This document shows, piece by piece, positions 1-64,000 of a DNA stretch of 64,000 bases (the stretch's first letter is position 1; each line of letters begins with the position of its first letter). Location: positions 62,001 to 126,000 of the forward strand of contig NZ_BBRN01000003.1 in NCBI RefSeq assembly GCF_002090175.1, in the 5' to 3' direction. Under the pieces are notes generated by a model that searched no databases, was not told the origin of the DNA, and worked only from the letters and a program-made list of their open reading frames with translations. This DNA is from Demequina sp. NBRC 110057. GTDB taxonomy: Bacteria > Actinomycetota > Actinomycetes > Actinomycetales > Demequinaceae. A program made the translations under genes and the position numbers.

Positions 1-1785
1 GCGCATGAGCGGCAGCTCGGCCGAGAGCGGGTTGGCGAGCGCCACCCAGTCGCGGCGCGGGTCCTCGTCGGGGATGCCCAGGTCGTCAAGGCGCGACTCG
101 GAGATGAACGGGTACGTCAGCACCTCGGTGAGGCCCGACTCGGCGAGCGTGCGCGCCACCGCGCGGCGGACCTTCTGCCCGTGCGTCAGCCCACGCCCGG
201 GAGGCGCGACGGGCAGCACGGACGGCAGGTTGTCGTAGCCACGCAGGCGCGCGACCTCCTCGACGAGCGTGATCGCCGAGTCAAGGTCGGGGCGCCACGT
301 GGGCGGCGTCACGAGCAGCGACTCATAGTCGCGGTCGACCACGCAGCCGACCTTCTCGAGCGCGTCCACGACCTCGTCGGCCGGGTACTCGACGCCCACG
401 ATGGTAGAGGGATACGCCACGTCCATCGCGATCTGCTCGGGCGCGACCGTCTCGTCGAGGTCCGTGTAGACGTCCTCGATCTTGCCGCCGCCGAACTCCT
501 GCATCAGGCTCAGCGCGCGCTCGACCGCCGCGACCTGCAGGCGCGTGTCCACGCCGCGCTCGAAGCGTCGCGACGCCTCCGAGCCCAGGCGGTGACGCCG
601 CGCCGTGCGGGCGATCGTGACGGCGTCGAAGTGCGCCGCCTCCAGCAGGATGTCCGTGGTCGCGTCGGAGACCTCGGTCTCCGCGCCGCCCATGACACCG
701 GCCAGCCCGATGGCACGCGCACCATGGCCGCCGGCCGAGTCCGCGATGACCAGGTCCTCGGCGTGCAGCTCTCGCGTCACGTCGTCGAGGGTGGTCAGCT
801 TCTCGCCGGCCGATGCCCTTCTCACCACGATCGGCTCGCTCACCTGAGCGAGGTCGTAGGCGTGCAGGGGCTGGCCCAGCTCGAGCATCACGTAGTTGGT
901 GACGTCGACGGCGAGCGAGATCGGGCGCATGCCCGCCTGCTCGAGGCGACGCTTCATCCACGAAGGCGAGGCGGCATCGGCCGAGAAGCCGGTGAGGCGA
1001 CGCGCGACGAAGCGGTCGCAGCCCACCCGGCCGCGCACGGGCGTGCCGTCCTCGACGACCACACCGAAGCCGTCGCCGGCGCTGCCGGTGACCGCGACAT
1101 CGGCCGGATCCCTGAAAACCTGCCCGGTCGAGTGGCTGTACTCACGCGCCACACCGCGCACGGAGAACGAGTAACCGCGGTCGGGGGTGACGTTGATCTC
1201 GATGGTCGACTCGTCGAGGCCCAGCAGGCCGATGGCCGATGCGCCGGGCACCAGGTCCTCCTCGGCCACGAGGCCGGGGAAGGTCACCTCGGAGGCGCCC
1301 GAAGGCGACGCGAGCACGATGATGCCGTCGTGGTCCTCGCCCAGGCCCAGCTCCTTGGCCGAACAAATCATGCCGTCCGACCAGTGGCCGTAGGTCTTGC
1401 GCCCGCCGATGGGGAACGGGCCGGGCAGCACGCCGCCGGGAAGGATGCACACCACGAAGTCGCCCTCGTGGAAGTTGTGCGCGCCACACACGATGCCCTT
1501 GGAGGAGGGGTACTCCTCCTTGTTGTCGGGCTTGTGGCCGGGGCCGGCGGGGTCGTTGTGCTCACCCACGTCCACGCGGCAGTAGTTGACGGTCTTGCCG
1601 TTGGAGGCGACCTCCTTGACCTGCGACAGCACGCGGCCGATGACGAGCGGACCGGTGATGCCGCCGCCCTCGATGCCCTCCTCCTCGAGGCCCACCTTGA
1701 CGAGCGCCGCGGCGACGTCCTCGGGGGTCGAGCCGGGGACGAGGTCGACGGACTCCTCAAGCCACTTGAGCGGAATCTTCGGCAC
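1..1785 (-). CDS. pheT: Phenylalanyl-tRNA synthetase beta subunit (partial)
   Basis: Beta subunit of the alpha2/beta2 enzyme that charges tRNA-Phe in the cytoplasm. Only the first 595 codons are present; the gene runs off the left edge (the family is usually about 800-850 residues). I place the start at GTG 1785, two bases after the pheS stop, giving MPKIPLKWLEESVDLVPG. Residues about 41-160 form the EMAP-type tRNA-binding OB fold, with the conserved CGAHNF stretch at residues 100-105. The B3/B4 (editing) and B5 regions follow. It is co-transcribed and probably translationally coupled with pheS. The C-terminal catalytic-like and anticodon-binding domains lie outside the window. Confidence 0.96.
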   Translation of the reverse strand, partial: MPKIPLKWLEESVDLVPGSTPEDVAAALVKVGLEEEGIEGGGITGPLVIGRVLSQVKEVASNGKTVNYCRVDVGEHNDPAGPGHKPDNKEEYPSSKGIVCGAHNFHEGDFVVCILPGGVLPGPFPIGGRKTYGHWSDGMICSAKELGLGEDHDGIIVLASPSGASEVTFPGLVAEEDLVPGASAIGLLGLDESTIEINVTPDRGYSFSVRGVAREYSHSTGQVFRDPADVAVTGSAGDGFGVVVEDGTPVRGRVGCDRFVARRLTGFSADAASPSWMKRRLEQAGMRPISLAVDVTNYVMLELGQPLHAYDLAQVSEPIVVRRASAGEKLTTLDDVTRELHAEDLVIADSAGGHGARAIGLAGVMGGAETEVSDATTDILLEAAHFDAVTIARTARRHRLGSEASRRFERGVDTRLQVAAVERALSLMQEFGGGKIEDVYTDLDETVAPEQIAMDVAYPSTIVGVEYPADEVVDALEKVGCVVDRDYESLLVTPPTWRPDLDSAITLVEEVARLRGYDNLPSVLPVAPPGRGLTHGQKVRRAVARTLAESGLTEVLTYPFISESRLDDLGIPDEDPRRDWVALANPLSAELPLMR

Positions 1786-1787
1786 GT

Positions 1788-2876
1788 CTAGATCTCCATT
1801 CCGAACTGCTGGGAGAAGCGAATATCGCCCTCGACCATGTCACGCATGTCCTTGACTCCGTGACGGAACATCAGGGTGCGCTCGACGCCCATGCCGAACG
1901 CGAAGGCGGTGTACTCGTCGGGATTGATGCCTGCCGAGCGCAGCACGTTGGGGTGCGTCATGCCGCAGCCGCCCCACTCGATCCAGCCGGTGCCCGAGCA
2001 AGTGCGGCAGTCGTTGTCCGCGCCGCCGCACACGAAGCAGCGTAGGTCCATCTCCGCGCTGGGCTCCGTGAAGGGGAAGAAGGACGGGCGCAGGCGCGTC
2101 ACGGCATCGGGCCCGAAGAGGCTGCGCGCGAAGGCGTCAAGGGTGCCCTTGAGGTGCGCCATCGTGAGGCCCTTGTCGACGGCGAGGCCCTCGATCTGGT
2201 GGAACACCGGGGTGTGCGTCGCGTCGAGCTCGTCGGTGCGGAACGTCTTGCCCGGGCACACCACGTAGATGCCGCGGCCCTCGTTCTGGAGGGCGTCGCG
2301 GCGTTCGAGCGCGGCACGCACCTGCACCGGCGAGGTGTGGGTGCGCAGCACGATGCCGGCCTCGGGCGGGTCGATGAAGAACGTGTCCTGCATCTCGCGC
2401 GCGGGGTGGTCGGGGTCGAAGTTGAGGGCGTCGAAGTTGAACCACTCCGCCTCCATCTCCGGGCCCTCGGCGACCTCCCAGCCCATCGCGACGAACGTGT
2501 CGCACATGAGCTCCTGCATGGTCTCCAAGGGGTGGCGGGCGCCCTTCAGCTCGCGGCTCACGGGGAGGGTGACGTCGACGGTCTCCTCGACGAGGACGCG
2601 GGCGTCGCGCTCCGCCTCCAACTCCTCCTGGCGGCCGGCGATGGCCTGGTTCACGCGGCCACGGGCCTTGCCCATGTTCTTGCCGGCGGTGGCCTTGTCG
2701 GCGGGCTCGAGGCCGCCGATCTGGCGGTTGGCGAGCGTCAGGGCCGCCTTGTCGCCGGTGTGGGCGAGGCGCGCCTCCTTCAGCTCGTCGAGGTCGGTGG
2801 CGGCGGCGATGGCCGCGAGGGCCTCCGTGACGGCCGCGTCGACGGCGGCACCGTCGAGGGGGGAGATCTCAGTCAT
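1788..2876 (-). CDS. pheS: Phenylalanyl-tRNA synthetase alpha subunit
   Basis: Catalytic subunit (362 residues) of phenylalanyl-tRNA synthetase, a class II aminoacyl-tRNA synthetase. The N-terminal coiled coil (about 1-90) that reaches the tRNA is followed by the catalytic core. That core includes the cysteine-rich stretch [19 protein letters not shown] and the class II motif 3 region [20 protein letters not shown] near the C-terminus. I chose the ATG at 2876 ([10 protein letters not shown]) because AGGAAAG lies just upstream; an in-frame ATG at 2963 would add an arginine/proline-rich extension that reads through the promoter region. It heads the pheS-pheT operon. Confidence 0.97.
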
Positions 2877-2910
2877 GGCTGCTTTCCTGAGTGTTCGGGG
2901 GTCTGGGGGA

Positions 2911-2916
2911 AGTCTA
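2911..2916 (-). promoter_or_regulatory. Candidate -10 element of pheST
   Basis: TAGACT on the minus strand, 34 bases before the pheS ATG, fits the actinobacterial TANNNT -10 consensus. No good -35 is visible. A start site here gives a short leader with the AGGAAAG ribosome binding site. Confidence 0.4.
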
Positions 2917-2976
2917 TCGGCGGGCGAGCGCATCGCTCCGTGCGGTCGATTGCGTCTCACCACTGCCCCTTAGCCA

Positions 2977-3034
2977 CGTCAAATGGATCCATTTGGCTTG
3001 CCTAAGGCCGCTAACGAGGGGAAATCAACCGCGG
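2977..3034 (+). repeat. Dispersed palindromic-tip repeat, copy A
   Basis: A 58-base copy of a dispersed repeat beginning CGTCAAATGGATCCATTTGG and ending near CAACCGCGG. It aligns along its full length, with roughly a dozen mismatches, to the minus strand of 3183-3240 (copy B). Its first 33 or so bases are nearly identical to the element inside murC at 42141-42202. The copy lies between the terminator-like hairpin of the small ORF and the pheS promoter. It contains an open frame starting MDPFGLPKA. Confidence 0.85.
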
Positions 3035-3036
3035 CA

Positions 3037-3060
3037 AGGCCCGGGGGTTCTCCCCGGGCC
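3037..3060 (-). terminator. Terminator-like hairpin after the 32-codon ORF
   Basis: Perfect 9-bp stem GGCCCGGGG / CCCCGGGCC (3038-3046 with 3052-3060) and a 5-base loop. Read on the minus strand it starts at the last base of the small ORF's stop codon. It is followed by TTG rather than a long T-run, so termination strength is uncertain. Confidence 0.55.
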
Positions 3061-3158
3061 TAGATAAACAGCGAAGGTGCGGCGCTCACCGGAGCGGCCG
3101 ACTCCCGCGGCACGGCGGCGCGGGCCATGACGGCCTGGGGCTGCTCGCTCGTGCTCAT
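3060..3158 (-). CDS. Small ORF, 32 residues, unknown function
   Basis: An open frame from ATG 3158 to TAG 3060 encoding a 32-residue peptide that begins MSTSEQPQAVMARAAVP and ends SAAPSLFI. I do not recognise it. Support for it being a gene is contextual: a TAGAGT -10-like hexamer ends exactly 7 bases before the ATG (leaderless arrangement), and a perfect 9-bp hairpin begins at its stop codon. The composition (Ala, Pro, Ser) shows no signal peptide or membrane helix. A pheST leader peptide is an alternative, but it holds only one Phe codon. The whole unit lies between inverted repeat copies A and B. Confidence 0.45.
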   Translation of the reverse strand: MSTSEQPQAVMARAAVPRESAAPVSAAPSLFI

Positions 3159-3165
3159 GCGGACC

Positions 3166-3171
3166 ACTCTA
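3166..3171 (-). promoter_or_regulatory. Leaderless-type -10 for the 32-codon ORF
   Basis: TAGAGT on the minus strand, with 7 bases (3159-3165) separating it from the ATG at 3158. Transcription would begin at or next to the start codon. Confidence 0.45.
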
Positions 3172-3182
3172 ACGCTCCCCGC

Positions 3183-3240
3183 GGTGGATTCCCCCTCATC
3201 AAGGCCCTTAGACGCACCAAAGGGATCCATGTGACGGAAG
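3183..3240 (-). repeat. Dispersed palindromic-tip repeat, copy B
   Basis: Minus-strand copy of the repeat starting CGTCACATGGATCCCTTTGG, inverted relative to copy A. Together A and B bracket about 265 bases holding the 32-codon ORF, its -10 and its hairpin. Its open frame starts MDPFGASKGLDEGESTAG, comparable with MDPFGSPKALDE encoded by the copy inside murC. Confidence 0.85.
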
Positions 3241-3244
3241 AAGG

Positions 3245-3703
3245 TTAGGAGCCTGCGATGCCTGCCAGGCCCACGAGGATCATCGCGCCCGCGCACGTGT
3301 TGATCAGCGGCAGCGCGATCCTCAACTTGTCGGGGATCTCGGAGTTCTTGACCACGAGCACAGACGAGAAGAACAGCAGGATGGCAAGTACGAAGCCCAG
3401 CATCGAGGCCGACAACACCAAGAGCAGCGGCGCGAACATCGCGATCTTCTCGAACCGCGACGCGTGCGCGCCGAACCGGTACAGCTCCTGCTCGCCCAGG
3501 TACAGGGTCTGGAAGCCGGGGATCATCCCGCGCGCCGTGATGCGCGCCGTCTTCCCGTTCCTCAGCGGCACTGTCCATCCCCCGCCACGGCGCGACAGCG
3601 CGACGCCGTCGACCAGGATCGAGTAGAAGATTCCCTGCGCGCCCTTGAGCTCCACGGTGCCGGCGGCGCCGGGCACGTCCAGGGGGATGAGATTGCCAGC
3701 CAT
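3245..3703 (-). CDS. Hypothetical membrane protein, two TM helices
   Basis: A 152-residue protein I cannot name. Residues 1-75 look like a soluble beta-rich domain (alternating hydrophobic and glycine-rich strands, for example GTVELKGAQGIFYSILVDG). Two hydrophobic helices follow, at about 87-114 (FAPLLLVLSASMLGFVLAIL) and about 131-151. Start ATG 3703 has GGCAGGA upstream, and a TAGCCT hexamer at 3731-3736 could be its -10. It sits between the small-ORF unit and the diguanylate cyclase array, but nothing links it functionally to either. Confidence 0.75.
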   Translation of the reverse strand: MAGNLIPLDVPGAAGTVELKGAQGIFYSILVDGVALSRRGGGWTVPLRNGKTARITARGMIPGFQTLYLGEQELYRFGAHASRFEKIAMFAPLLLVLSASMLGFVLAILLFFSSVLVVKNSEIPDKLRIALPLINTCAGAMILVGLAGIAGS

Positions 3704-3771
3704 GGTCCTGCCTTCGTTGATGTCGCAGTGAGGCTAGCACCGGCCGTGTTGCGCTCAGATGTCCGTCCGCT

Positions 3772-5340
3772 TCAGACGGACGATGCGGTGGCCGGGCTCG
3801 CGCCGTACGCGCGCCCCTTATGGGTCGCCTTGCCGTCCACGAGCGCCTCGTCCGCCGCCGCGAGCAGCGCCGTGAGGTCGTGCCCGGCACGCGTCGCCAG
3901 GGCGTACCCGAGAGTGACGTCGACGCCGGCGTCCGCGGCCTCCGCCACCCCGTCCGCGAGCGCGGTCGCGGTCATGGCGCGCAGCCGCTCGGCGACGTCC
4001 GCCGGCTCTCCCCTGGCGCCGATGCGCATGACGACCACGAACTCGTCACCGCCGGTGCGCGCCGTCACGTCCCTGGCGCGGGTGGCCGACCTCAACGCGT
4101 CGGCGACCGCGACGATGGCCCTGTCCCCCGCGTCGTGGCCGTGGGTGTCGTTCAGGCGCTTGAAGCGGTCGAGGTCCAGCGCGGCGACCATCACCTCGCT
4201 GCCGTCACGATGCGCGGCGGCGAGCAGGGCGTCGGCCGCGCGCGTGAGTTCCGCGCGGTTGGCTAGGCCCGTGAGCGGGTCGGTCGCGGAGCGCCGCAGC
4301 GCGTCCCTTGCCGGCCGCCAATACCGGATGGCCATGGCCACGACGAGCCCCGACAGCGCGAGCGACACTGCGGTGAGCGCCGCGAGGCGGGCAGCGGAGT
4401 TGGCCGCCGCCGGGGCGAGCGCCTCGACGGGAGCGCTGAGGCGAAGCACCCAGTCCACGCCGGCATCGGCCTGAAGGGATCGCTCGAGCAGGACGGTGTC
4501 CCCCACCTGCGTGATGCCGTCATCCCCCTGGGCGGCGGCATCCGAGTCGGCCGTCTCGTCGGACGAGGCGACGACCACGTCGTCCTCCGTCACGACCGTC
4601 GCCGAGCTTCCCTCGCCCAGCGGCACGTCCTCGATAATCTCCACGAGCTGCTGCTGCTCGAACTTGGCAGCCACCACCGCCGTGAGCTCGCCGTCGTCGC
4701 GCACTCCCTTGGCGGGGGCGACGTAGGTGCCCTCGATGAACTTGCCGTCGTAGGGCTCGGTCCACGACAGCCCCACCACAGTGGCGCCGGCCTGGTACCA
4801 GGCCGTCTCGAGGGCCGATGTGGTGGTGGTCTCCTCGCGTCGGGCGGCCTCACGGCCCTGCTCGTCAAACGTCACGACCGTCATGAGGAAGGACTCCTCG
4901 TCCGCGTGTGCCGTCCATCGGGCCTCGAACCCGCCGTCCACGTGGCTGACCGCGGCGACCCTGCCGTCGGACAGGCCGAGCATCAGCCCGGACACCGACT
5001 CCTCGTCTCGCAGGATGTCCATCAGCATGGGGCCGGCCTCGGCAAGGTCCTCCGCCAGGTCGTCGAGGTCGCCGTCCTCGACCTGGGCGTGGACCCGCTC
5101 CAGCACGTCGGCACCGTCCTCGACGTAGTGGGTGACCCGGGTCTCGACCACGTCTCCCACGTAGCCGTACGTGTCGCGCAGCTCCTGCTTGGCGGCTCGG
5201 GTGGTGAGCCACGCATCCCCCAGCGTCAGAAACAGCTGAAGCGCCACGAGCGCGCCGGCGATCACCGCCACGCGCGCGAGCGTGCGCGGGCTGGGTGCGG
5301 AGTGCGCGCGGGCACGCGCACGGGGGCGCCGAGGGGACAT
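3772..5340 (-). CDS. Membrane diguanylate cyclase 1 (sensor + GGDEF)
   Basis: Predicted enzyme making cyclic di-GMP from two GTP (522 residues). Order: Arg-rich cytoplasmic N-terminus, TM helix about 22-42, a roughly 250-residue extracytoplasmic sensor resembling a dCache fold, TM helix about 310-330, then a GGDEF domain. The active-site motif GGDEF (residues 430-434) is intact. The inhibitory site RARD stands five residues before it, so product inhibition is expected. The conserved DPLTGLANR that opens the domain is present. It is the last of four tandem paralogues on this strand. The ligand is unknown, and no EAL phosphodiesterase is nearby. Confidence 0.9.
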   Translation of the reverse strand: MSPRRPRARARAHSAPSPRTLARVAVIAGALVALQLFLTLGDAWLTTRAAKQELRDTYGYVGDVVETRVTHYVEDGADVLERVHAQVEDGDLDDLAEDLAEAGPMLMDILRDEESVSGLMLGLSDGRVAAVSHVDGGFEARWTAHADEESFLMTVVTFDEQGREAARREETTTTSALETAWYQAGATVVGLSWTEPYDGKFIEGTYVAPAKGVRDDGELTAVVAAKFEQQQLVEIIEDVPLGEGSSATVVTEDDVVVASSDETADSDAAAQGDDGITQVGDTVLLERSLQADAGVDWVLRLSAPVEALAPAAANSAARLAALTAVSLALSGLVVAMAIRYWRPARDALRRSATDPLTGLANRAELTRAADALLAAAHRDGSEVMVAALDLDRFKRLNDTHGHDAGDRAIVAVADALRSATRARDVTARTGGDEFVVVMRIGARGEPADVAERLRAMTATALADGVAEAADAGVDVTLGYALATRAGHDLTALLAAADEALVDGKATHKGRAYGASPATASSV

Positions 5341-5431
5341 GCCTCGAGTCTCCCGGCGCGGTCGTCCCGTCCCCGCGGGACCTTGGACCCGAGGACGCGT
5401 ACCTCACGGGCCGGGACGCGTGAGATACGTC

Positions 5432-7027
5432 TCAGTCGTGCGCCGGGACGTCCTCGGACGGGCAGCTGTTGCCGTCGTAGACCTCGCCCTTGCCCATCTG
5501 CTTGCCGCGGATGAGCGCGGTGTCGGCGCGGGTCAGCAGCGCGCGCAGGTCGGTCTCACCGTCGATCGCCTCCGCGACTCCCATGGTGAGGCCCACGCTT
5601 CCGGCAACGTCGATCCTTGTCTGCAGCTCGCGCTCCACGTCGGAGCGCACACGCTCGGCGACCGTGACAGCATCGGCCCTGCGCCTCAGTACCTGCACCG
5701 TCACAAACTCGTCGCCGCCCAGGCGCGCCACCACGTCGCCCTCGCGCACGGCGCTGCGCAGCGCCATGGCGACGCCGATGAGCACACGGTCGCCGGCATC
5801 GTGCCCGTACTCGTCGTTGATGCCCTTGAACCCGTCGAGGTCGAGCATCGTCACCATCATGCGGTCCCCGCGCGACCGCGCGCCGGCCACGAGCCGTCCG
5901 CCGCGACGCATCAGCTCGGGACGGTTCGCGAGGCCCGTCAGCGGGTCCATCGTGGCGCGCTCACGCATGCGCTTCAGCGGGTGACGCAGCCGCAGCGCGA
6001 ACACCACCGCTCCGATCACGATGAGCAGTGACGCGCCGGTCACCCACCCGAGGGTGCGGCCAAGGTCCCCCAGCCCGGACGACAGCTGCGACTCGTCGGC
6101 CGTGATGTGAATGACCCAGTCGAGCTTCTCCTCCCCCGGGAAGGTGCGGTCCAGCAGGATGACGGAGCCGGAGCGGGTGAACTCGGTGGCGTCGGCGCGC
6201 GTGGGCGGGTCCGAGTGCTCAAGGCCAAGGTCCGATGCCGTGGGCACCCGGTCCGCGGCCGCCGCGATCGCGCGTAGCTCGTCCGCGTAGGACGTGGGCG
6301 CGGCGATCACCTGCTCCGTGGGCGTGAGGATGAACGCCTCGGCGCCGTCGCCGTAGGGAAGGTCGTCGAGCACGCCGCCCAGCATGTCGAGGTTGAGGTC
6401 GGCGCCCACCACTGCCGTCTCGCGCCCATGAACCGTCGCGGCCTGCGCCACGGACTCGAGCGTGTTGGAGGTGTCGAACTCAAGGTACGGATCCGTCCAG
6501 ACGGTGCCGCTCTCGCTGCTTCCGGCCACGTACCAGGGGCGCACCCGCGGGTCGTAGTCCTCCAGCGGATCCGTGTCCGCCACGGGCTCGAACGTGGTGT
6601 CGAGAAGGTCGGCGGTGACGGTGCCGTCGGCAGCCCCCGTGTACTGCGCGAACCCGGTGCCCACGCGCCTCAGCACCAGGTAGGCGCCGTCCGGCCAGCC
6701 GATGTACACGGCGCGCACCGTGGGCTCGCGCTTGAGGCGCTCCTGGACCGAGGCCGTGAGGTCCTCGCGGGTCACCTCGTCGGTGCGCGACAGCTGCTGA
6801 GCGGTCCCCACCACGACGTCCCTGGCCGACTCGGCGTAGCGCGCCACGCGCTCCTCGGTGAGGTCACCCACGTAGCCGTAGGTGTCGAGCGCCGCGGCGT
6901 CGAGCTGGCGCGAGGCGAGCACCACTCCCGCGATAGTCGCTCCCGCCTGCAGCAGCACGATGCCGACCACGACCCCGATCGCGATGAAGTACCCGCGCGA
7001 GCGCGTGGGCAGCTTCCGGGAGAACAT
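5432..7027 (-). CDS. Membrane diguanylate cyclase 2 (sensor + GGDEF)
   Basis: Paralogue of the neighbouring cyclases, 531 residues: TM helix about 13-33, extracytoplasmic dCache-like sensor, second TM helix about 325-345, and a GGDEF domain with DPLTGLANR, intact GGDEF (437-441) and I-site REGD. I start at ATG 7027 (MFSRKLPTRSRGYF). Upstream in-frame starts would read through the end of the next gene, and a TATCTT hexamer lies 6 bases before this ATG, suggesting a leaderless transcript. The sensor region resembles cyclase 1 in opening residues (DTYGYVGD / E-RV), consistent with gene duplication. Confidence 0.9.
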   Translation of the reverse strand: MFSRKLPTRSRGYFIAIGVVVGIVLLQAGATIAGVVLASRQLDAAALDTYGYVGDLTEERVARYAESARDVVVGTAQQLSRTDEVTREDLTASVQERLKREPTVRAVYIGWPDGAYLVLRRVGTGFAQYTGAADGTVTADLLDTTFEPVADTDPLEDYDPRVRPWYVAGSSESGTVWTDPYLEFDTSNTLESVAQAATVHGRETAVVGADLNLDMLGGVLDDLPYGDGAEAFILTPTEQVIAAPTSYADELRAIAAAADRVPTASDLGLEHSDPPTRADATEFTRSGSVILLDRTFPGEEKLDWVIHITADESQLSSGLGDLGRTLGWVTGASLLIVIGAVVFALRLRHPLKRMRERATMDPLTGLANRPELMRRGGRLVAGARSRGDRMMVTMLDLDGFKGINDEYGHDAGDRVLIGVAMALRSAVREGDVVARLGGDEFVTVQVLRRRADAVTVAERVRSDVERELQTRIDVAGSVGLTMGVAEAIDGETDLRALLTRADTALIRGKQMGKGEVYDGNSCPSEDVPAHD

Positions 7028-7082
7028 GCACCTAAGATATGCGGCGCTCGCGCGCCGACGGACGGAATCGGGGTGGTCTTCG

Positions 7083-8693
7083 TCACACCTCGGCGGCAGC
7101 CGATGCGGTGGCACCCGCCAGGTAGACGCGCCCCTTGGCGGTTTGCTTGCCCTCGACGAGGGCCGCGTCTGCCCGCGCCACCAGAGCACCCAGCGGCTCA
7201 CTCACCGCGTCGGTCACGGCAATTCCCATGGTGACGCCGATGCAGGAGCCGCCCTCGACACGGGAGTGGACCGCCGCTTCGAGGTCGTCGCGCAGGCGCC
7301 AGGCGATGCCGCCGCCGTCGACCCCGTCGGGAAGCACCATCACCACCACGAACTCGTCGCCACCCACGCGCGCCACAATGTCCGTGCCGCGCACCTGATC
7401 ACGAAGTCTCGCGCCGACGGCGGTGAGCGCTGCGTCCCCAGCGGGGTGTCCGTAGCGGTCGTTCAGGGTCTTGAAGTGGTCGAGGTCGATGACGCCCACG
7501 ACCACCGTGCCACCACGCCCGTGAGCTTGCTTGAGGAGTCGCCGGCCCTGTCGCTGAAGTTCGGCGCGGTTCAGAAGGCCGGTGAGGGGATCCGTAGTGG
7601 CCGCGGTCCGCAGGCCTGCGAGCGGGTGACGCACTCGCCACGCGATGAGGAGCGCAAGGCCGGTGACGGCTATGGTCGACGCCGCGATCCACCAGATCGT
7701 TCCCTTGAGCGCGTCCAGGCCGTCCGACAGCGCGGACCACGGGCTCACGATCACGATCTGCCACGGGAGATCGTGCGCCTTCGCGAACGCCCCTTGAGCT
7801 GTGACCGTCTCCCCATCGTCGACCCAGGCAGTCTCTCCCTGTGCGAGGTCATCCGTGAGCAGGCCGATGCCAAGATCGCCCGCCGTCGGCACGTCGCCCG
7901 TCGCCGCGATGTAGTCGGCAACCTCGTCCGCGCGAGCCGTGGGGAAACCGACCACCGCGTCCTGTGCCGACAGCACATAGGCCGCAGCGCCATCGCCGAA
8001 CGGCAGGTCGTCGAGGGCATCGGTGAACACGGCAGTGTCCACGTCGGCGGCAACGACCGCGAGTTTCTCGCCATCGTCATCGGTGATGTCTCGCGACAGG
8101 GTCACGCGAGTACTGCCGGTGTCCGTGTCCACCACCGGCTCCATCCACGTGGTGCCGTCGGCTCCCACGGGGATCGTGTACCAGAGCTGCTCCCGCTGGT
8201 TCTCGTATGCGGTGGTGCGAACCTCGACAACGTCGAAGGCCTCGTCGTATACCGCGATGCGCGCGGCGTCACTCTCGGAGAACGCGTACGTCTGCTCGTA
8301 GCCCGAGTCCGTGCGCTCGAGCATGAGGTACGCGCCGCCGCTCCAACCGAACAGCACGCGAGTCACCTCCGGGTGATCGGAGAGTGCCACCATCGCGGTG
8401 AACGCCACGCGCTCGGCGTCGTCTTCGTCATCGACGGGATTGAGTTCTAGGCGCGACACCGTGGTCTCGATCGCCTCACGCGCGGGGTTGGCAGCGCTAG
8501 CCACGTCCGACGCCGTGAGCCTCCCCACGTACGTCACGGTGTCGATCTGCGCGTTCTCCATGTGCCGACCGGCGATCCACGCGCCACCGAGGGCGCCCAC
8601 GATCTGCGCCGCGAGCACCACAAGGATAAGGGCGAGACCGATGCCGTATCCACGCGGCCGCGGGCCGCGCCCCGGCCGCAGGATAGAGAGCAT
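7083..8693 (-). CDS. Membrane diguanylate cyclase 3 (sensor + GGDEF)
   Basis: Third paralogue, 536 residues, same layout: TM helix about 17-38, dCache-like periplasmic-side domain, TM helix about 330-350, and a GGDEF domain with DPLTGLLNR, intact GGDEF (444-448) and I-site RGTD. The ATG at 8693 follows GGATGGAGG. The 10-mer AGGTCCTAGG lies 22 bases before the ATG, the same distance as in front of cyclase 4. This is evidence for a shared promoter or a recent duplication including upstream DNA. Confidence 0.9.
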   Translation of the reverse strand: MLSILRPGRGPRPRGYGIGLALILVVLAAQIVGALGGAWIAGRHMENAQIDTVTYVGRLTASDVASAANPAREAIETTVSRLELNPVDDEDDAERVAFTAMVALSDHPEVTRVLFGWSGGAYLMLERTDSGYEQTYAFSESDAARIAVYDEAFDVVEVRTTAYENQREQLWYTIPVGADGTTWMEPVVDTDTGSTRVTLSRDITDDDGEKLAVVAADVDTAVFTDALDDLPFGDGAAAYVLSAQDAVVGFPTARADEVADYIAATGDVPTAGDLGIGLLTDDLAQGETAWVDDGETVTAQGAFAKAHDLPWQIVIVSPWSALSDGLDALKGTIWWIAASTIAVTGLALLIAWRVRHPLAGLRTAATTDPLTGLLNRAELQRQGRRLLKQAHGRGGTVVVGVIDLDHFKTLNDRYGHPAGDAALTAVGARLRDQVRGTDIVARVGGDEFVVVMVLPDGVDGGGIAWRLRDDLEAAVHSRVEGGSCIGVTMGIAVTDAVSEPLGALVARADAALVEGKQTAKGRVYLAGATASAAAEV

Positions 8694-8750
8694 GCCTCCA
8701 TCCCATCAGCGGCCACCTAGGACCTTTCGCGAACGAGGATGTGAGCCTGC

Positions 8751-10343
8751 TCACTCCCCCGCAAGATAGACGCTCCCCTTGGAGGCCTGCTTGCCTTCGA
8801 CGAGCGCCGCATCGGCCTGCTCAATCAATTCTTCGACGTGAAGACGCCCTGACGTGTGCACCGCAACGCCGACGGTGACTCCCACCCCAAGCCCACGCTC
8901 CCGGCACCTGACCAAGGCCGCCGACACCACGTCACGGAGCTCGGCCGCGACGCACCGGGCATCATCCTGAGCACGCCGGTGAAGCAGCACGACGAACTCG
9001 TCACCACCGACCCTCGCCGCCACCTCGTCTACCCGGATCCAGGACCTAAGTGCCGCGCTCACGCCCACGAGCGCCTCGTCGCCCGCGACGTGGCCGCAGA
9101 CGTCGTTCAGGGTCTTGAAATTATCGAGGTCGAGCACGCAGACGATCACCTGTCCACCATTGCGAGCGTGTGCCCCCGCGACGTCGCGTCCGCGCAGCAG
9201 AAGTGCTGGCCGGTTGGACAGCCCCGTGAGCGGGTCGCTGCTCGCGGCACGATGCAGTCGGAAGAACGACCCCTTGCCCAGCATGGTCAACACCACCATG
9301 GCAACGGCGATCACAGTGGTGGCCGCTGTCGCCCACAGCAACGTGCCACGTAGGGCCACCACCGCGCCCGACACATCCCCATCGGTCGTCGCGATCTGGA
9401 TCACCCAAGGCAGCCCGGACTCTTCGGACAGGCGGTATGCCAGCGAGAGGTGCCCGCTGTCTTCACGCGCCGCAACGCCACCGGGGACAAGGCCCCCGTC
9501 ATGGATCTGAACACCAAGAGCACTGAGTTCAGGGACGCTCCCCGTCTCGTCGATGACGCTCGCGACCTCGTCAGAGCGCTCCGTCGGAGCGGAGACGAGC
9601 GTTCCATCGGTCGTCACCAGGAACGCCTCGGTCTCCTCGCCATACGGGAGGTCCGAGAGGACGGCGCTGAGCTCATCTGCCGAGAGATCCGCACCAATGA
9701 CTGCCGCAATCTCACCGTCGTCTCCTCGCACCGCGTTCACGGCGGAGACGATCGACACTCCCGTCGCCGCGTCGACATACGGCGCTGTGATTTCCAGGTG
9801 GTCGCTCGCCGCCGCGACGGAGTACCACTCGCGCTCGCGAGCATCGCTTGCCGTGAACGGACGGGTGGTGACCGTCACGATGCCGAACTGTGGTCCTCGG
9901 ACCGTCTCCGTCACGGTATCGCTCTCGCCGCGACGCGAGAGGGAGGTGAACCACGTGCCCGTGCGCTGGAGCACGTAGAACGAGCCGTCCGGGTAAGCGA
10001 TAAACATCGCCTCGAGGCTCGACGAGGCGCTTAGCTGAAGGTAGGACGCCTGAGCCGCGGCGGTGTAGGGGAAGACCGGCTCACCGTCGCTCAGTTCAAA
10101 CTGCGCCGACGCGGCCGCGACGGCTTGAACGCCCACGTCCGCAAACCCCTCAACCTTGGCCGCCGTGAGCTCACCCACGCTACCCAGGCCATCCAACTCG
10201 GCGCTGTCCATGTGACGGTCGGCGACCACGGTGCCGGCAATGGTGACGCTTATCTGCACCACGAGAATGGCGATCACGGCCCAGAACATGACGGTGAGCC
10301 TGGGCAGGCTCGGGCCCCTGTCAGCGAGGCGATGGAGCACCAT
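8751..10343 (-). CDS. Membrane diguanylate cyclase 4 (sensor + GGDEF)
   Basis: First gene of the four-gene array on this strand, 530 residues: TM helix about 18-38, extracytoplasmic dCache-like sensor, TM helix about 335-355, and a GGDEF domain with DPLTGLSNR and intact GGDEF (446-450). Unlike the other three, the I-site position reads RVDE instead of RxxD, so feedback inhibition by c-di-GMP may be lost. Start ATG 10343; a TACCGT hexamer lies 5 bases upstream and AGGTCCTAGG lies 22 bases upstream. A TGTGA/TCACA-type palindrome sits just beyond. Confidence 0.9.
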   Translation of the reverse strand: MVLHRLADRGPSLPRLTVMFWAVIAILVVQISVTIAGTVVADRHMDSAELDGLGSVGELTAAKVEGFADVGVQAVAAASAQFELSDGEPVFPYTAAAQASYLQLSASSSLEAMFIAYPDGSFYVLQRTGTWFTSLSRRGESDTVTETVRGPQFGIVTVTTRPFTASDAREREWYSVAAASDHLEITAPYVDAATGVSIVSAVNAVRGDDGEIAAVIGADLSADELSAVLSDLPYGEETEAFLVTTDGTLVSAPTERSDEVASVIDETGSVPELSALGVQIHDGGLVPGGVAAREDSGHLSLAYRLSEESGLPWVIQIATTDGDVSGAVVALRGTLLWATAATTVIAVAMVVLTMLGKGSFFRLHRAASSDPLTGLSNRPALLLRGRDVAGAHARNGGQVIVCVLDLDNFKTLNDVCGHVAGDEALVGVSAALRSWIRVDEVAARVGGDEFVVLLHRRAQDDARCVAAELRDVVSAALVRCRERGLGVGVTVGVAVHTSGRLHVEELIEQADAALVEGKQASKGSVYLAGE

Positions 10344-10372
10344 GACCCACGGTAGGCGCGGTCCTCCTAGGA

Positions 10373-10390
10373 CCTGTGACCGATCACAGG
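10373..10390. promoter_or_regulatory. Palindrome upstream of diguanylate cyclase 4
   Basis: CCTGTGACCGATCACAGG: 7-bp arms CCTGTGA/TCACAGG with a 4-base centre. It overlaps the edge of the AGGTCCTAGG motif (10366-10375). Half-sites resemble CRP/FNR-type operators, but the centre is 4 rather than 6 bases. The regulator is unknown. Confidence 0.4.
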
Positions 10391-10444
10391 GTGAGGTTCG
10401 TCACACCTTTGGCGCCAAGCGCGGCCTGGCTCAGCGTGCGAGCG

Positions 10445-11284
10445 CTATGCGCGCTGAGCGGCGGCCGAGGCGTAGAGGCACACCGCGGCGGCGGTCGCGA
10501 GGTTGAGGCTCTCGGCGGCGCCGTAGATCGGGATGCGCACCACCTGATCGGCGAGCGCGAGCTCCTCGGGCTCGAAGCCCCAGGCCTCGTTGCCGAACAC
10601 CCAGGCGGTGGGGGCGGCGAGGGCCTCGGCATCGGCCGCTCCCGAGCCCAGCTCGGCGTCGCCAGAGCCGTCGGCCGCCAGCAGGCGCAGGCCGGCGGAG
10701 GACAGCGCCACGGCGGCGTCCTCGAGCGGCAACGAGCGCACGATCGGCAGGTGGAAGATCGACCCGGCGGTCGAGCGAATCACCTTGGGGTTGCCCGGGT
10801 CCACCGACTGCCCGGCGAGGACGATGGCGTCGGCACCGGCGGCATCGGCCGCACGAATGACGGTGCCCGCGTTGCCGGGGTCGCGCACGTTGCTGAGCAC
10901 CGCGACCAGGCGCGGCCCCGCGGCGAGCACGTCGTCGAGCGCGTAGCCCGCGTCGTCGACGACGGCGACGACTCCCTGCGCGTCGGCGCTCATGGCGTCC
11001 AGCACCTGCGGCGAGCCCAGGTGCACAAAGCGGCCGGCGGCAAGCGCCTCGGTCGCGATCTCGGGGTGGCGGGCGTGAGCGTCCTCGGTGAGGTACACGT
11101 CGCGCACCCGCGCGGCGGCGTGGCGCACTGCCTCGCGCACCGCCTGCGGTCCCTCGACCAGCAGCACGCCGGCCCGGGAACGCGCAGAACGCCCCGCCAG
11201 GGCGGCGACCTTCTTGATCCGCTCGGCCCTCGGGTTATCGAGGGTGAGCGTGAGGTCGTCGGGCCCGGCGGGGCGTCCTGTCAT
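10445..11284 (-). CDS. TrmH/SpoU-family RNA 2'-O-methyltransferase
   Basis: A SAM-dependent ribose methyltransferase of the SPOUT superfamily, probably acting on 23S rRNA or tRNA (279 residues). The N-terminal substrate-binding domain (about 15-105; LLVEGPQAVREAV) precedes the trefoil-knot domain with motif 1 LSNVRDPGNAGTVIRAADAAGA, motif 2 WVFGNEAWGF and motif 3 IPIYGAAESLNLATAAAVCLY. It follows rplT by 11 bases and is probably in the infC-rpmI-rplT transcript, the usual actinobacterial arrangement. The exact RNA target cannot be told from sequence. Confidence 0.92.
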   Translation of the reverse strand: MTGRPAGPDDLTLTLDNPRAERIKKVAALAGRSARSRAGVLLVEGPQAVREAVRHAAARVRDVYLTEDAHARHPEIATEALAAGRFVHLGSPQVLDAMSADAQGVVAVVDDAGYALDDVLAAGPRLVAVLSNVRDPGNAGTVIRAADAAGADAIVLAGQSVDPGNPKVIRSTAGSIFHLPIVRSLPLEDAAVALSSAGLRLLAADGSGDAELGSGAADAEALAAPTAWVFGNEAWGFEPEELALADQVVRIPIYGAAESLNLATAAAVCLYASAAAQRA

Positions 11285-11295
11285 GCTGATGCGCT

Positions 11296-11676
11296 TTACG
11301 CGGCGGGAGCGTTCACGTCCTCGGGGAGCGCCTTCTTGGCGGTCTCCACGAGGGTCGCGAAGGCGGCCTCATCGTTCACGGCAAGCTCGGCGAGCATGCG
11401 GCGGTCCACCTCGATCTCAGCGGCCTTGAGGCCCTGGATGAAGCGGTTGTAGGTCATGCCGTTCGCGCGAGCAGCGGCGTTGATGCGCTGGATCCACAGC
11501 TTGCGGAAGTCACCCTTGCGCTTACGGCGGTCGCCGTAGGCGTACACCATGGAGTGAGTGACCTGCTCCTTGGCCTTGCGGTACAGACGCGAGCGCTGGC
11601 CACGGTAACCGTGGGCGCGCTCGAGGGTGCTACGGCGCTTCTTCTGGGCGTTTACTGCCCGCTTGACGCGTGCCAT
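11296..11676 (-). CDS. rplT: 50S ribosomal protein L20
   Basis: Ribosomal protein L20 (126 residues), an early assembly protein of the large subunit that binds 23S rRNA. Hallmark sequences include [15 protein letters not shown], the [14 protein letters not shown] basic helix and [20 protein letters not shown]. The conserved part ends at about residue 117; a short acidic/alanine tail follows. It lies downstream of infC and rpmI, as in most bacteria, which allows coordinated control of this operon. Confidence 0.98.
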
Positions 11677-11702
11677 GTCTTACTCCTTGCGTTCCTCGGG
11701 CC

Positions 11703-11897
11703 TTACTTGCCCAGCAGCTTCTTGATCTTCTTCGAGTCGGCGTCCGACAGGATCGCGTCCTGCGCCACGCGGCGCTTACGCGAGGACGTCTTCTCCTCGA
11801 ACTTGTGCACGTTCATGGCGTGCGAGTGCTTCACCTTGCCGGTGCCGGTGAGCTTGAAGCGCTTCTTGGCGCCCGAGTGGGTCTTGTTCTTCGGCAT
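11703..11897 (-). CDS. rpmI: 50S ribosomal protein L35
   Basis: Small basic large-subunit protein (64 residues) beginning MPKNKTHSGAKKRFKLTGTGK, the family signature. The gene lies between infC and rplT with short spacers of 64 and 26 bases. A GAAAGGGCAGATC ribosome binding region precedes the ATG at 11897. Confidence 0.98.
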   Translation of the reverse strand: MPKNKTHSGAKKRFKLTGTGKVKHSHAMNVHKFEEKTSSRKRRVAQDAILSDADSKKIKKLLGK

Positions 11898-11961
11898 GAT
11901 CTGCCCTTTCTGACATCAGGCCGTCGCCCCACGTGGGGGCTAGGGCACGAATGGGACCGGC

Positions 11962-12585
11962 TTACTCGCCGGACGTCTGCTTGGCCGTCTTGGCCGCGGC
12001 ACGCTCTTCGCGGTCCGCTCGGTCGGCGGCCCGCTTGGCTTCGCGTGCGACGCGCTGCTCCTCCTTGGCCTCCGACTTCTTCTTCAGGGGCCCGAGGACG
12101 AGCGACATGTTGCGGCCCTCCTGCGAGGGCATGTTCTCCACGACGCCGAACTCCTGGAGCTCGTCGGCCAGCTTCAGCAGCAGACGACGGCCCATCTCGG
12201 GACGCGACTGCTCGCGACCGCGGAACATGATCGTGACCTTGACCTTGTCGCCGCCCTTCAGGAAGCGAACGACGTGGCCCTTCTTGGTCTCGTAGTCGTG
12301 CTCGTCGATCTTGAGACGGAAACGCATCTCCTTGATCTCGGTGTTGGCCTGGTTACGACGCGCCTCGCGCGCCTTCACCGCCGCCTCGTACTTGAACTTG
12401 CCATAGTCCATGAGCTTGACGACCGGGGGTCGCGAGTTCGGAGCGACCTCGACCAGGTCGAGTTCGGACTCCTGCGCCAGACGGAGCGCATCCTCGATAC
12501 GGACGATGCCGACCTGCTCGCCCTGGGGGCCGACGAGGCGGACTTCCGGAACGCGGATGCGATCGTTGATGCGGGGCTCGTTGAT
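11962..12585 (-). CDS. infC: Translation initiation factor IF-3 (AUC start)
   Basis: IF-3 (207 residues) binds the 30S subunit, prevents premature 50S joining and checks the start codon. The N-domain begins [19 protein letters not shown], then comes the linker with DYGKFKYE, then the C-domain with [21 protein letters not shown]. No ATG or GTG fits: the frame start is ATC at 12585-12583, preceded by AAGGAG with 5 bases between. IF-3 discriminates against AUU/AUC starts, so this rare start is the known autoregulatory device. A basic, alanine-rich tail of about 30 residues extends the C-terminus, common in actinobacteria. Confidence 0.95.
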
Positions 12586-12764
12586 GGTGGCTCCTTCTTG
12601 TCGAGTACATCTCGGCCGCCGGACAAGGAAAAAGCCCCCGTCCAAACGCAGACGAGGGCCACCACGATGGCGGCGCATCCGGTGTTTTCACCCCGGCTGT
12701 GCCGCGACCTGGAACCCCGGCCCAATGTCTTGGCCCTAGGGTGGGAGGTGGACTCCGCTTGCGC
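12586..12764 (-). promoter_or_regulatory. infC leader region with stacked hairpins
   Basis: Untranslated leader of infC-rpmI-rplT. On the minus strand it holds a CCGG-GGTG-aaaa-CACC-GG hairpin, a GCC/GGC-rich segment, and then an intrinsic terminator ending 44 bases before the AUC start. This layout is that of a transcription attenuator for the ribosomal protein/IF-3 operon. The effector is not evident. Confidence 0.6.
12629..12659 (-). terminator. Attenuator/terminator in the infC leader
   Basis: 9-bp stem GCCCTCGTC / GACGGGGGC (one G-U pair), loop TGCGTTTG, followed on the minus strand by TTTTTC. This is the strongest intrinsic terminator in the window and lies upstream of, not after, its gene. 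Confidence 0.8.
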
Positions 12765-12784
12765 GCCGAGAAACGTTTCTCGGC
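12765..12784. promoter_or_regulatory. Perfect 20-bp palindrome between infC and the DUF1844 gene
   Basis: GCCGAGAAACGTTTCTCGGC, perfectly symmetric, in the divergent intergenic region, 24 bases from the DUF1844 start codon. It is AT-rich at the centre and not followed by a T-run on either strand, so an operator is more likely than a terminator. The cognate regulator is unknown. Confidence 0.5.
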
Positions 12785-12808
12785 CGGTCGACTCACAAGG
12801 ATAGCACG

Positions 12809-13186
12809 ATGACCTCTGACATGCCCGCCCCCACTTCTGACGCCCTCGGAACGGCCGATGCCTCGGCTCAGGCCGCGCGCGATCTCGCCGAGGTCAACGC
12901 TGTGGAACTTATCTCCACTGTAAGCGTTCACCTGCTGAGCGCCGCCGCGCTCCGCTGCGGTCTCGCCGACGAGGGCGAGGCTCACCAGGACCTCGACGAG
13001 GCGCGCACCCTCATCAACGCTCTGGCGGGCCTCATCACGGCCGCCGCACCGGATCTCGGCGACACTCACGCACGAGCGCTGCGCGACGGTTTGCGAAGCG
13101 TACAGTTGGCGTTCCGAGAGGCGTCGGTCATCCCCGACGCGCCCGGTGAGGGCCCGGGAGAGAAGTACACGGGGGCAGTGAGTTAG
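12809..13186 (+). CDS. DUF1844 family protein
   Basis: A 125-residue protein matching the DUF1844 pattern: an Ala-rich N-terminus, then ELISTVSVHLLSAAALRCGLADEG and DLDEARTLINALAGLITAAAPDLG. DUF1844 proteins are commonly encoded divergently from infC in actinobacteria; their function is not established. The ATG at 12809 follows ATAGCACG without an obvious ribosome binding site. The stop codon directly abuts the ATG of the next gene, implying co-translation. Confidence 0.85.
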   Translation: MTSDMPAPTSDALGTADASAQAARDLAEVNAVELISTVSVHLLSAAALRCGLADEGEAHQDLDEARTLINALAGLITAAAPDLGDTHARALRDGLRSVQLAFREASVIPDAPGEGPGEKYTGAVS

Positions 13187-14134
13187 ATGACACGTCCGCA
13201 GGACGCGAGCACCACCGAGCAGGTCGACGTCAGCGTCGACCCCGAGGTGATGCCCGACTCCGAAGCGGACGCACCCGAGGACTACCGGGCTGAGGACCTC
13301 GCCAACGACGAGGACGACACGATCATTCTGTCGCGGCGGGCCTTTACCGAGCCGTTCGACCTCGACGACGAGGACGATGACGACGAGGATGCGAGCCGCG
13401 TCGACGACGCGGACGAGGACGACGCCGAGCCCTCCCCCCACCAAGGCGAGGAGGCGGCGCCTCAGCCGCCCACCGCATCGGCCGCCACCGTGGGCGGCTC
13501 GGCGAGCCCGGCCACCGGCTCCCTCAGCCGCTACGCGCCGAGTGGGACCATCCCGATCATCGGCGACGCGAACCCGATCACGGGCTCGATGCCGGTCATC
13601 GGCCCCATCTATCCCCCCAAGCCGCGGCGCCCGTGGATCATCGCCACCTGCGTGCTCGCGGCGCTCCTGATCGGCGCTGGCTACCTGGGGTGGCGCATGT
13701 GGGAGATCAACGGCGAGTGGCAGCAGTACGCCGATGAGGTCGAGGAGGCGAACTACGCGCTCGGCGAGCAGATCGCCTCCGTGCAGCAGGAGCTGACGGA
13801 CAAGCAGAACGAGGCCGACCTGCTGTCGGAGCAGCTCGCCACCAACAAGGCGCGCGTGGTGGACCTGTCCGCCGAAAAGGCCGCGGCCATCGACTCGTCC
13901 GAGTACGCCTCGCAGGTCACGGACAAGCTCGAGGAGACGCTGAGTCTGGGGCAGGTCGCCACGTCCTCGCTCACGTCCTGCATCGACGGGCTCGAGCAGC
14001 TGGTGTCCTACCTGCAGGCGCCCGAGGACGAGTACGAGGCCGACGAGATCAGCAACTACGCGGACTCGGTGACGGACCTGTGCGACACCGCCGAGGGCGC
14101 GACCAGCACGTTCCAGGACTCGCTGACCGAATGA
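13187..14134 (+). CDS. Acidic single-pass membrane protein with coiled coil
   Basis: A 315-residue protein I cannot assign to a family. Residues about 1-95 are very acidic (runs such as DDEDDDDEDASRVDDADEDD). A Pro/Ser/Gly-rich stretch with a repeated motif follows (TIPIIGDANPITGSMPVIGPI). One TM helix lies at about 146-167 (PWIIATCVLAALLIGAGYLGW), and the extracytoplasmic part is a predicted coiled coil (EQIASVQQELTDKQNEADLL) with a Cys-containing helical tail. It starts directly after the DUF1844 stop and ends in an ATGA overlap with a lipoprotein protease gene. This context suggests a cell-envelope complex or a shared secretion-stress role, but that is inference. Confidence 0.8.
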   Translation: MTRPQDASTTEQVDVSVDPEVMPDSEADAPEDYRAEDLANDEDDTIILSRRAFTEPFDLDDEDDDDEDASRVDDADEDDAEPSPHQGEEAAPQPPTASAATVGGSASPATGSLSRYAPSGTIPIIGDANPITGSMPVIGPIYPPKPRRPWIIATCVLAALLIGAGYLGWRMWEINGEWQQYADEVEEANYALGEQIASVQQELTDKQNEADLLSEQLATNKARVVDLSAEKAAAIDSSEYASQVTDKLEETLSLGQVATSSLTSCIDGLEQLVSYLQAPEDEYEADEISNYADSVTDLCDTAEGATSTFQDSLTE

Positions 14135-14889
14135 GGCGTCGCACCGTTGTCCTCGCCGCCTCCTGCGCGCTCGCGCTGAGCGGCTGCGCGGCCCTGCCCG
14201 CGAGCCCCACGGCCGTCCCCACCGACTGGGTCCCCTCCCCCTCCGCCGAGCCCGACCAGAACAACGTCGCGCTGTCCCCCGACGGCTTCAGCGCCGCCCA
14301 GCGCATGACGGTGCGGGTGCGCAACATCGGCTGCGGCTTCGTGTCGACGGGCTCGGGCTTCGCCCTCGACGCCTTCACCCTGGTCACCAACCGTCACGTC
14401 GTCGCGGACTCCTCCCGCCTCGAGGTCTCGACGCACGACGGGCGCCTCATCGAGGTCACCGCCACCGAGGTGACGACGGTGGCCGACATCGCCATCGTCA
14501 AGACGGAGACGTCGCTCGGCGCCGCCTTCGCCACGCCGGCGCAGGAGGACCCCGAGGAGGGCGACGCGATCACCGTCACCGGCTACCCCAACGGCGGCCG
14601 CCTCACGACGACGACCGGCGTGGTGCTGGGCGCCGTGAAGGACCCGCTCGACTCCGAGGACCGCGGCGCCGTCGGCACCGTGCTCGCGACCACCGCCGTG
14701 GTGCAGCCGGGCTCCTCCGGCTCGCCAGCGCTGAACGAGGCGGGCGAGGTGGTGGGCGTCGTCTACGCGAAGAGCGAGACCACCGACCAGAGCTACATCG
14801 TGCCCGTGTCGACCCTCAACTCGCTGCTCGCACAGCCGCGACTGCTGGTGCCGCAGGCGGCCAGCTGCGCCGACTCCTCGGCCTCCTAA
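14131..14889 (+). CDS. Lipoprotein trypsin-like serine protease
   Basis: A secreted, lipid-anchored S1-type protease (252 residues). The signal peptide MRRRTVVLAASCALALSGC ends in a lipobox (LSGC). The likely catalytic residues are His in TNRHVV, Asp in VADIAIVK and Ser in QPGSSGSPAL, so the triad looks complete. There is no PDZ domain, unlike HtrA. I use ATG 14131, which overlaps the stop of the upstream coiled-coil gene (ATGA) and gives a proper signal peptide; an earlier ATG at 14080 would add a non-signal-like extension. Translational coupling suggests the two act together at the membrane. Confidence 0.85.
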   Translation: MRRRTVVLAASCALALSGCAALPASPTAVPTDWVPSPSAEPDQNNVALSPDGFSAAQRMTVRVRNIGCGFVSTGSGFALDAFTLVTNRHVVADSSRLEVSTHDGRLIEVTATEVTTVADIAIVKTETSLGAAFATPAQEDPEEGDAITVTGYPNGGRLTTTTGVVLGAVKDPLDSEDRGAVGTVLATTAVVQPGSSGSPALNEAGEVVGVVYAKSETTDQSYIVPVSTLNSLLAQPRLLVPQAASCADSSAS

Positions 14890-14896
14890 GCGGCCG

Positions 14897-15622
14897 TCAG
14901 GCCTGCGCGAGCCTCAGCTCGAGGCTGTCGATGCGCTGCGCCACCACGTCGGAGTGCGCGAGCTCGCGCTGGACGCGCTCCACGACGGTGTCGACCTCCG
15001 GGCGCGACAGGCCAGCCACCAGGCGCAGCACGATGGTGACCTCGGCCCCGCGCCCGGGTGTGACGTCGACGCCGCGCAGAGCGTCGTCGAGGGTGACAGC
15101 GGTACGCACGGCGGCCACGACATCGGCCACCACCACGCCGTCCTCGATGGCCGGCTGCCAGGCGTGACCCTGGCCTAGGGCCCAGACGGCCGGCCGCGGA
15201 ATGAGGACCGTCTCCATGCCGGGGTTGACGACAAGCGACGACCAGCCCTCCGCGATCGCGGCGAGCGCGGCGCGGGGCCCCTCGGCGGGGATGGGACGCG
15301 CCTCGCGGTTCCACGTCTGCATGGCGTCGACGTCGGTGAAGACGGGAAGCGCGGCGCGGCCATCGGGCATCTGCACCGCAACCACGCCCGTCGACGCGAC
15401 CGAGTCCTGCTCGAGCCCGTGCTTGCCGATGTGGCGCTGCTCCCCCGTCGCGAGCACGGGGATCAGCACGCGCGCGTACGCGAGGGCGTCCACCACGTCC
15501 GCGAGAGGCGTCTTGCCGTGCGAGTGGCGGATCAGGGCCTGCGCGAGGTGGGCGTCGGCCGACCCGTCGTCGTCGGCAAAGATCGACTCGGGAATCTCCT
15601 TCGAGGGCTCGGCGTCGCTCAT
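14897..15622 (-). CDS. SseB-family protein
   Basis: A 241-residue cytoplasmic protein with an SseB N-terminal-type domain (about 25-135: LAQALIRHSHGKTPLADVVDALAYARVLIPVLA and LPVFTDVDAMQTWNREARPIP). A C-terminal alpha/beta region follows. Genes of this family often flank priA in actinobacteria; the function is unknown. A TAGCAT hexamer stands exactly 7 bases before the ATG, indicating a leaderless transcript. It converges with the protease gene, leaving only 7 bases between the stops. Confidence 0.85.
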   Translation of the reverse strand: MSDAEPSKEIPESIFADDDGSADAHLAQALIRHSHGKTPLADVVDALAYARVLIPVLATGEQRHIGKHGLEQDSVASTGVVAVQMPDGRAALPVFTDVDAMQTWNREARPIPAEGPRAALAAIAEGWSSLVVNPGMETVLIPRPAVWALGQGHAWQPAIEDGVVVADVVAAVRTAVTLDDALRGVDVTPGRGAEVTIVLRLVAGLSRPEVDTVVERVQRELAHSDVVAQRIDSLELRLAQA

Positions 15623-15629
15623 GGGATCG

Positions 15630-15635
15630 ATGCTA
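15630..15635 (-). promoter_or_regulatory. Leaderless-type -10 for the SseB-family gene
   Basis: TAGCAT on the minus strand with a 7-base gap to the ATG at 15622. There is no ribosome binding site in the gap. Confidence 0.5.
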
Positions 15636-15661
15636 CGGGGTGGGGCCGACAGCCCAACGCG

Positions 15662-16399
15662 TTACGGGCGGCCGGCGATGTCGAGCGCCTGCGGCAGCGT
15701 GAAGTTGCCGTTGTAGAGCGCCTTGCCCACGATCGCACCCTCGACGCCCTTGCCCACGAGCGTGCGGATCGCGGCGATGTCGTCGAGGCTCGAGATGCCG
15801 CCTGAGGCGACCACGGGGGCCTTCGTCGCCTCGGCGACCTGGCCGAGCAGCTCGAGGTTGGGGCCGGAGAGCATGCCGTCCTTTTTCACGTCGGTGACGA
15901 CGTAGCGGGCGCAGCCCTCGGAGTCGAGGCGCGCGAGGACGTCCCACAGGTCGCCGCCGTCGCGGGTCCACCCGCGGCCCGACAGCGTGGTGCCGCGCAC
16001 GTCGAGGCCCACGGCCACACGGTCGCCGTGCTTGGCGATGGCCGATGCGGTCCACTCCGGGTCCTCGAGGGCTGCGGTGCCGATGTTGACGCGGTGGCAG
16101 CCGGTGGCGAGCGCGCGCTCGAGCGACTCGTCGTCGCGAATGCCGCCCGACATCTCAACCTTGATGTCGACGCTGCGGACCACCTCGGCGAGGAGATCGG
16201 CGTTCGAGCCGCGCCCGAAGGCGGCGTCGAGGTCAACGAGGTGGATCCACTCAGCGCCGCCGTCCACCCAGTCCTGGGCGGCCTTCAGCGGCGAGCCGTA
16301 GCTGGTCTCCGAGCCAGCCTCGCCCTGCGTGAGGCGGACGGCCTGGCCGTCGGCGACGTCGACGGCGGGAAGGAGCTCAAGGCGCGGGGAGTCGGTCAT
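15662..16399 (-). CDS. priA: Phosphoribosyl isomerase A (HisA/TrpF bifunctional type)
   Basis: (Beta-alpha)8-barrel isomerase (245 residues) converting ProFAR to PRFAR in histidine synthesis. In actinobacteria PriA usually also performs the TrpF step of tryptophan synthesis. Catalytic Asp residues are visible in [15 protein letters not shown] (near residue 13) and [13 protein letters not shown] (about 175-187); phosphate-binding glycine motifs are present (SGGIRDD, ASGGISS). Start ATG 16399 gives the conserved N-terminus; an earlier in-frame start adds a non-conserved tail. It lies downstream of hisH in the leftward his cluster. Confidence 0.94.
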
Positions 16400-16493
16400 G
16401 GTCTCGCTTTCGGTTGGGGTCTCGCGGCCGGCCGATGCTGGGGTGGCGCCGCGCATTCCGGGCACCAGGCTACCGGGCGCCCGTAGGAACGGG

Positions 16494-17150
16494 TTAGAGC
16501 GTCGAGACCCAGTTCTTCAGGAGCTGCAGGCCGGCCTCGCCCGACTTCTCCGGGTGGAACTGAGTGGCGGCGAGCGGCCCGTTCTCGACGGCGGCAACAA
16601 AGCGGTCCGCCTGCTGCTCGGTGCCTGCCTCCGACCACGTCACGAGCGGCGCGGCGAAGCGGCCGGTGTCCTCGGTGGTGCCCAGGGGGAAGTCGCGCAC
16701 GCCGTAGGAGTGCACAAAGTAGAAGCGCTCATCCTCGACGCCGGAGAACAGGGTGGTGCCCTGCGGCGCGTCCACCGTCGCCCAGCCCATGTTGGGAACG
16801 ACGGGCGCCTGCAGCAGCTCGACGGTGCCCGGCCACTGGTCGAGGCCCTCGGCCTCGACGCCGTGCTCGACGCCGCGCTCGAACATCACCTGCATTCCCA
16901 CGCAGATGCCCAGCACGGGACGCCCGCCGGACAGCCGGCGGCCGATGATCTGCTCACCGCGCACGCCCTTCAGCCCGCCCATGACGGCGTCGAACGCACC
17001 CACGCCGGGGACAATGAGGCCGTCGGCGTTCTCCGCGATCACCCGGTCGTCCGTCAGGACCACGCGCGCGCCCACATGCTCGATGGCGCGCACCGCCGAG
17101 CGGACGTTGCCGAAGCCGTAATCGAGGACGCAGACGAGGGGGGAAGTCAC
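16494..17150 (-). CDS. hisH: Imidazole glycerol phosphate synthase, glutaminase subunit
   Basis: Class I glutamine amidotransferase (218 residues) that supplies ammonia to HisF for histidine and AICAR formation. The nucleophile Cys lies in LGICVGMQ, and the His/Glu pair in QFHPEKSG completes the triad. The start is GTG (17150). A TAGGCT hexamer lies 6 bases before it with no ribosome binding site, so it appears to have its own leaderless promoter although it follows hisB and a hypothetical gene on the same strand. hisF is not in the window. Confidence 0.96.
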
Positions 17151-17156
17151 GGCACC

Positions 17157-17162
17157 AGCCTA
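17157..17162 (-). promoter_or_regulatory. Leaderless-type -10 for hisH
   Basis: TAGGCT on the minus strand, 6 bases before the GTG start at 17150. A GCATCGGCC motif copy lies 40 bases further upstream. Confidence 0.5.
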
Positions 17163-17215
17163 CCGAGAGCGGCGGGAGGGCCGAAAACCCGGCCCGGCAG
17201 CCGCATCGGCCACTC

Positions 17216-17830
17216 CTAGTCCTCCGACGAGCCGTCGGGGTTGGGGTCGGAGTTGCGCTTGTTCTCCTGCTGCGCGCGGTAGGCGCGCTTGGCGTCCTTC
17301 GACGCGGAACGCAACTCGCGGAACGCCTGGAACTTGGTCATGCGCGCGTCGAAGACCTTGCCCGGGTGGGTCATGGCGATCTCGTCCATCGTCTGGACGC
17401 CGCTCATGAGGGTCGTGATGACGCCGGGAGCCTCGTCGAGTGCGAGCCCCGGCGCGACCTTGTCCCCCTTCACGCCGGCGAGCCAGCGGTGAATGGTGAT
17501 CTGGCCCGCGCGACGCTCCATCGCGAGGATGGGCTGCTGCTTGACGAAGGCGGACACCACCCGGCCTGCCGCGTCCGTGGCGCCCGCGGAGGTGTCGTCG
17601 ATCACCGCGAAGGCGCCCGCCGACGTCTCGATGCAGCGGCCCTGCACGCCGTTGAGCGCGCACACCGCGGCGAGCACCCGCCCGTTCTGGATGGGCGTGA
17701 AGATCGCGACGGTGTCCTCCTCGACGTGGCGGCCGGTCTCACCGGCCGGCTTCGCCGACTCGAGGGCGGACAGGTCGTCGGGGATCTCGACGCCCTCGGG
17801 AAGGTCGTCGTGGGTGCCGTCCTGGCTCAC
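17216..17830 (-). CDS. Hypothetical protein between hisB and hisH
   Basis: A 204-residue soluble-looking protein without a motif I recognise. Residues about 40-160 have a mixed alpha/beta pattern ([46 protein letters not shown]), and the C-terminus is charged ([21 protein letters not shown]). The GTG start at 17830 overlaps the hisB stop (GTGA), so it is translated with hisB. An unassigned gene at this position is common in actinobacterial his clusters, but no histidine-pathway role is evident. Confidence 0.75.
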
Positions 17831-18453
17831 AGCGCGCCCTTAGTGGACGGGATGCCCTTGACCCGGGCATCGGCCGTCACCGCGAAACGCAGCGCACGCG
17901 CGAGCGCCTTGAACTGGGCCTCGACGATGTGGTGGGGGTCGCGTCCGGCCAGCACGCGCATGTGCACGCAGATGCCCGCGTGGTGCGCGATGGACTCGAG
18001 CGCGTGGCCCGTCAGCGAGCCGGCAAAGTTGCCGCCGATGAGGTGGGTCGCCTGGCCGACGGGCTCGCCCACGTGCACGAAGTACGGGCGCCCCGAGACG
18101 TCCACCACGCACTGCGCGAGGGCCTCGTCGAGCGGGACGAGGGCGTCGCCGAAGCGCGAGATGCCGGCCTTGTCGCCCAGGGCGATCTTCAGCGCCTCAC
18201 CGATGCAGATGGCGATGTCCTCGACGGTGTGGTGCGAGTCGATGTGCACGTCGCCGGTCGCCTTGACGGTGAGGTTCATCAGCGAGTGCTTGCCGAGCGC
18301 GGTCAGCATGTGGTCGTAGAACGGCACCCCGGTGTCGATGTCGGTCTCGCCCGACCCGTCAAGGTCGAGCTCGACGAGCACCTGCGACTCGCTCGTCGCG
18401 CGCTCGATGCGTCCCGTGCGCTGTCCTGCGGTGGGCGTGGGCGTCTCGCTCAT
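17827..18453 (-). CDS. hisB: Imidazoleglycerol-phosphate dehydratase
   Basis: Mn-dependent enzyme of histidine synthesis (208 residues, monofunctional). Metal-binding signatures are GVPFYDHML, the repeated DSHHTVED and SIAHHAGI, and [18 protein letters not shown]. It lacks the phosphatase domain of enterobacterial HisB. The ATG at 18453 overlaps the hisC stop (ATGA), and its own stop overlaps the next gene's GTG, so hisC-hisB-hypothetical are tightly coupled. Confidence 0.97.
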
Positions 18454-19544
18454 GCGGTGACCTCCATCAGTGCGCTCCTGAACAGCGCCATCTCCGTCGC
18501 GGTGCCGATCGACACTCGCAGCCATCCTGCGGGCCCCGTCACGCGGATCAGTACCCCGCGAGCCAGCAGCCCCTCAAACACCCTCTCACGGTCCTCGAAG
18601 GGCCCGAAAAGGCAGAAGTTTGCGTCCGTGTCCGCCACCGTGAAGCCCTGCTCACGCAGCCACTCGACGGTATCGTCGCGCTCGGCGCGGATCTCGTCGA
18701 CCTGGGCCTGCAACTCGCGGTGGTGGGCCAGGGCGGCCCGCGCGACGGCCTGCGTCACGGCGCTCAGGTGGTACGGAAGGCGCACCACGCGCAGCGCGTC
18801 GATGACTGGCTCGTGCGCGACGAGGTAGCCGAGCCGGCCGCCCGCGAGCGCGAAGGCCTTGGACATCGTGCGGCTCACGGCAAGGTTGGGGTGCGTCGGG
18901 ATGAGGCTCGCCGCGCTCGGCACGCCGGCGCGCCTGAACTCCGCGTAGGCCTCGTCGATCACCAGCACGCAGCCGCCGTCGACGTCCTCGGTGGCGGCGT
19001 ACAGCGCGCGCACCTCGTCGAGGCTGAGCGCGGTGCCCGTGGGGTTATTCGGGCTCGCGACGATGACGAGGCTGGGCTGCTGGGCGCGGATCTCCCGGGC
19101 CGCCGCCTCGATGTCGATCGAGAAGTCCTCGTTGCGCGGCACCGCGATGTACTCCGTGAGGGAGTCCCGGGCGTACTCGGGGTACATCGAATAGGTCGGA
19201 GCGAAGCTCATGATCGTGCGGCCGGGGCCGCCGAAGGCCTGGTGCAGGTGCAGCATGACCTCGTTGGAGCCATTGGCCGCCCAGATGTTGCGCGCCTCGA
19301 CGAAGTCGACGTAGGACTCGGCGGCGAGGTACGCGGCGAGGTCCTGGCGCAGCAGTGTGAAGTCGCGGTCCGGGTAGCGGTTGAGCCCCTCGGACGCCTT
19401 GCGCACGGCCTGCGTGATCGCGTCCACCACGACGGGCGGCGGCGAGTAGGGGTTCTCGTTGACGTTGAGGCGCGCGGCAACGGCCAGCTGCGGGGCGCCG
19501 TACGGCTCCAGCCCCGCGAGATCGGGGCGCAGGGGCAGGGTCAT
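18450..19544 (-). CDS. hisC: Histidinol-phosphate aminotransferase
   Basis: PLP-dependent class I/II aminotransferase (364 residues) of histidine synthesis. Visible features: [12 protein letters not shown] near the N-terminus, the SPNNPTGT loop, the cofactor-aspartate region VIDEAYAEF, and the PLP-lysine region [17 protein letters not shown]. The ATG at 19544 was chosen because the family start is immediately before [18 protein letters not shown] lies 7 bases upstream (leaderless). In most actinobacteria hisD precedes hisC directly; here they are about 4.4 kb apart. Confidence 0.96.
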
Positions 19545-19551
19545 GGCTGGG

Positions 19552-19557
19552 AGTCTA
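19552..19557 (-). promoter_or_regulatory. Leaderless-type -10 for hisC
   Basis: TAGACT on the minus strand, 7 bases before the hisC ATG. Two GGCCGATGC copies (19587 and 19603) lie just upstream. Confidence 0.5.
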
Positions 19558-19619
19558 GTGGGCACGTATGACAGCCCCGTGCGGACGGCCGATGCGGTGG
19601 ACGGCCGATGCTGCGGCTC

Positions 19620-19636
19620 GCCCCGCGGCGCGGGGC
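19620..19636 (-). terminator. Hairpin after the CAP-domain gene
   Basis: GCCCCGC-GCC-GCGGGGC, a 7-bp GC stem starting at the base after the TAG stop at 19637-19639. No T-run follows, so termination may need Rho. Confidence 0.4.
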
Positions 19637-20422
19637 CTAGCGGATGGAACCGGTGCTCTGCGAGACGCGCGCCTTGCTGATGTAGCCGCTCTTCTTTCCC
19701 GTGACCTTGACGGAAATACGGTGCCCCTTGTCCGCCGCACGCAACACGTAAGACTTGCCGGCTGCGCCGGAGATCTTCTTGCCGTCGCGACGCCACTCAT
19801 AGGTGAAGGACGGAGAGGGCTTCCATGCGGGCACCGATGCCGTCAGCGTCGACCCCACCTTGCGCGTTCCCTTGACGACGGGTGCCGCAGTGCTCGTGAA
19901 GGACTGAGCCTGAACGCTCGCTGCGAGGGTCTTCGACGACGCGTAGCCGGCGAAAACCTGGACACCCCACGCGCATCCGTACTTGTCCGTCGCGAAGCCG
20001 ACACCGATGTGGGTAAAGCCGCGATTGAGCATGTTCTTGTTGTGACCCGCAGACCGCTTCCACTGGCCCACCATGGTGGTGGCAGGAGCGCTATACCCGC
20101 AGTTGTACGCCACGTTCTCACCCGCGGACTTCCAGCCGCTCGGGATCTGCGACGAGTACTTCGGGTTGTGGCGAAGCGAACCGCTAGAGGCGAGGGCCTT
20201 TGCCCAGTCCTGCGCCACCTTATCCATCGCTGCGCTCGTGCGGAGCTGCGAAACCTGGTTGGCCACGCGGTGCTTGTTGGTCCCCGCCGTGATGGCGGTC
20301 CGCCCCTGGCCCTCGGTCACCGTGGCCGCATGGGCGGGCACCGCCGCGGTCGCGGCAAGGGCGAAGGCGAGGACCGTGGCGGCAAGAGTCGCGAGGGTGC
20401 GGCGCGGGGCGGTGCTCGGCAT
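19637..20422 (-). CDS. Secreted CAP-domain protein with C-terminal Ig-like repeat
   Basis: A predicted exoprotein (261 residues). The signal peptide is MPSTAPRRTLATLAATVL through about residue 32, with likely cleavage after AHA. The CAP/SCP domain (about 40-160) has the signature segments SAGENVAYNCGY and GHNKNMLNRGFTHIGVGFA. The C-terminal 75 residues match the frequent actinobacterial adhesive Ig-like module (KVGSTLTASVPAW, YEWRRDGKKISGA, GHRISVKVTG). The ATG at 20422 has AGGAG upstream. The role of bacterial CAP proteins is poorly known. It lies inside the otherwise compact his region, suggesting insertion there. Confidence 0.88.
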   Translation of the reverse strand: MPSTAPRRTLATLAATVLAFALAATAAVPAHAATVTEGQGRTAITAGTNKHRVANQVSQLRTSAAMDKVAQDWAKALASSGSLRHNPKYSSQIPSGWKSAGENVAYNCGYSAPATTMVGQWKRSAGHNKNMLNRGFTHIGVGFATDKYGCAWGVQVFAGYASSKTLAASVQAQSFTSTAAPVVKGTRKVGSTLTASVPAWKPSPSFTYEWRRDGKKISGAAGKSYVLRAADKGHRISVKVTGKKSGYISKARVSQSTGSIR

Positions 20423-20630
20423 CGTGTCTCCTGGGCGTTCACTACTGCTGACGGGCGGGTGCTGACCAGAAGGTAGCGGCGCAGCCCGCCAGGATTCGGA
20501 CATACGCGACGAATCGTCTGCCCGGCATGCGAGAAAAACTCCTGCTAAACGGCATGCACGTGCGTCTCACGTGGCCTTTGTCACACTTGCTGCGCCGCCG
20601 GTCGGGTCCGGCAGTGTCGGAGCCTCCCCC

Positions 20631-20636
20631 TACCGT
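20631..20636 (+). promoter_or_regulatory. Leaderless-type -10 for recQ-like gene
   Basis: TACCGT followed by GGTGGGC (7 bases) and the ATG at 20644. Confidence 0.45.
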
Positions 20637-20643
20637 GGTGGGC

Positions 20644-22875
20644 ATGAGTACGGAATCCCCTGTCGCATCGGCCACCACCTCGCTGCGCGACGAGGCCGAG
20701 GCGTCGCTGCGCCGCCTCGTGGGGCGCGAGGACGTCAGCCTGCGCGACGACCAGTGGCGCGCCATCGAGGCGCTCGTGGACCGCCACGCGCGGGCGCTCG
20801 TGGTGCAGCGCACCGGCTGGGGAAAGTCGGCCGTGTATTTCGTGGCGACCATGCTGCTGCGCGCCCGCGGGGCGGGCCCCACGGTCATCGTGTCGCCGCT
20901 GCTGGCGCTCATGCGCGACCAGATCGCTGCAGCGTCCCGTGCTGGAGTGCGCGCCGCGACGGTCAACTCCGCCAACGTCACCGAGTGGGACGACGTCCAC
21001 GCGGCGATCCGGGCAGGCGAGATCGACGTCCTGCTGTGCTCGCCCGAGCGGCTCAACAACCCCGGCTTCCGCGACGAGGTCCTCCCCCGTCTCGCGGCCG
21101 ATGCAGGGCTGGTCGTGATCGACGAGGCCCACTGCATCTCAGACTGGGGACACGACTTCCGCCCCGACTACCGGCGCATCCGCACCCTGCTGGGCGACCT
21201 CCCCGAGGGCATCCCCGTGCTCGCCACCACCGCGACGGCGAACGCGCGCGTGACCGCCGATGTCGCCGAGCAGTTGGGTGTGCGGCGCCCCGCGGCGGTG
21301 GCCGATGCCGTGGCGGCCGGGGACGACGAGGAACTGCGCGAGGAGGTGCTCGTGTTGCGCGGCGAGCTCGATCGCGAGTCGCTCCACCTCGCCGTGGTCG
21401 ACCTGCCCGACACCGCAGCGCGGGTGGCGTGGCTCGCGGGCGCACTGCGCGAGATCGACGGCTCCGGCATCGTCTACTGCCTGACCGTCTCGGCGGCCGA
21501 GGAGGTCGCCTCGCAGCTGCGCTCGGCGGGCCTCGAGGTCGCGGCGTACACGGGCCGCACGGACCCCACCGAACGCGAGGGCCTGGAGGAGGACCTCAAA
21601 GCGAACCGGGTCAAGGCGCTCATCGCGACGTCCGCGCTCGGCATGGGATTCGACAAGCCCGACCTCGCGTTCGTGGTGCATCTGGGCGCCCCGTCGTCGC
21701 CCATCGCGTACTACCAGCAGGTGGGGCGTGCCGGGCGTGGCGTGGACAGGGCCGTGGTCGTCCTGCTGCCCGGAGCCGAGGACCGCGCGATCTGGGACTG
21801 GTTCGGTTCCCAGGCCTTTCCCCCCGAGGAGCAGGTGCGGGCGGCGCTCGGGGCGCTCTCCGCGGACCGGCCCACGTCCGTTCCTGCGCTCGAGACCGCG
21901 GTGGACCTGCGGCGCGGGCGATTGGAATCGATGCTGAAGGTGCTCGACGTCGACGGCGCGGTCCGCAGGGTGCAGGGCGGCTGGGTCGCCACCGGCGAGC
22001 CGTGGGCCTACGACGCCGAGCGCTACCGGCGCGTGGCCGCCGCCCGCGCCGCCGAGCAGGACACCATGCTCGAATACGAGGCGCTCGGCTCGTGCCGCAT
22101 GGCGTTCCTGCGCCGCGTCCTGGATGACCCGGCACTTCCCGACGGCTGGGCCTGCGGCAGGTGCGACGTGTGCGGCGGCGTGGACCTGCCGGCGGTGCCC
22201 GACGCCGATGCCGTGGCCGCGACGCGCGCCGATATGGACCGGGTGGGAGTCGAGGTGACCGCCCGCAAGCAGTGGCCCAGCGGCGTGGATCGCATGGGGC
22301 TCGACCTGCGAGGGCGCATCCCCGCGGCCGAGCAGGCCCAGCCGGGCCGGGCGGTCGCGAGGCTCGACGGCCTGGGGTGGGCGGTGCAGCTGCGCGAGCT
22401 TCTCGAGTCCCGGGACGCCGAGGGCGCTCCCGTGGATGGCGAGACGCCCGTGCCCCTGCGCGGCGCGGCGACCCGGGTGCTCGACGACTGGGACGGGCTG
22501 TGGACCGGGGCCGGGCTCACGCGGGTCAGGACCATCGACGCCGTGGTCGGCGTCAGGTCCGCGACACGCCCCCAGCTGATGCGCCACCTCGCGCCCGGTC
22601 TCGCGCGCTACCTGCAGATGCCGTTCCTCGGATGGGTGGGCCCGCGCCAGGGTCAGGAGGAGCCCGGCCGACACGACCTGAACTCGGCGCAACGCCTCGC
22701 GGTGGTGGCGCGGAGGCTCGAGCTCGAGGACGCGGCGCGCGCTTCGCTCGGCGGTCGCGCCGTGCTGCTCGTCGACGACTACACGGACTCGGGCTGGACC
22801 CTCACGGTCGCGGCGCGGCTCCTGCGCCAGGCGGGTGCGGGCGACGTCTATCCCTTCGTGCTCGGCGTGAGGTAG
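20644..22875 (+). CDS. RecQ-family DNA helicase with C-terminal PRTase-like domain
   Basis: A 743-residue ATP-dependent 3'-5' DNA helicase candidate. Helicase motifs: Walker A QRTGWGKSAVYF, DEAH box VVIDEAHCISDWGHDFRPDY, motif III ATTATAN, and motif VI QQVGRAGRG. A RecQ-type zinc-binding segment follows with four Cys (SCRMAFLRR ... ACGRCDVCGG). There is no recognisable HRDC domain. Instead, the last 200 residues end in VLLVDDYTDSGWTLTVAARLL, which matches the PRPP-binding loop of type I phosphoribosyltransferases. The helicase/PRTase pairing recalls the ComFA/ComFC association. Start ATG 20644 follows a TACCGT hexamer. Confidence 0.88.
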   Translation: MSTESPVASATTSLRDEAEASLRRLVGREDVSLRDDQWRAIEALVDRHARALVVQRTGWGKSAVYFVATMLLRARGAGPTVIVSPLLALMRDQIAAASRAGVRAATVNSANVTEWDDVHAAIRAGEIDVLLCSPERLNNPGFRDEVLPRLAADAGLVVIDEAHCISDWGHDFRPDYRRIRTLLGDLPEGIPVLATTATANARVTADVAEQLGVRRPAAVADAVAAGDDEELREEVLVLRGELDRESLHLAVVDLPDTAARVAWLAGALREIDGSGIVYCLTVSAAEEVASQLRSAGLEVAAYTGRTDPTEREGLEEDLKANRVKALIATSALGMGFDKPDLAFVVHLGAPSSPIAYYQQVGRAGRGVDRAVVVLLPGAEDRAIWDWFGSQAFPPEEQVRAALGALSADRPTSVPALETAVDLRRGRLESMLKVLDVDGAVRRVQGGWVATGEPWAYDAERYRRVAAARAAEQDTMLEYEALGSCRMAFLRRVLDDPALPDGWACGRCDVCGGVDLPAVPDADAVAATRADMDRVGVEVTARKQWPSGVDRMGLDLRGRIPAAEQAQPGRAVARLDGLGWAVQLRELLESRDAEGAPVDGETPVPLRGAATRVLDDWDGLWTGAGLTRVRTIDAVVGVRSATRPQLMRHLAPGLARYLQMPFLGWVGPRQGQEEPGRHDLNSAQRLAVVARRLELEDAARASLGGRAVLLVDDYTDSGWTLTVAARLLRQAGAGDVYPFVLGVR

Positions 22876-22972
22876 CCCGGCGCGGGCCGTGGGGGCGAGC
22901 CGCCCGCGCGGCGGTTTGTGCCGTCGGCAAACCCTCCGACGCCGCGGGCCGACGACGCGATGTGATGGGGCC

Positions 22973-23962
22973 ATGAGAATCCTGATCCTCGGCGGGACGG
23001 CGTTCCTCGGGCGCGCCATCGCCAGCGATGCCCTCGTGCGCGGCCACAGCGTCACCTGTGCGGCGCGCGGCACGTCCCCCACGCCGGCCGGTGCCGCCTT
23101 CGTCCGCATCGAGCGCGACGACGAGCGGGGCCTCACTCCCCTCGCCGGCGAGGCCTTCGACGCGATCGTCGACGTCTCCCGCACCCCGCGCCACGTCGAG
23201 CGGGCCGTGCGCGACCTCGACGCCGACCATTGGGTCTTCGTCTCCACGACCAACGTGTACGCGCGCTTCGACGTCCCCGAGCAGCGCGAGGATGCGGAGC
23301 TGCTCGACGAGCTCGAGGATCTCGACGACCCCGACGACTACGGCCGCGCCAAGGTGACGTGCGAGCGCCTGGTGCGTGGCGCATCGGCCACCGCCACGGT
23401 GGTCAGGCCCGGGCTGATCGCCGGGCCGGGCGACGACACCTCCCGCAGCGGCTACTACCCCTGGCGCTTCGCTCACCCGACCGGTCACGACGTCCTCGCG
23501 CCGGCCGGACCCGACTTTCCGACGGCCATGATCGATGTCGACGACCTCGCCGCCTGGATCGTCGACGCTGCCGAGCGCCGCCTCGACGGCGTCTTCAATG
23601 CGACGGGCCCCACCACGACGCTGGGCGAGGTCGTGCGGCTCGCCGCCGCGGCGTCGGGGAGCACCGCTGCGCCGCGGTGGGTGGATCCCGCCGACCTCGC
23701 CGCGCACGGCATCGCGCCGTGGATGGGCGCGCGATCGCTGCCGCTGTGGATCGACGATCCCGACTGGAGGTGGTTCGCCACGCTCGACACGACGGCCGCT
23801 CGTACGGAGGGCCTGGTCACGCGGCCGCTGGCCGAGACCCTCGCGCGCTCTCTCGCCTACGAGGCGGCAAGGCCCCACTCGCTCGACGGCGATGCCTCTC
23901 GCGCCGGCCTGTCAGACGGCGAGGAGCGCGACCTCCGGGCAGCGCTCGAGGGCGCCGCGTAG
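22973..23962 (+). CDS. NAD-dependent epimerase/reductase-like protein
   Basis: An extended short-chain dehydrogenase fold protein (329 residues). The N-terminal nucleotide-binding motif is MRILILGGTAFLGRAIA; a YxxxK pair appears in DDYGRAKVTCERL, and a substrate-lobe segment DVDDLAAWIVDAAE follows. Similar actinobacterial proteins are annotated as NAD-dependent epimerases; the substrate is unknown. It lies 97 bases after the RecQ-like gene on the same strand and converges on hisD, leaving 4 bases between the stops. Confidence 0.85.
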   Translation: MRILILGGTAFLGRAIASDALVRGHSVTCAARGTSPTPAGAAFVRIERDDERGLTPLAGEAFDAIVDVSRTPRHVERAVRDLDADHWVFVSTTNVYARFDVPEQREDAELLDELEDLDDPDDYGRAKVTCERLVRGASATATVVRPGLIAGPGDDTSRSGYYPWRFAHPTGHDVLAPAGPDFPTAMIDVDDLAAWIVDAAERRLDGVFNATGPTTTLGEVVRLAAAASGSTAAPRWVDPADLAAHGIAPWMGARSLPLWIDDPDWRWFATLDTTAARTEGLVTRPLAETLARSLAYEAARPHSLDGDASRAGLSDGEERDLRAALEGAA

Positions 23963-23966
23963 AGCC

Positions 23967-25271
23967 CTATCCCTCGAGGCGCGCCTGCACGGCCTGGCCG
24001 TGCGCCGGCAGGTCCTCGGCGTTCGCGAGCGCGATGACCTTGTGGCCGATCTCGGCGAGGGCCGCCTGGTCGTAGCGGATGTACTGGATGGCCTTCAGGA
24101 AGCTCGTCGTGTTGAGTCCGCTCGCGAAGCGGGCGGTGCCGCCGGTGGGCAGCACGTGGTTCGAGCCCGCCATGTAGTCGCCGAGCGGCACCGGGCTGTA
24201 GGGCCCGATGAACACGGCTCCCGCGCTGCGGATGCGGCTAGCGACCTCGTCGGCGTCGCGCGTGTGGATCTCGAGGTGCTCGGCCCCGTAGGCATCGGCC
24301 ACCTGGATCGACTGGTCGATGCTCGAGGTGAGGATCACCGCGGACTGCACCCCCGTGAGGGCCTCCTTGGTGCGGGCCAGGTGCTTCGTGTCGTCGGCGC
24401 GGCGCCCGAGGGCCTCCTCGACGCGCTCGGCGAGGTGCTCATCGTGCGTGATGAGAACCGAACCGGCCAGCGGGTCGTGCTCGGCCTGGCTCAGCAAGTC
24501 GGCGGCGACGAACTCGGGGTCGGCGGTGTCGTCGGCGATGATCGCGATCTCGGTCGGGCCAGCCTCGGCGTCGATGCCGACCACGCCGTTCACCGCGCGC
24601 TTCGCGGCGGCGACGTACACGTTGCCCGGGCCGGTGATGATGTCGACCGGGTCGCACAGGTCCTCGGCGCCGTAGGCGAGCATGGCGATCGCCTGCGCTC
24701 CTCCGGCGGCATAGACCTCGTCCACGCCCAGCAGCGCACACGCGGCAAGAATCGTGGGGTGGGGCTCTCCCCCACACTCGCGCTGTGGAGGCGTCGCGAC
24801 GGCGATCGACTCGACGCCGGCGGCCTGCGCCGCGACCACGTTCATGACGACGGAGCTCGGGTACACGGCAAGGCCGCCGGGCACGTACAGGCCGACGCGG
24901 CCGACCGGCACCCAGCGCTGGGCGAGCCTCGCACCGGGAGCGACCTCGATCTCGACCGGCGGCGGCACCGTCGCCTCGTGGAAGGCACGCACGCGGGTGA
25001 TGGCCTCGCGGATCGCGTCGAGCACGGCGGGGTCCTGGGATTCCAGGGCCGCCTCGATGCGGTCGGCAGGCACGCGGATCTGGTCGAGCTCGACGCCATC
25101 GAAGCGCGCCGCGTACTCCCGCAGCGCGTCGGCTCCGCGCTCGCGCACGTCCGCGATGATCGGCGTGACGACCTCGACCGCATGGCTCACGTCGAGGTCG
25201 GCGCGGGGCACCACCTCGAGCAGCTCTCGGGCGGTCAGGTCACGGTCGCGAAGGTCGATGCGGCTCAACAC
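23967..25271 (-). CDS. hisD: Histidinol dehydrogenase
   Basis: Zn-dependent enzyme (434 residues) performing the last two oxidations of histidine synthesis. Signatures: VPGGLAVYPSSVVMNVVAAQAAGV, DIITGPGNVYVAAAKRAV, the AGPTEIAIIADD region, and catalytic GAEHLEIHT and HVLPTGGTARFASGL. The start is GTG 25271 with TAGGCT 6 bases before it (leaderless). It is separated from hisC by three unrelated genes, so hisD must be expressed independently. Confidence 0.97.
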   Translation of the reverse strand: MLSRIDLRDRDLTARELLEVVPRADLDVSHAVEVVTPIIADVRERGADALREYAARFDGVELDQIRVPADRIEAALESQDPAVLDAIREAITRVRAFHEATVPPPVEIEVAPGARLAQRWVPVGRVGLYVPGGLAVYPSSVVMNVVAAQAAGVESIAVATPPQRECGGEPHPTILAACALLGVDEVYAAGGAQAIAMLAYGAEDLCDPVDIITGPGNVYVAAAKRAVNGVVGIDAEAGPTEIAIIADDTADPEFVAADLLSQAEHDPLAGSVLITHDEHLAERVEEALGRRADDTKHLARTKEALTGVQSAVILTSSIDQSIQVADAYGAEHLEIHTRDADEVASRIRSAGAVFIGPYSPVPLGDYMAGSNHVLPTGGTARFASGLNTTSFLKAIQYIRYDQAALAEIGHKVIALANAEDLPAHGQAVQARLEG

Positions 25272-25277
25272 GCGCCC

Positions 25278-25283
25278 AGCCTA
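25278..25283 (-). promoter_or_regulatory. Leaderless-type -10 for hisD
   Basis: TAGGCT on the minus strand, 6 bases before the GTG start at 25271. The same hexamer and spacing are found at hisH and yggT. Confidence 0.5.
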
Positions 25284-25342
25284 TCGCCGCGGCTCGCGCT
25301 CGCCTCCCGTTACCGGTGACCCTCCGCGCCCCACACCCGTGG

Positions 25343-25402
25343 CGGTAGAGACACGGCGGTGGCGAGCGCCTACCGGGCGGTTCGCGGTAGAGACACGGCG
25401 GT
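25343..25402 (+). repeat. 18-bp direct repeat pair upstream of the SDR gene
   Basis: CGGTAGAGACACGGCGGT occurs at 25343-25360 and 25385-25402, 42 bases start to start (four helical turns). The spacer holds CTACCG, which is the inverse of the repeat's CGGTAG. It lies in the divergent hisD/SDR gap and may be an operator pair. Confidence 0.6.
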
Positions 25403-25452
25403 CTGGCGCGCTCACCATGGCATGGCCGTCCGCGTGTGGCACGCTGACCGGC

Positions 25453-26313
25453 ATGACGCACCTCCCCCTCGCCGGTCAGACGGCGCTCGTGACGGGAGTG
25501 TCACGCCGACGCGGCATCGGCTTCGCGGTGGCTTCTCGCCTCCTGCGCGACGGCGCCTCGGTCTTCGTCCAGCACCACCGCCCGCACGACGTCGACCAGC
25601 CGTGGGGCGGGGACGACATCGACGCGCTCGTGCGGGAGCTTCGCGGACTCGCCGCTCCCGGCGCCATGGTGGGCGAGGCGGCCGTCGACCTGCGCGAGCC
25701 CGATGCCCCTGCCGCCCTTGTTGCGCGCGCCGCGGACCTGACCGGCGGGCTCGACATCTTGGTGTGCAACCAGGCCAAGAGCGGCGACGACGGCTCCATC
25801 CACGATATGACCGCGGAGCGCCTGGGCGCCATGTGGGAAACCAACACCCGCGCCACGCTGCTGATGACGACGGCGTTCGCCGCGCTCCACGGCGGCGCCG
25901 CCGGCGCGGCACGCCCTGGCGACCGGTCCGAGCTCACTCCCCTGGCCGGCCCCACCGGTCGAGTCATCTGGATGACATCGGGCCAGGGCGACGGGCCGAT
26001 GCCGGGTGAGGTCGCGTACGCCGCCTCCAAGGCGGCGCTGTCGGGAGTCACGGCGACGGTCGCGGCGGAGCTGCTGGGACTCGGGATCGTCCTCAACACC
26101 GTCAACCCGGGCCCCGTCAACACCGGCTACCTGGACTCCGACTCCACCGATCGCGATCTCGGCCCGCTCGACGAGTGGCGCGCACGCACGCCGTTCGGCC
26201 GCTTCGGCGAACCCGCCGACCCGGCCAACCTCATCGCCTGGCTCGTGTCCGAGCAGGGCGCGTGGGTCGCGGGCCAGGTACTCAAGTCCGACGGCGGGCT
26301 CAGCCTGTACTGA
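25453..26313 (+). CDS. Short-chain dehydrogenase/reductase (SDR)
   Basis: A classical SDR (286 residues) using NAD(P). It has a variant glycine motif TGVSRRRGIGFAVASRL, a catalytic Ser region GRVIWMTSGQG, catalytic YAASKAAL (YxxxK), and the C-terminal NPGPVNTGYLD and GGLSLY segments typical of 3-oxoacyl-ACP reductase-like members. The substrate is unknown. I use ATG 25453 (MTHLPLAGQTALVTG); an in-frame ATG at 25417 would add 12 residues. No clear ribosome binding site precedes either. Confidence 0.88.
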   Translation: MTHLPLAGQTALVTGVSRRRGIGFAVASRLLRDGASVFVQHHRPHDVDQPWGGDDIDALVRELRGLAAPGAMVGEAAVDLREPDAPAALVARAADLTGGLDILVCNQAKSGDDGSIHDMTAERLGAMWETNTRATLLMTTAFAALHGGAAGAARPGDRSELTPLAGPTGRVIWMTSGQGDGPMPGEVAYAASKAALSGVTATVAAELLGLGIVLNTVNPGPVNTGYLDSDSTDRDLGPLDEWRARTPFGRFGEPADPANLIAWLVSEQGAWVAGQVLKSDGGLSLY

Positions 26314-26436
26314 GGCGAGGGTCGCGCGCACCGTAGGGCTCCACCAGGGGACGTGCGCCCGCGTGAACACACCCTGAGCGTCCACTGGGGCGCAGGGCGA
26401 GCACGCGCGGGGTGAGCCCGAGCCGGCGCCCGATTC

Positions 26437-29400
26437 CTAGACCGGGACCAGGCAGCTGGGGCCGAATGCGGCCTTCAGGTCCCCGTAGAGCGCGGAGGAT
26501 CGCGCGACCCTGAACTCGTCGCCCAGGCGCATCGTGATGGGGTCGCCGGTGCCGGTCAGCACCATGCGGACCTCGATGTTTCCCGGATGCGAGCGCAGGA
26601 TGGTCTTGATCTCCTCCACCATCGGGGCGTTCACGCGCGCGGCGGGCACCGTGATCGCGACGGGCGACGTGTCCGCCACCTGCAGGTTCGGCACCCGCAG
26701 CTCGACGGCCGAGAACTGCAGGCCGCCGTCGCCGCGCTCGCGCGCACGCACCTTGATCGCCACCACCGCATCGTCGACGAGGTCGCGCGCGTAGGTGTCG
26801 TAGGTCTTGCCGAAGAACGAGATCTCCGTCTCGCCCGTGAGGTCCTCGAGCGTGACGATGGCGTACGGGTTTCCCGACTTCGCGACGCGGCGATCGACGC
26901 GCGTCACGAGGCCGGCGAAGGACACCTGGCCGCCGTCGGCCACGCCGTTCGCGGGCGTCGCCGACAGGATCTGGTGCGACGCCTCGGAGCGGATGATGTG
27001 GTCGAGGCCGGACAGCGGGTGGTCGGACACGTACAGGCCCAGCATGTCGCGCTCGAGGTTGAGCTTGGTCTTCTTGTCCCACTCCTCGAGCTCGGGGACC
27101 ACGACCTTGACGCCGGAGCCGATCTCCTCGTCCATGCCGAACAGGTCGAACTGGCCGGTGGCCTCCTGGCGCTTGACGCCCACCACCGAGTCGATGGCCT
27201 GCTCGTGAACCGCGTTGAGCGAGCGACGGGTGTGCCCCAGAGAATCGAAGGCTCCTGCCTTGATGAGCGAGTCGATGGTGCGCTTGTTGCACACCGTCGC
27301 GGGCACCTTGTCGAGGAAGTCCTGGAAGGACGTGAAGGCACCCTTCTCCTGACGCGTCTTCACGATGGCCTCGACGACGTTGGAGCCGACGTTGCGCACG
27401 GCCGTCATGCCGAAGCGGATGTCGGTGCCCACGGCCGAGAACAGGCCCTTGGACTCGTTCACATCCGGCGGCAGCACCGTGATGCCCATGCGGCGGCACT
27501 CGGCGAGGTAGAGCGCGGACTTGTCCTTGTCGGTGCCGACGGAGGTCAGCAGCGCCGCCATGTACTCGGTCGGGTAGTGCGCCTTGAGGTACGCGGTCCA
27601 GAACGACAGCACGCCGTAGGCGGCGGTGTGCGCCTTGTTGAAGGCGTAGTCGGCGAACGGCAGCAGCGTGTCCCACAGCGCCTTAATGGCGGCGTCGGAG
27701 TAGCCGTTGGCCTTCATGCCGGCCTCGAAGTTCCCGAACTCCTTGTCCAGGATCTCCTTCTTCTTCTTACCCATGGCGCGACGCAGCAGGTCGGCCGCTC
27801 CCAGCGTGTAGCCCGCGACGATCTGCGCGATGCGCTGCACCTGCTCCTGGTACACGATGAGGCCGTAGGTGATGCCCAGCACCTCACGCAGCGGCTCGTC
27901 GAGCTCGGGGTGAATCGGCGCGATCGGCTGACGCCCATTCTTACGCTCGGCGTAGTTGGTGTGGGAGTTCATTCCCATCGGACCGGGGCGGTACAGCGCC
28001 AAGACGGCGGAGATGTCCTCGAACGTGTCGGGCTTCATCTGACGCAGCAGCTGTCGCATGGCAGTGCCGTCGAGCTGGAACACGCCGAGCGTGTCGCCGC
28101 GGCCCAGGAGATCGAAGGTGGCCTCGTCGGCGAGCTCGAGGTCCTCGAGGACCAGCGGCTCCTTGCCGTTGTCGACGATGTTGTCGAGTGCGTCGTCAAG
28201 AATCGTCAGGTTGCGCAGGCCAAGGAAGTCCATCTTGACCAGGCCGAGGCCCTCGCAGGTCGGGTAGTCGAACTGCGTGATGACGGCGCCGTCCTGCTCG
28301 CGTCGCATGATCGGGATGATGTCGATGAGCGGGTGGCTCGACATGATGACGCCGGCCGCGTGCACGCCCCACTGGCGCTTCAGGCCCTCGAGTCCCTGCG
28401 CGAGCTCGAAGACCTCCTGGGCCTCCGGATCGGTCTCCAGCAGCGCCCGGAAGTCGGCGCCCTCGTGGTGACGCGCATGGGCGGAGTCGGTGATGCCGAC
28501 CAGGGGCATGTCCTTACCCATGATCGCCTCGGGGTACGCCTTGGTCAGCGTCTCGCCCACGGAGAACGGCTTGCCCAGCGCGCGCGCCGCGTCCTTCAGC
28601 GACTGCTTGGCCTTAATGGTGCCGTAGGTCGCGATCATCGCGACCTTCTCCTCGCCGTACTTGTCGCTCACGTAGCGGATGACCTCGGAGCGCCTGCGCT
28701 CGTCGAAGTCGATATCGAAGTCGGGCTTGGACTCGCGCTCCGGGTTGAGGAAGCGCTCGAAGTACAGCTGGTGGACAAGCGGATCGATGTCCGTGATCTT
28801 CATCGCGTAGGCGGCCATCGAGCCCGCACCGGAGCCACGGCCGGGCCCCACGCGGATGCCGTTGTCCTTGGCCCACTGGATGAAGTCGGCGACGACCAGG
28901 AAGTACCCGGGGTAGCCCTTGCCAGCGATGACCTCGATCTCGAAGTCGGCGCGCTCCTGGACCTCGTGCGGGATGGTCTCGCCGAAGCGCTCGTGAAGGC
29001 CCTTCTGGACCTCCTTCACGAACCACGAGTGCTCGTCCTCGCCGGCCGGCACGTCGTAGACCGGCATGTAGTCGGCCTTGGTGTTGAACTCGACCTCGCA
29101 CTTTTCGGCGATCTCGAGCGTCGAGTCGCATGCCTCGGGGAGCTCGCGCCACAGCTCGCGCATCTCTGCCGCGCTCTTGAGGTAGTAGCCGTCGCCGTTG
29201 AAGGCGAAGCGCTTGCCGCCCTGGTCGTAGGTGGGCTCGTTGAGGTTGGAGCCGGACTGGACGCACAGCAGCGCCTCGTGCGCCACGGAGTCCTCTTGGC
29301 GCACGTAATGCGAGTCGTTGGTCGCCACGAGCGGCGCGCCCAGCTGGTGGGCGAGCCGCAGTAGGTCCTCGCGCACCCGCTTCTCCAGCAGCAGCCCGTG

Positions 29401-29979
29401 GTCCATGAGCTCCACGTAGAAGTTCTCGGCGCCGAAGATGTCCTGGAACTCGCCGGCGGCCTTCAGCGCCTCGTCGTACTGGCCCAGGCGCAGGCGCGTC
29501 TGCACCTCGCCCGACGGGCAGCCCGTGGTCGCGATGATTCCCTTGCCGTAGCGCTGCAGCAGGTCGCGGTCCATACGCGGCTTGTGGAACTGTCCCTCGA
29601 GCGACGCGTACGAGGACATCCTGAAGAGGTTGTGCATGCCGGCGGTGTTCTGCGCCCACATCGTCATGTGGGTGTACGCGCCGCCGGCCGAGACGTCGTC
29701 CGACTCCTGACCGCGCTCGCCCCAGCGCACGCGCGTCTTGTCCTGACGCGCGGTGCCGGGCGTCAGGTACGCCTCGACGCCGATGATGGGCTTCACCCCG
29801 TGCTGCTGTCCCTTGGCCCAGAAGTCGTAGGCGCCAAAGATGTAGCCGTGGTCGGTGGTCGCGAGCGCCGTCTGCCCCAGCTCCTTGGCGTGCTCGAACA
29901 GATCGTTCAGCCTCGCCGCGCCGTCCAGCATCGAGTACTCGGTGTGGACGTGGAGGTGAACAAAATCGGAGCCCGGCAT
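26437..29979 (-). CDS. dnaE: DNA polymerase III alpha subunit
   Basis: The replicative polymerase catalytic subunit (1180 residues, normal for DnaE1). The N-terminal PHP domain starts FVHLHVHTEYSMLDGA. The C-family palm has the acidic motif KPDFDIDFDERRR and the GRGSGAGSMAAYAM finger region. A helix-hairpin-helix region (CNKRTIDSLIKAGAFDSLG) and a C-terminal OB fold (VSFAGLVTRVDRRVAKSGNPYAIVTLED) follow. The start ATG 29979 has no ribosome binding site but a TAGAAT hexamer 8 bases before it. It converges with the SDR gene and diverges from hrpA. Confidence 0.97.
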   Translation of the reverse strand: MPGSDFVHLHVHTEYSMLDGAARLNDLFEHAKELGQTALATTDHGYIFGAYDFWAKGQQHGVKPIIGVEAYLTPGTARQDKTRVRWGERGQESDDVSAGGAYTHMTMWAQNTAGMHNLFRMSSYASLEGQFHKPRMDRDLLQRYGKGIIATTGCPSGEVQTRLRLGQYDEALKAAGEFQDIFGAENFYVELMDHGLLLEKRVREDLLRLAHQLGAPLVATNDSHYVRQEDSVAHEALLCVQSGSNLNEPTYDQGGKRFAFNGDGYYLKSAAEMRELWRELPEACDSTLEIAEKCEVEFNTKADYMPVYDVPAGEDEHSWFVKEVQKGLHERFGETIPHEVQERADFEIEVIAGKGYPGYFLVVADFIQWAKDNGIRVGPGRGSGAGSMAAYAMKITDIDPLVHQLYFERFLNPERESKPDFDIDFDERRRSEVIRYVSDKYGEEKVAMIATYGTIKAKQSLKDAARALGKPFSVGETLTKAYPEAIMGKDMPLVGITDSAHARHHEGADFRALLETDPEAQEVFELAQGLEGLKRQWGVHAAGVIMSSHPLIDIIPIMRREQDGAVITQFDYPTCEGLGLVKMDFLGLRNLTILDDALDNIVDNGKEPLVLEDLELADEATFDLLGRGDTLGVFQLDGTAMRQLLRQMKPDTFEDISAVLALYRPGPMGMNSHTNYAERKNGRQPIAPIHPELDEPLREVLGITYGLIVYQEQVQRIAQIVAGYTLGAADLLRRAMGKKKKEILDKEFGNFEAGMKANGYSDAAIKALWDTLLPFADYAFNKAHTAAYGVLSFWTAYLKAHYPTEYMAALLTSVGTDKDKSALYLAECRRMGITVLPPDVNESKGLFSAVGTDIRFGMTAVRNVGSNVVEAIVKTRQEKGAFTSFQDFLDKVPATVCNKRTIDSLIKAGAFDSLGHTRRSLNAVHEQAIDSVVGVKRQEATGQFDLFGMDEEIGSGVKVVVPELEEWDKKTKLNLERDMLGLYVSDHPLSGLDHIIRSEASHQILSATPANGVADGGQVSFAGLVTRVDRRVAKSGNPYAIVTLEDLTGETEISFFGKTYDTYARDLVDDAVVAIKVRARERGDGGLQFSAVELRVPNLQVADTSPVAITVPAARVNAPMVEEIKTILRSHPGNIEVRMVLTGTGDPITMRLGDEFRVARSSALYGDLKAAFGPSCLVPV

Positions 29980-29987
29980 GGGACAAG

Positions 29988-29993
29988 ATTCTA
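29988..29993 (-). promoter_or_regulatory. Leaderless-type -10 for dnaE
   Basis: TAGAAT on the minus strand, 8 bases before the dnaE ATG. This is the best match to the sigma-A consensus among the leaderless-type sites here. Confidence 0.55.
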
Positions 29994-30076
29994 GGACCGG
30001 CCGCCGACATCGCGGCACGGCTCGCGGCCACAGTCGCCTTGGCATCGGCCCGTCGCACGCCTGGAACAATGGCCGG

Positions 30077-33000
30077 GTGAGTGACACGTCCCCCACGGCC
30101 GATGCCGGAGCAGCCCAGCCGCGCGGGCGCGGCCGTGGCCGCGGCAGGCGCCCGAGCCCCCACGACCCCCATCGCAGGGTGAGCAGGCGCGAGCTGGAGG
30201 CGGCGGCATCGGCCAGGAGGGCCGTCACGCTTGACCCGATCGACTACCCGGCCCAGCTGCCGGTGACGGCGCGCCGCGAGGACATTGCGGAGGCCATCAG
30301 GGACCACCAGGTCGTCATCGTCGCGGGCGAGACGGGCTCGGGAAAGACCACGCAGATCCCCAAAATCTGCCTCGACCTCGGCCGCGGCCGCGACGGTCAG
30401 ATCGGGCACACCCAGCCGCGCCGCATCGCCGCCCGCTCCGTCGCGGAGAGGCTCGCGGAGGAGCTGCACACGTCGCTCGGCGAGGTGGTCGGCTACCAGG
30501 TGCGTTTCACGGACGAGTCCTCCGAGCGCACCCTCGTGAAGGTCATGACGGACGGCATCCTGCTCGCGCAGATCCAGCGCGATCCCGACCTTCTCGCGTA
30601 CGACACCCTCATCATCGACGAGGCCCACGAGCGCAGCCTCAACATCGACTTCCTGCTGGGCTACCTCACCAACCTGCTGCCGCGCCGGCCCGACCTCAAG
30701 ATCATCATCACGTCGGCCACCATCGACTCGCAGCGGTTCGCGCGCCACTTCGCGCCCGGCGGCCCCCTGCCGCAGGTGACGGCCCAGGAGGCGGCCGATG
30801 CGGTGGCGGACGGCGCTCCCACCGCGCCCGTCGTGGAGGTCACCGGCCGCACCTACCCGGTCGAGATTCGCTACCGTCCGCTCGCCGGCCAGGAGCGCGG
30901 CGAGGAGCTCGACCAGGCCTCCGGCATCGTCGCGGCGTGCGACGAGCTCATGGCCGAGGGCGACGGCGACATCCTCGTCTTCCTCTCGGGCGAGCGTGAA
31001 ATCCGCGACGCTGCCGACGCCCTCGAGGGTCACCTGGGTCCGCGGGCGCGCGACCCGCGCCACCCCCGACGCGTCGAGATCCTGCCGCTGTACAGTCGTT
31101 TGAGCGCCGCCGAGCAGCACCGGGTGTTCGAGGCCCACTCGTCGCGCCGCATCGTGCTCGCCACCAACGTCGCCGAGACGTCGCTCACCGTGCCGGGCAT
31201 TCACTACGTCGTGGACCCCGGAACCGCGCGCATCTCGCGCTACTCCAAGGCCACGAAGGTGCAACGCCTTCCCATCGAGCCCATCTCGCGCGCGAGCGCG
31301 AACCAGCGCTCGGGCCGCGCAGGCCGCCTGGCCGACGGCATCGCCATCCGCCTGTACGCCGAGGACGACTTCGAGGGGCGCCCCGCGTTCACCGAGCCCG
31401 AGATCCTGCGCACGTCGCTCGCCTCGGTGCTCCTGCAGATGATCGCCGTGGGCGTGGTCTCCTCCCCCGACGACGTCGCCGCGTTCCCCTTCGTCGAGCC
31501 GCCCGATACCCGAGCCATCCGCGACGGCGTCCAGCTGCTGAGCGAACTCGGCGCCATCGAGACCGCGGGCGGGACGACACGTCTCACGAGCATCGGCCGC
31601 TCGCTGTCGCGCCTTCCCATGGACCCGCGCGCCGCACGCATGGTGGTCGAGGGCGCGAGGCGCGGCGTGGCGCGCGAGGTGGCCATCGTCGCCGCCGCGC
31701 TGTCCATCCAGGACCCGCGCGAGCGGCCCGCGGAAAATCGCGAGACGGCCGACCTGCTGCATCGACGCTTCGCCGACCCCACGTCCGACCTGCTGACCTA
31801 CCTCAACCTGTGGGAACACCTGCGCGAGCGCCGCCGCGACCTGTCGGGCAACCAGTTCCGGCGCGAGGTGCGCTCCGAGTACATGAACTTCCTGCGCATC
31901 CGCGAATGGCAGGACGTGGTGGAGCAGATCCGCGTGGCCGCCAAGCCGCTCGGGATCGAGTGGAAGCGCGGCGAGGCAAAGGCCACCGACGCCCCCGAGG
32001 GTGCCCCGCAGGGCGCCGTGCGATTCCTATGGGACGAGGAGGCGATCCACCGCTCCGTGCTCGCGGGCCTGCTCAGCCAGGTGGGCATGCAGGAAAGCGG
32101 CGAGCCCAAAGCGTCCCAGTTCACACATCTCAAGGGCGCGGCCAAGGAGCAGGCCATGCGCCGTGCGCGCAAGGCCGCCCGCAACGAATACCTTGGCTCG
32201 CGCGGGACCCGGTTCGCGATCTTCCCCGGCTCTCCCCTGTCCAAGAAGCCGCCGGCCTTCGTCATGGCGGCCGAGCTCGTGGAGACCTCGCGGCTGTGGG
32301 CGCGGGACGCCGCCGCCATCCAGCCGGAGTGGGCGGAGGAGCTCGCGGGAGACCTCGCCAAACGCACGCACTCCGAGCCCGTGTGGTCGGCCAAGCGAGG
32401 AGCGGCCGTCGCGACCGAGCGCGTGCTGCTGTACGGCGTGCCCATCGTGACCGACCGCACCATCCTGTGGGGGCGCATCCGCCCCGAGGAGGCGCGCGAG
32501 ATGTTCATCCGTCACGCCCTCGTCGCCGGCGAGTGGCGCACCCATCACCGGTTCTGGAAGGACAACCAGCGGGTGCTGGCCGAGGCCGAGGAGCTCGAGG
32601 CGCGCACGCGCTCCCGTGGGCTCATCGTCGACGAGGACACGCTGTACGACTTCTACGACGAGCGCGTGCCCGAGTCGATCGTGTCCCAGCGCCACTTCGA
32701 CCGCTGGTGGGACCGCGAGCGTCGCCGTGCGCCCCACCTGCTGACCTTCTCGCTGGGCGACGTCGCGCCCGAGCACGAGGACCTCGACCTCGCCGCCTTC
32801 CCCGACGCCTGGCCACAGGGCGACCTCACCCTGCCGCTGACGTACCAGTTGTCGCCGGGATCCGAGGCCGACGGCGTCACCGTCCACATCCCGGTGGCGG
32901 TGCTGGCTCGAGTGGTCCCCGACGGCTTCGACTGGATGGTGCCAGGCATGGCGGCCGAGCTCGCCACCGCGACCATCCGTGCCCTTCCCAAGACGGTCAG

Positions 33001-34345
33001 GCGCCTCCTGGTGCCCGCGCCCGACGCCGCGAGGGACGTGGTCGCCTGGCTCGCCGCGCACACCCCCGACTGGGAGGACGTGGCACGCGCGGGCGACATG
33101 GCGGAGCCCTACCGCGAGGCCTTCACGAGGGCGGTCAGGGCGCTGCGCGAGGTCGAGATTCCCGCCGAGGCCTGGGACGGCCACGAGGAGCGGCTCCCCG
33201 CGCACCTGCGGGTGACCTTCCGCGTGGAGGACGGGCGCGAGGTGCTCGGCGAGTCGACGTCGCTGCTCGCGCTTCAACGCAGGCTCGCGCCCGAGGCGCA
33301 GGCGGCGGTGTCCGCGGCCGTCGGGACGCCCGCCGGCGTGCGGTCACGGTCCTCCGCACCGCCATCCGGCCGGAGCGGGTCTGGCCGCGGAGCATCACCC
33401 CAGGCAGACGGCACGCGCGGGTCCGGCGGCGACCGAGCCGTGGTGCGCACGACGGGCCTCGAGCAGGAAGGCCTCACCGCGTGGCCGGCGATCGACGGCT
33501 CCGACACGCACTCGATCCCCGCCGAGGTCACCGTCCAGGCGGGTTCGGCGACGGTGCGCGGCTACCCTGCGCTCGCCGTCGAGGGCGGCGAGGTCGCCCT
33601 GCGCGTGATCGCACACGCCGAGTCCGTCGCGCCTTCCCACGCCGCCGGCGTGGCAGCCCTGCTCCTCGCGGAGTCCGCGCTTGCCACCAAGCGCGTGACC
33701 ACGCGCTGGAGCACAGCCCAGTCGATGGCGCTCGCCGCCAGCCCGTACCGCAGCACGGATGCGCTCGTGGCCGACCTCCACCGGGCAGCGATCGCCCGTC
33801 TCACGGCGGCCGACGACCTCGCGGCGGTCCGGGACCGCCCCTCCTACGAGGCCCTTCGCGACCGTGTGAGGGCAGCGATCGAGGACGACGTGCTCGCGGT
33901 GGCGGGAGAGGTGGCCGACGCGCTGACCGCGTACCGCGACCTCGACGTAGCCATCGGCGGGGCGAACTCCCTCGCGCTGCTCACCACGCTGGCCGACCTG
34001 CGCGCCATCGCCGGCGGCCTGGTCTACGACGGCTTCGTCGCCGCCACCCCCGCCGACAGGCTCCCGCACCTCGCGCGCTACCTCACTGCGCTGAGCCACC
34101 GTCTCGAGAAGGCCGCGGGCAACCCCCACCAGGACGCTGTCCTCGCGGGTCAGGTGCGGGACGTCGCCGACGCGCTCGCGCAGGCACGCGCCGCCCACGA
34201 CAAGGGTCGCCCGGACCCCGAGCGCGCGGCCCGGCTCGAGCGCGCACGGTGGCTTGTCGAGGAGCTCCGGGTGTCGCTGTTCGCGCAGCGGCTCGGCACC
34301 TCCGAACCTGTCTCGGCCAAGCGCATCCTCAAGGAGCTCGGCTAA
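30077..34345 (+). CDS. hrpA: ATP-dependent helicase HrpA
   Basis: A DEAH-box RNA helicase (1422 residues) of the HrpA type, linked in E. coli to mRNA processing and rescue of stalled ribosomes. Motifs: Walker A GETGSGKTTQIPKICLDLG, DEAH box LIIDEAHERSLNIDFLLGYL, SAT motif ITSATIDSQRFARHF, and motif VI QRSGRAGRLADG. Helicase-associated and OB-fold regions follow, then the long DUF3418 C-terminus. The N-terminus is Arg/Gly-rich, and a Ser/Gly-rich linker (GVRSRSSAPPSGRSGSGRG) interrupts the C-terminal part at about residue 1082. I chose GTG 30077, preceded by AACAAT and 6 bases; upstream codons read through the dnaE promoter. Confidence 0.94.
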   Translation: MSDTSPTADAGAAQPRGRGRGRGRRPSPHDPHRRVSRRELEAAASARRAVTLDPIDYPAQLPVTARREDIAEAIRDHQVVIVAGETGSGKTTQIPKICLDLGRGRDGQIGHTQPRRIAARSVAERLAEELHTSLGEVVGYQVRFTDESSERTLVKVMTDGILLAQIQRDPDLLAYDTLIIDEAHERSLNIDFLLGYLTNLLPRRPDLKIIITSATIDSQRFARHFAPGGPLPQVTAQEAADAVADGAPTAPVVEVTGRTYPVEIRYRPLAGQERGEELDQASGIVAACDELMAEGDGDILVFLSGEREIRDAADALEGHLGPRARDPRHPRRVEILPLYSRLSAAEQHRVFEAHSSRRIVLATNVAETSLTVPGIHYVVDPGTARISRYSKATKVQRLPIEPISRASANQRSGRAGRLADGIAIRLYAEDDFEGRPAFTEPEILRTSLASVLLQMIAVGVVSSPDDVAAFPFVEPPDTRAIRDGVQLLSELGAIETAGGTTRLTSIGRSLSRLPMDPRAARMVVEGARRGVAREVAIVAAALSIQDPRERPAENRETADLLHRRFADPTSDLLTYLNLWEHLRERRRDLSGNQFRREVRSEYMNFLRIREWQDVVEQIRVAAKPLGIEWKRGEAKATDAPEGAPQGAVRFLWDEEAIHRSVLAGLLSQVGMQESGEPKASQFTHLKGAAKEQAMRRARKAARNEYLGSRGTRFAIFPGSPLSKKPPAFVMAAELVETSRLWARDAAAIQPEWAEELAGDLAKRTHSEPVWSAKRGAAVATERVLLYGVPIVTDRTILWGRIRPEEAREMFIRHALVAGEWRTHHRFWKDNQRVLAEAEELEARTRSRGLIVDEDTLYDFYDERVPESIVSQRHFDRWWDRERRRAPHLLTFSLGDVAPEHEDLDLAAFPDAWPQGDLTLPLTYQLSPGSEADGVTVHIPVAVLARVVPDGFDWMVPGMAAELATATIRALPKTVRRLLVPAPDAARDVVAWLAAHTPDWEDVARAGDMAEPYREAFTRAVRALREVEIPAEAWDGHEERLPAHLRVTFRVEDGREVLGESTSLLALQRRLAPEAQAAVSAAVGTPAGVRSRSSAPPSGRSGSGRGASPQADGTRGSGGDRAVVRTTGLEQEGLTAWPAIDGSDTHSIPAEVTVQAGSATVRGYPALAVEGGEVALRVIAHAESVAPSHAAGVAALLLAESALATKRVTTRWSTAQSMALAASPYRSTDALVADLHRAAIARLTAADDLAAVRDRPSYEALRDRVRAAIEDDVLAVAGEVADALTAYRDLDVAIGGANSLALLTTLADLRAIAGGLVYDGFVAATPADRLPHLARYLTALSHRLEKAAGNPHQDAVLAGQVRDVADALAQARAAHDKGRPDPERAARLERARWLVEELRVSLFAQRLGTSEPVSAKRILKELG

Positions 34346-34360
34346 CCCCACCGACACTCT

Positions 34361-34440
34361 GAACCGGATCGCACCCCGACACGCCGGCGCAGCCGCCGCA
34401 TCGGCCCCCGACCACGGCGTGTCGCGGCGGGACCTGGTTC
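34361..34440. repeat. Long imperfect inverted repeat between convergent genes
   Basis: Arms 34361-34386 and 34415-34440 pair at 21 of 26 positions by hand alignment, with an unbroken 9-10 bp inner stem (CGACACGCCG/CGGCGTGTCG). The 28-base loop contains a GCATCGGCC copy. It lies between the stops of hrpA and the pseudouridine synthase gene, and may act as a bidirectional terminator or be a small mobile relic. Confidence 0.6.
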
Positions 34441-34458
34441 ACAGCGAGGGAGGGCGGG

Positions 34459-35376
34459 TCAGCCGCGCAGCTGCTCCAGCGCCGTGGCGAGATCCTCGGG
34501 GTACTCGGAGCGCACGCGTACCTCGCCCTCGCGGGTGGGGTGAGCGAAGGCCAGTTCACGAGCGTGGAGCCACTGGCGGGTAAGCCCCAGCTTCTTGGCG
34601 AGCGTGGGGTCGGCGCCGTACGTGAGGTCGCCGGCGAGCGGATGCCGCATGGCGGCCATGTGCACGCGGATCTGATGGGTGCGCCCCGTCTCCAGGTGGA
34701 TCTCCAGGAGCGAGGCCGAGGGGAACATCTCGAGCACCTCGTAATGGGTGATCGAGGGACGCCCGTCCTGCGTCACCGCGAACTTCCAGTCGGAGCTCGG
34801 GTGGCGCCCGATCGGCGCGTCGATGGTGCCGGCGGTCGGGTCAAGGTGGCCCTGCGCGATGGCGTGGTACACCTTCTCCACGGTGCGCTCCTTGAACGCC
34901 CGCTTCAGGTGCGAGTAGGCCACGTCGGACTTGGCCACGACCATGAGCCCCGACGTGCCGACGTCGAGCCGATGCACGATTCCCTGGCGCTCCGCGGCGC
35001 CGGAGGACGCGAGGGTCACCCCGGCCGATGCCAGCGCGCCCACGACGGTGGGGCCGGTCCAGCCCGGCGACGGGTGAGCGGCGACGCCCACGGGCTTGTC
35101 CACGACGGCGAGGTCGTCGTCCTCGTAGACGAGCGTGAGCCCGCCGGGGACCTCGGGCTCCGGCGCCGCCGCGCGCTCGTCGGGAAGGTCAACGGCGAGG
35201 ATGCCGTCGGAGACGCGGTCGGACTTGCCGAGCGTGCGGCCGTCCTGCATCACTCCCCCGGCCTCGAGCACGTCGGCGGCCTTGGTGCGCGACAGCCCCA
35301 GCATGCGCGACAGCGCTGCATCCGCGCGGTCGCCTACCAGGGCATCGGGCACCGGCAGGTAACGGGTGTCAGCCAC
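34459..35376 (-). CDS. RluA-family pseudouridine synthase
   Basis: An RNA pseudouridine synthase (305 residues). The N-terminal S4 RNA-binding domain (about 8-70; [26 protein letters not shown]) precedes the catalytic domain, with the motif [15 protein letters not shown] carrying the catalytic Asp. Other conserved parts are [18 protein letters not shown] and [10 protein letters not shown]. It resembles RluD, which targets helix 69 of 23S rRNA, but the target is inferred only. The GTG start at 35376 overlaps the lspA end by 8 bases, the usual lspA-rluD gene pair. Confidence 0.93.
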
Positions 35377-35971
35377 GCGGGATTCCCGCCTCTGGCGTCG
35401 CCGGCGAGGGAGCATCGGCCGATGCCGTGGTGGCCTCGTCGCCGCCGTCACCCACCGTGTCGGTACCCGATACCGGCGCGGCCTCGGCGTCGTCGCCACC
35501 GGGGCCGTCGAGCAGGTGACCGCCGAGGAACGTCACGATCAGCATGGCGATGGCCACGCCGACGATCGCGATGTCCGCGACGTTGCCGATGAACCAGCCG
35601 TTGTAGTTGATCATGTCGACCACGTGGCCGCGGCCGAAGCCCGGCTCACGGAACAGGCGGTCGATCAGGTTGCCGAGCGCGCCGCCGAGCGCGATGCCGA
35701 ACAGCCACACCGCGAGGGTCGAGGCGGCACGGCGCGCGTACCAGATGAGCCCGATCGTAATGGCGACCATCACCAACGTGACGATCCACGTGTAGTCCGC
35801 GCCCAGCGAGAACGCCGCGCCGGAGTTGAACGTCAACTGAATCTGCAGGAACTGGCCGATCACCTCGTGAGGCTCACCGGGCTCCAGAGTGTTCAGCGCC
35901 CAGATCTTGGTGGCCTGATCGGCCACCAGCACCGCGAGAGCGACCAACCAGAAGGCTGGCCGCCAGGTCAA
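35369..35971 (-). CDS. lspA: Lipoprotein signal peptidase (signal peptidase II)
   Basis: Membrane aspartyl protease (200 residues) that removes signal peptides from prolipoproteins. There are four TM helices; the catalytic Asp residues lie in GNLIDRLFR and [13 protein letters not shown], and [12 protein letters not shown] is conserved. The start is TTG 35971, supported by GAGGAG 6 bases upstream and a 4-base TTGA overlap with the preceding DksA-like gene. An acidic, Ala/Pro-rich cytoplasmic tail of about 45 residues follows the last helix. A likely client is the lipoprotein protease encoded at 14131. Confidence 0.94.
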
Positions 35972-36420
35972 CGACGCTCCTCGCGCTGCTTGCAGGTCAC
36001 GCAGTGGGTCGCACGGGGGAACGCCTGCAGACGCGCCTTGCCGATGCCCTGGCCGCACACCTGGCAGGCGCCGTAGGAGCCGGTCTTGACGCGGCGCAGC
36101 GCGTCGATGCTCTGCTCGAGCATCTCGCGCGTGTTCTTGACGATCGACATCTCCTGCTCGCGCTCGAGCGCGGTCGAGCCGGCGTCGGCCTGGTCGTCGC
36201 CGGCGCCCTCGGAGGTGTGGAGGAGGTCGGCGAGCTCGTGCTCGGCGCCCTCAAACTCGGCGACCAGGCGCTCGACGTCCTCGTTGAGCGTCGTGACGAT
36301 GTGACGGAGCTCGCTGATCTTCCAGGCCTCGTCCCCCTCACGCACGGGCATCGACTTCGCGTCGGAAGCCTTGAGATCGGCGGGGTCGATCACGACCACC
36401 GTCAGGTCAGTACTGGTCAT
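35968..36420 (-). CDS. DksA/TraR-type C4 zinc finger protein
   Basis: A 150-residue protein with a long N-terminal helical hairpin region and a C-terminal C4 zinc finger (CQVCGQGIGKARLQAFPRATHCVTCKQ). Relatives bind the RNA polymerase secondary channel, but the tip acidic residues of DksA cannot be confidently matched. Start ATG 36420: the upstream GAGGATGGGC gives correct spacing, while an ATG two codons earlier would sit on the GAGG itself. The stop overlaps the lspA TTG. A position between wag31 and lspA is standard for actinobacteria. Confidence 0.88.
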   Translation of the reverse strand: MTSTDLTVVVIDPADLKASDAKSMPVREGDEAWKISELRHIVTTLNEDVERLVAEFEGAEHELADLLHTSEGAGDDQADAGSTALEREQEMSIVKNTREMLEQSIDALRRVKTGSYGACQVCGQGIGKARLQAFPRATHCVTCKQREERR

Positions 36421-36448
36421 GCCCATCCTCGTTTCGGGTAGTGACGAG

Positions 36449-36454
36449 ATAGTA
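36449..36454 (-). promoter_or_regulatory. Candidate -10 for the DksA-like/lspA/RluA operon
   Basis: TACTAT on the minus strand, 28 bases before the ATG at 36420, followed by a short leader with GAGGAT. Confidence 0.4.
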
Positions 36455-36501
36455 GTCCGGCGCGTGCACCTCCGCAAAGAGACGCGCTGCGGACATGGAA
36501 A

Positions 36502-36528
36502 CGCCGCCCGGCCTCAGCCCGGGCGGCG
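36502..36528 (-). terminator. Intrinsic terminator after wag31
   Basis: 10-bp perfect stem CGCCGCCCGG / CCGGGCGGCG with a 7-base loop, followed on the minus strand by TTTCC. It begins 15 bases past the wag31 stop and marks the end of the dcw transcript. Confidence 0.7.
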
Positions 36529-36542
36529 CCCCACATCAGCGG

Positions 36543-37397
36543 TTAGTGCTGCTGCTCGTCCTCGGCTCCGAAGGCACGCGCGACGTCGGACTGCTCGGCG
36601 TCGTCGCGGGGCTCAAGGCGGGGCGTGTACTGCGAGGCGCCCCAGGCGGGAGCCTCGGCCTCGACCTCGGGGGCCGAGGGGGCGGACACGCCGGACTGCT
36701 CGCGCACCTGGGCCCAGGGGCTGGGCGTCGGCTCGGGGCGGTCGACCTCGTCCGACTCGGTGTCGGCGGCGGGGGCCTCCGCGCTTACCGCGGCGGCGGC
36801 ACCGGCGAGGCCGGCGGCACCGGGGATCGACGAGGGGGCCGAACCGGCCGACGGGGCGACGTCCGCGCCGTGCTCAATGTCACCCAGGAGGTTCTCGAGG
36901 TAGCCCTTGAGGCGCGAGCGGTAGTCGCGCTCGAAGCGGCGCAGGTCGTCGATCTTCGACTCAAGCGCGCTGCGCTCGGTCGCGAGGTCGTCCATGCGGT
37001 TCTTCGCGTCGGTCTCGGCCTGCTCGACGATCGACTCGGCCTTGTTCTTGGCCTCGTCGATGAGGCGCTCGCGCTCCTCCTCGCCGGCGGCGACGTACTC
37101 GTCGTGAAGCTTCTGCGCCATGGCCAGCATTCCCGTCGCGCTCGGCGGCGTCGGGTCGGTCGCTGCCTGAAGCAGGTTGTCCCCCTGCGCGGGAGCCTCG
37201 GCCGCGGCTGCGGCGGGCTGCCCGGCCTGCGCCTGGGCGAGACGCTGCGCGAGGTCGTCGCGCTCGGCGATGAGCGACGAGATCGTGTGGGCGACCTCGT
37301 CGAGGAAGTCGTCCACCTCGTCCTGGTCGAATCCCTCGCGGTACTTGGTCTTGGAGAACGCCTTGTTGAGGACGTCTTCCGCCGTCAGAAGTGCCAT
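36543..37397 (-). CDS. wag31: Polar growth/division protein DivIVA (Wag31)
   Basis: A coiled-coil scaffold (284 residues) that marks negatively curved membrane at poles and septa and organises cell-wall growth in actinobacteria. The membrane-binding N-terminus MALLTAEDVLNKAFSKTKYREGFDQDEVDDFLDEV is characteristic. A Pro/Ala-rich linker (about 65-110) is followed by a long coiled coil (about 110-190) and a low-complexity acidic tail. It is last in the dcw cluster and has a candidate promoter with an inverted repeat upstream. Confidence 0.95.
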   Translation of the reverse strand: MALLTAEDVLNKAFSKTKYREGFDQDEVDDFLDEVAHTISSLIAERDDLAQRLAQAQAGQPAAAAAEAPAQGDNLLQAATDPTPPSATGMLAMAQKLHDEYVAAGEEERERLIDEAKNKAESIVEQAETDAKNRMDDLATERSALESKIDDLRRFERDYRSRLKGYLENLLGDIEHGADVAPSAGSAPSSIPGAAGLAGAAAAVSAEAPAADTESDEVDRPEPTPSPWAQVREQSGVSAPSAPEVEAEAPAWGASQYTPRLEPRDDAEQSDVARAFGAEDEQQH

Positions 37398-37457
37398 GTG
37401 TGACCACCTCGTGTCGAGTCGCGGCCGACGGGTGCCGACCAGGGCTGATGAGTTTTC

Positions 37458-37489
37458 ACTGTACTCACATGTACATCGGCATGCACATG
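37458..37489 (-). promoter_or_regulatory. wag31 promoter with overlapping inverted repeat
   Basis: The -10 candidate TACAGT (37458-37463, minus strand) lies 60 bases before the ATG. Just upstream, at 37468-37489, is CATGTGCAT-GCCG-ATGTACATG, 9-base arms with one mismatch, covering the spacer/-35 zone. The layout fits a repressor or activator site for wag31. Confidence 0.5.
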
Positions 37490-37494
37490 AGCGA

Positions 37495-37782
37495 TTACTT
37501 GAAGTATTGCAGCAGGTTGTTCAGGATCGAGCAGCCGATGAACAGCACCAGGAACGCGATATCGAAGCGAATCTGGCCCAGCTGGAGCGGGGGGATGACC
37601 TTGCGGAGCGCCTTCAGCGGCGGGTCCGTCACGGTGAAGATCGACTCCGTCACGACGAGCATGGCACCGGCGGGGCGCCACTCGCGCGAAAACGACATGA
37701 CGAAGCCCAGCACCATGCGGCCGATGAGGGCCATCATGAAGAGGAAAAGGGCAAACTGCACCAAAGAGATGGCTGCTGACAC
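37495..37782 (-). CDS. YggT family membrane protein
   Basis: A small integral membrane protein (95 residues) with two hydrophobic segments (about 5-30, LVQFALFLFMMALIGRMVLGF, and about 70-92). YggT proteins are encoded between sepF and wag31 throughout actinobacteria; a role in division or osmotic protection is suspected. The start is GTG 37782, and TAGGCT lies 6 bases upstream, so it seems to have its own leaderless promoter despite lying in the dcw cluster. Confidence 0.9.
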   Translation of the reverse strand: MSAAISLVQFALFLFMMALIGRMVLGFVMSFSREWRPAGAMLVVTESIFTVTDPPLKALRKVIPPLQLGQIRFDIAFLVLFIGCSILNNLLQYFK

Positions 37783-37788
37783 CCGGCG

Positions 37789-37794
37789 AGCCTA
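37789..37794 (-). promoter_or_regulatory. Leaderless-type -10 for yggT
   Basis: TAGGCT on the minus strand, 6 bases before the GTG start at 37782 and only 7 bases past the sepF stop. Confidence 0.5.
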
Positions 37795-37800
37795 ACGGAC

Positions 37801-38277
37801 TCAGCGCTCGTTGAAGAACTCGCTCTCGGCGCGCGCGGGGGGCTCCTCGTCGACGCCGATCTCCACGTGCGCGGGCGACAGCAGGAACACCGAGGTGGTG
37901 ACACGCTCGATCGAGCCGTGCAGGCCGAAGGACAGGCCGGCGGAGAAGTCGACGAGACGCTTGGCGTCGGCGTCGGACATCTCCGTGAGGTTCATGATGA
38001 CGGGGACGCCCTGACGGAACGCCTCGCCGATCAGGCGCGCGTCGTTGTAGGAGCGCGGCTTGATGGTCTGGATGCGGCGCAGGTCCGAGGAGGACATAGC
38101 CGATGCAGGCGTGCGCTGGCGGTCGCGGGTCGCCTTGGGCGCCTGCTCCTGCTCACGGACCTCGGAGACGTCATGCAGGTGCGTCACGGGGGCGAGCTCC
38201 TCGTCGGTGTAGTCGTAATCCTCGTGCTGGCTCGTGTCGAAGCCGAGGTACTGGATCGCCTTGCGCATGGCGCTCAT
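37801..38277 (-). CDS. sepF: Cell division protein SepF
   Basis: The FtsZ membrane anchor (158 residues), essential where FtsA is missing, as here. The N-terminal amphipathic helix MSAMRKAIQYLGF is followed by an acidic/polar linker and the core fold (IQTIKPRSYNDARLIGEAFRQGVPVIMNLTEMSDADAKRLVDFSAGLSFGLHGSIERV). The ATG at 38277 has CAGGAG upstream. In most actinobacteria a YggS-type PLP protein gene separates pgeF from sepF; here only 88 bases do. Confidence 0.95.
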   Translation of the reverse strand: MSAMRKAIQYLGFDTSQHEDYDYTDEELAPVTHLHDVSEVREQEQAPKATRDRQRTPASAMSSSDLRRIQTIKPRSYNDARLIGEAFRQGVPVIMNLTEMSDADAKRLVDFSAGLSFGLHGSIERVTTSVFLLSPAHVEIGVDEEPPARAESEFFNER

Positions 38278-38365
38278 TTTTGCTCCTGACGGGTGGTCAC
38301 CTGCGGTACTCCCTCAAGGTACGGGCGTGACGTGCCGAGGTTCGGGAGCGACACGCCGCCGCGGG

Positions 38366-39079
38366 TCATGGGTGGACGATGACTCCAGCGTGGCGCCCGG
38401 TGACGCCGTCGCGGCGGTACGAGTACAGGCGCGCGTCCTCGCGGGTGCACACGGGAATGCGGACAATCTCGCGGGCCCCGAGCTCTCCCAGGCGCGCCTC
38501 CGCGGCGCGCGGGAGGTCGAGTGCGGGGGTTCCCCAGGACGTGACGGCGCGCGCGGCGGGGTGGCGGCGTGCGACCTCCTCGCGAAGGTCCTCGGGCACC
38601 TCGTAGCAGCGCCCACAGATGGCGGGGCCGATGGCCGCGCGAATCGCGTGCGGGCCGGCCTCGGCCGCGCGCGCGTCCAGCAGGGCGGCCCAGGCGGCGT
38701 CGATGGCGCCAGCAAAGAGGCCGGGCCTACCCACGTGGACAGCGGCGACCGCGTCGGTGGACGCGTCGTGCAGGAGGATGGGCAGGCAGTCGGCGGCGAT
38801 GGTCCCGAGGGCGACGCCGGGCGTGGTGGTGACCAGCACATCGGCCGGCGGGGCCGACGCCAGCGGCGCGCTGATGTGCGCGACGCGGATGCCGTGCTCT
38901 GCGGTGAGGAACGTGACGTCCGCCCCCGCGGCGCGCGAGACCCGGCGGCGGTTGTCGTCAACCGCCGCCGGGTCGTCGCCCACGTGAACCGCGACGTTCA
39001 GGGAGCCGTACGGATCCTGTGAGGCTCCCCCGTCGCGGGTGGTGAAGAAGGCGCGGACCGGCAGACCCGCGTCGATCAT
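38366..39079 (-). CDS. pgeF: PgeF/YfiH-type polyphenol oxidase-like protein
   Basis: A 237-residue protein of the YfiH/LACC1 family. Members act as purine nucleoside phosphorylases/adenosine deaminases and, in E. coli, remove mis-incorporated L-Ser from peptidoglycan precursors. The Zn-binding His-Cys-His set is visible: TAEHGIRVA, AADCLPILL and AAVHVGRPGLFAG. The GPAICGRCYEVP segment is conserved. The ATG at 39079 follows the ftsZ stop by 4 bases, so it is co-transcribed with ftsZ. Confidence 0.9.
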   Translation of the reverse strand: MIDAGLPVRAFFTTRDGGASQDPYGSLNVAVHVGDDPAAVDDNRRRVSRAAGADVTFLTAEHGIRVAHISAPLASAPPADVLVTTTPGVALGTIAADCLPILLHDASTDAVAAVHVGRPGLFAGAIDAAWAALLDARAAEAGPHAIRAAIGPAICGRCYEVPEDLREEVARRHPAARAVTSWGTPALDLPRAAEARLGELGAREIVRIPVCTREDARLYSYRRDGVTGRHAGVIVHP

Positions 39080-39083
39080 CCGA

Positions 39084-40271
39084 TCAGCGCAGGAAGTCGG
39101 GGACGTCGAGCACGTCGGCCTCGGCGCGCGTGGAACGCACGTCGATCGCGTCGGTGTCGGGCTCCGGCTCGTCGGCGTCGATCGCCTGCGGCACGGCCTG
39201 CGTCGCGGGCGCGGCCGTCGAGGTCTCGACGGGAGCACTCACCGGCGCGGCCGAGGCGGCGGCGGGAGCGGGGGTCGCGTTCTCGAAGCCGCCGATGGCG
39301 CCCTCGTGGCGGCGCGTCGTGGGCGCTCCCCCGTCGAAGCCAGCGGCGATCACGGTGATGCGCAGCTCGTCGCCGAGCGAGTCGTCGATGACGGTACCGA
39401 AGATGATGTTCGCCTCGGGGTGGGCGGCCTCGCGCACCAGGCGGGCGGCGTTCTCGACCTCCTTGATGCCGAGGTTCGAGCCACCGGCGATCGACAGCAG
39501 CACGCCGTGCGCGCCCTCGATCGACGCCTCGAGCAGCGGCGACGCGATGGCGCCCTCCGCGGCCTCGAGGGCCCGGGACTCGCCGCGCGAGTTCGCGACG
39601 CCCATGAGCGCGGTGCCCGCGCCCTTCATGACCGACTTCACGTCGTTGAAGTCGACGTTGATGAGGCCGGGGGTGGTGATGAGGTCGGTGATGCCCTGGA
39701 CGCCGCCCTGGAGGACCTGGTCAGCCGCGGCGAAGGCGCCCAGCACGGACAGGTTCGCGTCCGAGATGTCGAGCAGGCGGTCGTTCGGGATGACGATGAG
39801 GGTGTCGACCTCCTCGCGCAGCGTCTGGATGCCGGCGTCGGCCTGGTCCGCACGGCGGCGGCCCTCGAAGCCGAAGGGGCGGGTCACGACGCCGACGGTC
39901 AGCGCGTCGAGCTCGCGGGCGATGCGGGCCACGACGGGGGCGCCGCCGGTGCCGGTGCCGCCGCCCTCTCCCGCGGTCACGAAGACCATATCGGCGCCCT
40001 TGAGCGCCTCGGCGATCTCGTCGGCGTGGTCCTCGGCGGCCTGGCGGCCCACCTCGGGGTCGGCGCCGGCGCCGAGCCCACGCGTGAGCTCACGGCCGAT
40101 GTCCAGCTTGACGTCGGCATCGGACATCAGCAGCGCCTGGGCGTCGGTGTTGATGGCGATGAACTCCGCGCCCTTCAGGCCGACGTCGATCATGCGGTTG
40201 ACGGCGTTCACGCCGCCGCCGCCCACGCCGACGACCTTGATGGCGGTGATGTAGTTCTGCGGTGCGGCCAT
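39084..40271 (-). CDS. ftsZ: Cell division GTPase FtsZ
   Basis: The tubulin homologue that forms the division ring (395 residues). The nucleotide-binding loops are [15 protein letters not shown] and the tubulin signature [13 protein letters not shown]; the T7 synergy loop region [11 protein letters not shown] is present. A variable Pro/Ala-rich linker leads to the C-terminal conserved peptide [10 protein letters not shown], the binding site for SepF/FtsW. Expression is probably driven partly by the TTGACA promoter in the 135-base ftsQ-ftsZ gap. Confidence 0.98.
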
Positions 40272-40279
40272 GAGCCTTA

Positions 40280-40322
40280 CTCCTCACCTTAACCCTCTAG
40301 TTGAAGGTTATAGTTATGTCAA
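40280..40322 (-). promoter_or_regulatory. ftsZ promoter with symmetric -10 region
   Basis: TTGACA (40317-40322, minus strand), 17-base spacer, TAGAGG as -10 (40294-40299), then GGTGAGGAG before the ATG. ACCTTCAAC-tagag-GGTTAAGGT forms an imperfect inverted repeat centred on the -10. The stretch is markedly AT-rich for this genome, and this is the only perfect -35 hexamer I found. Confidence 0.65.
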
Positions 40323-40406
40323 CTTCTTTCCATGCACGACGGTACGGGCGCGTGAGGTGAATAGAGCCCAGCGGCGCGCGCGTGTCGCGGATAATCGCGG
40401 CCCGCG

Positions 40407-41543
40407 TCACTGCGTGACGGTTGGGAAGGTCGGCGCGGAGACGTCGATGAGCGTCGCATTCTTCGCCTCCTTGGAGCCCAGCAGGGTCTCCAGCACCTGA
40501 GCCTTGAGGTGCGAATCCTCGCCACTTCCCCACTCCACCTGGGGGCCGTCGCGCAGGGTGAAGTGGATCGTGTCCTCGGTTTGCGCCTCGATGCCCTCGA
40601 CGGACTCGCGCAGCTCGGCGGGGATCTCCTCGACCACGGCGAGAACGCCGGTCAGGATGCGCTCGTGCTCCTCGCCCACCGGCACAGTGATGACGGGAAG
40701 GTCGCCGGGAGCCTCCTCCGACTCGCTCACCTGCTCGCCCTCCTCGTTCACCAGCCGATAGCCGCCGTCCTCGGCTGGCACCGCGGCGACGGGCTCCGAC
40801 GGCGTCAGGGTGACCCTCAGGCCCTGCGGCCATACCTTCTCCACCTGTGCGGAGGCCACGCCGACGAGGTCGGTGAGCTGATTCTCCAGGTGCGACGTAT
40901 TGAGGGTCGCCAACGCCTCTCCGTCGTAGGCCGCCACGATCGCGTCGACGTCCGCGGGGTCCACCACGGTGCCGAAGCCATTTGCCTCCACCTCGCCAGC
41001 GTCGAACGCGACGATGGGCGACATCAGGGTGATCCAGACGGCGGCTGCCACCGCTCCAGCGATACTCAGGCGCTTCGACCAGCGGATCATGGCGAGCCTG
41101 CGGTCGGCGCTGCGGCGCTCGCGCAGCCGCTCCTGCATCCTGAGCGAGACGTTGTCGGGGCGCAGCCTCGCGCTCACCCGTGCCCAGGGCGTCGCGACGG
41201 TGCCGTCGGACAGATCCTTGCGGACGGCCGATGCGGCGGCGGGTACGGGCGCCTCGGTTGCCTTGCCCGTGAGGCGGCGCGACAAGTGGCGCAGGCGCCC
41301 GGCGCGCGGGGTGTCGCCGCTGGCGGCTCCCCTGCCCACTGTCGGGCTCGCCGACGTCGCGGGGCTCGCCGCGCTGGCGGGCGTCGACCCGCTCGCGGCG
41401 CTGCGCGTCTTCGTCGCGACCGTGGACGAGCGCGGCCGCTCGTCCCGCTCCGCCGGGGGCGGGACGGGCCGGCGCGGCACCGCGGGACGCGACGTCGAGC
41501 GGGGTGTGACGCTCGGCGGGCGGGGGCGGCGCGGGTCGCTCAC
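40407..41543 (-). CDS. ftsQ: Cell division protein FtsQ
   Basis: A bitopic divisome protein (378 residues) linking FtsL/FtsB-type and FtsI/FtsW proteins. A cytoplasmic N-terminus of about 150 residues, rich in Arg, Pro, Ser and Thr, precedes one TM helix (about 155-175) and the extracytoplasmic POTRA domain (FDAGEVEANGFGTVVDPADVDAIV) and beta domain. The GTG start at 41543 overlaps the murC stop by 4 bases. The long disordered N-terminus is poorly conserved. Confidence 0.93.
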   Translation of the reverse strand: MSDPRRPRPPSVTPRSTSRPAVPRRPVPPPAERDERPRSSTVATKTRSAASGSTPASAASPATSASPTVGRGAASGDTPRAGRLRHLSRRLTGKATEAPVPAAASAVRKDLSDGTVATPWARVSARLRPDNVSLRMQERLRERRSADRRLAMIRWSKRLSIAGAVAAAVWITLMSPIVAFDAGEVEANGFGTVVDPADVDAIVAAYDGEALATLNTSHLENQLTDLVGVASAQVEKVWPQGLRVTLTPSEPVAAVPAEDGGYRLVNEEGEQVSESEEAPGDLPVITVPVGEEHERILTGVLAVVEEIPAELRESVEGIEAQTEDTIHFTLRDGPQVEWGSGEDSHLKAQVLETLLGSKEAKNATLIDVSAPTFPTVTQ

Positions 41544-42961
41544 GCGCGCCGCCGCAGGGAGTCGAGAATCCAGTCGGCCGCGTACGTGACGGGGCCGGAG
41601 CCGACGGTGAGGACAAGGTCGCCGGGGCGAGCGAGGCGCGCTGCCTCCTGCGCCGCCTCGGCGAGGTCGTCGACCACGCGCGCGGTAGCGCCCTCCCGGC
41701 TCTCGACGGCGTCGAGGATGGACTGAGAGGTCACGCCGGGAATGGGGTCCTCGCGGTCGCCGTGGACACCGGCGATCACGATGTCGGCATCGGCCACCGA
41801 TAGGGCCTGGCCGAAGGCGGCCGCGTGCAACTGGGTGCGCGAGAACAGCGCCGGCTGGAACAGCACCACGAGACGCCCCGCGCCGGCGGAGCGGGCGGCG
41901 GCAAGCAGTGCCGCGACCTCCGTCGGGTGGTGCGCGTAGTCGTCGACCACCGTGACGCCGTCCGCCTCGCCGCGGGTCTGGTAGCGGCGGCCGGTGCCGG
42001 CGAAGCCCGCGACGGCGCCGGCGGCGCGCTCGGGGTCCGCCCCCACGGCCACGGCAGCGGCCCAGGCGGCGGCCGCGTTAAGCCGCATGTGCGCGCCGGG
42101 GACGGGCACGTCCAGGGCAAACTCCTGCCCCGCCCTGAGCGGTCGAATGGATCCATTTGGCTCGTCTAGGGCCTTAGGCGAGCCAAATGGATCCATCTGA
42201 CGGGAAAGGCGGAGGTGGGTGGGCGTCACCTCCACGTCCGCGCCCGAGCCCTCGGAGCCGTAGGTCACCACTCGCACCCCGGCCGCGGCGGCACGGGCGG
42301 CGATCGTCGTCACGACCGGGTCGTCGGCGCACGCGACAAGCACGCGGCAGTCGGAGGCGAACTGCGCGAACGCCTCGTGCAGCGCCTCGACGGTGCCGTG
42401 GTGGTCGAGGTGGTCGGGCTCGATGTTGAGCAGGATCGCCACCTCGGGGTGGTACCGCAGGAAGGAGCCGTCGGACTCGTCAGCCTCCACCGCGCTGATG
42501 CCGGCCGTTCCCGCGTAGCCTCCCGCTACGGCGCCCTCGACTCCGAAGACGCGCGCCCCGACGGCGAAGCCGGCGTCGATTCCCGCGCCGTGGAGCACCG
42601 TCGCGACCATGGCCGAGGTGGTGGTCTTGCCGTGCGTGCCCGCGACGGCGATGAGGCGCTGGTCGTCGAGGGTCCGCACGAGCGCCTCGGAGCGGTGAAT
42701 GACCTCGACGCCTGCCTCGCGCGCGTGGGCGAGCTCGGGGTTGGTCTCCCGCACCGCCGAGGAGATTACGACGGTGTCCACACCGTCGACGTAGGCGGCG
42801 TCGTGGCCGATGCGCACGTCCATGCCCGCCTCGCGCAGCGCCAGGAAGTAGTGCGACTCCTTCATGTCGGAGCCCGTGACCTCGTGGCCGCGGGCGGCCG
42901 TGAGTCGCGCGACCGCGGACATTCCGGAGCCGCCGACGCCGATGAAGTGGACCCGGCTCAC
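41540..42961 (-). CDS. murC: UDP-N-acetylmuramate--L-alanine ligase with repeat insertion
   Basis: Adds L-Ala to UDP-MurNAc, the first amino-acid step of the peptidoglycan stem (473 residues, cytoplasm). Motifs: N-terminal VHFIGVGGSGMSAVARL, ATP-binding GTHGKTTTSAMVATVL, central EADESDGSFL and NIEPDHLDHHGT, and C-terminal DDYAHHPTEV. Unusual: residues 256-272 (MDPFGSPKALDEPNGSI) are encoded entirely by a 50-bp palindromic repeat inserted in frame, between the strand ending LRLSRQ and the strand RPLRAGQEFALDVPVPG. The catalytic motifs are intact, so the enzyme is probably active. Confidence 0.96.
   Translation of the reverse strand: MSRVHFIGVGGSGMSAVARLTAARGHEVTGSDMKESHYFLALREAGMDVRIGHDAAYVDGVDTVVISSAVRETNPELAHAREAGVEVIHRSEALVRTLDDQRLIAVAGTHGKTTTSAMVATVLHGAGIDAGFAVGARVFGVEGAVAGGYAGTAGISAVEADESDGSFLRYHPEVAILLNIEPDHLDHHGTVEALHEAFAQFASDCRVLVACADDPVVTTIAARAAAAGVRVVTYGSEGSGADVEVTPTHLRLSRQMDPFGSPKALDEPNGSIRPLRAGQEFALDVPVPGAHMRLNAAAAWAAAVAVGADPERAAGAVAGFAGTGRRYQTRGEADGVTVVDDYAHHPTEVAALLAAARSAGAGRLVVLFQPALFSRTQLHAAAFGQALSVADADIVIAGVHGDREDPIPGVTSQSILDAVESREGATARVVDDLAEAAQEAARLARPGDLVLTVGSGPVTYAADWILDSLRRRA
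42147..42196 (-). repeat. In-frame palindromic repeat inside murC (copy C)
   Basis: Perfect 18-bp arms ATGGATCCATTTGGCTCG (42147-42164) and its reverse complement (42179-42196) around a 14-base, partly symmetric centre TCTAGGGCCTTAGG. Flanks CGTCAG and GGTCGA extend the similarity to copies A and B. It is 50 bp long with no frameshift or stop on the murC strand, and encodes 17 residues. The arms themselves contain the palindrome ATGGATCCAT. Confidence 0.9.
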
Positions 42962-44070
42962 AGTGCCTCCTCGGCCATGGTGGCGACGCGCGCGGCGCCA
43001 TCGATGATCCCGAACCGCGCCGCGGCCTCACGCATGGAGTCGGCAACGCCGGCCTCCAGCAGGAGCCGCTCGGCCTGCTGCTCGAGCGCGGCCGGCGTCA
43101 GCGCGGAGTCCTCGACGAGCGCGGCAGCGCCCGCCTCGACCGCGGGCATCGCGTTCAGCGCCTGCTCGCCGTTGCCGTGAGGCAGCGGGACGTAGACCGC
43201 CGGCAGGCGCATCGCGGTCGCCTCGGCCACCGCGCCGGCGCCCGAACGGCACACCACGGCCGATGCCGCGGCGAAGACCTGCGACATGTCGTGGCTGAAC
43301 TCGTCGACGCGGTACAGCCCGCGGGTGGCGGCGGGCAGGTCGCCCTGGGCGCGCAGCGCGTCGTCCGCCTTGCCGCGGCCGGTCAGGTGCCACACGTGAA
43401 TGCCGTGCTCGACGAGGCGCGCGACGGCGCCGACGGTGGCGGCGTTGAGGCTCGCGGCGCCGAGCGAGCCGCCGGTGATGACGAGCACGGGGGCGTCCTC
43501 TGCCCAGCCGAGCGCCGCGCGCGCCTCGGCGCGCAGCGCCGGCGCGGCCGAGGGGTCGGCGAGCGCCTCGGCGAGGTCCTGGACGGCGGGGAGCAGCGGC
43601 AGGCCCGTCACCACAGCGTGCGGCAGGGGCGTGCCCGGCGCCGTGACGGCGACGTGCCGCGTCCACCTCGCGCCCAGCCTGTTCGCGAGCCCGGGACGGG
43701 CGTTCGCCTCGTGCACGATGATGGGGATGCCGGCCTTGCGCGCGGCGCGGTACGCGGGGGTGGAGACGTAGCCGCCGAAGCCGATAACGGCATCGGCTGC
43801 CGTGGCCTCGATGGCCCTGGTCGCCGCGCCCACGGCGGCGGCCCAGTTGCGGGGCAGGCGCAGCAGGTCGCCCGACGGGCGGCGCGGCAGCGGCACCTTC
43901 GGCACCTCGTGGAGCGTGAGGCCCGCGCGCGGGACGAGGTCGGCCTCGAGGCCCTGGGCGGTGCCGAGGGCGGCGACCGAGTGTCCGCGCTCGGTGAGGG
44001 CGTGGGCGGTGGCGAGCATGGGGTTGACGTGCCCCGCGGTCCCGCCGCCGGCGACGAGGAAGTTAGCCAC
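42958..44070 (-). CDS. murG: UDP-GlcNAc:lipid I GlcNAc transferase
   Basis: A membrane-associated GT-B glycosyltransferase (370 residues) converting lipid I to lipid II. The N-terminal lipid-binding signature is VAGGGTAGHVNPMLATA; the acceptor region GGYVSTPAYRAA and the C-terminal donor-binding GGSLGAASLN and CRSGAGAVAEATAMRLPAVYVPLP are visible. The start is GTG 44070, overlapping the ftsW stop by 8 bases; the end overlaps murC by 4. Confidence 0.96.
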   Translation of the reverse strand: MANFLVAGGGTAGHVNPMLATAHALTERGHSVAALGTAQGLEADLVPRAGLTLHEVPKVPLPRRPSGDLLRLPRNWAAAVGAATRAIEATAADAVIGFGGYVSTPAYRAARKAGIPIIVHEANARPGLANRLGARWTRHVAVTAPGTPLPHAVVTGLPLLPAVQDLAEALADPSAAPALRAEARAALGWAEDAPVLVITGGSLGAASLNAATVGAVARLVEHGIHVWHLTGRGKADDALRAQGDLPAATRGLYRVDEFSHDMSQVFAAASAVVCRSGAGAVAEATAMRLPAVYVPLPHGNGEQALNAMPAVEAGAAALVEDSALTPAALEQQAERLLLEAGVADSMREAAARFGIIDGAARVATMAEEAL

Positions 44071-45283
44071 GTCGCCCCCGCGAGACGATGGCGATGGAGC
44101 GCTTGATCATGCTGGGGCGGGCGGCGAAGGCCTCCTGCGCCCCCGGTTCGTGTCTCGCAAACGCGAGCAGGACCCCGATGGCGGCGAGTGACACGATGAG
44201 CGACGATCCTCCGGATGAGACCAGCGGCAGCGGCACGCCGGTGACGGGCAGCAGGCCGATGACGACGGCGATGTTGATGAGCGCCTGACCCACGATCCAC
44301 GCGCCGATGGCACCGGAGGCAATCTGCACGAAGGGATCGCGGTGGCGGCGCACCAGGCGGTTAATAGCGACGGCGATCATGCCGAAGGCGATGAGGACGA
44401 GGCCCGTGCCGATGAGGCCGAACTCCTCGCCGATGACCGCGAAAATGAAGTCGTTGTCGGCCGCGGGTAGGCCCGCCCACTTCTCGCGGCTCATGCCGGG
44501 GCCGAGACCCCACAGCCCGCCGGAGGCGAGTGCCCAGAGCCCGTGGATGGCCTGCATGCAGGACCCCTGCGGGTCGCAGTTCTCGGGGTTCAGCCACACG
44601 TCGATGCGCGAGCCGCGCGTGGTGCCCTTCTCGAGCATGTACAACACCATGCCGACGCCGGCCGCCGCCAGCACGAGGAAGTACCTCAGAGGCATTCCCG
44701 CCACCCAGTAGGCGCCGCCCACGAGCAGGCAGATCACCATGGCGGTGCCGAGGTCTCCGCCGGCGAGCACGAGAAGCAGCACGAGCGCCGCGGCCACCCC
44801 GCCGGGGATGAGGATCCCCTTCAGCGTGGTCAGCTCACGCCTGAACGTGGCGAGCGTGACGCCAAGGAACAGCGCGAGTCCCAGCTTGGCGAACTCCGAG
44901 GGCTGGAAGCTCATCCCACCGATGATGAGCCAGTTCTTGTTGCCGTTGACGCTCTTGCCCGCGACCAGCACGAGGGCGAGCAACGCGTAGGAGGCCAGCA
45001 GCGTCCACGGCGCGAGCCGCTTCCACCACGTAAGCGACAGGTGCGATCCCGCGACGAGGCCACCCATGCCGATGACGAGCGCCACGGCCTGCGTGATGAA
45101 CAGCCGGTACGGCGAGGCACCGGAGTCGGCGCGCAGCGCGTAGTTCGACGTCGTGGACAGCACCAGCGCGAGACCCACGAGCACGAGGATCGCCGTGCCG
45201 GCGACCAACAGGTAGTACGTCGTCACGGGCGAGCCGGACGGGGCGGGCGGGGTCGAGGTGCGTCGCGGGGCCGTGGCCGTCAT
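44063..45283 (-). CDS. ftsW: Septal peptidoglycan polymerase FtsW (SEDS family)
   Basis: A polytopic membrane glycosyltransferase (406 residues, about ten TM helices) that polymerises lipid II at the septum with FtsI. Conserved SEDS sequences include NGNKNWLIIGGMSFQPSEFAKLGLALFLG, GLGPGMSREKWAGLPAADNDFIFAVIGEEFG and the C-terminal GVPLPLVSSGGSSL. Start ATG 45283 has a strong AAGGAGG. It follows murD by 10 bases. Confidence 0.95.
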   Translation of the reverse strand: MTATAPRRTSTPPAPSGSPVTTYYLLVAGTAILVLVGLALVLSTTSNYALRADSGASPYRLFITQAVALVIGMGGLVAGSHLSLTWWKRLAPWTLLASYALLALVLVAGKSVNGNKNWLIIGGMSFQPSEFAKLGLALFLGVTLATFRRELTTLKGILIPGGVAAALVLLLVLAGGDLGTAMVICLLVGGAYWVAGMPLRYFLVLAAAGVGMVLYMLEKGTTRGSRIDVWLNPENCDPQGSCMQAIHGLWALASGGLWGLGPGMSREKWAGLPAADNDFIFAVIGEEFGLIGTGLVLIAFGMIAVAINRLVRRHRDPFVQIASGAIGAWIVGQALINIAVVIGLLPVTGVPLPLVSSGGSSLIVSLAAIGVLLAFARHEPGAQEAFAARPSMIKRSIAIVSRGRRG

Positions 45284-45293
45284 GACGCCTCCT

Positions 45294-46667
45294 TCACTCC
45301 TCGAGCTCCCCCACCGCGCGAGCGAAGGCCTCTCCTCTGTCCGCATAGCTGCGGAACTGGTCGAACGATGCGCAGGCCGGCGACAGCAACACGGTGTCCC
45401 CGGCTCTCGCAGCCGTACGGGCCGCAGCGACGGCCCGTTCCATCACAGTGTCTCCCGGCGCGATACGGGTCACGGGGATATCGGGCGCGTGTCCCGCGAG
45501 AGCCGACGCGAGCGGCTCGGGATCCTCGCCCAGGAGCACCACGTGGCGCAGGCGCGAGCCGATGGTGCGCACCAGGTCGTCGAACTCCTGGCCCTTGGCC
45601 TGGCCGCCGGCAACCCACACCACCGACTCGTCGGCGCGGCCACCGAACGCGGCGATCGCGGCGTGCGCGTTGGTCGCCTTGGAGTCGTCCACATAGTCGA
45701 CGTCGGCCACGCGGGCCACGAAGTCGGTGCGGTGCGCGTCGAGCGAGAACGAGGCGAGGCCGCGCGCGACGGCGGCGGGCTCGACGCCCACCGCGCGGCA
45801 CAGTGCCGCGGCCGCAAGGGCGTTAAACGCGAGATATGGCGGCACGGCGCCCGCCACCAGGTGGGCGAGGTCGTCCACGTGGCCGAGCTCGAGCGCCTCG
45901 CGGTGGCGGGCGTCGTGGAAGGCTCGGTCGACAAGCACCCCCTCGACGACGCCGAGCTGGCTCACGGCAGGGCTGCCGAGGGTGATGCCGACGGCGCGCG
46001 CGCCGTCCACCACGTCGGCCTCGGCGACCATCGACTCCACGAGCGCGTCGTGCGCGCCGTAGACGGCCGCCACGCGGACGTGGCGATACACGCGGGCCTT
46101 GTCGGCGCGATAGGCCTCGACGGAGCCGTGCCAGTCGAGGTGGTCCTCGTCGGCGTTGAGGCACACCGCGGCGTGCGGCGACAGGGTCGTCGTGAAGTGG
46201 AGCTGCAGCGAGGCGATCTCGACGGCCACGAGGTCATGCTGCTCGCGCGCGGCCCCGATGACGGGGATGCCCATGTTTCCGCACACCGCCACGTCAAGGC
46301 CGCCCGCCTCCGCGATGGCTCCCACCATCTGGGTGGTGGTGGTCTTACCGTTGGTGCCGGTGATGAGCACCCATGGGATGCCCTCCCGGCGCACGCGCCA
46401 CGCGAACTCCATCTCCGACACGATCTCGACCCCGACATCGGCCACCGCCACCACCCACGGGTGGTGCGGCGCGAAGCCCGGCGAGGACATGCACAGGTCG
46501 AAGCCCTCGACGGCGAGCCCGGCGAGGTCGGCGTGGTCGGCATCGGCCGCCTGCGGGTCGACGGTGACGGGCGTCGCCCCCTCGGCCATGCAGGCCTCGC
46601 GCGCGGAGCGCCCGGCGACGCCGAGCCCCAGGATCAGGACCCGCAGTCCGGCAAGGCGATCGCTCAT
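45294..46667 (-). CDS. murD: UDP-MurNAc-L-alanine--D-glutamate ligase
   Basis: Mur ligase (457 residues) adding D-Glu to UDP-MurNAc-L-Ala. Visible motifs are the N-terminal Rossmann segment VLILGLGVAGRSA, ATP loop ITGTNGKTTTTQMV, LNADEDHLDWHGS, and the C-terminal DDSKATNAHAAIAA with WVAGGQAKGQEFDDL. The ATG at 46667 overlaps the mraY stop by 4 bases. Confidence 0.96.
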   Translation of the reverse strand: MSDRLAGLRVLILGLGVAGRSAREACMAEGATPVTVDPQAADADHADLAGLAVEGFDLCMSSPGFAPHHPWVVAVADVGVEIVSEMEFAWRVRREGIPWVLITGTNGKTTTTQMVGAIAEAGGLDVAVCGNMGIPVIGAAREQHDLVAVEIASLQLHFTTTLSPHAAVCLNADEDHLDWHGSVEAYRADKARVYRHVRVAAVYGAHDALVESMVAEADVVDGARAVGITLGSPAVSQLGVVEGVLVDRAFHDARHREALELGHVDDLAHLVAGAVPPYLAFNALAAAALCRAVGVEPAAVARGLASFSLDAHRTDFVARVADVDYVDDSKATNAHAAIAAFGGRADESVVWVAGGQAKGQEFDDLVRTIGSRLRHVVLLGEDPEPLASALAGHAPDIPVTRIAPGDTVMERAVAAARTAARAGDTVLLSPACASFDQFRSYADRGEAFARAVGELEE

Positions 46668-47761
46668 GCGCCGGACGGGAGCGAGGCGACCCACTCGGCG
46701 TAGAAGATGCCGCCGCCCACGGCCGCGCACAGGCCCGCGATGATCCAGAAGCGGATGACGATCGTCACCTCTCCCCAGCCCATCAGCTCGAAGTGATGAT
46801 GCAGCGGAGCCATCTTGAAGACGCGTTTACCGCCCGAGATCTTGAACCAGCCGATCTGGATGACGGACGAGGCGACGATGACGACGAACAGGCCGCCGAT
46901 GATCACGCCGAGGAGCTCGGTGCGGGACATGATCGTGATGCCGGCGATCGCGCCGCCGAGCGCGAGCGAGCCGGTGTCGCCCATGAAGATCTTGGCGGGA
47001 GACGCGTTCCACCACAGGAACCCGAAGCATGCGCCAGCGATGGCGGCCGCAAGGATCGCCAGGTCGCGCGGGTCCCGTACCTCGTAACACTGCGAGTTGC
47101 CTGACGTGAAGCCGCACCACTGGTTGTACTGCCAGATGCAGATGAGCGTGTAGGCGCCGAAGAAGATGAGCGACGCGCCGGTGGCCAGGCCGTCGAGGCC
47201 GTCGGTGAGGTTCACGGCGTTGGACCAGGCGGTGATGAGGAAGTTCGACCACACGATGAAGAGGATCAGCCCCACCGCCGGTCCCCAGTAGGCGAGGTCG
47301 ATCACCGAGTCGCGCAGGAAGGAGATCGACGTCGACGCGGGGGTCTCGCCATGCACATTCGGGAACTGCAGCACGAGCACGGCGAAGGCGATGCCCACGA
47401 CGGCCTGACCCAGGATCTTGTAGCGGGCCCTGAGGCCCAGCGATCTCTCCTGGCGGATCTTGATGTAGTCGTCGAGGAAGCCCACGAAGCCCAGGCCCAC
47501 GATCAGCAGCACCACGAGCATCGACGAGGCATACGGGGTGCGGCCCGTGAGCAGGTTGCCGCCGAGCCAGCCGGCCACGAGCGCGATGATGATGACGACG
47601 CCACCCATGGTGGGCGTGCCGCGCTTCACGAGGTGCGAGGCGGGCCCATCGTGACGGATGAACTGTCCGTACTGGTGGCGGGTGAGGTAGCGGATGAACA
47701 GCGGCGTGCCCAGCAGCGCGATGACAAGCGAGATACCTCCCGCGAACACCACGGCCTTCAT
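46664..47761 (-). CDS. mraY: Phospho-N-acetylmuramoyl-pentapeptide transferase
   Basis: An integral membrane enzyme (365 residues, about ten TM helices) transferring phospho-MurNAc-pentapeptide to undecaprenyl phosphate to make lipid I. Signatures: GTPTMGGVVIII, FLDDYIKIRQERSLGL, NLTDGLDGLATG, FMGDTGSLALGG and the His-rich FKMAPLHHHFELMGWGE. It overlaps murF upstream and murD downstream by 4 bases each. Confidence 0.97.
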   Translation of the reverse strand: MKAVVFAGGISLVIALLGTPLFIRYLTRHQYGQFIRHDGPASHLVKRGTPTMGGVVIIIALVAGWLGGNLLTGRTPYASSMLVVLLIVGLGFVGFLDDYIKIRQERSLGLRARYKILGQAVVGIAFAVLVLQFPNVHGETPASTSISFLRDSVIDLAYWGPAVGLILFIVWSNFLITAWSNAVNLTDGLDGLATGASLIFFGAYTLICIWQYNQWCGFTSGNSQCYEVRDPRDLAILAAAIAGACFGFLWWNASPAKIFMGDTGSLALGGAIAGITIMSRTELLGVIIGGLFVVIVASSVIQIGWFKISGGKRVFKMAPLHHHFELMGWGEVTIVIRFWIIAGLCAAVGGGIFYAEWVASLPSGA

Positions 47762-49155
47762 GCAGTTACTCCCAAGAGGTCGTCGGCAAGCTTCCACAGC
47801 CCGGAGCCGTGGGACGCCTTGAGCAGGACGGTGTCGCCGCGCGTGAGGCGCCCGTCGAGGAATGCGCGGGCCTCGTCAATGGTAGCGACGAAGGCGGCCT
47901 CGTCGCCCCACGAGCCCTCCCTGACCGCCGACACGTATGCGGCGCGGGCGCCGGCCCCGACCACGACAAGGTGGTCGATGCGCAGGCGCACGGCGTCGAG
48001 GCCCACCTCCTCGTGGGCGGCAAGCGAGGCGTCACCCATCTCGAGCATCTCGCCGATGACGGCGAACGACCGGCCGTCGACAGCGACGTCCTTGAGGGCG
48101 CGCAGGGCGGCGCGCATGGACTCGGGCGAGGCGTTATAGGCGTCGTCGAGGATCCACACCCCGTCGGCGCGCTCGGTCAGCGCCATGCGGTGGGCGCTGA
48201 GCGGCCCGGCGGCGGCGACAGCCTCGGCTGCCTTCACGGGGCCGATGCCGCACTCGAGCGCCGTGGCGAGCGCCGCCAGGGCGTTGGTCACGTGGTGTTC
48301 GCCCACCAGCGTCAGGGTGATCCGCTCCCCCGCCTCGCCGTCGGCGACCGGCACGAACGACGCCCTGCCGCGGTCGGAGTCGAGCGCGGTGGCCGCGACG
48401 TCGAGGTCGCCGCGCTCCCCCACGCCAAACAGGCGAACCCGGCGGCCGTCGGCGGCCAGCACCTCGCGCCGCGCCATCGCTGCCACGCGCGGGTCGTCGG
48501 TGTTGAGGACGGCCACGCCGCCCGGCACGAGGCCGTCGATGAGAGAGGCCTTCTCCTCGGCCAGCGCCTCGGGCGAGCCGTAGCCGCCGAGGTGGGCCGA
48601 GCCCACCGTCAGCACCACGGCGATGTCGAGCGGCGCGATGCCGGTGAGGTAGGCGAGGTCGCCCGGCGCCGACGCACCCATCTCGAGCACCAGGTGGCGT
48701 GTCGAGGCATCGGCCCTCAGCACCGTCAGCGGCAGCCCGATCTCGTTGTTGAAGCTCCCCACGGGGGCGATGGCGGCGGGCAGCACCTGGGCCAGCAGGT
48801 CCTTGGTGGTGGTCTTTCCGTTCGAGCCCGTGATGCCCACGACGGTGAGGTCACCCTCGGTGCGCAGCAGCGCCAGGTAGGCGCGCGCCAGGCGGCCGAG
48901 CGCGGCCACCACGTCGTCCACGAGGACGTGCGGGCCCGCCACCGGCTGGCTCACGAGCGCGAGTGTGGCGCCCGCCTCGAAGGCCTGCGGGGCGTACTCG
49001 TGCCCGTCGACCCTGTCCCCGATGAAGGCGACGTACAGCGCGCCTGGCTGCACCGCGCGCGAGTCCTTCTCCACCGAGGTGACGGTGGCGTCGACGTCGG
49101 CGGCGAGGTCGCCCCCGACGGCGTTCGCGACCCACTGGGCCGTGAGCGTTCTCAT
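47758..49155 (-). CDS. murF: UDP-MurNAc-tripeptide--D-Ala-D-Ala ligase
   Basis: Mur ligase (465 residues) completing the cytoplasmic pentapeptide precursor. Motifs: VAFIGDRVDGHEYAPQAFEAGA in the substrate domain, ATP loop GITGSNGKTTTKDLLAQVL, NEIGLPLTVL, VGSAHLGGYGSPEALAEEK, and DDAYNASPESMRAAL in the C-terminal domain. The ATG at 49155 overlaps the murE stop by 4 bases. Confidence 0.97.
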   Translation of the reverse strand: MRTLTAQWVANAVGGDLAADVDATVTSVEKDSRAVQPGALYVAFIGDRVDGHEYAPQAFEAGATLALVSQPVAGPHVLVDDVVAALGRLARAYLALLRTEGDLTVVGITGSNGKTTTKDLLAQVLPAAIAPVGSFNNEIGLPLTVLRADASTRHLVLEMGASAPGDLAYLTGIAPLDIAVVLTVGSAHLGGYGSPEALAEEKASLIDGLVPGGVAVLNTDDPRVAAMARREVLAADGRRVRLFGVGERGDLDVAATALDSDRGRASFVPVADGEAGERITLTLVGEHHVTNALAALATALECGIGPVKAAEAVAAAGPLSAHRMALTERADGVWILDDAYNASPESMRAALRALKDVAVDGRSFAVIGEMLEMGDASLAAHEEVGLDAVRLRIDHLVVVGAGARAAYVSAVREGSWGDEAAFVATIDEARAFLDGRLTRGDTVLLKASHGSGLWKLADDLLGVTA

Positions 49156-50720
49156 TCCTGGTCCTCCTGAGCGGCCCGCTCGGCCGCGATGCGTGCGTGC
49201 GCCTGGAGGTAGGCGTCACGGTCGTTGTACCGGTGGAATACCCCGGCGATCTCCTGGGTCGGCTCGTGGCCCTTGCCCGTCACGATGACGGTGTCGAGCG
49301 GGCCGGCGAGGCGCAGCCCCGTCTCGACGGCCACCACGCGCGGCTCCACCTCGTGGACGTCCGCGAGCGTGGGGCGCACCTTTTCGATGCCCTCGCGGAT
49401 CATCGCACGCACGGCGGCAGGCTCCTCGGATCGCGGGTTCTCGTCCGTGAGCACGATGACGTCGGCGAGGTTCGCCGCGATCTCGCCCATGACGGGGCGC
49501 TTGCCCTGGTCGCGGTCGCCGTCGGAGCCGAAGATGAGGATCAGGCGACCGGGGGTGATGGGGCGCACCCCCTCGAGCGCGAGGGTGAGCGCGTCGGGCG
49601 TGTGCGCGTAGTCGACGATGGCGAGGGGGTCGCTGTCGGAGCGCTCGATGACGCGTTCCATGCGCCCCGGCACGCCGTGCGCGGCGGCGACGCCGGCGAT
49701 GGCGTCCTCGAGCGTCATGCCCGCCGCGTGCGCGGCGACGATGGCCACCACCGCGTTCGACACGTTCACGAGGCCCGGCAACGGCGACGTCGCGCGGTGA
49801 CGCGCGCCATCGGGACCGGTGAAGACGAAGGTCGAGCCCACGCCGTCGAGGCCGATCTCGGCCTCGGCGACGGTCCAGTCGGCCGGGTGCGGGTCGTCGG
49901 CGTGCGTCGAGACCGTCCAGGCGGGGATCTCCACGCGCGCCGCGAGGGCACGCCCCCACTGGTCGTCGACGTTGATGACGCCGAACCTGGCGCGGCCGGG
50001 CGCGAACAGCCGCGCCTTCGCGTCGAGGTAGGCCTCCATGGTGCCGTGGAAGTCGAGGTGGTCCCACTGCAGGTTGGTGAACACCGCCACAGAGAAGTCG
50101 ATGCCAGCGATCCTGTCGAGCGCGGCGGCGTGCGAGGACACCTCGGTGACCGCCGCCGTGACGCCGTGCTCGAGCATCCGCGCGAGCAGCCCGTGAAGGA
50201 CGGGAGACTCCACCGTCGTGCGCGGGGACTCAATCGTGTCGTTGCCCAGTCGCAGCTCGACGGTGCCCATGATTCCCGTGTGCGCGTGCACCCGGGCGAG
50301 CGCGTTCTCGATGAAATAGCTGGTGGTGGTCTTGCCGTTGGTCCCCGTGACGCCCACGAAGGCCAGGGCCCGGCTGGGGTCGCCGTAGATCTCCGCGGCT
50401 GCCTCCCCCATCGCCGCGCGGGGGTCGTCCACCACGAGGACGGGCACGTCGAGGCCCGCCTCGCGCGCCATGAACTCGCCCTCGGCGTCCGTGAGAAGGG
50501 CCGATGCTCCGGCCGCCACAGCATCGGCCGCGAACCTGGCGCCGTGCACTGTGAAGCCGGCGAACGCGCCGAACAGGTCGCCCGGGCGGACGTCGCGCGA
50601 GTCGACGGTCGCCCCGGTGAGGGTGGGGTTGGCCGAAGGCTCGCCGGCGCCGATGCGCCCGGCGACGGCCGCGAGGGTGGCGGCCCGAGGGTGGTCGGGC
50701 CGTAGCTCCATGTGCGTCAC
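49152..50720 (-). CDS. murE: UDP-MurNAc-L-Ala-D-Glu--diamino acid ligase
   Basis: Mur ligase (522 residues) adding the third-position diamino acid. ATP loop GVTGTNGKTTTSYFIENAL; central TNLQWDHLDFHGTMEAYLDAK; C-terminal DYAHTPDALTLAL and GSDGDRDQGKRP. The specificity motif reads DENPRSEEP: the Asn-Pro-Arg of the usual DNPR is kept but the Asp position is Glu. Many Micrococcales relatives have L-ornithine or lysine rather than diaminopimelate, so the substrate is uncertain. GTG 50720, 6 bases after GGAG, is preferred; ATG 50711 is an alternative. Confidence 0.94.
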   Translation of the reverse strand: MTHMELRPDHPRAATLAAVAGRIGAGEPSANPTLTGATVDSRDVRPGDLFGAFAGFTVHGARFAADAVAAGASALLTDAEGEFMAREAGLDVPVLVVDDPRAAMGEAAAEIYGDPSRALAFVGVTGTNGKTTTSYFIENALARVHAHTGIMGTVELRLGNDTIESPRTTVESPVLHGLLARMLEHGVTAAVTEVSSHAAALDRIAGIDFSVAVFTNLQWDHLDFHGTMEAYLDAKARLFAPGRARFGVINVDDQWGRALAARVEIPAWTVSTHADDPHPADWTVAEAEIGLDGVGSTFVFTGPDGARHRATSPLPGLVNVSNAVVAIVAAHAAGMTLEDAIAGVAAAHGVPGRMERVIERSDSDPLAIVDYAHTPDALTLALEGVRPITPGRLILIFGSDGDRDQGKRPVMGEIAANLADVIVLTDENPRSEEPAAVRAMIREGIEKVRPTLADVHEVEPRVVAVETGLRLAGPLDTVIVTGKGHEPTQEIAGVFHRYNDRDAYLQAHARIAAERAAQEDQE

Positions 50721-50723
50721 GCG

Positions 50724-52583
50724 TCACTCCCAGGTGGTCGGGTACAGCTCCTCGGCCGCATCCGACGGCGGCACCCGGAGCGTCTGCAGCGCGAACGCTG
50801 CCACGTCCGAGAACACTGGCGCCGACACGACGCCGCCGTAGATGCTGGTCTGAGGGTCGAAGAGGCTGACGGACACCACGATCGCCGGGTCGTCCGCCGG
50901 CGCGACGCCGATGAAGGAGGCGACGATCGAGCTGAGCTTGCCGTCCGATCCGACGGCCTGAGCGGTGCCCGTCTTACCCGCCACACGATACCCGTCGATC
51001 TGCGCCGCGGTTCCCGTGCCGCCCTCGGTGACGTCCTCGAGCATGAGCATGACCTGCTTCGCGGTGTCCTCCGACACGACGCGGGTGCCTTCGGCCTGGT
51101 CGACCTCGTCGATGGTGCCGTCGCCGTTGCGGTAGCCCTTGATCAGGGACGGCGTCACCTTCACTCCATCATTCGCGAGTGTCTGGTACACCTGCGTGGC
51201 CTGCAGCGCGGTCACGGACACCGCCTGGCCGAACAGCACGGCGTACTTCGAACGGCCGTCCCAGTTCTCGTAGTCGTGGAGGATGCCGGCGGACTCGCTG
51301 GGCATGCCGATGCCCGTCTTGGTGCCGAAGCCGAAGGCCTTGAGGTACTCGTAGCGGGTCTCGTCCGAGAGCTTCTCGCCGATCATCACGGTGCCCGTGT
51401 TCGACGACTCCGACAGGATGCCCGCGGCGGTGAGCTTCTCGAGGCCGTGTTCGTGGGAGTCCTTGAACTCCTGGCCGTTCGGCGTCGTGTACTTGTAGGG
51501 CACCTCGAAGCGGCTCGTGGGCGTGACCACGCCCTCCTCGATCGCGGCCGCCATCGTGATGGCCTTGGCGGTGGAGCCGGGCTCGAAGACGTCCTCGACC
51601 GCCGCCGACTGGCGGTGGTCGGCGTCAGTGGCGCCGGGGTCGTTGGGGTCGACGGTGCCCGAGTCCGCCATGGCGTAGATCTCGCCGGTGGTGGCGTCCT
51701 CGACGGTGACGAAGCCGTGGGTCGCTCCTGTCTCGGCGATCGCCTCATCGAGACGCGTCTGCGCGTAGTACTGGATGTCGCGGTCGATGGTGAGCACCAC
51801 GTCCTGGCCGGGCTCGGCAGGGGTCTCGGCGAACTCGCCCGTGGGGATGGCGGTTCCGTTGCCGCCCCGCTCGTAGGTGAGCGAGCCGTCGGTGCCCAGG
51901 AGCGTCTCCTCCTGAGACTTCTCCATGCCGGCGAGTCCCCACTCGACGCCCTGCCTGTCCTGGACGCCCCCCACGAAGCCCACGATGTTTCCCGCGAGGT
52001 CCCCGTTGGGGTAGAGGCGCTCCGAGACCTTCTCCGACTCGATGCCGGTGATCTTCTCGTCGCTGATGAGGTCCCAGGTCTCCGGCGTGACGTACTTCGC
52101 GATGTACTCGAAGGTGTCGTCGCCCACGAGCTTGGCGGCGAGCTCGTCCTCGTCCATGTCGAGGATGGGCGCCAGGATGGCAGCGGCGTCGAGCGCGCCC
52201 TCCGCGACGGTCTCGCCGTTCTCGACGCGCTTGAACTCCGCGATCGTCTGCTGGTTCACCCACACGTGATAGCGCGTGACGGACGTCGCGAGCACCTCGC
52301 CGTTGCGGTCGACGATGTCGGCGCGGTCGGTGCTGACAGTGGTGGTCGCGAGGCGGCTCTCGAGCGCCTGGCCGGCCAGGTCGTCGGGATCGACCACCTG
52401 GATCATCACGAGCCTGCCGGCGAACAGGGTGAGGACGCCGAGCGCACCGAGGGTGATCACCTGCTGGCGCATCTGGGGGCGGCCGATGCGCATTCCCCGC
52501 GCCCGCTTGGCGGCACCGGGCCGACGCCGGGGTGCGCCGCGACCGGCCGAGGAGGTGGGTCGTGCCGTGCGGCGCTCGTCCAT
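50724..52583 (-). CDS. ftsI: Division-specific transpeptidase FtsI (PBP3)
   Basis: A class B penicillin-binding protein (619 residues) cross-linking septal peptidoglycan with FtsW. Short Arg-rich cytoplasmic tail, TM helix at about 43-62, pedestal/dimerisation domain, then the transpeptidase domain with SxxK (PGSTAKAIT), SxN (SESSNTG) and KTG (AGKTGTAQAVG) motifs all intact. No PASTA repeats. The ATG at 52583 shares one base with the stop of the FtsL-like gene. Confidence 0.95.
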   Translation of the reverse strand: MDERRTARPTSSAGRGAPRRRPGAAKRARGMRIGRPQMRQQVITLGALGVLTLFAGRLVMIQVVDPDDLAGQALESRLATTTVSTDRADIVDRNGEVLATSVTRYHVWVNQQTIAEFKRVENGETVAEGALDAAAILAPILDMDEDELAAKLVGDDTFEYIAKYVTPETWDLISDEKITGIESEKVSERLYPNGDLAGNIVGFVGGVQDRQGVEWGLAGMEKSQEETLLGTDGSLTYERGGNGTAIPTGEFAETPAEPGQDVVLTIDRDIQYYAQTRLDEAIAETGATHGFVTVEDATTGEIYAMADSGTVDPNDPGATDADHRQSAAVEDVFEPGSTAKAITMAAAIEEGVVTPTSRFEVPYKYTTPNGQEFKDSHEHGLEKLTAAGILSESSNTGTVMIGEKLSDETRYEYLKAFGFGTKTGIGMPSESAGILHDYENWDGRSKYAVLFGQAVSVTALQATQVYQTLANDGVKVTPSLIKGYRNGDGTIDEVDQAEGTRVVSEDTAKQVMLMLEDVTEGGTGTAAQIDGYRVAGKTGTAQAVGSDGKLSSIVASFIGVAPADDPAIVVSVSLFDPQTSIYGGVVSAPVFSDVAAFALQTLRVPPSDAAEELYPTTWE

Positions 52584-52996
52584 CACTCTCCCTGCTCCAG
52601 CACCGCCCCATCGGCGATGGACACGGAACCGAGCGTAGAGGCGGGCTCCATGCCAAGTGCGGAGGCGCGCTCGGCAAGATACGACGGCGAGTCGTAGCGC
52701 TCGAGCGTGTCGGTCATCGCCGCTGACTGCTCGTGGAGCGACGCGATCTCGATCTTGAGGTCGCGGCGCTCGTAGGCCCCCTTGGTCATCTGGGTGTTGA
52801 TGAGCAGCACCGCCGCCATCGCTCCCAGCACGATGAGGATGCAGGTCCACGCGAACGGCGCGATCGAGCGCGCCTGCTCGGGCGCCGCGACGGCGCGCAG
52901 GTGCGGGTGACGCTCGGGCGTGGGGGTCGCGGCGGCCTTGCGGGCCGTCGCCCCCACGGACACGGGACGGTGCTGACGGACGGGAGCGGCGCTCAT
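52583..52996 (-). CDS. FtsL-like bitopic division protein
   Basis: A 137-residue protein with a basic cytoplasmic N-terminus (about 1-45), one TM helix at about 47-67 (FAWTCILIVLGAMAAVLLINT) and a short extracytoplasmic coiled coil (YERRDLKIEIASLHEQSAAMTDTLERY). Its size, topology and position between rsmH and ftsI match FtsL. Sequence conservation in this family is too low to be certain. It overlaps rsmH by 4 bases. Confidence 0.82.
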   Translation of the reverse strand: MSAAPVRQHRPVSVGATARKAAATPTPERHPHLRAVAAPEQARSIAPFAWTCILIVLGAMAAVLLINTQMTKGAYERRDLKIEIASLHEQSAAMTDTLERYDSPSYLAERASALGMEPASTLGSVSIADGAVLEQGE

Positions 52997-53976
52997 GCGG
53001 GCCTCCTCAGGCGCGATGGCGGGGTAAGACGGATCCGCTCGACGGCCCGCAGGCGGACCGGCTTGGAGCGGGGGTTGACCTCGGCCTCAGCAGCCGGGGC
53101 CTTCTCGGCGCCGCGCGTGAGCGCGCGCAGGTAGGGCTGGTGCTCCTCCGGCACCACCGGCAGTCCCGGCGGGGCGGAGGACGTAGTGCCGGCGGCGAAC
53201 GCCGCCTTCACGAGCTTGTCCTCGAGCGAGTGGTACGACTCCACGACGACGCGACCGCCGACTCGCACCCCCTCGATGGCCGCGGGCAGAGCGTCCTCGA
53301 GGACCTCGAGCTCACGGTTGACGGCGATGCGAAGCGCCTGGAAGGTCCGCTTGGCGGGGTTGGATCCCGGCGTGCGGCTCGCGGCGGGGATGCAGGCGCG
53401 CACCAGGTCCACCAGCTCGGCAGAGCGCGTGAGCGGCGCGGTGTCGCGGCGCTTCACGATCGACTCGGCGATGCGTGCGGCAAAGCGCTCCTCGCCGTAG
53501 ACCCTGAGGATGCGGGTGAGCTCCTTGGTGTCGGCGTCGCGCAGCAGGTCCGCCGCGGTCACCGGGTCCTCGGGGTTCATCCGCATGTCGAGCGGCGCGT
53601 CCTGCGCGTAGGAGAAGCCGCGATCGGCCTCGTCGATCTGCAGCGAACTCACGCCGAGGTCGAGCAGCACGCCGTCGGCCAGGTCAGCGCCGGCCGCCGC
53701 GATGGCGCCGGCGATGTCGTCGTACTCGGCGTGATGGGCGACGAACCTGTCGCCGAAGCGCGCGAGGCGCTCGCTCGCGAGGGCGATGGCCTGGGGGTCG
53801 CGGTCGATTCCCACGACGCGGGCGCGGGGGCAACGCTCGAGGATCGCCTCGGTGTGGCCGCCCATGCCGAGCGTGCCGTCCACCACGAGGGCGCCGTCGT
53901 GATCGAGGGCGGGCGCGAGCAGGTCGACGCATCGGTCGAGCATCACCGGCTGGTGACGCGAGGCCGCATCGGTCAT
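52993..53976 (-). CDS. rsmH: 16S rRNA m4C1402 methyltransferase RsmH
   Basis: SAM-dependent N4-methyltransferase (327 residues, also called MraW) acting on C1402 in the ribosomal P site. Visible: HQPVMLDRCVDLL, SAM loop VDGTLGMGGHTEAILERCP, GVLLDLGVSSLQIDEADRGFSY, LDMRMNP, and the C-terminal NRELEVLEDALPAAIEGVRVGGRVVVESYHSLEDKLVK. It starts the tightly overlapping part of the dcw cluster, 112 bases after mraZ. Confidence 0.97.
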   Translation of the reverse strand: MTDAASRHQPVMLDRCVDLLAPALDHDGALVVDGTLGMGGHTEAILERCPRARVVGIDRDPQAIALASERLARFGDRFVAHHAEYDDIAGAIAAAGADLADGVLLDLGVSSLQIDEADRGFSYAQDAPLDMRMNPEDPVTAADLLRDADTKELTRILRVYGEERFAARIAESIVKRRDTAPLTRSAELVDLVRACIPAASRTPGSNPAKRTFQALRIAVNRELEVLEDALPAAIEGVRVGGRVVVESYHSLEDKLVKAAFAAGTTSSAPPGLPVVPEEHQPYLRALTRGAEKAPAAEAEVNPRSKPVRLRAVERIRLTPPSRLRRPA

Positions 53977-54088
53977 CCCTTGGCTCCCTTCCTGCTGTTG
54001 TCCCCTGCCTCCCGGTCTCCCTCCGGCTCTCTGGCGGGGGGAAGTCCGTCAGAGCGGCACGGGAGGAGGCCGCGGGGCAGGGGGTGGA

Positions 54089-54556
54089 TCACATGGCGTC
54101 GAAGACCTCCGCCGCGGTGGCCGCGTAGTCGTCTTCTCCGCGCTCGAGGTAGTCCTCCCACGCCTGGGCGTCCCAGATCTCGACCCGGGATCCCATTCCG
54201 ACCACCGCCACGTCTCGCTCGAGACCCGCGTACTTGCGCAGGGGCGCGCTGATGAGAATGCGTCCCTGCTTGTCCGGGATGTCGTCCGAGGCGTGGCCGA
54301 GGAAGTTGCGCAGGTAGTCGCGCGCGTTCTTGTTCTCCAGGGGCGCGCGTCGCAGCCGGTCGTGGATGACCGCGAACTCGTCCAGGGGGAAGAGGAACAC
54401 GCAACGGTCCAGCCCGCGCGTGGCGACGAGGCCCGACGCGAGCCTCCCCCGGAACTTCGCGGGGAGGATCAGCCGGCCCTTGTCATCGAGTCGAGGCGTG
54501 AACGTGCCCAGGAAGACCCCGGTGGGGCCAAGACCGTGCGTCAGTGCATCCGACAC
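54089..54556 (-). CDS. mraZ: Transcriptional regulator MraZ
   Basis: An AbrB-like DNA-binding protein (155 residues) that autoregulates the dcw cluster. Two tandem SpoVT/AbrB-type halves: GTFTPRLDDKGRLILPAKFR and DDIPDKQGRILISAPLRKYAGL. The start is GTG 54556 preceded by GGAGGTGAT, almost a perfect anti-16S match. It gives an N-terminal extension of about 13 residues compared with the usual MFLGTY start; the codon at the usual Met position is GTC, not a start. Its 10-base-period GTGG boxes lie directly upstream. Confidence 0.94.
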   Translation of the reverse strand: MSDALTHGLGPTGVFLGTFTPRLDDKGRLILPAKFRGRLASGLVATRGLDRCVFLFPLDEFAVIHDRLRRAPLENKNARDYLRNFLGHASDDIPDKQGRILISAPLRKYAGLERDVAVVGMGSRVEIWDAQAWEDYLERGEDDYAATAAEVFDAM

Positions 54557-54588
54557 TCGATCACCTCCCGTGCGCCACGACTCGCCCG

Positions 54589-54618
54589 ATGCCCCCACTT
54601 TACTCCACTTCCCACCAC
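54589..54618 (-). promoter_or_regulatory. MraZ boxes upstream of mraZ
   Basis: Three consecutive 10-base units on the minus strand: GTGGTGGGAA, GTGGAGTAAA, GTGGGGGCAT. MraZ binds GTGG/TGGG direct repeats with 10-base period in other bacteria. TAAAGT inside the array may be the -10, which would place the operator over the promoter. Confidence 0.7.
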
Positions 54619-54679
54619 CGTGGGGAGTTTTGAGGCAACTTTCTCCTCCTGATTGCAATATTCTCGCAGGTAAATGCCA

Positions 54680-54699
54680 GTGGATGAAAGTGGAGGGAT
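54680..54699 (+). promoter_or_regulatory. Second GTGG repeat pair facing moxR
   Basis: GTGGATGAAA followed by GTGGAGGGAT on the plus strand, the same 10-base period as the mraZ array but in the opposite orientation. It is upstream of the moxR -10. It may let MraZ act on the divergent moxR operon, or be fortuitous. Confidence 0.4.
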
Positions 54700-54756
54700 T
54701 TTCGCGACGTGCCCCGCAAATCCCGGCCCAGCCCTGGTCCGGGCCGCCGTTCATCG

Positions 54757-54784
54757 CCTAGGCTCGGCTCCTAAGCGCGAAGGA
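54757..54784 (+). promoter_or_regulatory. moxR -10 (TAGGCT) and ribosome binding site
   Basis: Within the sequence just before moxR, a TAGGCT hexamer beginning at about 54760 is followed by about 14 bases and then AAGGAG ending 6 bases before the ATG at 54791. This gives a short conventional leader. Confidence 0.45.
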
Positions 54785-54790
54785 GCCCCC

Positions 54791-55807
54791 ATGACTCACC
54801 CCCTGCCCTCCCCCGACGACCTCGCGGAGGTTGCGGAGGTCACCGCGGCGATCCGGCACTCCATCGGGTCCGTGTTGTCGGGCCTCGACTCGGCGATCAC
54901 GTCGACGCTCGCGACGGTGTTGGCGGGCGGACACCTCCTCATGGAGGACGTGCCGGGGGTGGGCAAGACCACCCTGGCCCGCGCCTTCGCGGCGTCCGTT
55001 GATTGCTCCGTGGGACGCATCCAGTTCACTCCCGACCTGATGCCGACCGACGTCACCGGCGTGAGTGTCTTCCGGTCGGACGACCACCGCTTCGAGTTCA
55101 GGCCGGGGCCGATCTTCGCCCAGGTGGTGATCGCCGACGAGATCAATCGCGCCTCGCCCAAGACGCAGTCCGCGCTGCTGGAGGCCATGCAGGAGCGCGC
55201 CGTCACCGTCGACGGCGTCACCCGGCGACTGCCGGAGCCATTCCTGGTCGTCGCGACGCAGAACCCCATCGACATGGAGGGCACCTACCCGCTGCCGGAG
55301 GCGCAGCGCGACAGGTTCATGTCGCGCGTCTCCGTGGGCTACCCGCAGCCGCGCGACGAGATGGCGATGCTCGACAGCCACGACGGCACCGACCCCTTGG
55401 ACGAGGTCCGCGCCGTCACCGACACGGCCACGCTCACGCGCCTCATCGACGTCGCGCGACGCATCTATGCGGCCCCGGCCGTCAAGCAGCACATCGTCGA
55501 TCTCGTCGCGCAGACGCGTACTGAGACCGCGCTGCGACTGGGCGCCTCCCCGCGCGCGTCGCTGCAGCTGCTCGCGGCTGCCAAGGCGAGGGCCGCCATG
55601 GCGGGACGCAACCATGTGCTGCCCGACGACGTGAAGGCGCTGGCGGTGGCGGTGCTCGCGCACCGCCTCGTGCCGTCGACGGAGGCACGGCTGGCCGGAC
55701 GTGGCACCCAGGAGATCGTGCGCGCCATCGTCGAGCGCACCGCGGTCCCCACCGAGGCCCGCGACGCCGCCTCACCGTCGATGGCCACGGTCGCGAACGG
55801 ATCCTGA
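54791..55807 (+). CDS. MoxR-type AAA+ ATPase
   Basis: A MoxR-family ATPase (338 residues), thought to act as a chaperone for assembly of envelope or metal-dependent enzymes. Walker A DVPGVGKTTLARAFA, Walker B VVIADEINRASPKTQSALLEAMQE, sensor ATQNPIDMEGTYPLPEAQRDRF, and the C-terminal lid domain ASPRASLQLLAAAKARAAMAGR. It is the first gene of the moxR-DUF58-transglutaminase operon, divergent from mraZ, an arrangement shared by many actinobacteria. Confidence 0.94.
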   Translation: MTHPLPSPDDLAEVAEVTAAIRHSIGSVLSGLDSAITSTLATVLAGGHLLMEDVPGVGKTTLARAFAASVDCSVGRIQFTPDLMPTDVTGVSVFRSDDHRFEFRPGPIFAQVVIADEINRASPKTQSALLEAMQERAVTVDGVTRRLPEPFLVVATQNPIDMEGTYPLPEAQRDRFMSRVSVGYPQPRDEMAMLDSHDGTDPLDEVRAVTDTATLTRLIDVARRIYAAPAVKQHIVDLVAQTRTETALRLGASPRASLQLLAAAKARAAMAGRNHVLPDDVKALAVAVLAHRLVPSTEARLAGRGTQEIVRAIVERTAVPTEARDAASPSMATVANGS

Positions 55808-55811
55808 CCTC

Positions 55812-57086
55812 ATGGCGGAGCCCGGCGGCGTCACGGCCCGCATGAGCCTCACCCCCCGCGGCGTCGGGATGCTCGCGTGTGGCGTCGTCATCGGCGCGGG
55901 CGGCGTGGGCCTGTCGGCGCCCGTCATGGTCTACGTCGGCGTCGCGATGACGTGCGCCGTGGCACTGGCGTGGATCTGGATGACCACCGGCCTCGCCTCC
56001 TTCACCCACCGCTTCCCCTACGCGGAGCGCACCATCGTTCCTCGGCCGCTCACCGTAGGCGTGCCGGGATCCGTCACCGTCACGATCCGGGCGCGCCGGG
56101 CGCGCCGCGGGTCGGCGCGGGGGCTGATCGCGCGTCTCCAGGTACGAGAGCAGGCGGCCGCCGAGCTCACCGGCGGCGCTGCCACCCGCGCGGCCGTGAC
56201 CCGCACCGCCGACGCGCTCACGCTCGCGTACTCCCTGTCGCCCGTGCGCCGTGGCCGCTGGGACGTGGGGCCTGCGCTGCTGCATGCCTCCGATCCCCTC
56301 GGCATGCTGCTGTCGGATACGTCGTTTGGGACCGCCGAGTCCGTGTCGGTGTGGCCCCGCGTCGTCGACCTCACCGGCACGGCGGGCGCGCTGCTCGGGC
56401 AGGCCGACCGGGTGGTGCTGGGTGCACGCACGCCCTCCACGGACGATGCCGCCCTGCGGGAGTACCGCGAGGGCGACGACCTGCGCCGGGTCCACTGGGC
56501 CAGCTCGGCGAGGCGAGGGACGATGCTGGTGCGCTCCGACGAGCACGCGGGCCGACGCCCCGCCACCGTCATCCTCGATCTCCCCCACGGCCACGAGGCG
56601 CTCGAATGGTCCGTCTCGGCGGCAGCATCGATCGGCGTCTCGGTGCTCGACACCGGCCACCCGGTGCGTTTGCTTCACGGTGGCCCCCCGGGCGCGGCCG
56701 CCCACCTGGGCCAACGCGGCGGCGACGTCGCGCGTGCAGAGCTCCTCGATCAGACCGTCGACCTCGCGTCCCCCGCGTCGCGCGCCGCGGCGGAGGCAAG
56801 CCTGCTGCGCAGCGCGGCCGCCGCTGCCGAGGGGGCGCTCGAGGGTGAGGTGACGGTCGCCATCATCGACCCGCCGTCGGATCAGGCGCTGGCAGCGCTC
56901 GCTCCCATCGGCGCCACGGGGCGGGCGTGGGCGATCCTGCGCGCCGCGGCGGAGGGCGACCGCGAGGTCGCCCAGGGCGCGGCCACCCGCCTGCGCAAGG
57001 CGGGCTGGCGGTGCACGGTCGTCGGCACGGGCGACGATATTGCCGAGGTGTGGAACACGCTGCTGACCATGGACGACCTCGCGTGA
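55812..57086 (+). CDS. DUF58 domain protein
   Basis: A 424-residue protein with two N-terminal TM helices (about 16-55) and a large cytoplasmic DUF58 region. The hallmark is DDAALREYREGDDLRRVHWASSARRGTMLVRSDE (about 210-245), followed by a von Willebrand A-like fold. DUF58 proteins pair with MoxR ATPases as likely clients. It begins 4 bases after moxR and ends in a 4-base overlap with the transglutaminase gene. Confidence 0.92.
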   Translation: MAEPGGVTARMSLTPRGVGMLACGVVIGAGGVGLSAPVMVYVGVAMTCAVALAWIWMTTGLASFTHRFPYAERTIVPRPLTVGVPGSVTVTIRARRARRGSARGLIARLQVREQAAAELTGGAATRAAVTRTADALTLAYSLSPVRRGRWDVGPALLHASDPLGMLLSDTSFGTAESVSVWPRVVDLTGTAGALLGQADRVVLGARTPSTDDAALREYREGDDLRRVHWASSARRGTMLVRSDEHAGRRPATVILDLPHGHEALEWSVSAAASIGVSVLDTGHPVRLLHGGPPGAAAHLGQRGGDVARAELLDQTVDLASPASRAAAEASLLRSAAAAAEGALEGEVTVAIIDPPSDQALAALAPIGATGRAWAILRAAAEGDREVAQGAATRLRKAGWRCTVVGTGDDIAEVWNTLLTMDDLA

Positions 57087-59239
57087 GCGCCAGGAACCGG
57101 TCGGCGTCGCCGTGGCGCACCACGCCTTTGGTCGCCGTCGCGGCCGGCGCAGGCGTCTTCGCTCTGCAACCCGTGGTCGTGATGGGGACGTGGCTCGCCA
57201 CGGTCATCGGCCTTCTCGCCGTCGTCACGGCCGCCGTGGTCGCCACCCGCCTCCTCAGCCGCTCGCGCGTGCTGCCCACGCTGCTGGGGCTCGCGGTGTC
57301 GATCGTGGCGATGGTCATCCTGTTCTCCCGCACGGACGAGGGCGAGCGCCACCTGCTGCCGACTCCACGCGCGCTCGTCGACCTTGGACACCTCCTGCGC
57401 GAGGGAGTCGACTATGCCGCCACCACGGTGGCGCCGGCGGACGTCACCGCTCCCCTTCAGGCACTCATCTGCGCGTGTCTCCTCCTGCTCTTCCTCGCCG
57501 CCGAGCACATCGCCGTGTCCTGGCGCGGGGCCGCGAGCGCCGGGCTGGTGCTCATGCTGCCCTGGCTGCCCGCCGCGGTGTTCCAGCAGCGGGTGCCGCT
57601 CGTGTGGCTCGTCGTGGCCCTCGGCGCCTGGCTGCTGACGCTGGCCGCGAGCCGGCGGGGCGACCCCGCCTCCCCGCCGGGGACCGCCGGCGGCGCCGTG
57701 GCCGCGACGGCCGCCTCGCTCGGCCTCGCGCTGCTCGTGGTGCCGAGCGCTCTTGGCGGCAACGGCTGGGGAGTCATTCCCCGCATTGACGCCCCCTCCG
57801 CCCTCGACGGGACCACGCGCCTCAACCTCGACCTCGACCTGCGCACCTCCCTCACGACCAACTCGACGGCCCCCGCCCTCGTCTACACGGCCGACGGCTC
57901 GCGACCGGAGGTGTTCCGGCTGTACGCCCTGGGCGCGTTCGACGGCGTCAGCTGGGTGCGCGACGAGCCCGATCCCGACGCACTGACGGACACCGAGGGC
58001 GTCCTGTGGCCGGTCGGGATCGACGAGGCGTCTCCCACCTCCGCCACCTACACGATCGACGCCGTGGGCCTTGCCGAGACGAATCTGCCCCTGCCCGCCG
58101 CTCCCCGCACCGTCGATGTCGACGGCGACTGGGGCTACGACGCGTCGCTCGACGAGGTGGTGGGGGACGACGAGTCCACGCTCAGCGCGACCTATACCGT
58201 GACGGCCGATACCGGCTACCTCACCGCCGATCGCCTGCTCGCCTCGCCAGCCGAGGCCGGCGGCGAGGGCGACGCGGGCCTGAGCGCCGCCTACCTGGAG
58301 CTTCCCCCCGCCATGGACTCCGCCCGCGTCTCCGACCTCGCGCACAGCCTCACCGAGGAGGCCACCTCGCGGTTCGCGCAGGCGGTGATGCTGCAGGACT
58401 ACCTGCGCGACCCCTCCGAGTTCGACTACGACACGTCCGTGAGCCCCACCACCGGCGACACTGTCAGTTCCTTCCTCGACTCGCGCGCGGGCTATTGCGT
58501 GCAGTTCGCGACGACCATGGTCATGATGGCGCGCACGCTGGAGATCCCCGCGCGGCTTGCGGTGGGGTTCCTCCCGGGCAGCGCGGGAGACGGCGACACG
58601 TTCATCGTGCAGGGCGGCGACGCCCACGCCTGGCCGGAACTGTGGTTCCCCGAGGTGGGGTGGGTCAGGTTCGAGCCCACCCCCTCGGTGCAGACCGGAT
58701 CGGCGCCGCGGTACTCCTCGAACGGGGCCAACGTGACGCCGGCGGTTCCCGACAGCCAGGCCCAGCAGCCCACGATCGCCCCTCAGCAGCCCGAGCGCCC
58801 CGACACGGGAGACGCGCCGGCGACCGGCGGTACGACCAGTACCGAGACGGGTCCGTCATGGTGGTGGGCTGCCGTCGCGGTGGTGGTCCTCGGTGTCGCA
58901 GGTGCCGCCGTGGCGATGTGGCGCGGCAGGCGCGGACAGGTGGCGGCCCCGCTCGCGGCGCCCGAGCACGCGTGGGAGTCCCTGCGCGAGGCCCTTCCCG
59001 CGGAGGCGCGGTGGCCGCGCTCCCTGACGCCGCGGGAGGCGGGCGAGCACGTTGCGGCGGCGCTCGCGGCGCAAGGCGTCGAGTTGAATGGCCCCGATCG
59101 AGAGGCGCTCACGTCACTCGCGAGCGCCGTCGAGAGTCATCGCTACTCCCCCACGGGCTGCGATGTCGAGCCGGCCCACCTCGACGCGTGGGCACGGCAG
59201 GTGGCCGATGCCGCAACCTCGGTCACGGCACGGGCCTAG
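57083..59239 (+). CDS. Transglutaminase-like membrane protein (TgpA type)
   Basis: A 718-residue protein: six or more N-terminal TM helices (about 12-230, DUF3488-like), an extracytoplasmic region with a transglutaminase core, one C-terminal TM helix (about 590-612) and a cytoplasmic DUF4129-like tail. The catalytic triad is visible as Cys in SRAGYCVQFATTMVMMAR, His in GGDAHAWPELWFPE and Asp in RFEPTPS-adjacent strands (the exact acid is uncertain). The start is GTG 57083 in a GTGA overlap with the DUF58 gene. Its role is probably envelope protein crosslinking or proteolysis. Confidence 0.9.
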   Translation: MSARNRSASPWRTTPLVAVAAGAGVFALQPVVVMGTWLATVIGLLAVVTAAVVATRLLSRSRVLPTLLGLAVSIVAMVILFSRTDEGERHLLPTPRALVDLGHLLREGVDYAATTVAPADVTAPLQALICACLLLLFLAAEHIAVSWRGAASAGLVLMLPWLPAAVFQQRVPLVWLVVALGAWLLTLAASRRGDPASPPGTAGGAVAATAASLGLALLVVPSALGGNGWGVIPRIDAPSALDGTTRLNLDLDLRTSLTTNSTAPALVYTADGSRPEVFRLYALGAFDGVSWVRDEPDPDALTDTEGVLWPVGIDEASPTSATYTIDAVGLAETNLPLPAAPRTVDVDGDWGYDASLDEVVGDDESTLSATYTVTADTGYLTADRLLASPAEAGGEGDAGLSAAYLELPPAMDSARVSDLAHSLTEEATSRFAQAVMLQDYLRDPSEFDYDTSVSPTTGDTVSSFLDSRAGYCVQFATTMVMMARTLEIPARLAVGFLPGSAGDGDTFIVQGGDAHAWPELWFPEVGWVRFEPTPSVQTGSAPRYSSNGANVTPAVPDSQAQQPTIAPQQPERPDTGDAPATGGTTSTETGPSWWWAAVAVVVLGVAGAAVAMWRGRRGQVAAPLAAPEHAWESLREALPAEARWPRSLTPREAGEHVAAALAAQGVELNGPDREALTSLASAVESHRYSPTGCDVEPAHLDAWARQVADAATSVTARA

Positions 59240-59242
59240 CGG

Positions 59243-59620
59243 TTACAGGTCGCCGCTCTCGCGGCGACGGTCGAAGCGCTCCTCGAAGGTCTGCATGAAG
59301 TCCTTGCGCTGCTTGGGCGCCTGCGGGCCGGCGGACGGCTTCTTCTGCGGGGCGGCCGGCTGCTGTCCCTTGCGCGGCGTGAGCAGCGCCCACAGCGCGA
59401 CGCCCGCCATGATGAGGAACCCGAAGACTCCAAGGACAGGAATCTGGGTGACGACGCCGAGAAGGACGATGCCGAGCCCGATCACCACGCCGGCGACGCC
59501 CGCGACGATGCGGGCGGGGGTCTTGGGACCCTTGTTCATGGCGCGGTGCAGGGAGGCGTCCTGCCCGAGGTCGTGCTCGAGCTGGTCCAGCACGCGCTGC
59601 TCGTACTCTGACAGCGGCAT
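59243..59620 (-). CDS. DUF3040 family membrane protein
   Basis: A 125-residue actinobacterial protein. The N-terminal MPLSEYEQRVLDQLEHDLGQDA motif defines DUF3040; two TM helices follow (about 36-58 and about 60-80), then a Lys/Pro/Gln-rich cytoplasmic tail ending in a charged helix. I use the second of two adjacent ATGs (59620), giving 6 bases from GGAG. The function is unknown. It converges with the transglutaminase gene, leaving 3 bases between stops. Confidence 0.9.
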   Translation of the reverse strand: MPLSEYEQRVLDQLEHDLGQDASLHRAMNKGPKTPARIVAGVAGVVIGLGIVLLGVVTQIPVLGVFGFLIMAGVALWALLTPRKGQQPAAPQKKPSAGPQAPKQRKDFMQTFEERFDRRRESGDL

Positions 59621-59708
59621 CATGCTCTCCTTTACATGCGGGTGCGCAGTAGGCACCTAGTCTAGTCAGCACCGCCCGCTCGCACCACCACACGAATCGA
59701 GGACGCCT

Positions 59709-60485
59709 GTGGCACGCCGATCGACCGTCACCCCCGGCATCGCGGCAGGTGTGCCACGCGGCGTCGACATGCCCATCGCTACCGGGATGGTGCGGCTCAC
59801 GGACGAGCCTGATGGTTCAACGACCGTATGGGTGCGTGGTGTTCCCAGTTCTTCGATGCGCGTCGACCCCGCCGTACTCGACTTCGAGTACATGCGCCAC
59901 TTCGCGGCGGCCGTCGAGGCGTGGGACGCCCCCGCCAGGATGCTCGCCCTTCACGTGGGCGCCGGGGTGTGCACGATGGCAAGGCACCTCGCGTGGCGCT
60001 ACCCCGAGTCGCGCCACATCGCCGTCGACATCGACGCGACCCTGCCCGAGCTTGCCCGCCAGTGGTGGGACCTTCCGCGCGCGCCGCGCCTGAGGATCCG
60101 CGCGCAGGACGGCCTCGAGGCGCTGGCCGACCGGCACGACGACAGCGTCGACCTGGTGCTGCGCGACGCGTTCTCGGAGGCGCTCACTCCCCCGGCACTC
60201 GCCGGCCCGGAGTGGTGGGGTCACGCGCAACGGGTGGTGCGCCCCGGCGGACTCGTGCTCGCCAACGTAGGCACGGCTCCCGGAACCACCACGCACCTGG
60301 CCGATGCCGCTGCCGCGCGGGAGGCGTTCGCGAACGTGGTCGCGGTCGGCGAGCCCGCCGTGATGAAGGGCAGGCGACGCGGCAACGTGGTGCTCGTCGC
60401 GGGCGACGTCGACGTCCACTCCCTGCGCCGCTACGCGGCCTCGGCGCCGCTGCCGACCGGCGTGGATCCCGGCTGGGCCAGCTAA
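59709..60485 (+). CDS. Spermidine synthase-like methyltransferase-fold protein
   Basis: A 258-residue protein with a spermidine-synthase/Rossmann methyltransferase fold: motif I region MLALHVGAGVCTMARHLAWRYP, acidic VDIDATLPELA, and DLVLRDAFSEALTPPAL as post-motif region. Residues for polyamine binding are not obvious, and many actinobacterial relatives of this length are not proven spermidine synthases. The GTG start at 59709 was taken as the frame's first start; no strong ribosome binding site was seen. Confidence 0.8.
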   Translation: MARRSTVTPGIAAGVPRGVDMPIATGMVRLTDEPDGSTTVWVRGVPSSSMRVDPAVLDFEYMRHFAAAVEAWDAPARMLALHVGAGVCTMARHLAWRYPESRHIAVDIDATLPELARQWWDLPRAPRLRIRAQDGLEALADRHDDSVDLVLRDAFSEALTPPALAGPEWWGHAQRVVRPGGLVLANVGTAPGTTTHLADAAAAREAFANVVAVGEPAVMKGRRRGNVVLVAGDVDVHSLRRYAASAPLPTGVDPGWAS

Positions 60486-60518
60486 GCCGGCCGCCGCATC
60501 GCCCACGGGCACAAGAAA

Positions 60519-60548
60519 GGGCCGCCACCCCTGACGGGGTGACGGCCC
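60519..60548 (-). terminator. Intrinsic terminator of the cold-shock gene
   Basis: 13-bp stem GGGCCGTCACCCC / GGGGTGGCGGCCC with one G-U pair and loop GTCA, followed on the minus strand by TTTCTTG. It is also a near-perfect hairpin on the plus strand and so may serve the convergent gene ending at 60485. Confidence 0.8.
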
Positions 60549-60575
60549 TGATCCGGTCAGTGGACCGGAGAAGCC

Positions 60576-60779
60576 TTAGAGGGGGCGGACCTGAGCGGCC
60601 TGCGGACCCTTGGGACCATCGGTGACCTCGAACTCGACGCGCTGCGCCTCTTCGAGGGACTTGTAACCGTCGGACTCGATCGCCGAGTAGTGCACGAAGA
60701 CGTCGGCGCCGCCGCCGTCCTGAGCAATAAAGCCGTAGCCCTTCTCAGCGTTGAACCACTTCACAGAACCCTGTGCCAT
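60576..60779 (-). CDS. Cold-shock domain protein (CspA family)
   Basis: A 67-residue single cold-shock domain that binds single-stranded nucleic acid and melts RNA structure. RNP1 KGYGFIAQ and RNP2 VFVHYSAI are intact. The ATG at 60779 has AAGGAAAG upstream. The upstream 140 bases up to the PAC2 gene are long enough for a structured leader and contain two GTTCTTGC repeats (60876-60883 and 60891-60898) of unknown role. Confidence 0.96.
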
Positions 60780-60921
60780 ACATCTTTCCTTGTCTGTACT
60801 GCCCGCAGACGGGAGCCGAAGGCGACCTGCCCCCGGCTGTCGCCGCAATGGCTTGTTCCGGACTAGGAAAGACCGGTTCTTGCTCACTACGTTCTTGCAA
60901 CCGGAACCAGCATGCCATGAA

Positions 60922-61845
60922 TTAGGCGTGAGGGGGAGTGTCTCCTCGCTGTTGCTGCAGGAATCGTTCGAATTCAGCGCCCAACTCGTCCGCCGACGGC
61001 AGCGGGCCGGAGATGTCGAGACCTTCGTCCCGGCTCTCCATGTACGCGTCGTATTGGCGCTCGAGGCCGGCCACGAGCGCCTGAACCTCGTCCGACTCGG
61101 CCGTCTGGCGTGCGATTTCCTCGTCGGCCTTCTCCGCCTCCTCGTCGAGCCCCGACGTGTCGATCAGGAGTCCGGAGATGTCCTCGATCCCCTGAATCGC
61201 ACGCTCGGCGGCCTGCGGGTAAGAACTCTGCGCCAGGTAGTGCGGGACATGCACGGCGATATTCACCGCGGGCAGGTCCCACTGCGCGAAGCGGTACTCC
61301 ATGAGGTTCTGCGCGCTCGCCGGGACGTTGACCGTCCCGAAGAAGGTGGGAGCGTCGGGAAGCAGGTCCTGCGGCGTGCCGTGGACGGTCGCGGTGAGCG
61401 GACGCGTGTGCGGCGCGGCCATCGGGATGCCATACGCGCCGAGGGTCAGCCCCACGCCGGTGCGCGTGACGATCTCCTTCACCGTCCGGATGTACTGCTC
61501 CCAGCGGATGTCGGGCTCAAAACCGTGCAGCAGCAGGAACGGCGTCGATTCCTTGTCATGGACAAGGTCCAGGTACAGGTGCGGCTCGTCGTAATCCGTC
61601 CATTCGTTGACCGAGAAGGTCATCTCCGGGCGGCGCGAGCGGTAGTCGAGGAGCTGGTCGATGTCGAAGGTGGCGACGCGCTGCGCCTCGCCCGCGTCGA
61701 GAATCTGCTGCGCGACGAGCGCGCCAGCCTTGCCCGCGTCGATGAAGCCGCGCAGCGAATGCACGAGCACGGCGCCTTCCTTCGGGGCGACGGAGGCCCA
61801 CGCCTGCACGCCCTCCGCGTCCCAGCTGATCAGAGGAAAAGTCAT
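60922..61845 (-). CDS. PAC2 family protein
   Basis: A 307-residue protein of the PAC2 (proteasome assembly chaperone-like) family, frequent in actinobacteria. Segments: [57 protein letters not shown] and the acidic C-terminal helix. I use ATG 61845 ([12 protein letters not shown]), with GACAAT 9 bases upstream; a GTG at 61872 would add nine residues that include this hexamer. The cellular role is unproven. Confidence 0.88.
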
Positions 61846-61872
61846 AGTCCCGTCATTGTCCCACTTGCTCAC

Positions 61873-61886
61873 GCATCGGCCGATGC
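61873..61886. promoter_or_regulatory. Palindromic double copy of the GGCCGATGC motif
   Basis: GCATCGGCCGATGC, a perfect 14-bp palindrome made of overlapping GCATCGGCC and GGCCGATGC. It lies in the divergent PAC2/HelD gap, just upstream of the PAC2 start region. An identical palindrome lies within the lspA coding tail at 35412-35425. Confidence 0.45.
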
Positions 61887-62015
61887 GCTCCGTGCGTCAA
61901 CGGGACGCACGCGCCCGGCATTCCCGCGCCGGAGAGAGTAGCGCTCGGGGCTGTCGATGGGGATAATGGACGACTGCCTCGGCACGACCGGCACGAGGCG
62001 ACGAAGGGCAGGCGC

Positions 62016-64000
62016 ATGCAGGACGACAGCACCCGGACCGCTCTCAAGGAGGGCCTGGATGCCGAGCAGAGGGTCGTGGACGGGCTGTACGCACGTCTCG
62101 ACGAGCTGCGGGGGGAAACCGAGGCGAGGCTCGCTCACGTGCGCCGCGACGGGCCGTCGGGCTCGCCGCAGAACCGCTCGGAGCGTGACGCCTTCGCGAC
62201 GCTGTACGAGGACCGCATCGCGCAACTGGATGCCGTCGAGGACCGGCTGTGCTTCGGCCGCCTCGACATGCGCGACGGCGACCGCCTGTACGTGGGGCGC
62301 ATCGGCCTGTCCGACGCCGACCACGCTCCCCTGCTGACGGACTGGCGCGCGCCTGCCGCCCGCGCGTTCTACTCCGCGACGGCAGCGGACCCCGGCGGCG
62401 TCATGAGCCGCCGCCACCTCACCACCCGCGGGCGCCGCGTCGCCGCGATCGAGGACGACGTGCTCGACGTCGAAGCGCTGCGCGAGGCCGGCCTCGAGGG
62501 CTCGCTCGCCGGCGAGGGCGCACTGCTCGCCGCTCTCGACGCGCGCCGCACCGGCCGCATGGGCGACATCGTCGCGACCATTCAGGCCGAACAGGACGCC
62601 GTCATCCGCGCCGACCTCGACGGCGCCCTCGTGGTCCAGGGCGGCCCCGGCACGGGCAAGACGGCCGTCGCGCTGCACCGCGCCGCGTTCCTGCTCTACC
62701 ACCACCGCGAGCGCCTCGAGCGTCGCGGCGTGCTGCTCATCGGCCCCTCGGGGCAGTTCCTGCGGTACATCGACCATGTGCTGCCCTCGCTCGGCGAGAC
62801 CGGCGCGGTGTCGACGACGCTGAACGGGCTCGTCCGCGGCGTCGACACATCTGCGGTGGAGGCCGATGCTGTGGCCGCCATCAAGGGCCGCACCGAGATG
62901 GCGGATGTCATCGCCGCCGCGGTCCGCGAGCGCCAGCGCCTTCCGCGACGCGACCAGGAGGTGCGCATCGACGGCCGCACTGTCGTGATCCGCCGGGGCG
63001 ACATTCGCGACGCCCAGACGCGTGCCAGGCGCGACGGCCGTCCTCACAACGAGGCGCGGGCGTCGTTCGCCAAGGACATGATCGGGCGCCTCACGACGCA
63101 GCTGCTGGAGCAGCTCGAGACGCGTCTCGACGCCGACGACAGGATCGAGCTCGAGCGCGACGTGCGCGACTCGAAGACCATCCGCATCGCGCTCAACCTG
63201 TGCTGGCTCCCGGTGACCCCCGCGCAGTTGCTGCGCGACCTGTTCTCGAAGGCGCACCTGCTTGACCACGCGGCGCGAGGCTTCTCGCGGCGCGACCGCG
63301 ACCTGCTGCTGCGCCCCGCCGGCGCCCCGTTCACCGAGGCCGACGTACCCCTGCTGGACGAGGCGGCCGAGCTGCTGGGCGACATGCCGGGAGGCGCCCC
63401 GCGCGCCGCGCAGGAGGCCAGCGAGGAGGAGCTCGACTACGCCCGTGAGGTCCTCGAGACCTTCGGCGGCGACGGCATGGTCACGGCCGAGGATCTTGCC
63501 GCACGCATGCGCGGGGGCTCGTCGAGGATGTCGGTCGCCGAGCGCGCCGCCGCCGACCGCCGATGGACCTACGGTCACGTGGTCGTGGACGAGGCGCAGG
63601 AGCTCTCCCCCATGGCATGGCGCATGCTGCTGCGTCGCTGCCCCACGCGGTCGTTCACGATCGTGGGCGACGTTGCCCAGGTGGCCTCCGCCGCCGGCAC
63701 GCGCTGGTGGCCCGAGGCGATGGACCCGATCTTCGGGCCCTCGTGGCAGCTGCGCGAGCTCACCGTCTCGTACCGCATCCCGTCCGCCGTCGCCCGCGCG
63801 GCGCAGTCCTACGCGCGCGCCGCGCAGCTGCCCGTGAGCGACCTGTCCGCCGCGCGCGACCTCGACGACGCGGTGGCGACCACACGCGTGGCACCGTCCG
63901 CGCTGGCGTCCACCGCCGCATCGGCCGCGCGTGCGCACGCCGCCCGCATGGCCGACGGCGACGGCGGCCTCGTGGCGGTCATCGCGCCGCCCGAGATCGC
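62016..64000 (+). CDS. HelD/UvrD-like helicase (partial)
   Basis: The first 661 codons of a superfamily I helicase running off the right edge. The N-terminal coiled coil (about 1-130) followed by the 1A domain with Walker A VQGGPGTGKTAVALHRAAFLL (about 208-228), the HelD-type insertion, and motif II VVVDEAQELSPMAWRMLL (about 523) match HelD, which recycles stalled RNA polymerase (HelR in streptomycetes gives rifamycin tolerance). A GATAAT hexamer (61962-61967) could be its -10. I see no 19-bp rifamycin-associated element upstream. Confidence 0.88.
   Translation, partial: MQDDSTRTALKEGLDAEQRVVDGLYARLDELRGETEARLAHVRRDGPSGSPQNRSERDAFATLYEDRIAQLDAVEDRLCFGRLDMRDGDRLYVGRIGLSDADHAPLLTDWRAPAARAFYSATAADPGGVMSRRHLTTRGRRVAAIEDDVLDVEALREAGLEGSLAGEGALLAALDARRTGRMGDIVATIQAEQDAVIRADLDGALVVQGGPGTGKTAVALHRAAFLLYHHRERLERRGVLLIGPSGQFLRYIDHVLPSLGETGAVSTTLNGLVRGVDTSAVEADAVAAIKGRTEMADVIAAAVRERQRLPRRDQEVRIDGRTVVIRRGDIRDAQTRARRDGRPHNEARASFAKDMIGRLTTQLLEQLETRLDADDRIELERDVRDSKTIRIALNLCWLPVTPAQLLRDLFSKAHLLDHAARGFSRRDRDLLLRPAGAPFTEADVPLLDEAAELLGDMPGGAPRAAQEASEEELDYAREVLETFGGDGMVTAEDLAARMRGGSSRMSVAERAAADRRWTYGHVVVDEAQELSPMAWRMLLRRCPTRSFTIVGDVAQVASAAGTRWWPEAMDPIFGPSWQLRELTVSYRIPSAVARAAQSYARAAQLPVSDLSAARDLDDAVATTRVAPSALASTAASAARAHAARMADGDGGLVAVIAPPEI

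Follow-up and report, generated by a model that had tools for sequence, protein, structure and literature searches.

The murC gene of a Demequina genome carries, in frame, a 64-bp palindrome. In our judgement this segment is quite probably one copy of a REP-like palindrome family of the genus, which was inserted, tolerated and then rewritten in step with the other family members. The gene lies in a stretch of 64,000 nucleotides, hereafter called the window, from a genome of 2.73 Mb in seven contigs (G000), and the nearest named MurC is that of D. litorisediminis. For this coding palindrome of a high-GC actinobacterium we found both an unoccupied site and a site occupied in two clades, as well as another gene with a coding copy and clear concerted evolution. 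Such a series of orthologous sites lets the spread and homogenisation of small palindromes be tested without RAYT, and it lets one test the repeat-driven rewriting of part of an essential protein as well.

The gene itself (41540–42961, minus strand) encodes a UDP-N-acetylmuramate--L-alanine ligase of 473 residues, with a TIGR01082 score of 383.6 bits against a cut-off of 335.1 and matches to MurC structures in the PDB. Inside it, two perfect 18-bp arms, ATGGATCCATTTGGCTCG on the left (42147–42164) and CGAGCCAAATGGATCCAT on the right (42179–42196), both strand-neutral, enclose a loop of 14 (42147–42196); no perfect inverted repeat in the window whose loop is at most 20 is longer. The sequence-only reading had described this 50-bp core correctly: it lies in frame, without stop codon or frameshift, and corresponds exactly to residues 256–272. 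Its extent needed revision, since comparison with the family sets the unit at 64 bp (42140–42203, minus strand), not 50 or 62. The whole unit matches R1, a covariance model built from the full-length (type A) copies, over 64/64 positions and on both strands.

Structure and codon usage both mark the element off from its surroundings. It folds with −40.1 kcal/mol (z = −8.7), a value equalled by 0 of 200 shuffles, and no T-run follows the hairpin. The gene reads it in the frame that is free of stops, frame 1 of the element, giving RQMDPFGSPKALDEPNGSIRP. GC3 is 0.47 in the 17 insert codons versus 0.93 in the rest of murC, where no other 17-codon stretch has a value below 0.76.

As the sequence-only reading had anticipated, the genome holds many further copies. 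Searching for ATGGATCCATTTGG with up to two mismatches gave 7 matches in the window against 0.05 expected, and with up to one mismatch 55 genome-wide, where the reversed control gave none. Copies in G000 include at least 17 full 64-bp units detected by R1 and about 20 half-copies. Type A is the 64-bp palindrome with two GGATCC cores spaced 40 bp, while the half-type, type B, is a single arm fused to GAGGGGAAATCnACCGC or to a variant form. Type B copies mostly form inward-facing inverted pairs 100–1500 bp apart, with 8 pairs in G000 and about 12 in a second genome, G015. The related copies that had been reported in non-coding DNA upstream of pheS are real, though of the half-type: one at 2968–3007 (plus strand), followed by GAGGGGAAATCAACCGC at 3016–3032, faces another at 3181–3236 (minus strand; 3199–3235 in a narrower delimitation), and the two make an inward-facing inverted pair.

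The family is concentrated in one genus. R1 matched 12 of 44 Demequina genomes, eight of them with many copies, and found nothing in the other 32; outside Demequina, weak matches came from only two genomes in a search of 396 genomes of the order. A lone R1 match in another family (L404) proved to be a differently sequenced hairpin and was left out of the counts. All families share a fixed architecture of 64 bp and two arms, each with a TGGnnCCA core, the cores lying 40 bp apart. Despite this shared architecture the sequence is specific to the genome. The arm dialect is TGGATCCA in G000, D. litorisediminis (G060) and Demequina sp. NBRC 110056 (G033), TGGGCCCA in a MAG (G029) and G031, and TGGCTCCA paired with TGGAGCCA in G008, G036 and G065. 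G015 has many copies in a diverged dialect, TGGCACCA paired with TGGTGCCA, and G029 also carries tandem palindrome arrays with a 40-bp pitch.

At one and the same murC site the insert is present in G000, G060, G015, G033, G029 and G031, and it is absent from most Demequina MurCs and from other actinobacterial MurCs. MurC of the nearest relative, G023, is 90% identical over residues 1–245 and has no insert. Residues 256–272 are therefore an extra segment, as had been suspected, and not a stretch common to distant actinobacteria. All carriers checked read the element in an identical frame. At this site G031 has two adjacent hairpins and the other five carriers have one long hairpin; 4 of 21 insert residues differ between the nearest pair of carriers. 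In trees of MurC with the insert removed, and likewise of the adjacent MurG, the carriers fall into two clades, each with sisters that lack the insert. A single carrier clade can be rejected (AU p = 0.0004), which requires no fewer than two changes. The pattern could also result from one gain with three exact losses, which counts against the main reading.

An AlphaFold model of MurC indicates how the protein may accommodate the insert. The model has the fold of known MurC structures and a mean pLDDT of 91.5, which falls below 50 at residues 260–271; these form a loop between strands 249–252 and 280–282, in a stretch that varies in length among other MurCs. The sequence-only reading had asked whether the insert is a surface loop; it is predicted to be a disordered loop, and the inserted protein segment probably has no function of its own.

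The murC copies resemble the family of their own genome more than they resemble each other. They are 74–86% identical to that family (77–86%, and 74% for the G031 copy in its corrected register) versus a mean of 50–65% to other murC copies; the close pair G000/G060, at 88%, is the expected exception. Intergenic copies behave likewise: copies within one genome are 78% identical on average, whereas copies at orthologous places in distant species, identified from both flanking genes, average 65%, near the value for arbitrary cross-genome pairs. Because murC and orthologous intergenic copies alike resemble their own genome's family, the family evolves in concert. As judged from these alignments, the place of a copy is inherited and its sequence is the genome's, which amounts to species-specific rewriting at fixed places. 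The palindrome had been called mobile; the evidence speaks for concerted rewriting at fixed places rather than for recent mobility.

A second gene has received the element. In G015, a GT4 glycosyltransferase contains an in-frame copy in the linker between its two glycosyltransferase domains, in the same element frame as in murC; the inserts are NLAPFSSSRALDDENGAKF in the glycosyltransferase and NLAPFSSSRRLHDENGAKF in MurC. None of nine aligned glycosyltransferase orthologues has the insert. The G029 orthologue has a tandem array just downstream, with an exact 40-bp pitch (L385/L240, G029:C23:4981-5124). Among about 180 copies examined, murC and this one glycosyltransferase are the only coding cases. 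Two other candidates, L232 in G031 and L241 in G029, were rejected, the element lying upstream of the likely real gene start.

Combining these observations, we propose that the family consists of interspersed repeats, REP-like and non-coding by origin. An element would have entered murC in an ancestor, through one gain and a transfer between the clades or through two gains at a permissive loop, lengthening by some 20 residues a loop that connects two strands in the central domain of the Mur ligase. We infer that the disorder and variability of the loop allowed the insert to be tolerated there. The murC copy would still be rewritten with the family, either by ectopic gene conversion or by an enzyme copying one palindrome onto another. 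Against this proposal, neither a transposase nor any other machinery turned up, PF01797 being the one candidate family searched, and the element shows no target-site duplication: across 178 copies, flanking direct repeats of 2–9 bp did not exceed shuffles. A more specific version, which we entertain tentatively and would not bet on, is that a sequence-specific system, neither RAYT nor MITE-like, rewrites all palindromes to the species dialect at fixed chromosomal places, the murC copy included. If true, a selfish repeat would dictate a portion of the sequence of an essential enzyme.

Most copies follow closely after a stop codon, and this placement raises the possibility that the palindromes are selected bidirectional terminators or mRNA 3'-end hairpins, with the murC copy an accidental duplicate. 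The median distance from stop codon to element is 23 nt. Genomes were examined as stretches around loci, and the placement counts rest on gene boundaries that, outside the window, come from a simple gene finder whose codon-usage model was trained on the window. In these counts the neighbours converge at 87 of 169 intergenic copies versus 9 of 80 other intergenic spaces of those loci (p = 3e-10), and are unidirectional at 67 of the 169. The stem is very stable, and the same intergenic place may hold type A in one species and an open type B pair in another. Arms of a single copy also covary beyond shuffles in G029, G008 and G031, and more weakly in G036 and G033. In G000 and G060 this covariation is no more than chance, so maintenance of the hairpin within a genome is unsupported for the window's own family.

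Other properties fit terminators poorly. No intrinsic, U-tract terminator was called around the window's intergenic copies. Carrier genomes have only tens of copies, and 32 of the 44 Demequina genomes have no match. Ordinary terminators do not have a species-specific sequence common to many loci. Selection for termination accounts for the place of the copies, not for their homogenisation. We take the terminator explanation seriously without expecting it to hold, and a terminator role is compatible with insertion and rewriting as a secondary effect.

Other features of the copies were also surveyed. Over about 13 nt, their flanks are pyrimidine-rich on the 5' side and purine-rich on the 3' side. 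Rfam 15 gave no match above gathering score; the microRNA-family matches fell below their gathering scores, were generic long-hairpin matches and were set aside. We rejected type B pairs as carriers of an autonomous nuclease (DUF559) or of cargo genes because the neighbours of the DUF559 gene are unchanged between G000 and G015, because G008 and G065 too have the SDR gene next to the element, and because the remaining pairs surround different genes or just some 100 bp. At the DUF559 locus, a DUF559/MTES_1575 nuclease-like gene with the same neighbours in both species (L013, G000:C6:195538-196720; L330, G015:C1:794553-795669) is flanked in each by inward-facing type B palindromes and has opposite orientations in the two. 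The segment was probably inverted between its inverted repeats.

The two carrier clades, separated by non-carriers, could instead mean that a murC hot spot received an independent insertion in each carrier species, with no need for conversion. The distance from conserved codons to the element varies among species, and different REPs lie at about the same recB site in Xanthomonas (PMC3733652). Set against this, the frame is the same in all carriers checked, the position relative to an ACC CAC CTC-like flank is similar within a few codons, many intergenic sites are shared in the same way, and four species of one clade would each need an event of their own. We consider separate insertions unlikely.

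It is less plausible still that the murC hairpin is a selected mRNA structure that serves attenuation or polarity within the dcw cluster, or that the loop has a role. That one site and one frame persist in six species, with a long hairpin in five, despite large sequence change, would fit such selection. However, G023 and most of the genus do without the insert, its sequence tracks the genome-wide family and not a murC-specific constraint, and the peptide is predicted to be disordered and varies even between the nearest carriers. An assembly artefact or chance palindrome, for which nothing speaks beyond the general risk with palindromes, is refuted because genomes that were assembled independently, including named isolates and a MAG, have the element at this murC site; the reversed-pattern control gave no matches.

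The window contains two further repeats of a different kind. The nonamer GGCCGATGC occurs at 49 sites in its 64 kb against 2.8 expected (for example at 808–816 and 42805–42813). Its density is 0.34–0.77 per kb in each of the 11 sampled Demequina genomes, the R1-negative G034 and G014 among them, whereas loci of Cellulomonas and Amycolatopsis have almost none of it. It has the look of an uptake-sequence or HIP1-like word shared across the genus. At 38939–38974, near the end of the gene at 39084–40271, lies the window's second-longest perfect inverted repeat, with 16-bp arms and a 4-base loop, which is possibly a terminator.

Coding palindromes first became known as a peculiarity of Rickettsia, with scattered REP and MITE cases elsewhere. 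The Rickettsia palindromic elements (RPEs) reportedly go back to Ogata and Claverie. RPEs and REPs inside genes have already been described (PMC2229807, PMC3733652), and RPEs are classed as CGTC-type REPs (PMC3733652). The same paper lists its CGTC repeats for five phyla and GTAG repeats for others, none of them Actinobacteria, and mentions untagged REP-like sequences of M. tuberculosis (PMC3733652). A literature search for Demequina palindromes returned nothing relevant.

Like RPEs, the Demequina elements are palindromic and mostly intergenic, have some in-frame translated copies in genes of known function, and come with no known dedicated transposase. RPEs are 105–146 bp long (PMC2229807), whereas type A measures 64 bp, and about 19 genes are hit in Rickettsia versus two here. 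In-frame insertion in several unrelated genes, typical of RPEs, is thus seen weakly, in murC and the GT4 glycosyltransferase. Unlike in Rickettsia, the host is a high-GC actinobacterium and dialects differ between species at orthologous sites. The tag of RPEs and CGTC-type REPs (CGTC, TGTC, CCTC; PMC3733652) is not conserved: CGTC appears only in G000, G060 and G065, and elements of the other Demequina families end in CGCC, GCGC, GAGC or CCAG. The RPE-like behaviour proposed by the sequence-only reading therefore holds for a coding palindrome with a second in-frame gene, but coding copies are rare and the defining features of RPEs and REPs are lacking.

REP, BIME and REPIN sequences are likewise dispersed palindromes downstream of genes, form opposite-orientation dimers and also occur within coding regions (PMC3733652), and the Demequina family shares their general placement downstream of genes in convergent or unidirectional spaces. 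It differs in its 64-bp unit and 40-bp core spacing, and no Demequina genome consensus ends in a GTAG tag. The RAYT transposase family PF01797 was found in 0 of 44 Demequina genomes and in 5 of 14 control genomes, an absence that rules out RAYT as the mobiliser of these palindromes. Bacterial MITEs (ERIC, NEMIS/Correia, RUP, YPAL) are also short, hairpin-forming and non-coding; the Demequina element is shorter and has no target-site duplication, and the loci read held no candidate for a related insertion sequence. Mitochondria of Nematomorpha similarly tolerate perfect inverted repeats inside translated essential genes (PMC6649704), but there both arms encode conserved protein regions, whereas the Demequina palindrome is an added loop from a dispersed family. 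Since it does not pass the tests of length, tag, transposase and target duplication, the family appears to belong to neither the RPEs nor the REPs and, as far as its sequences tell, to be a variant that works like a coding REP or RPE.
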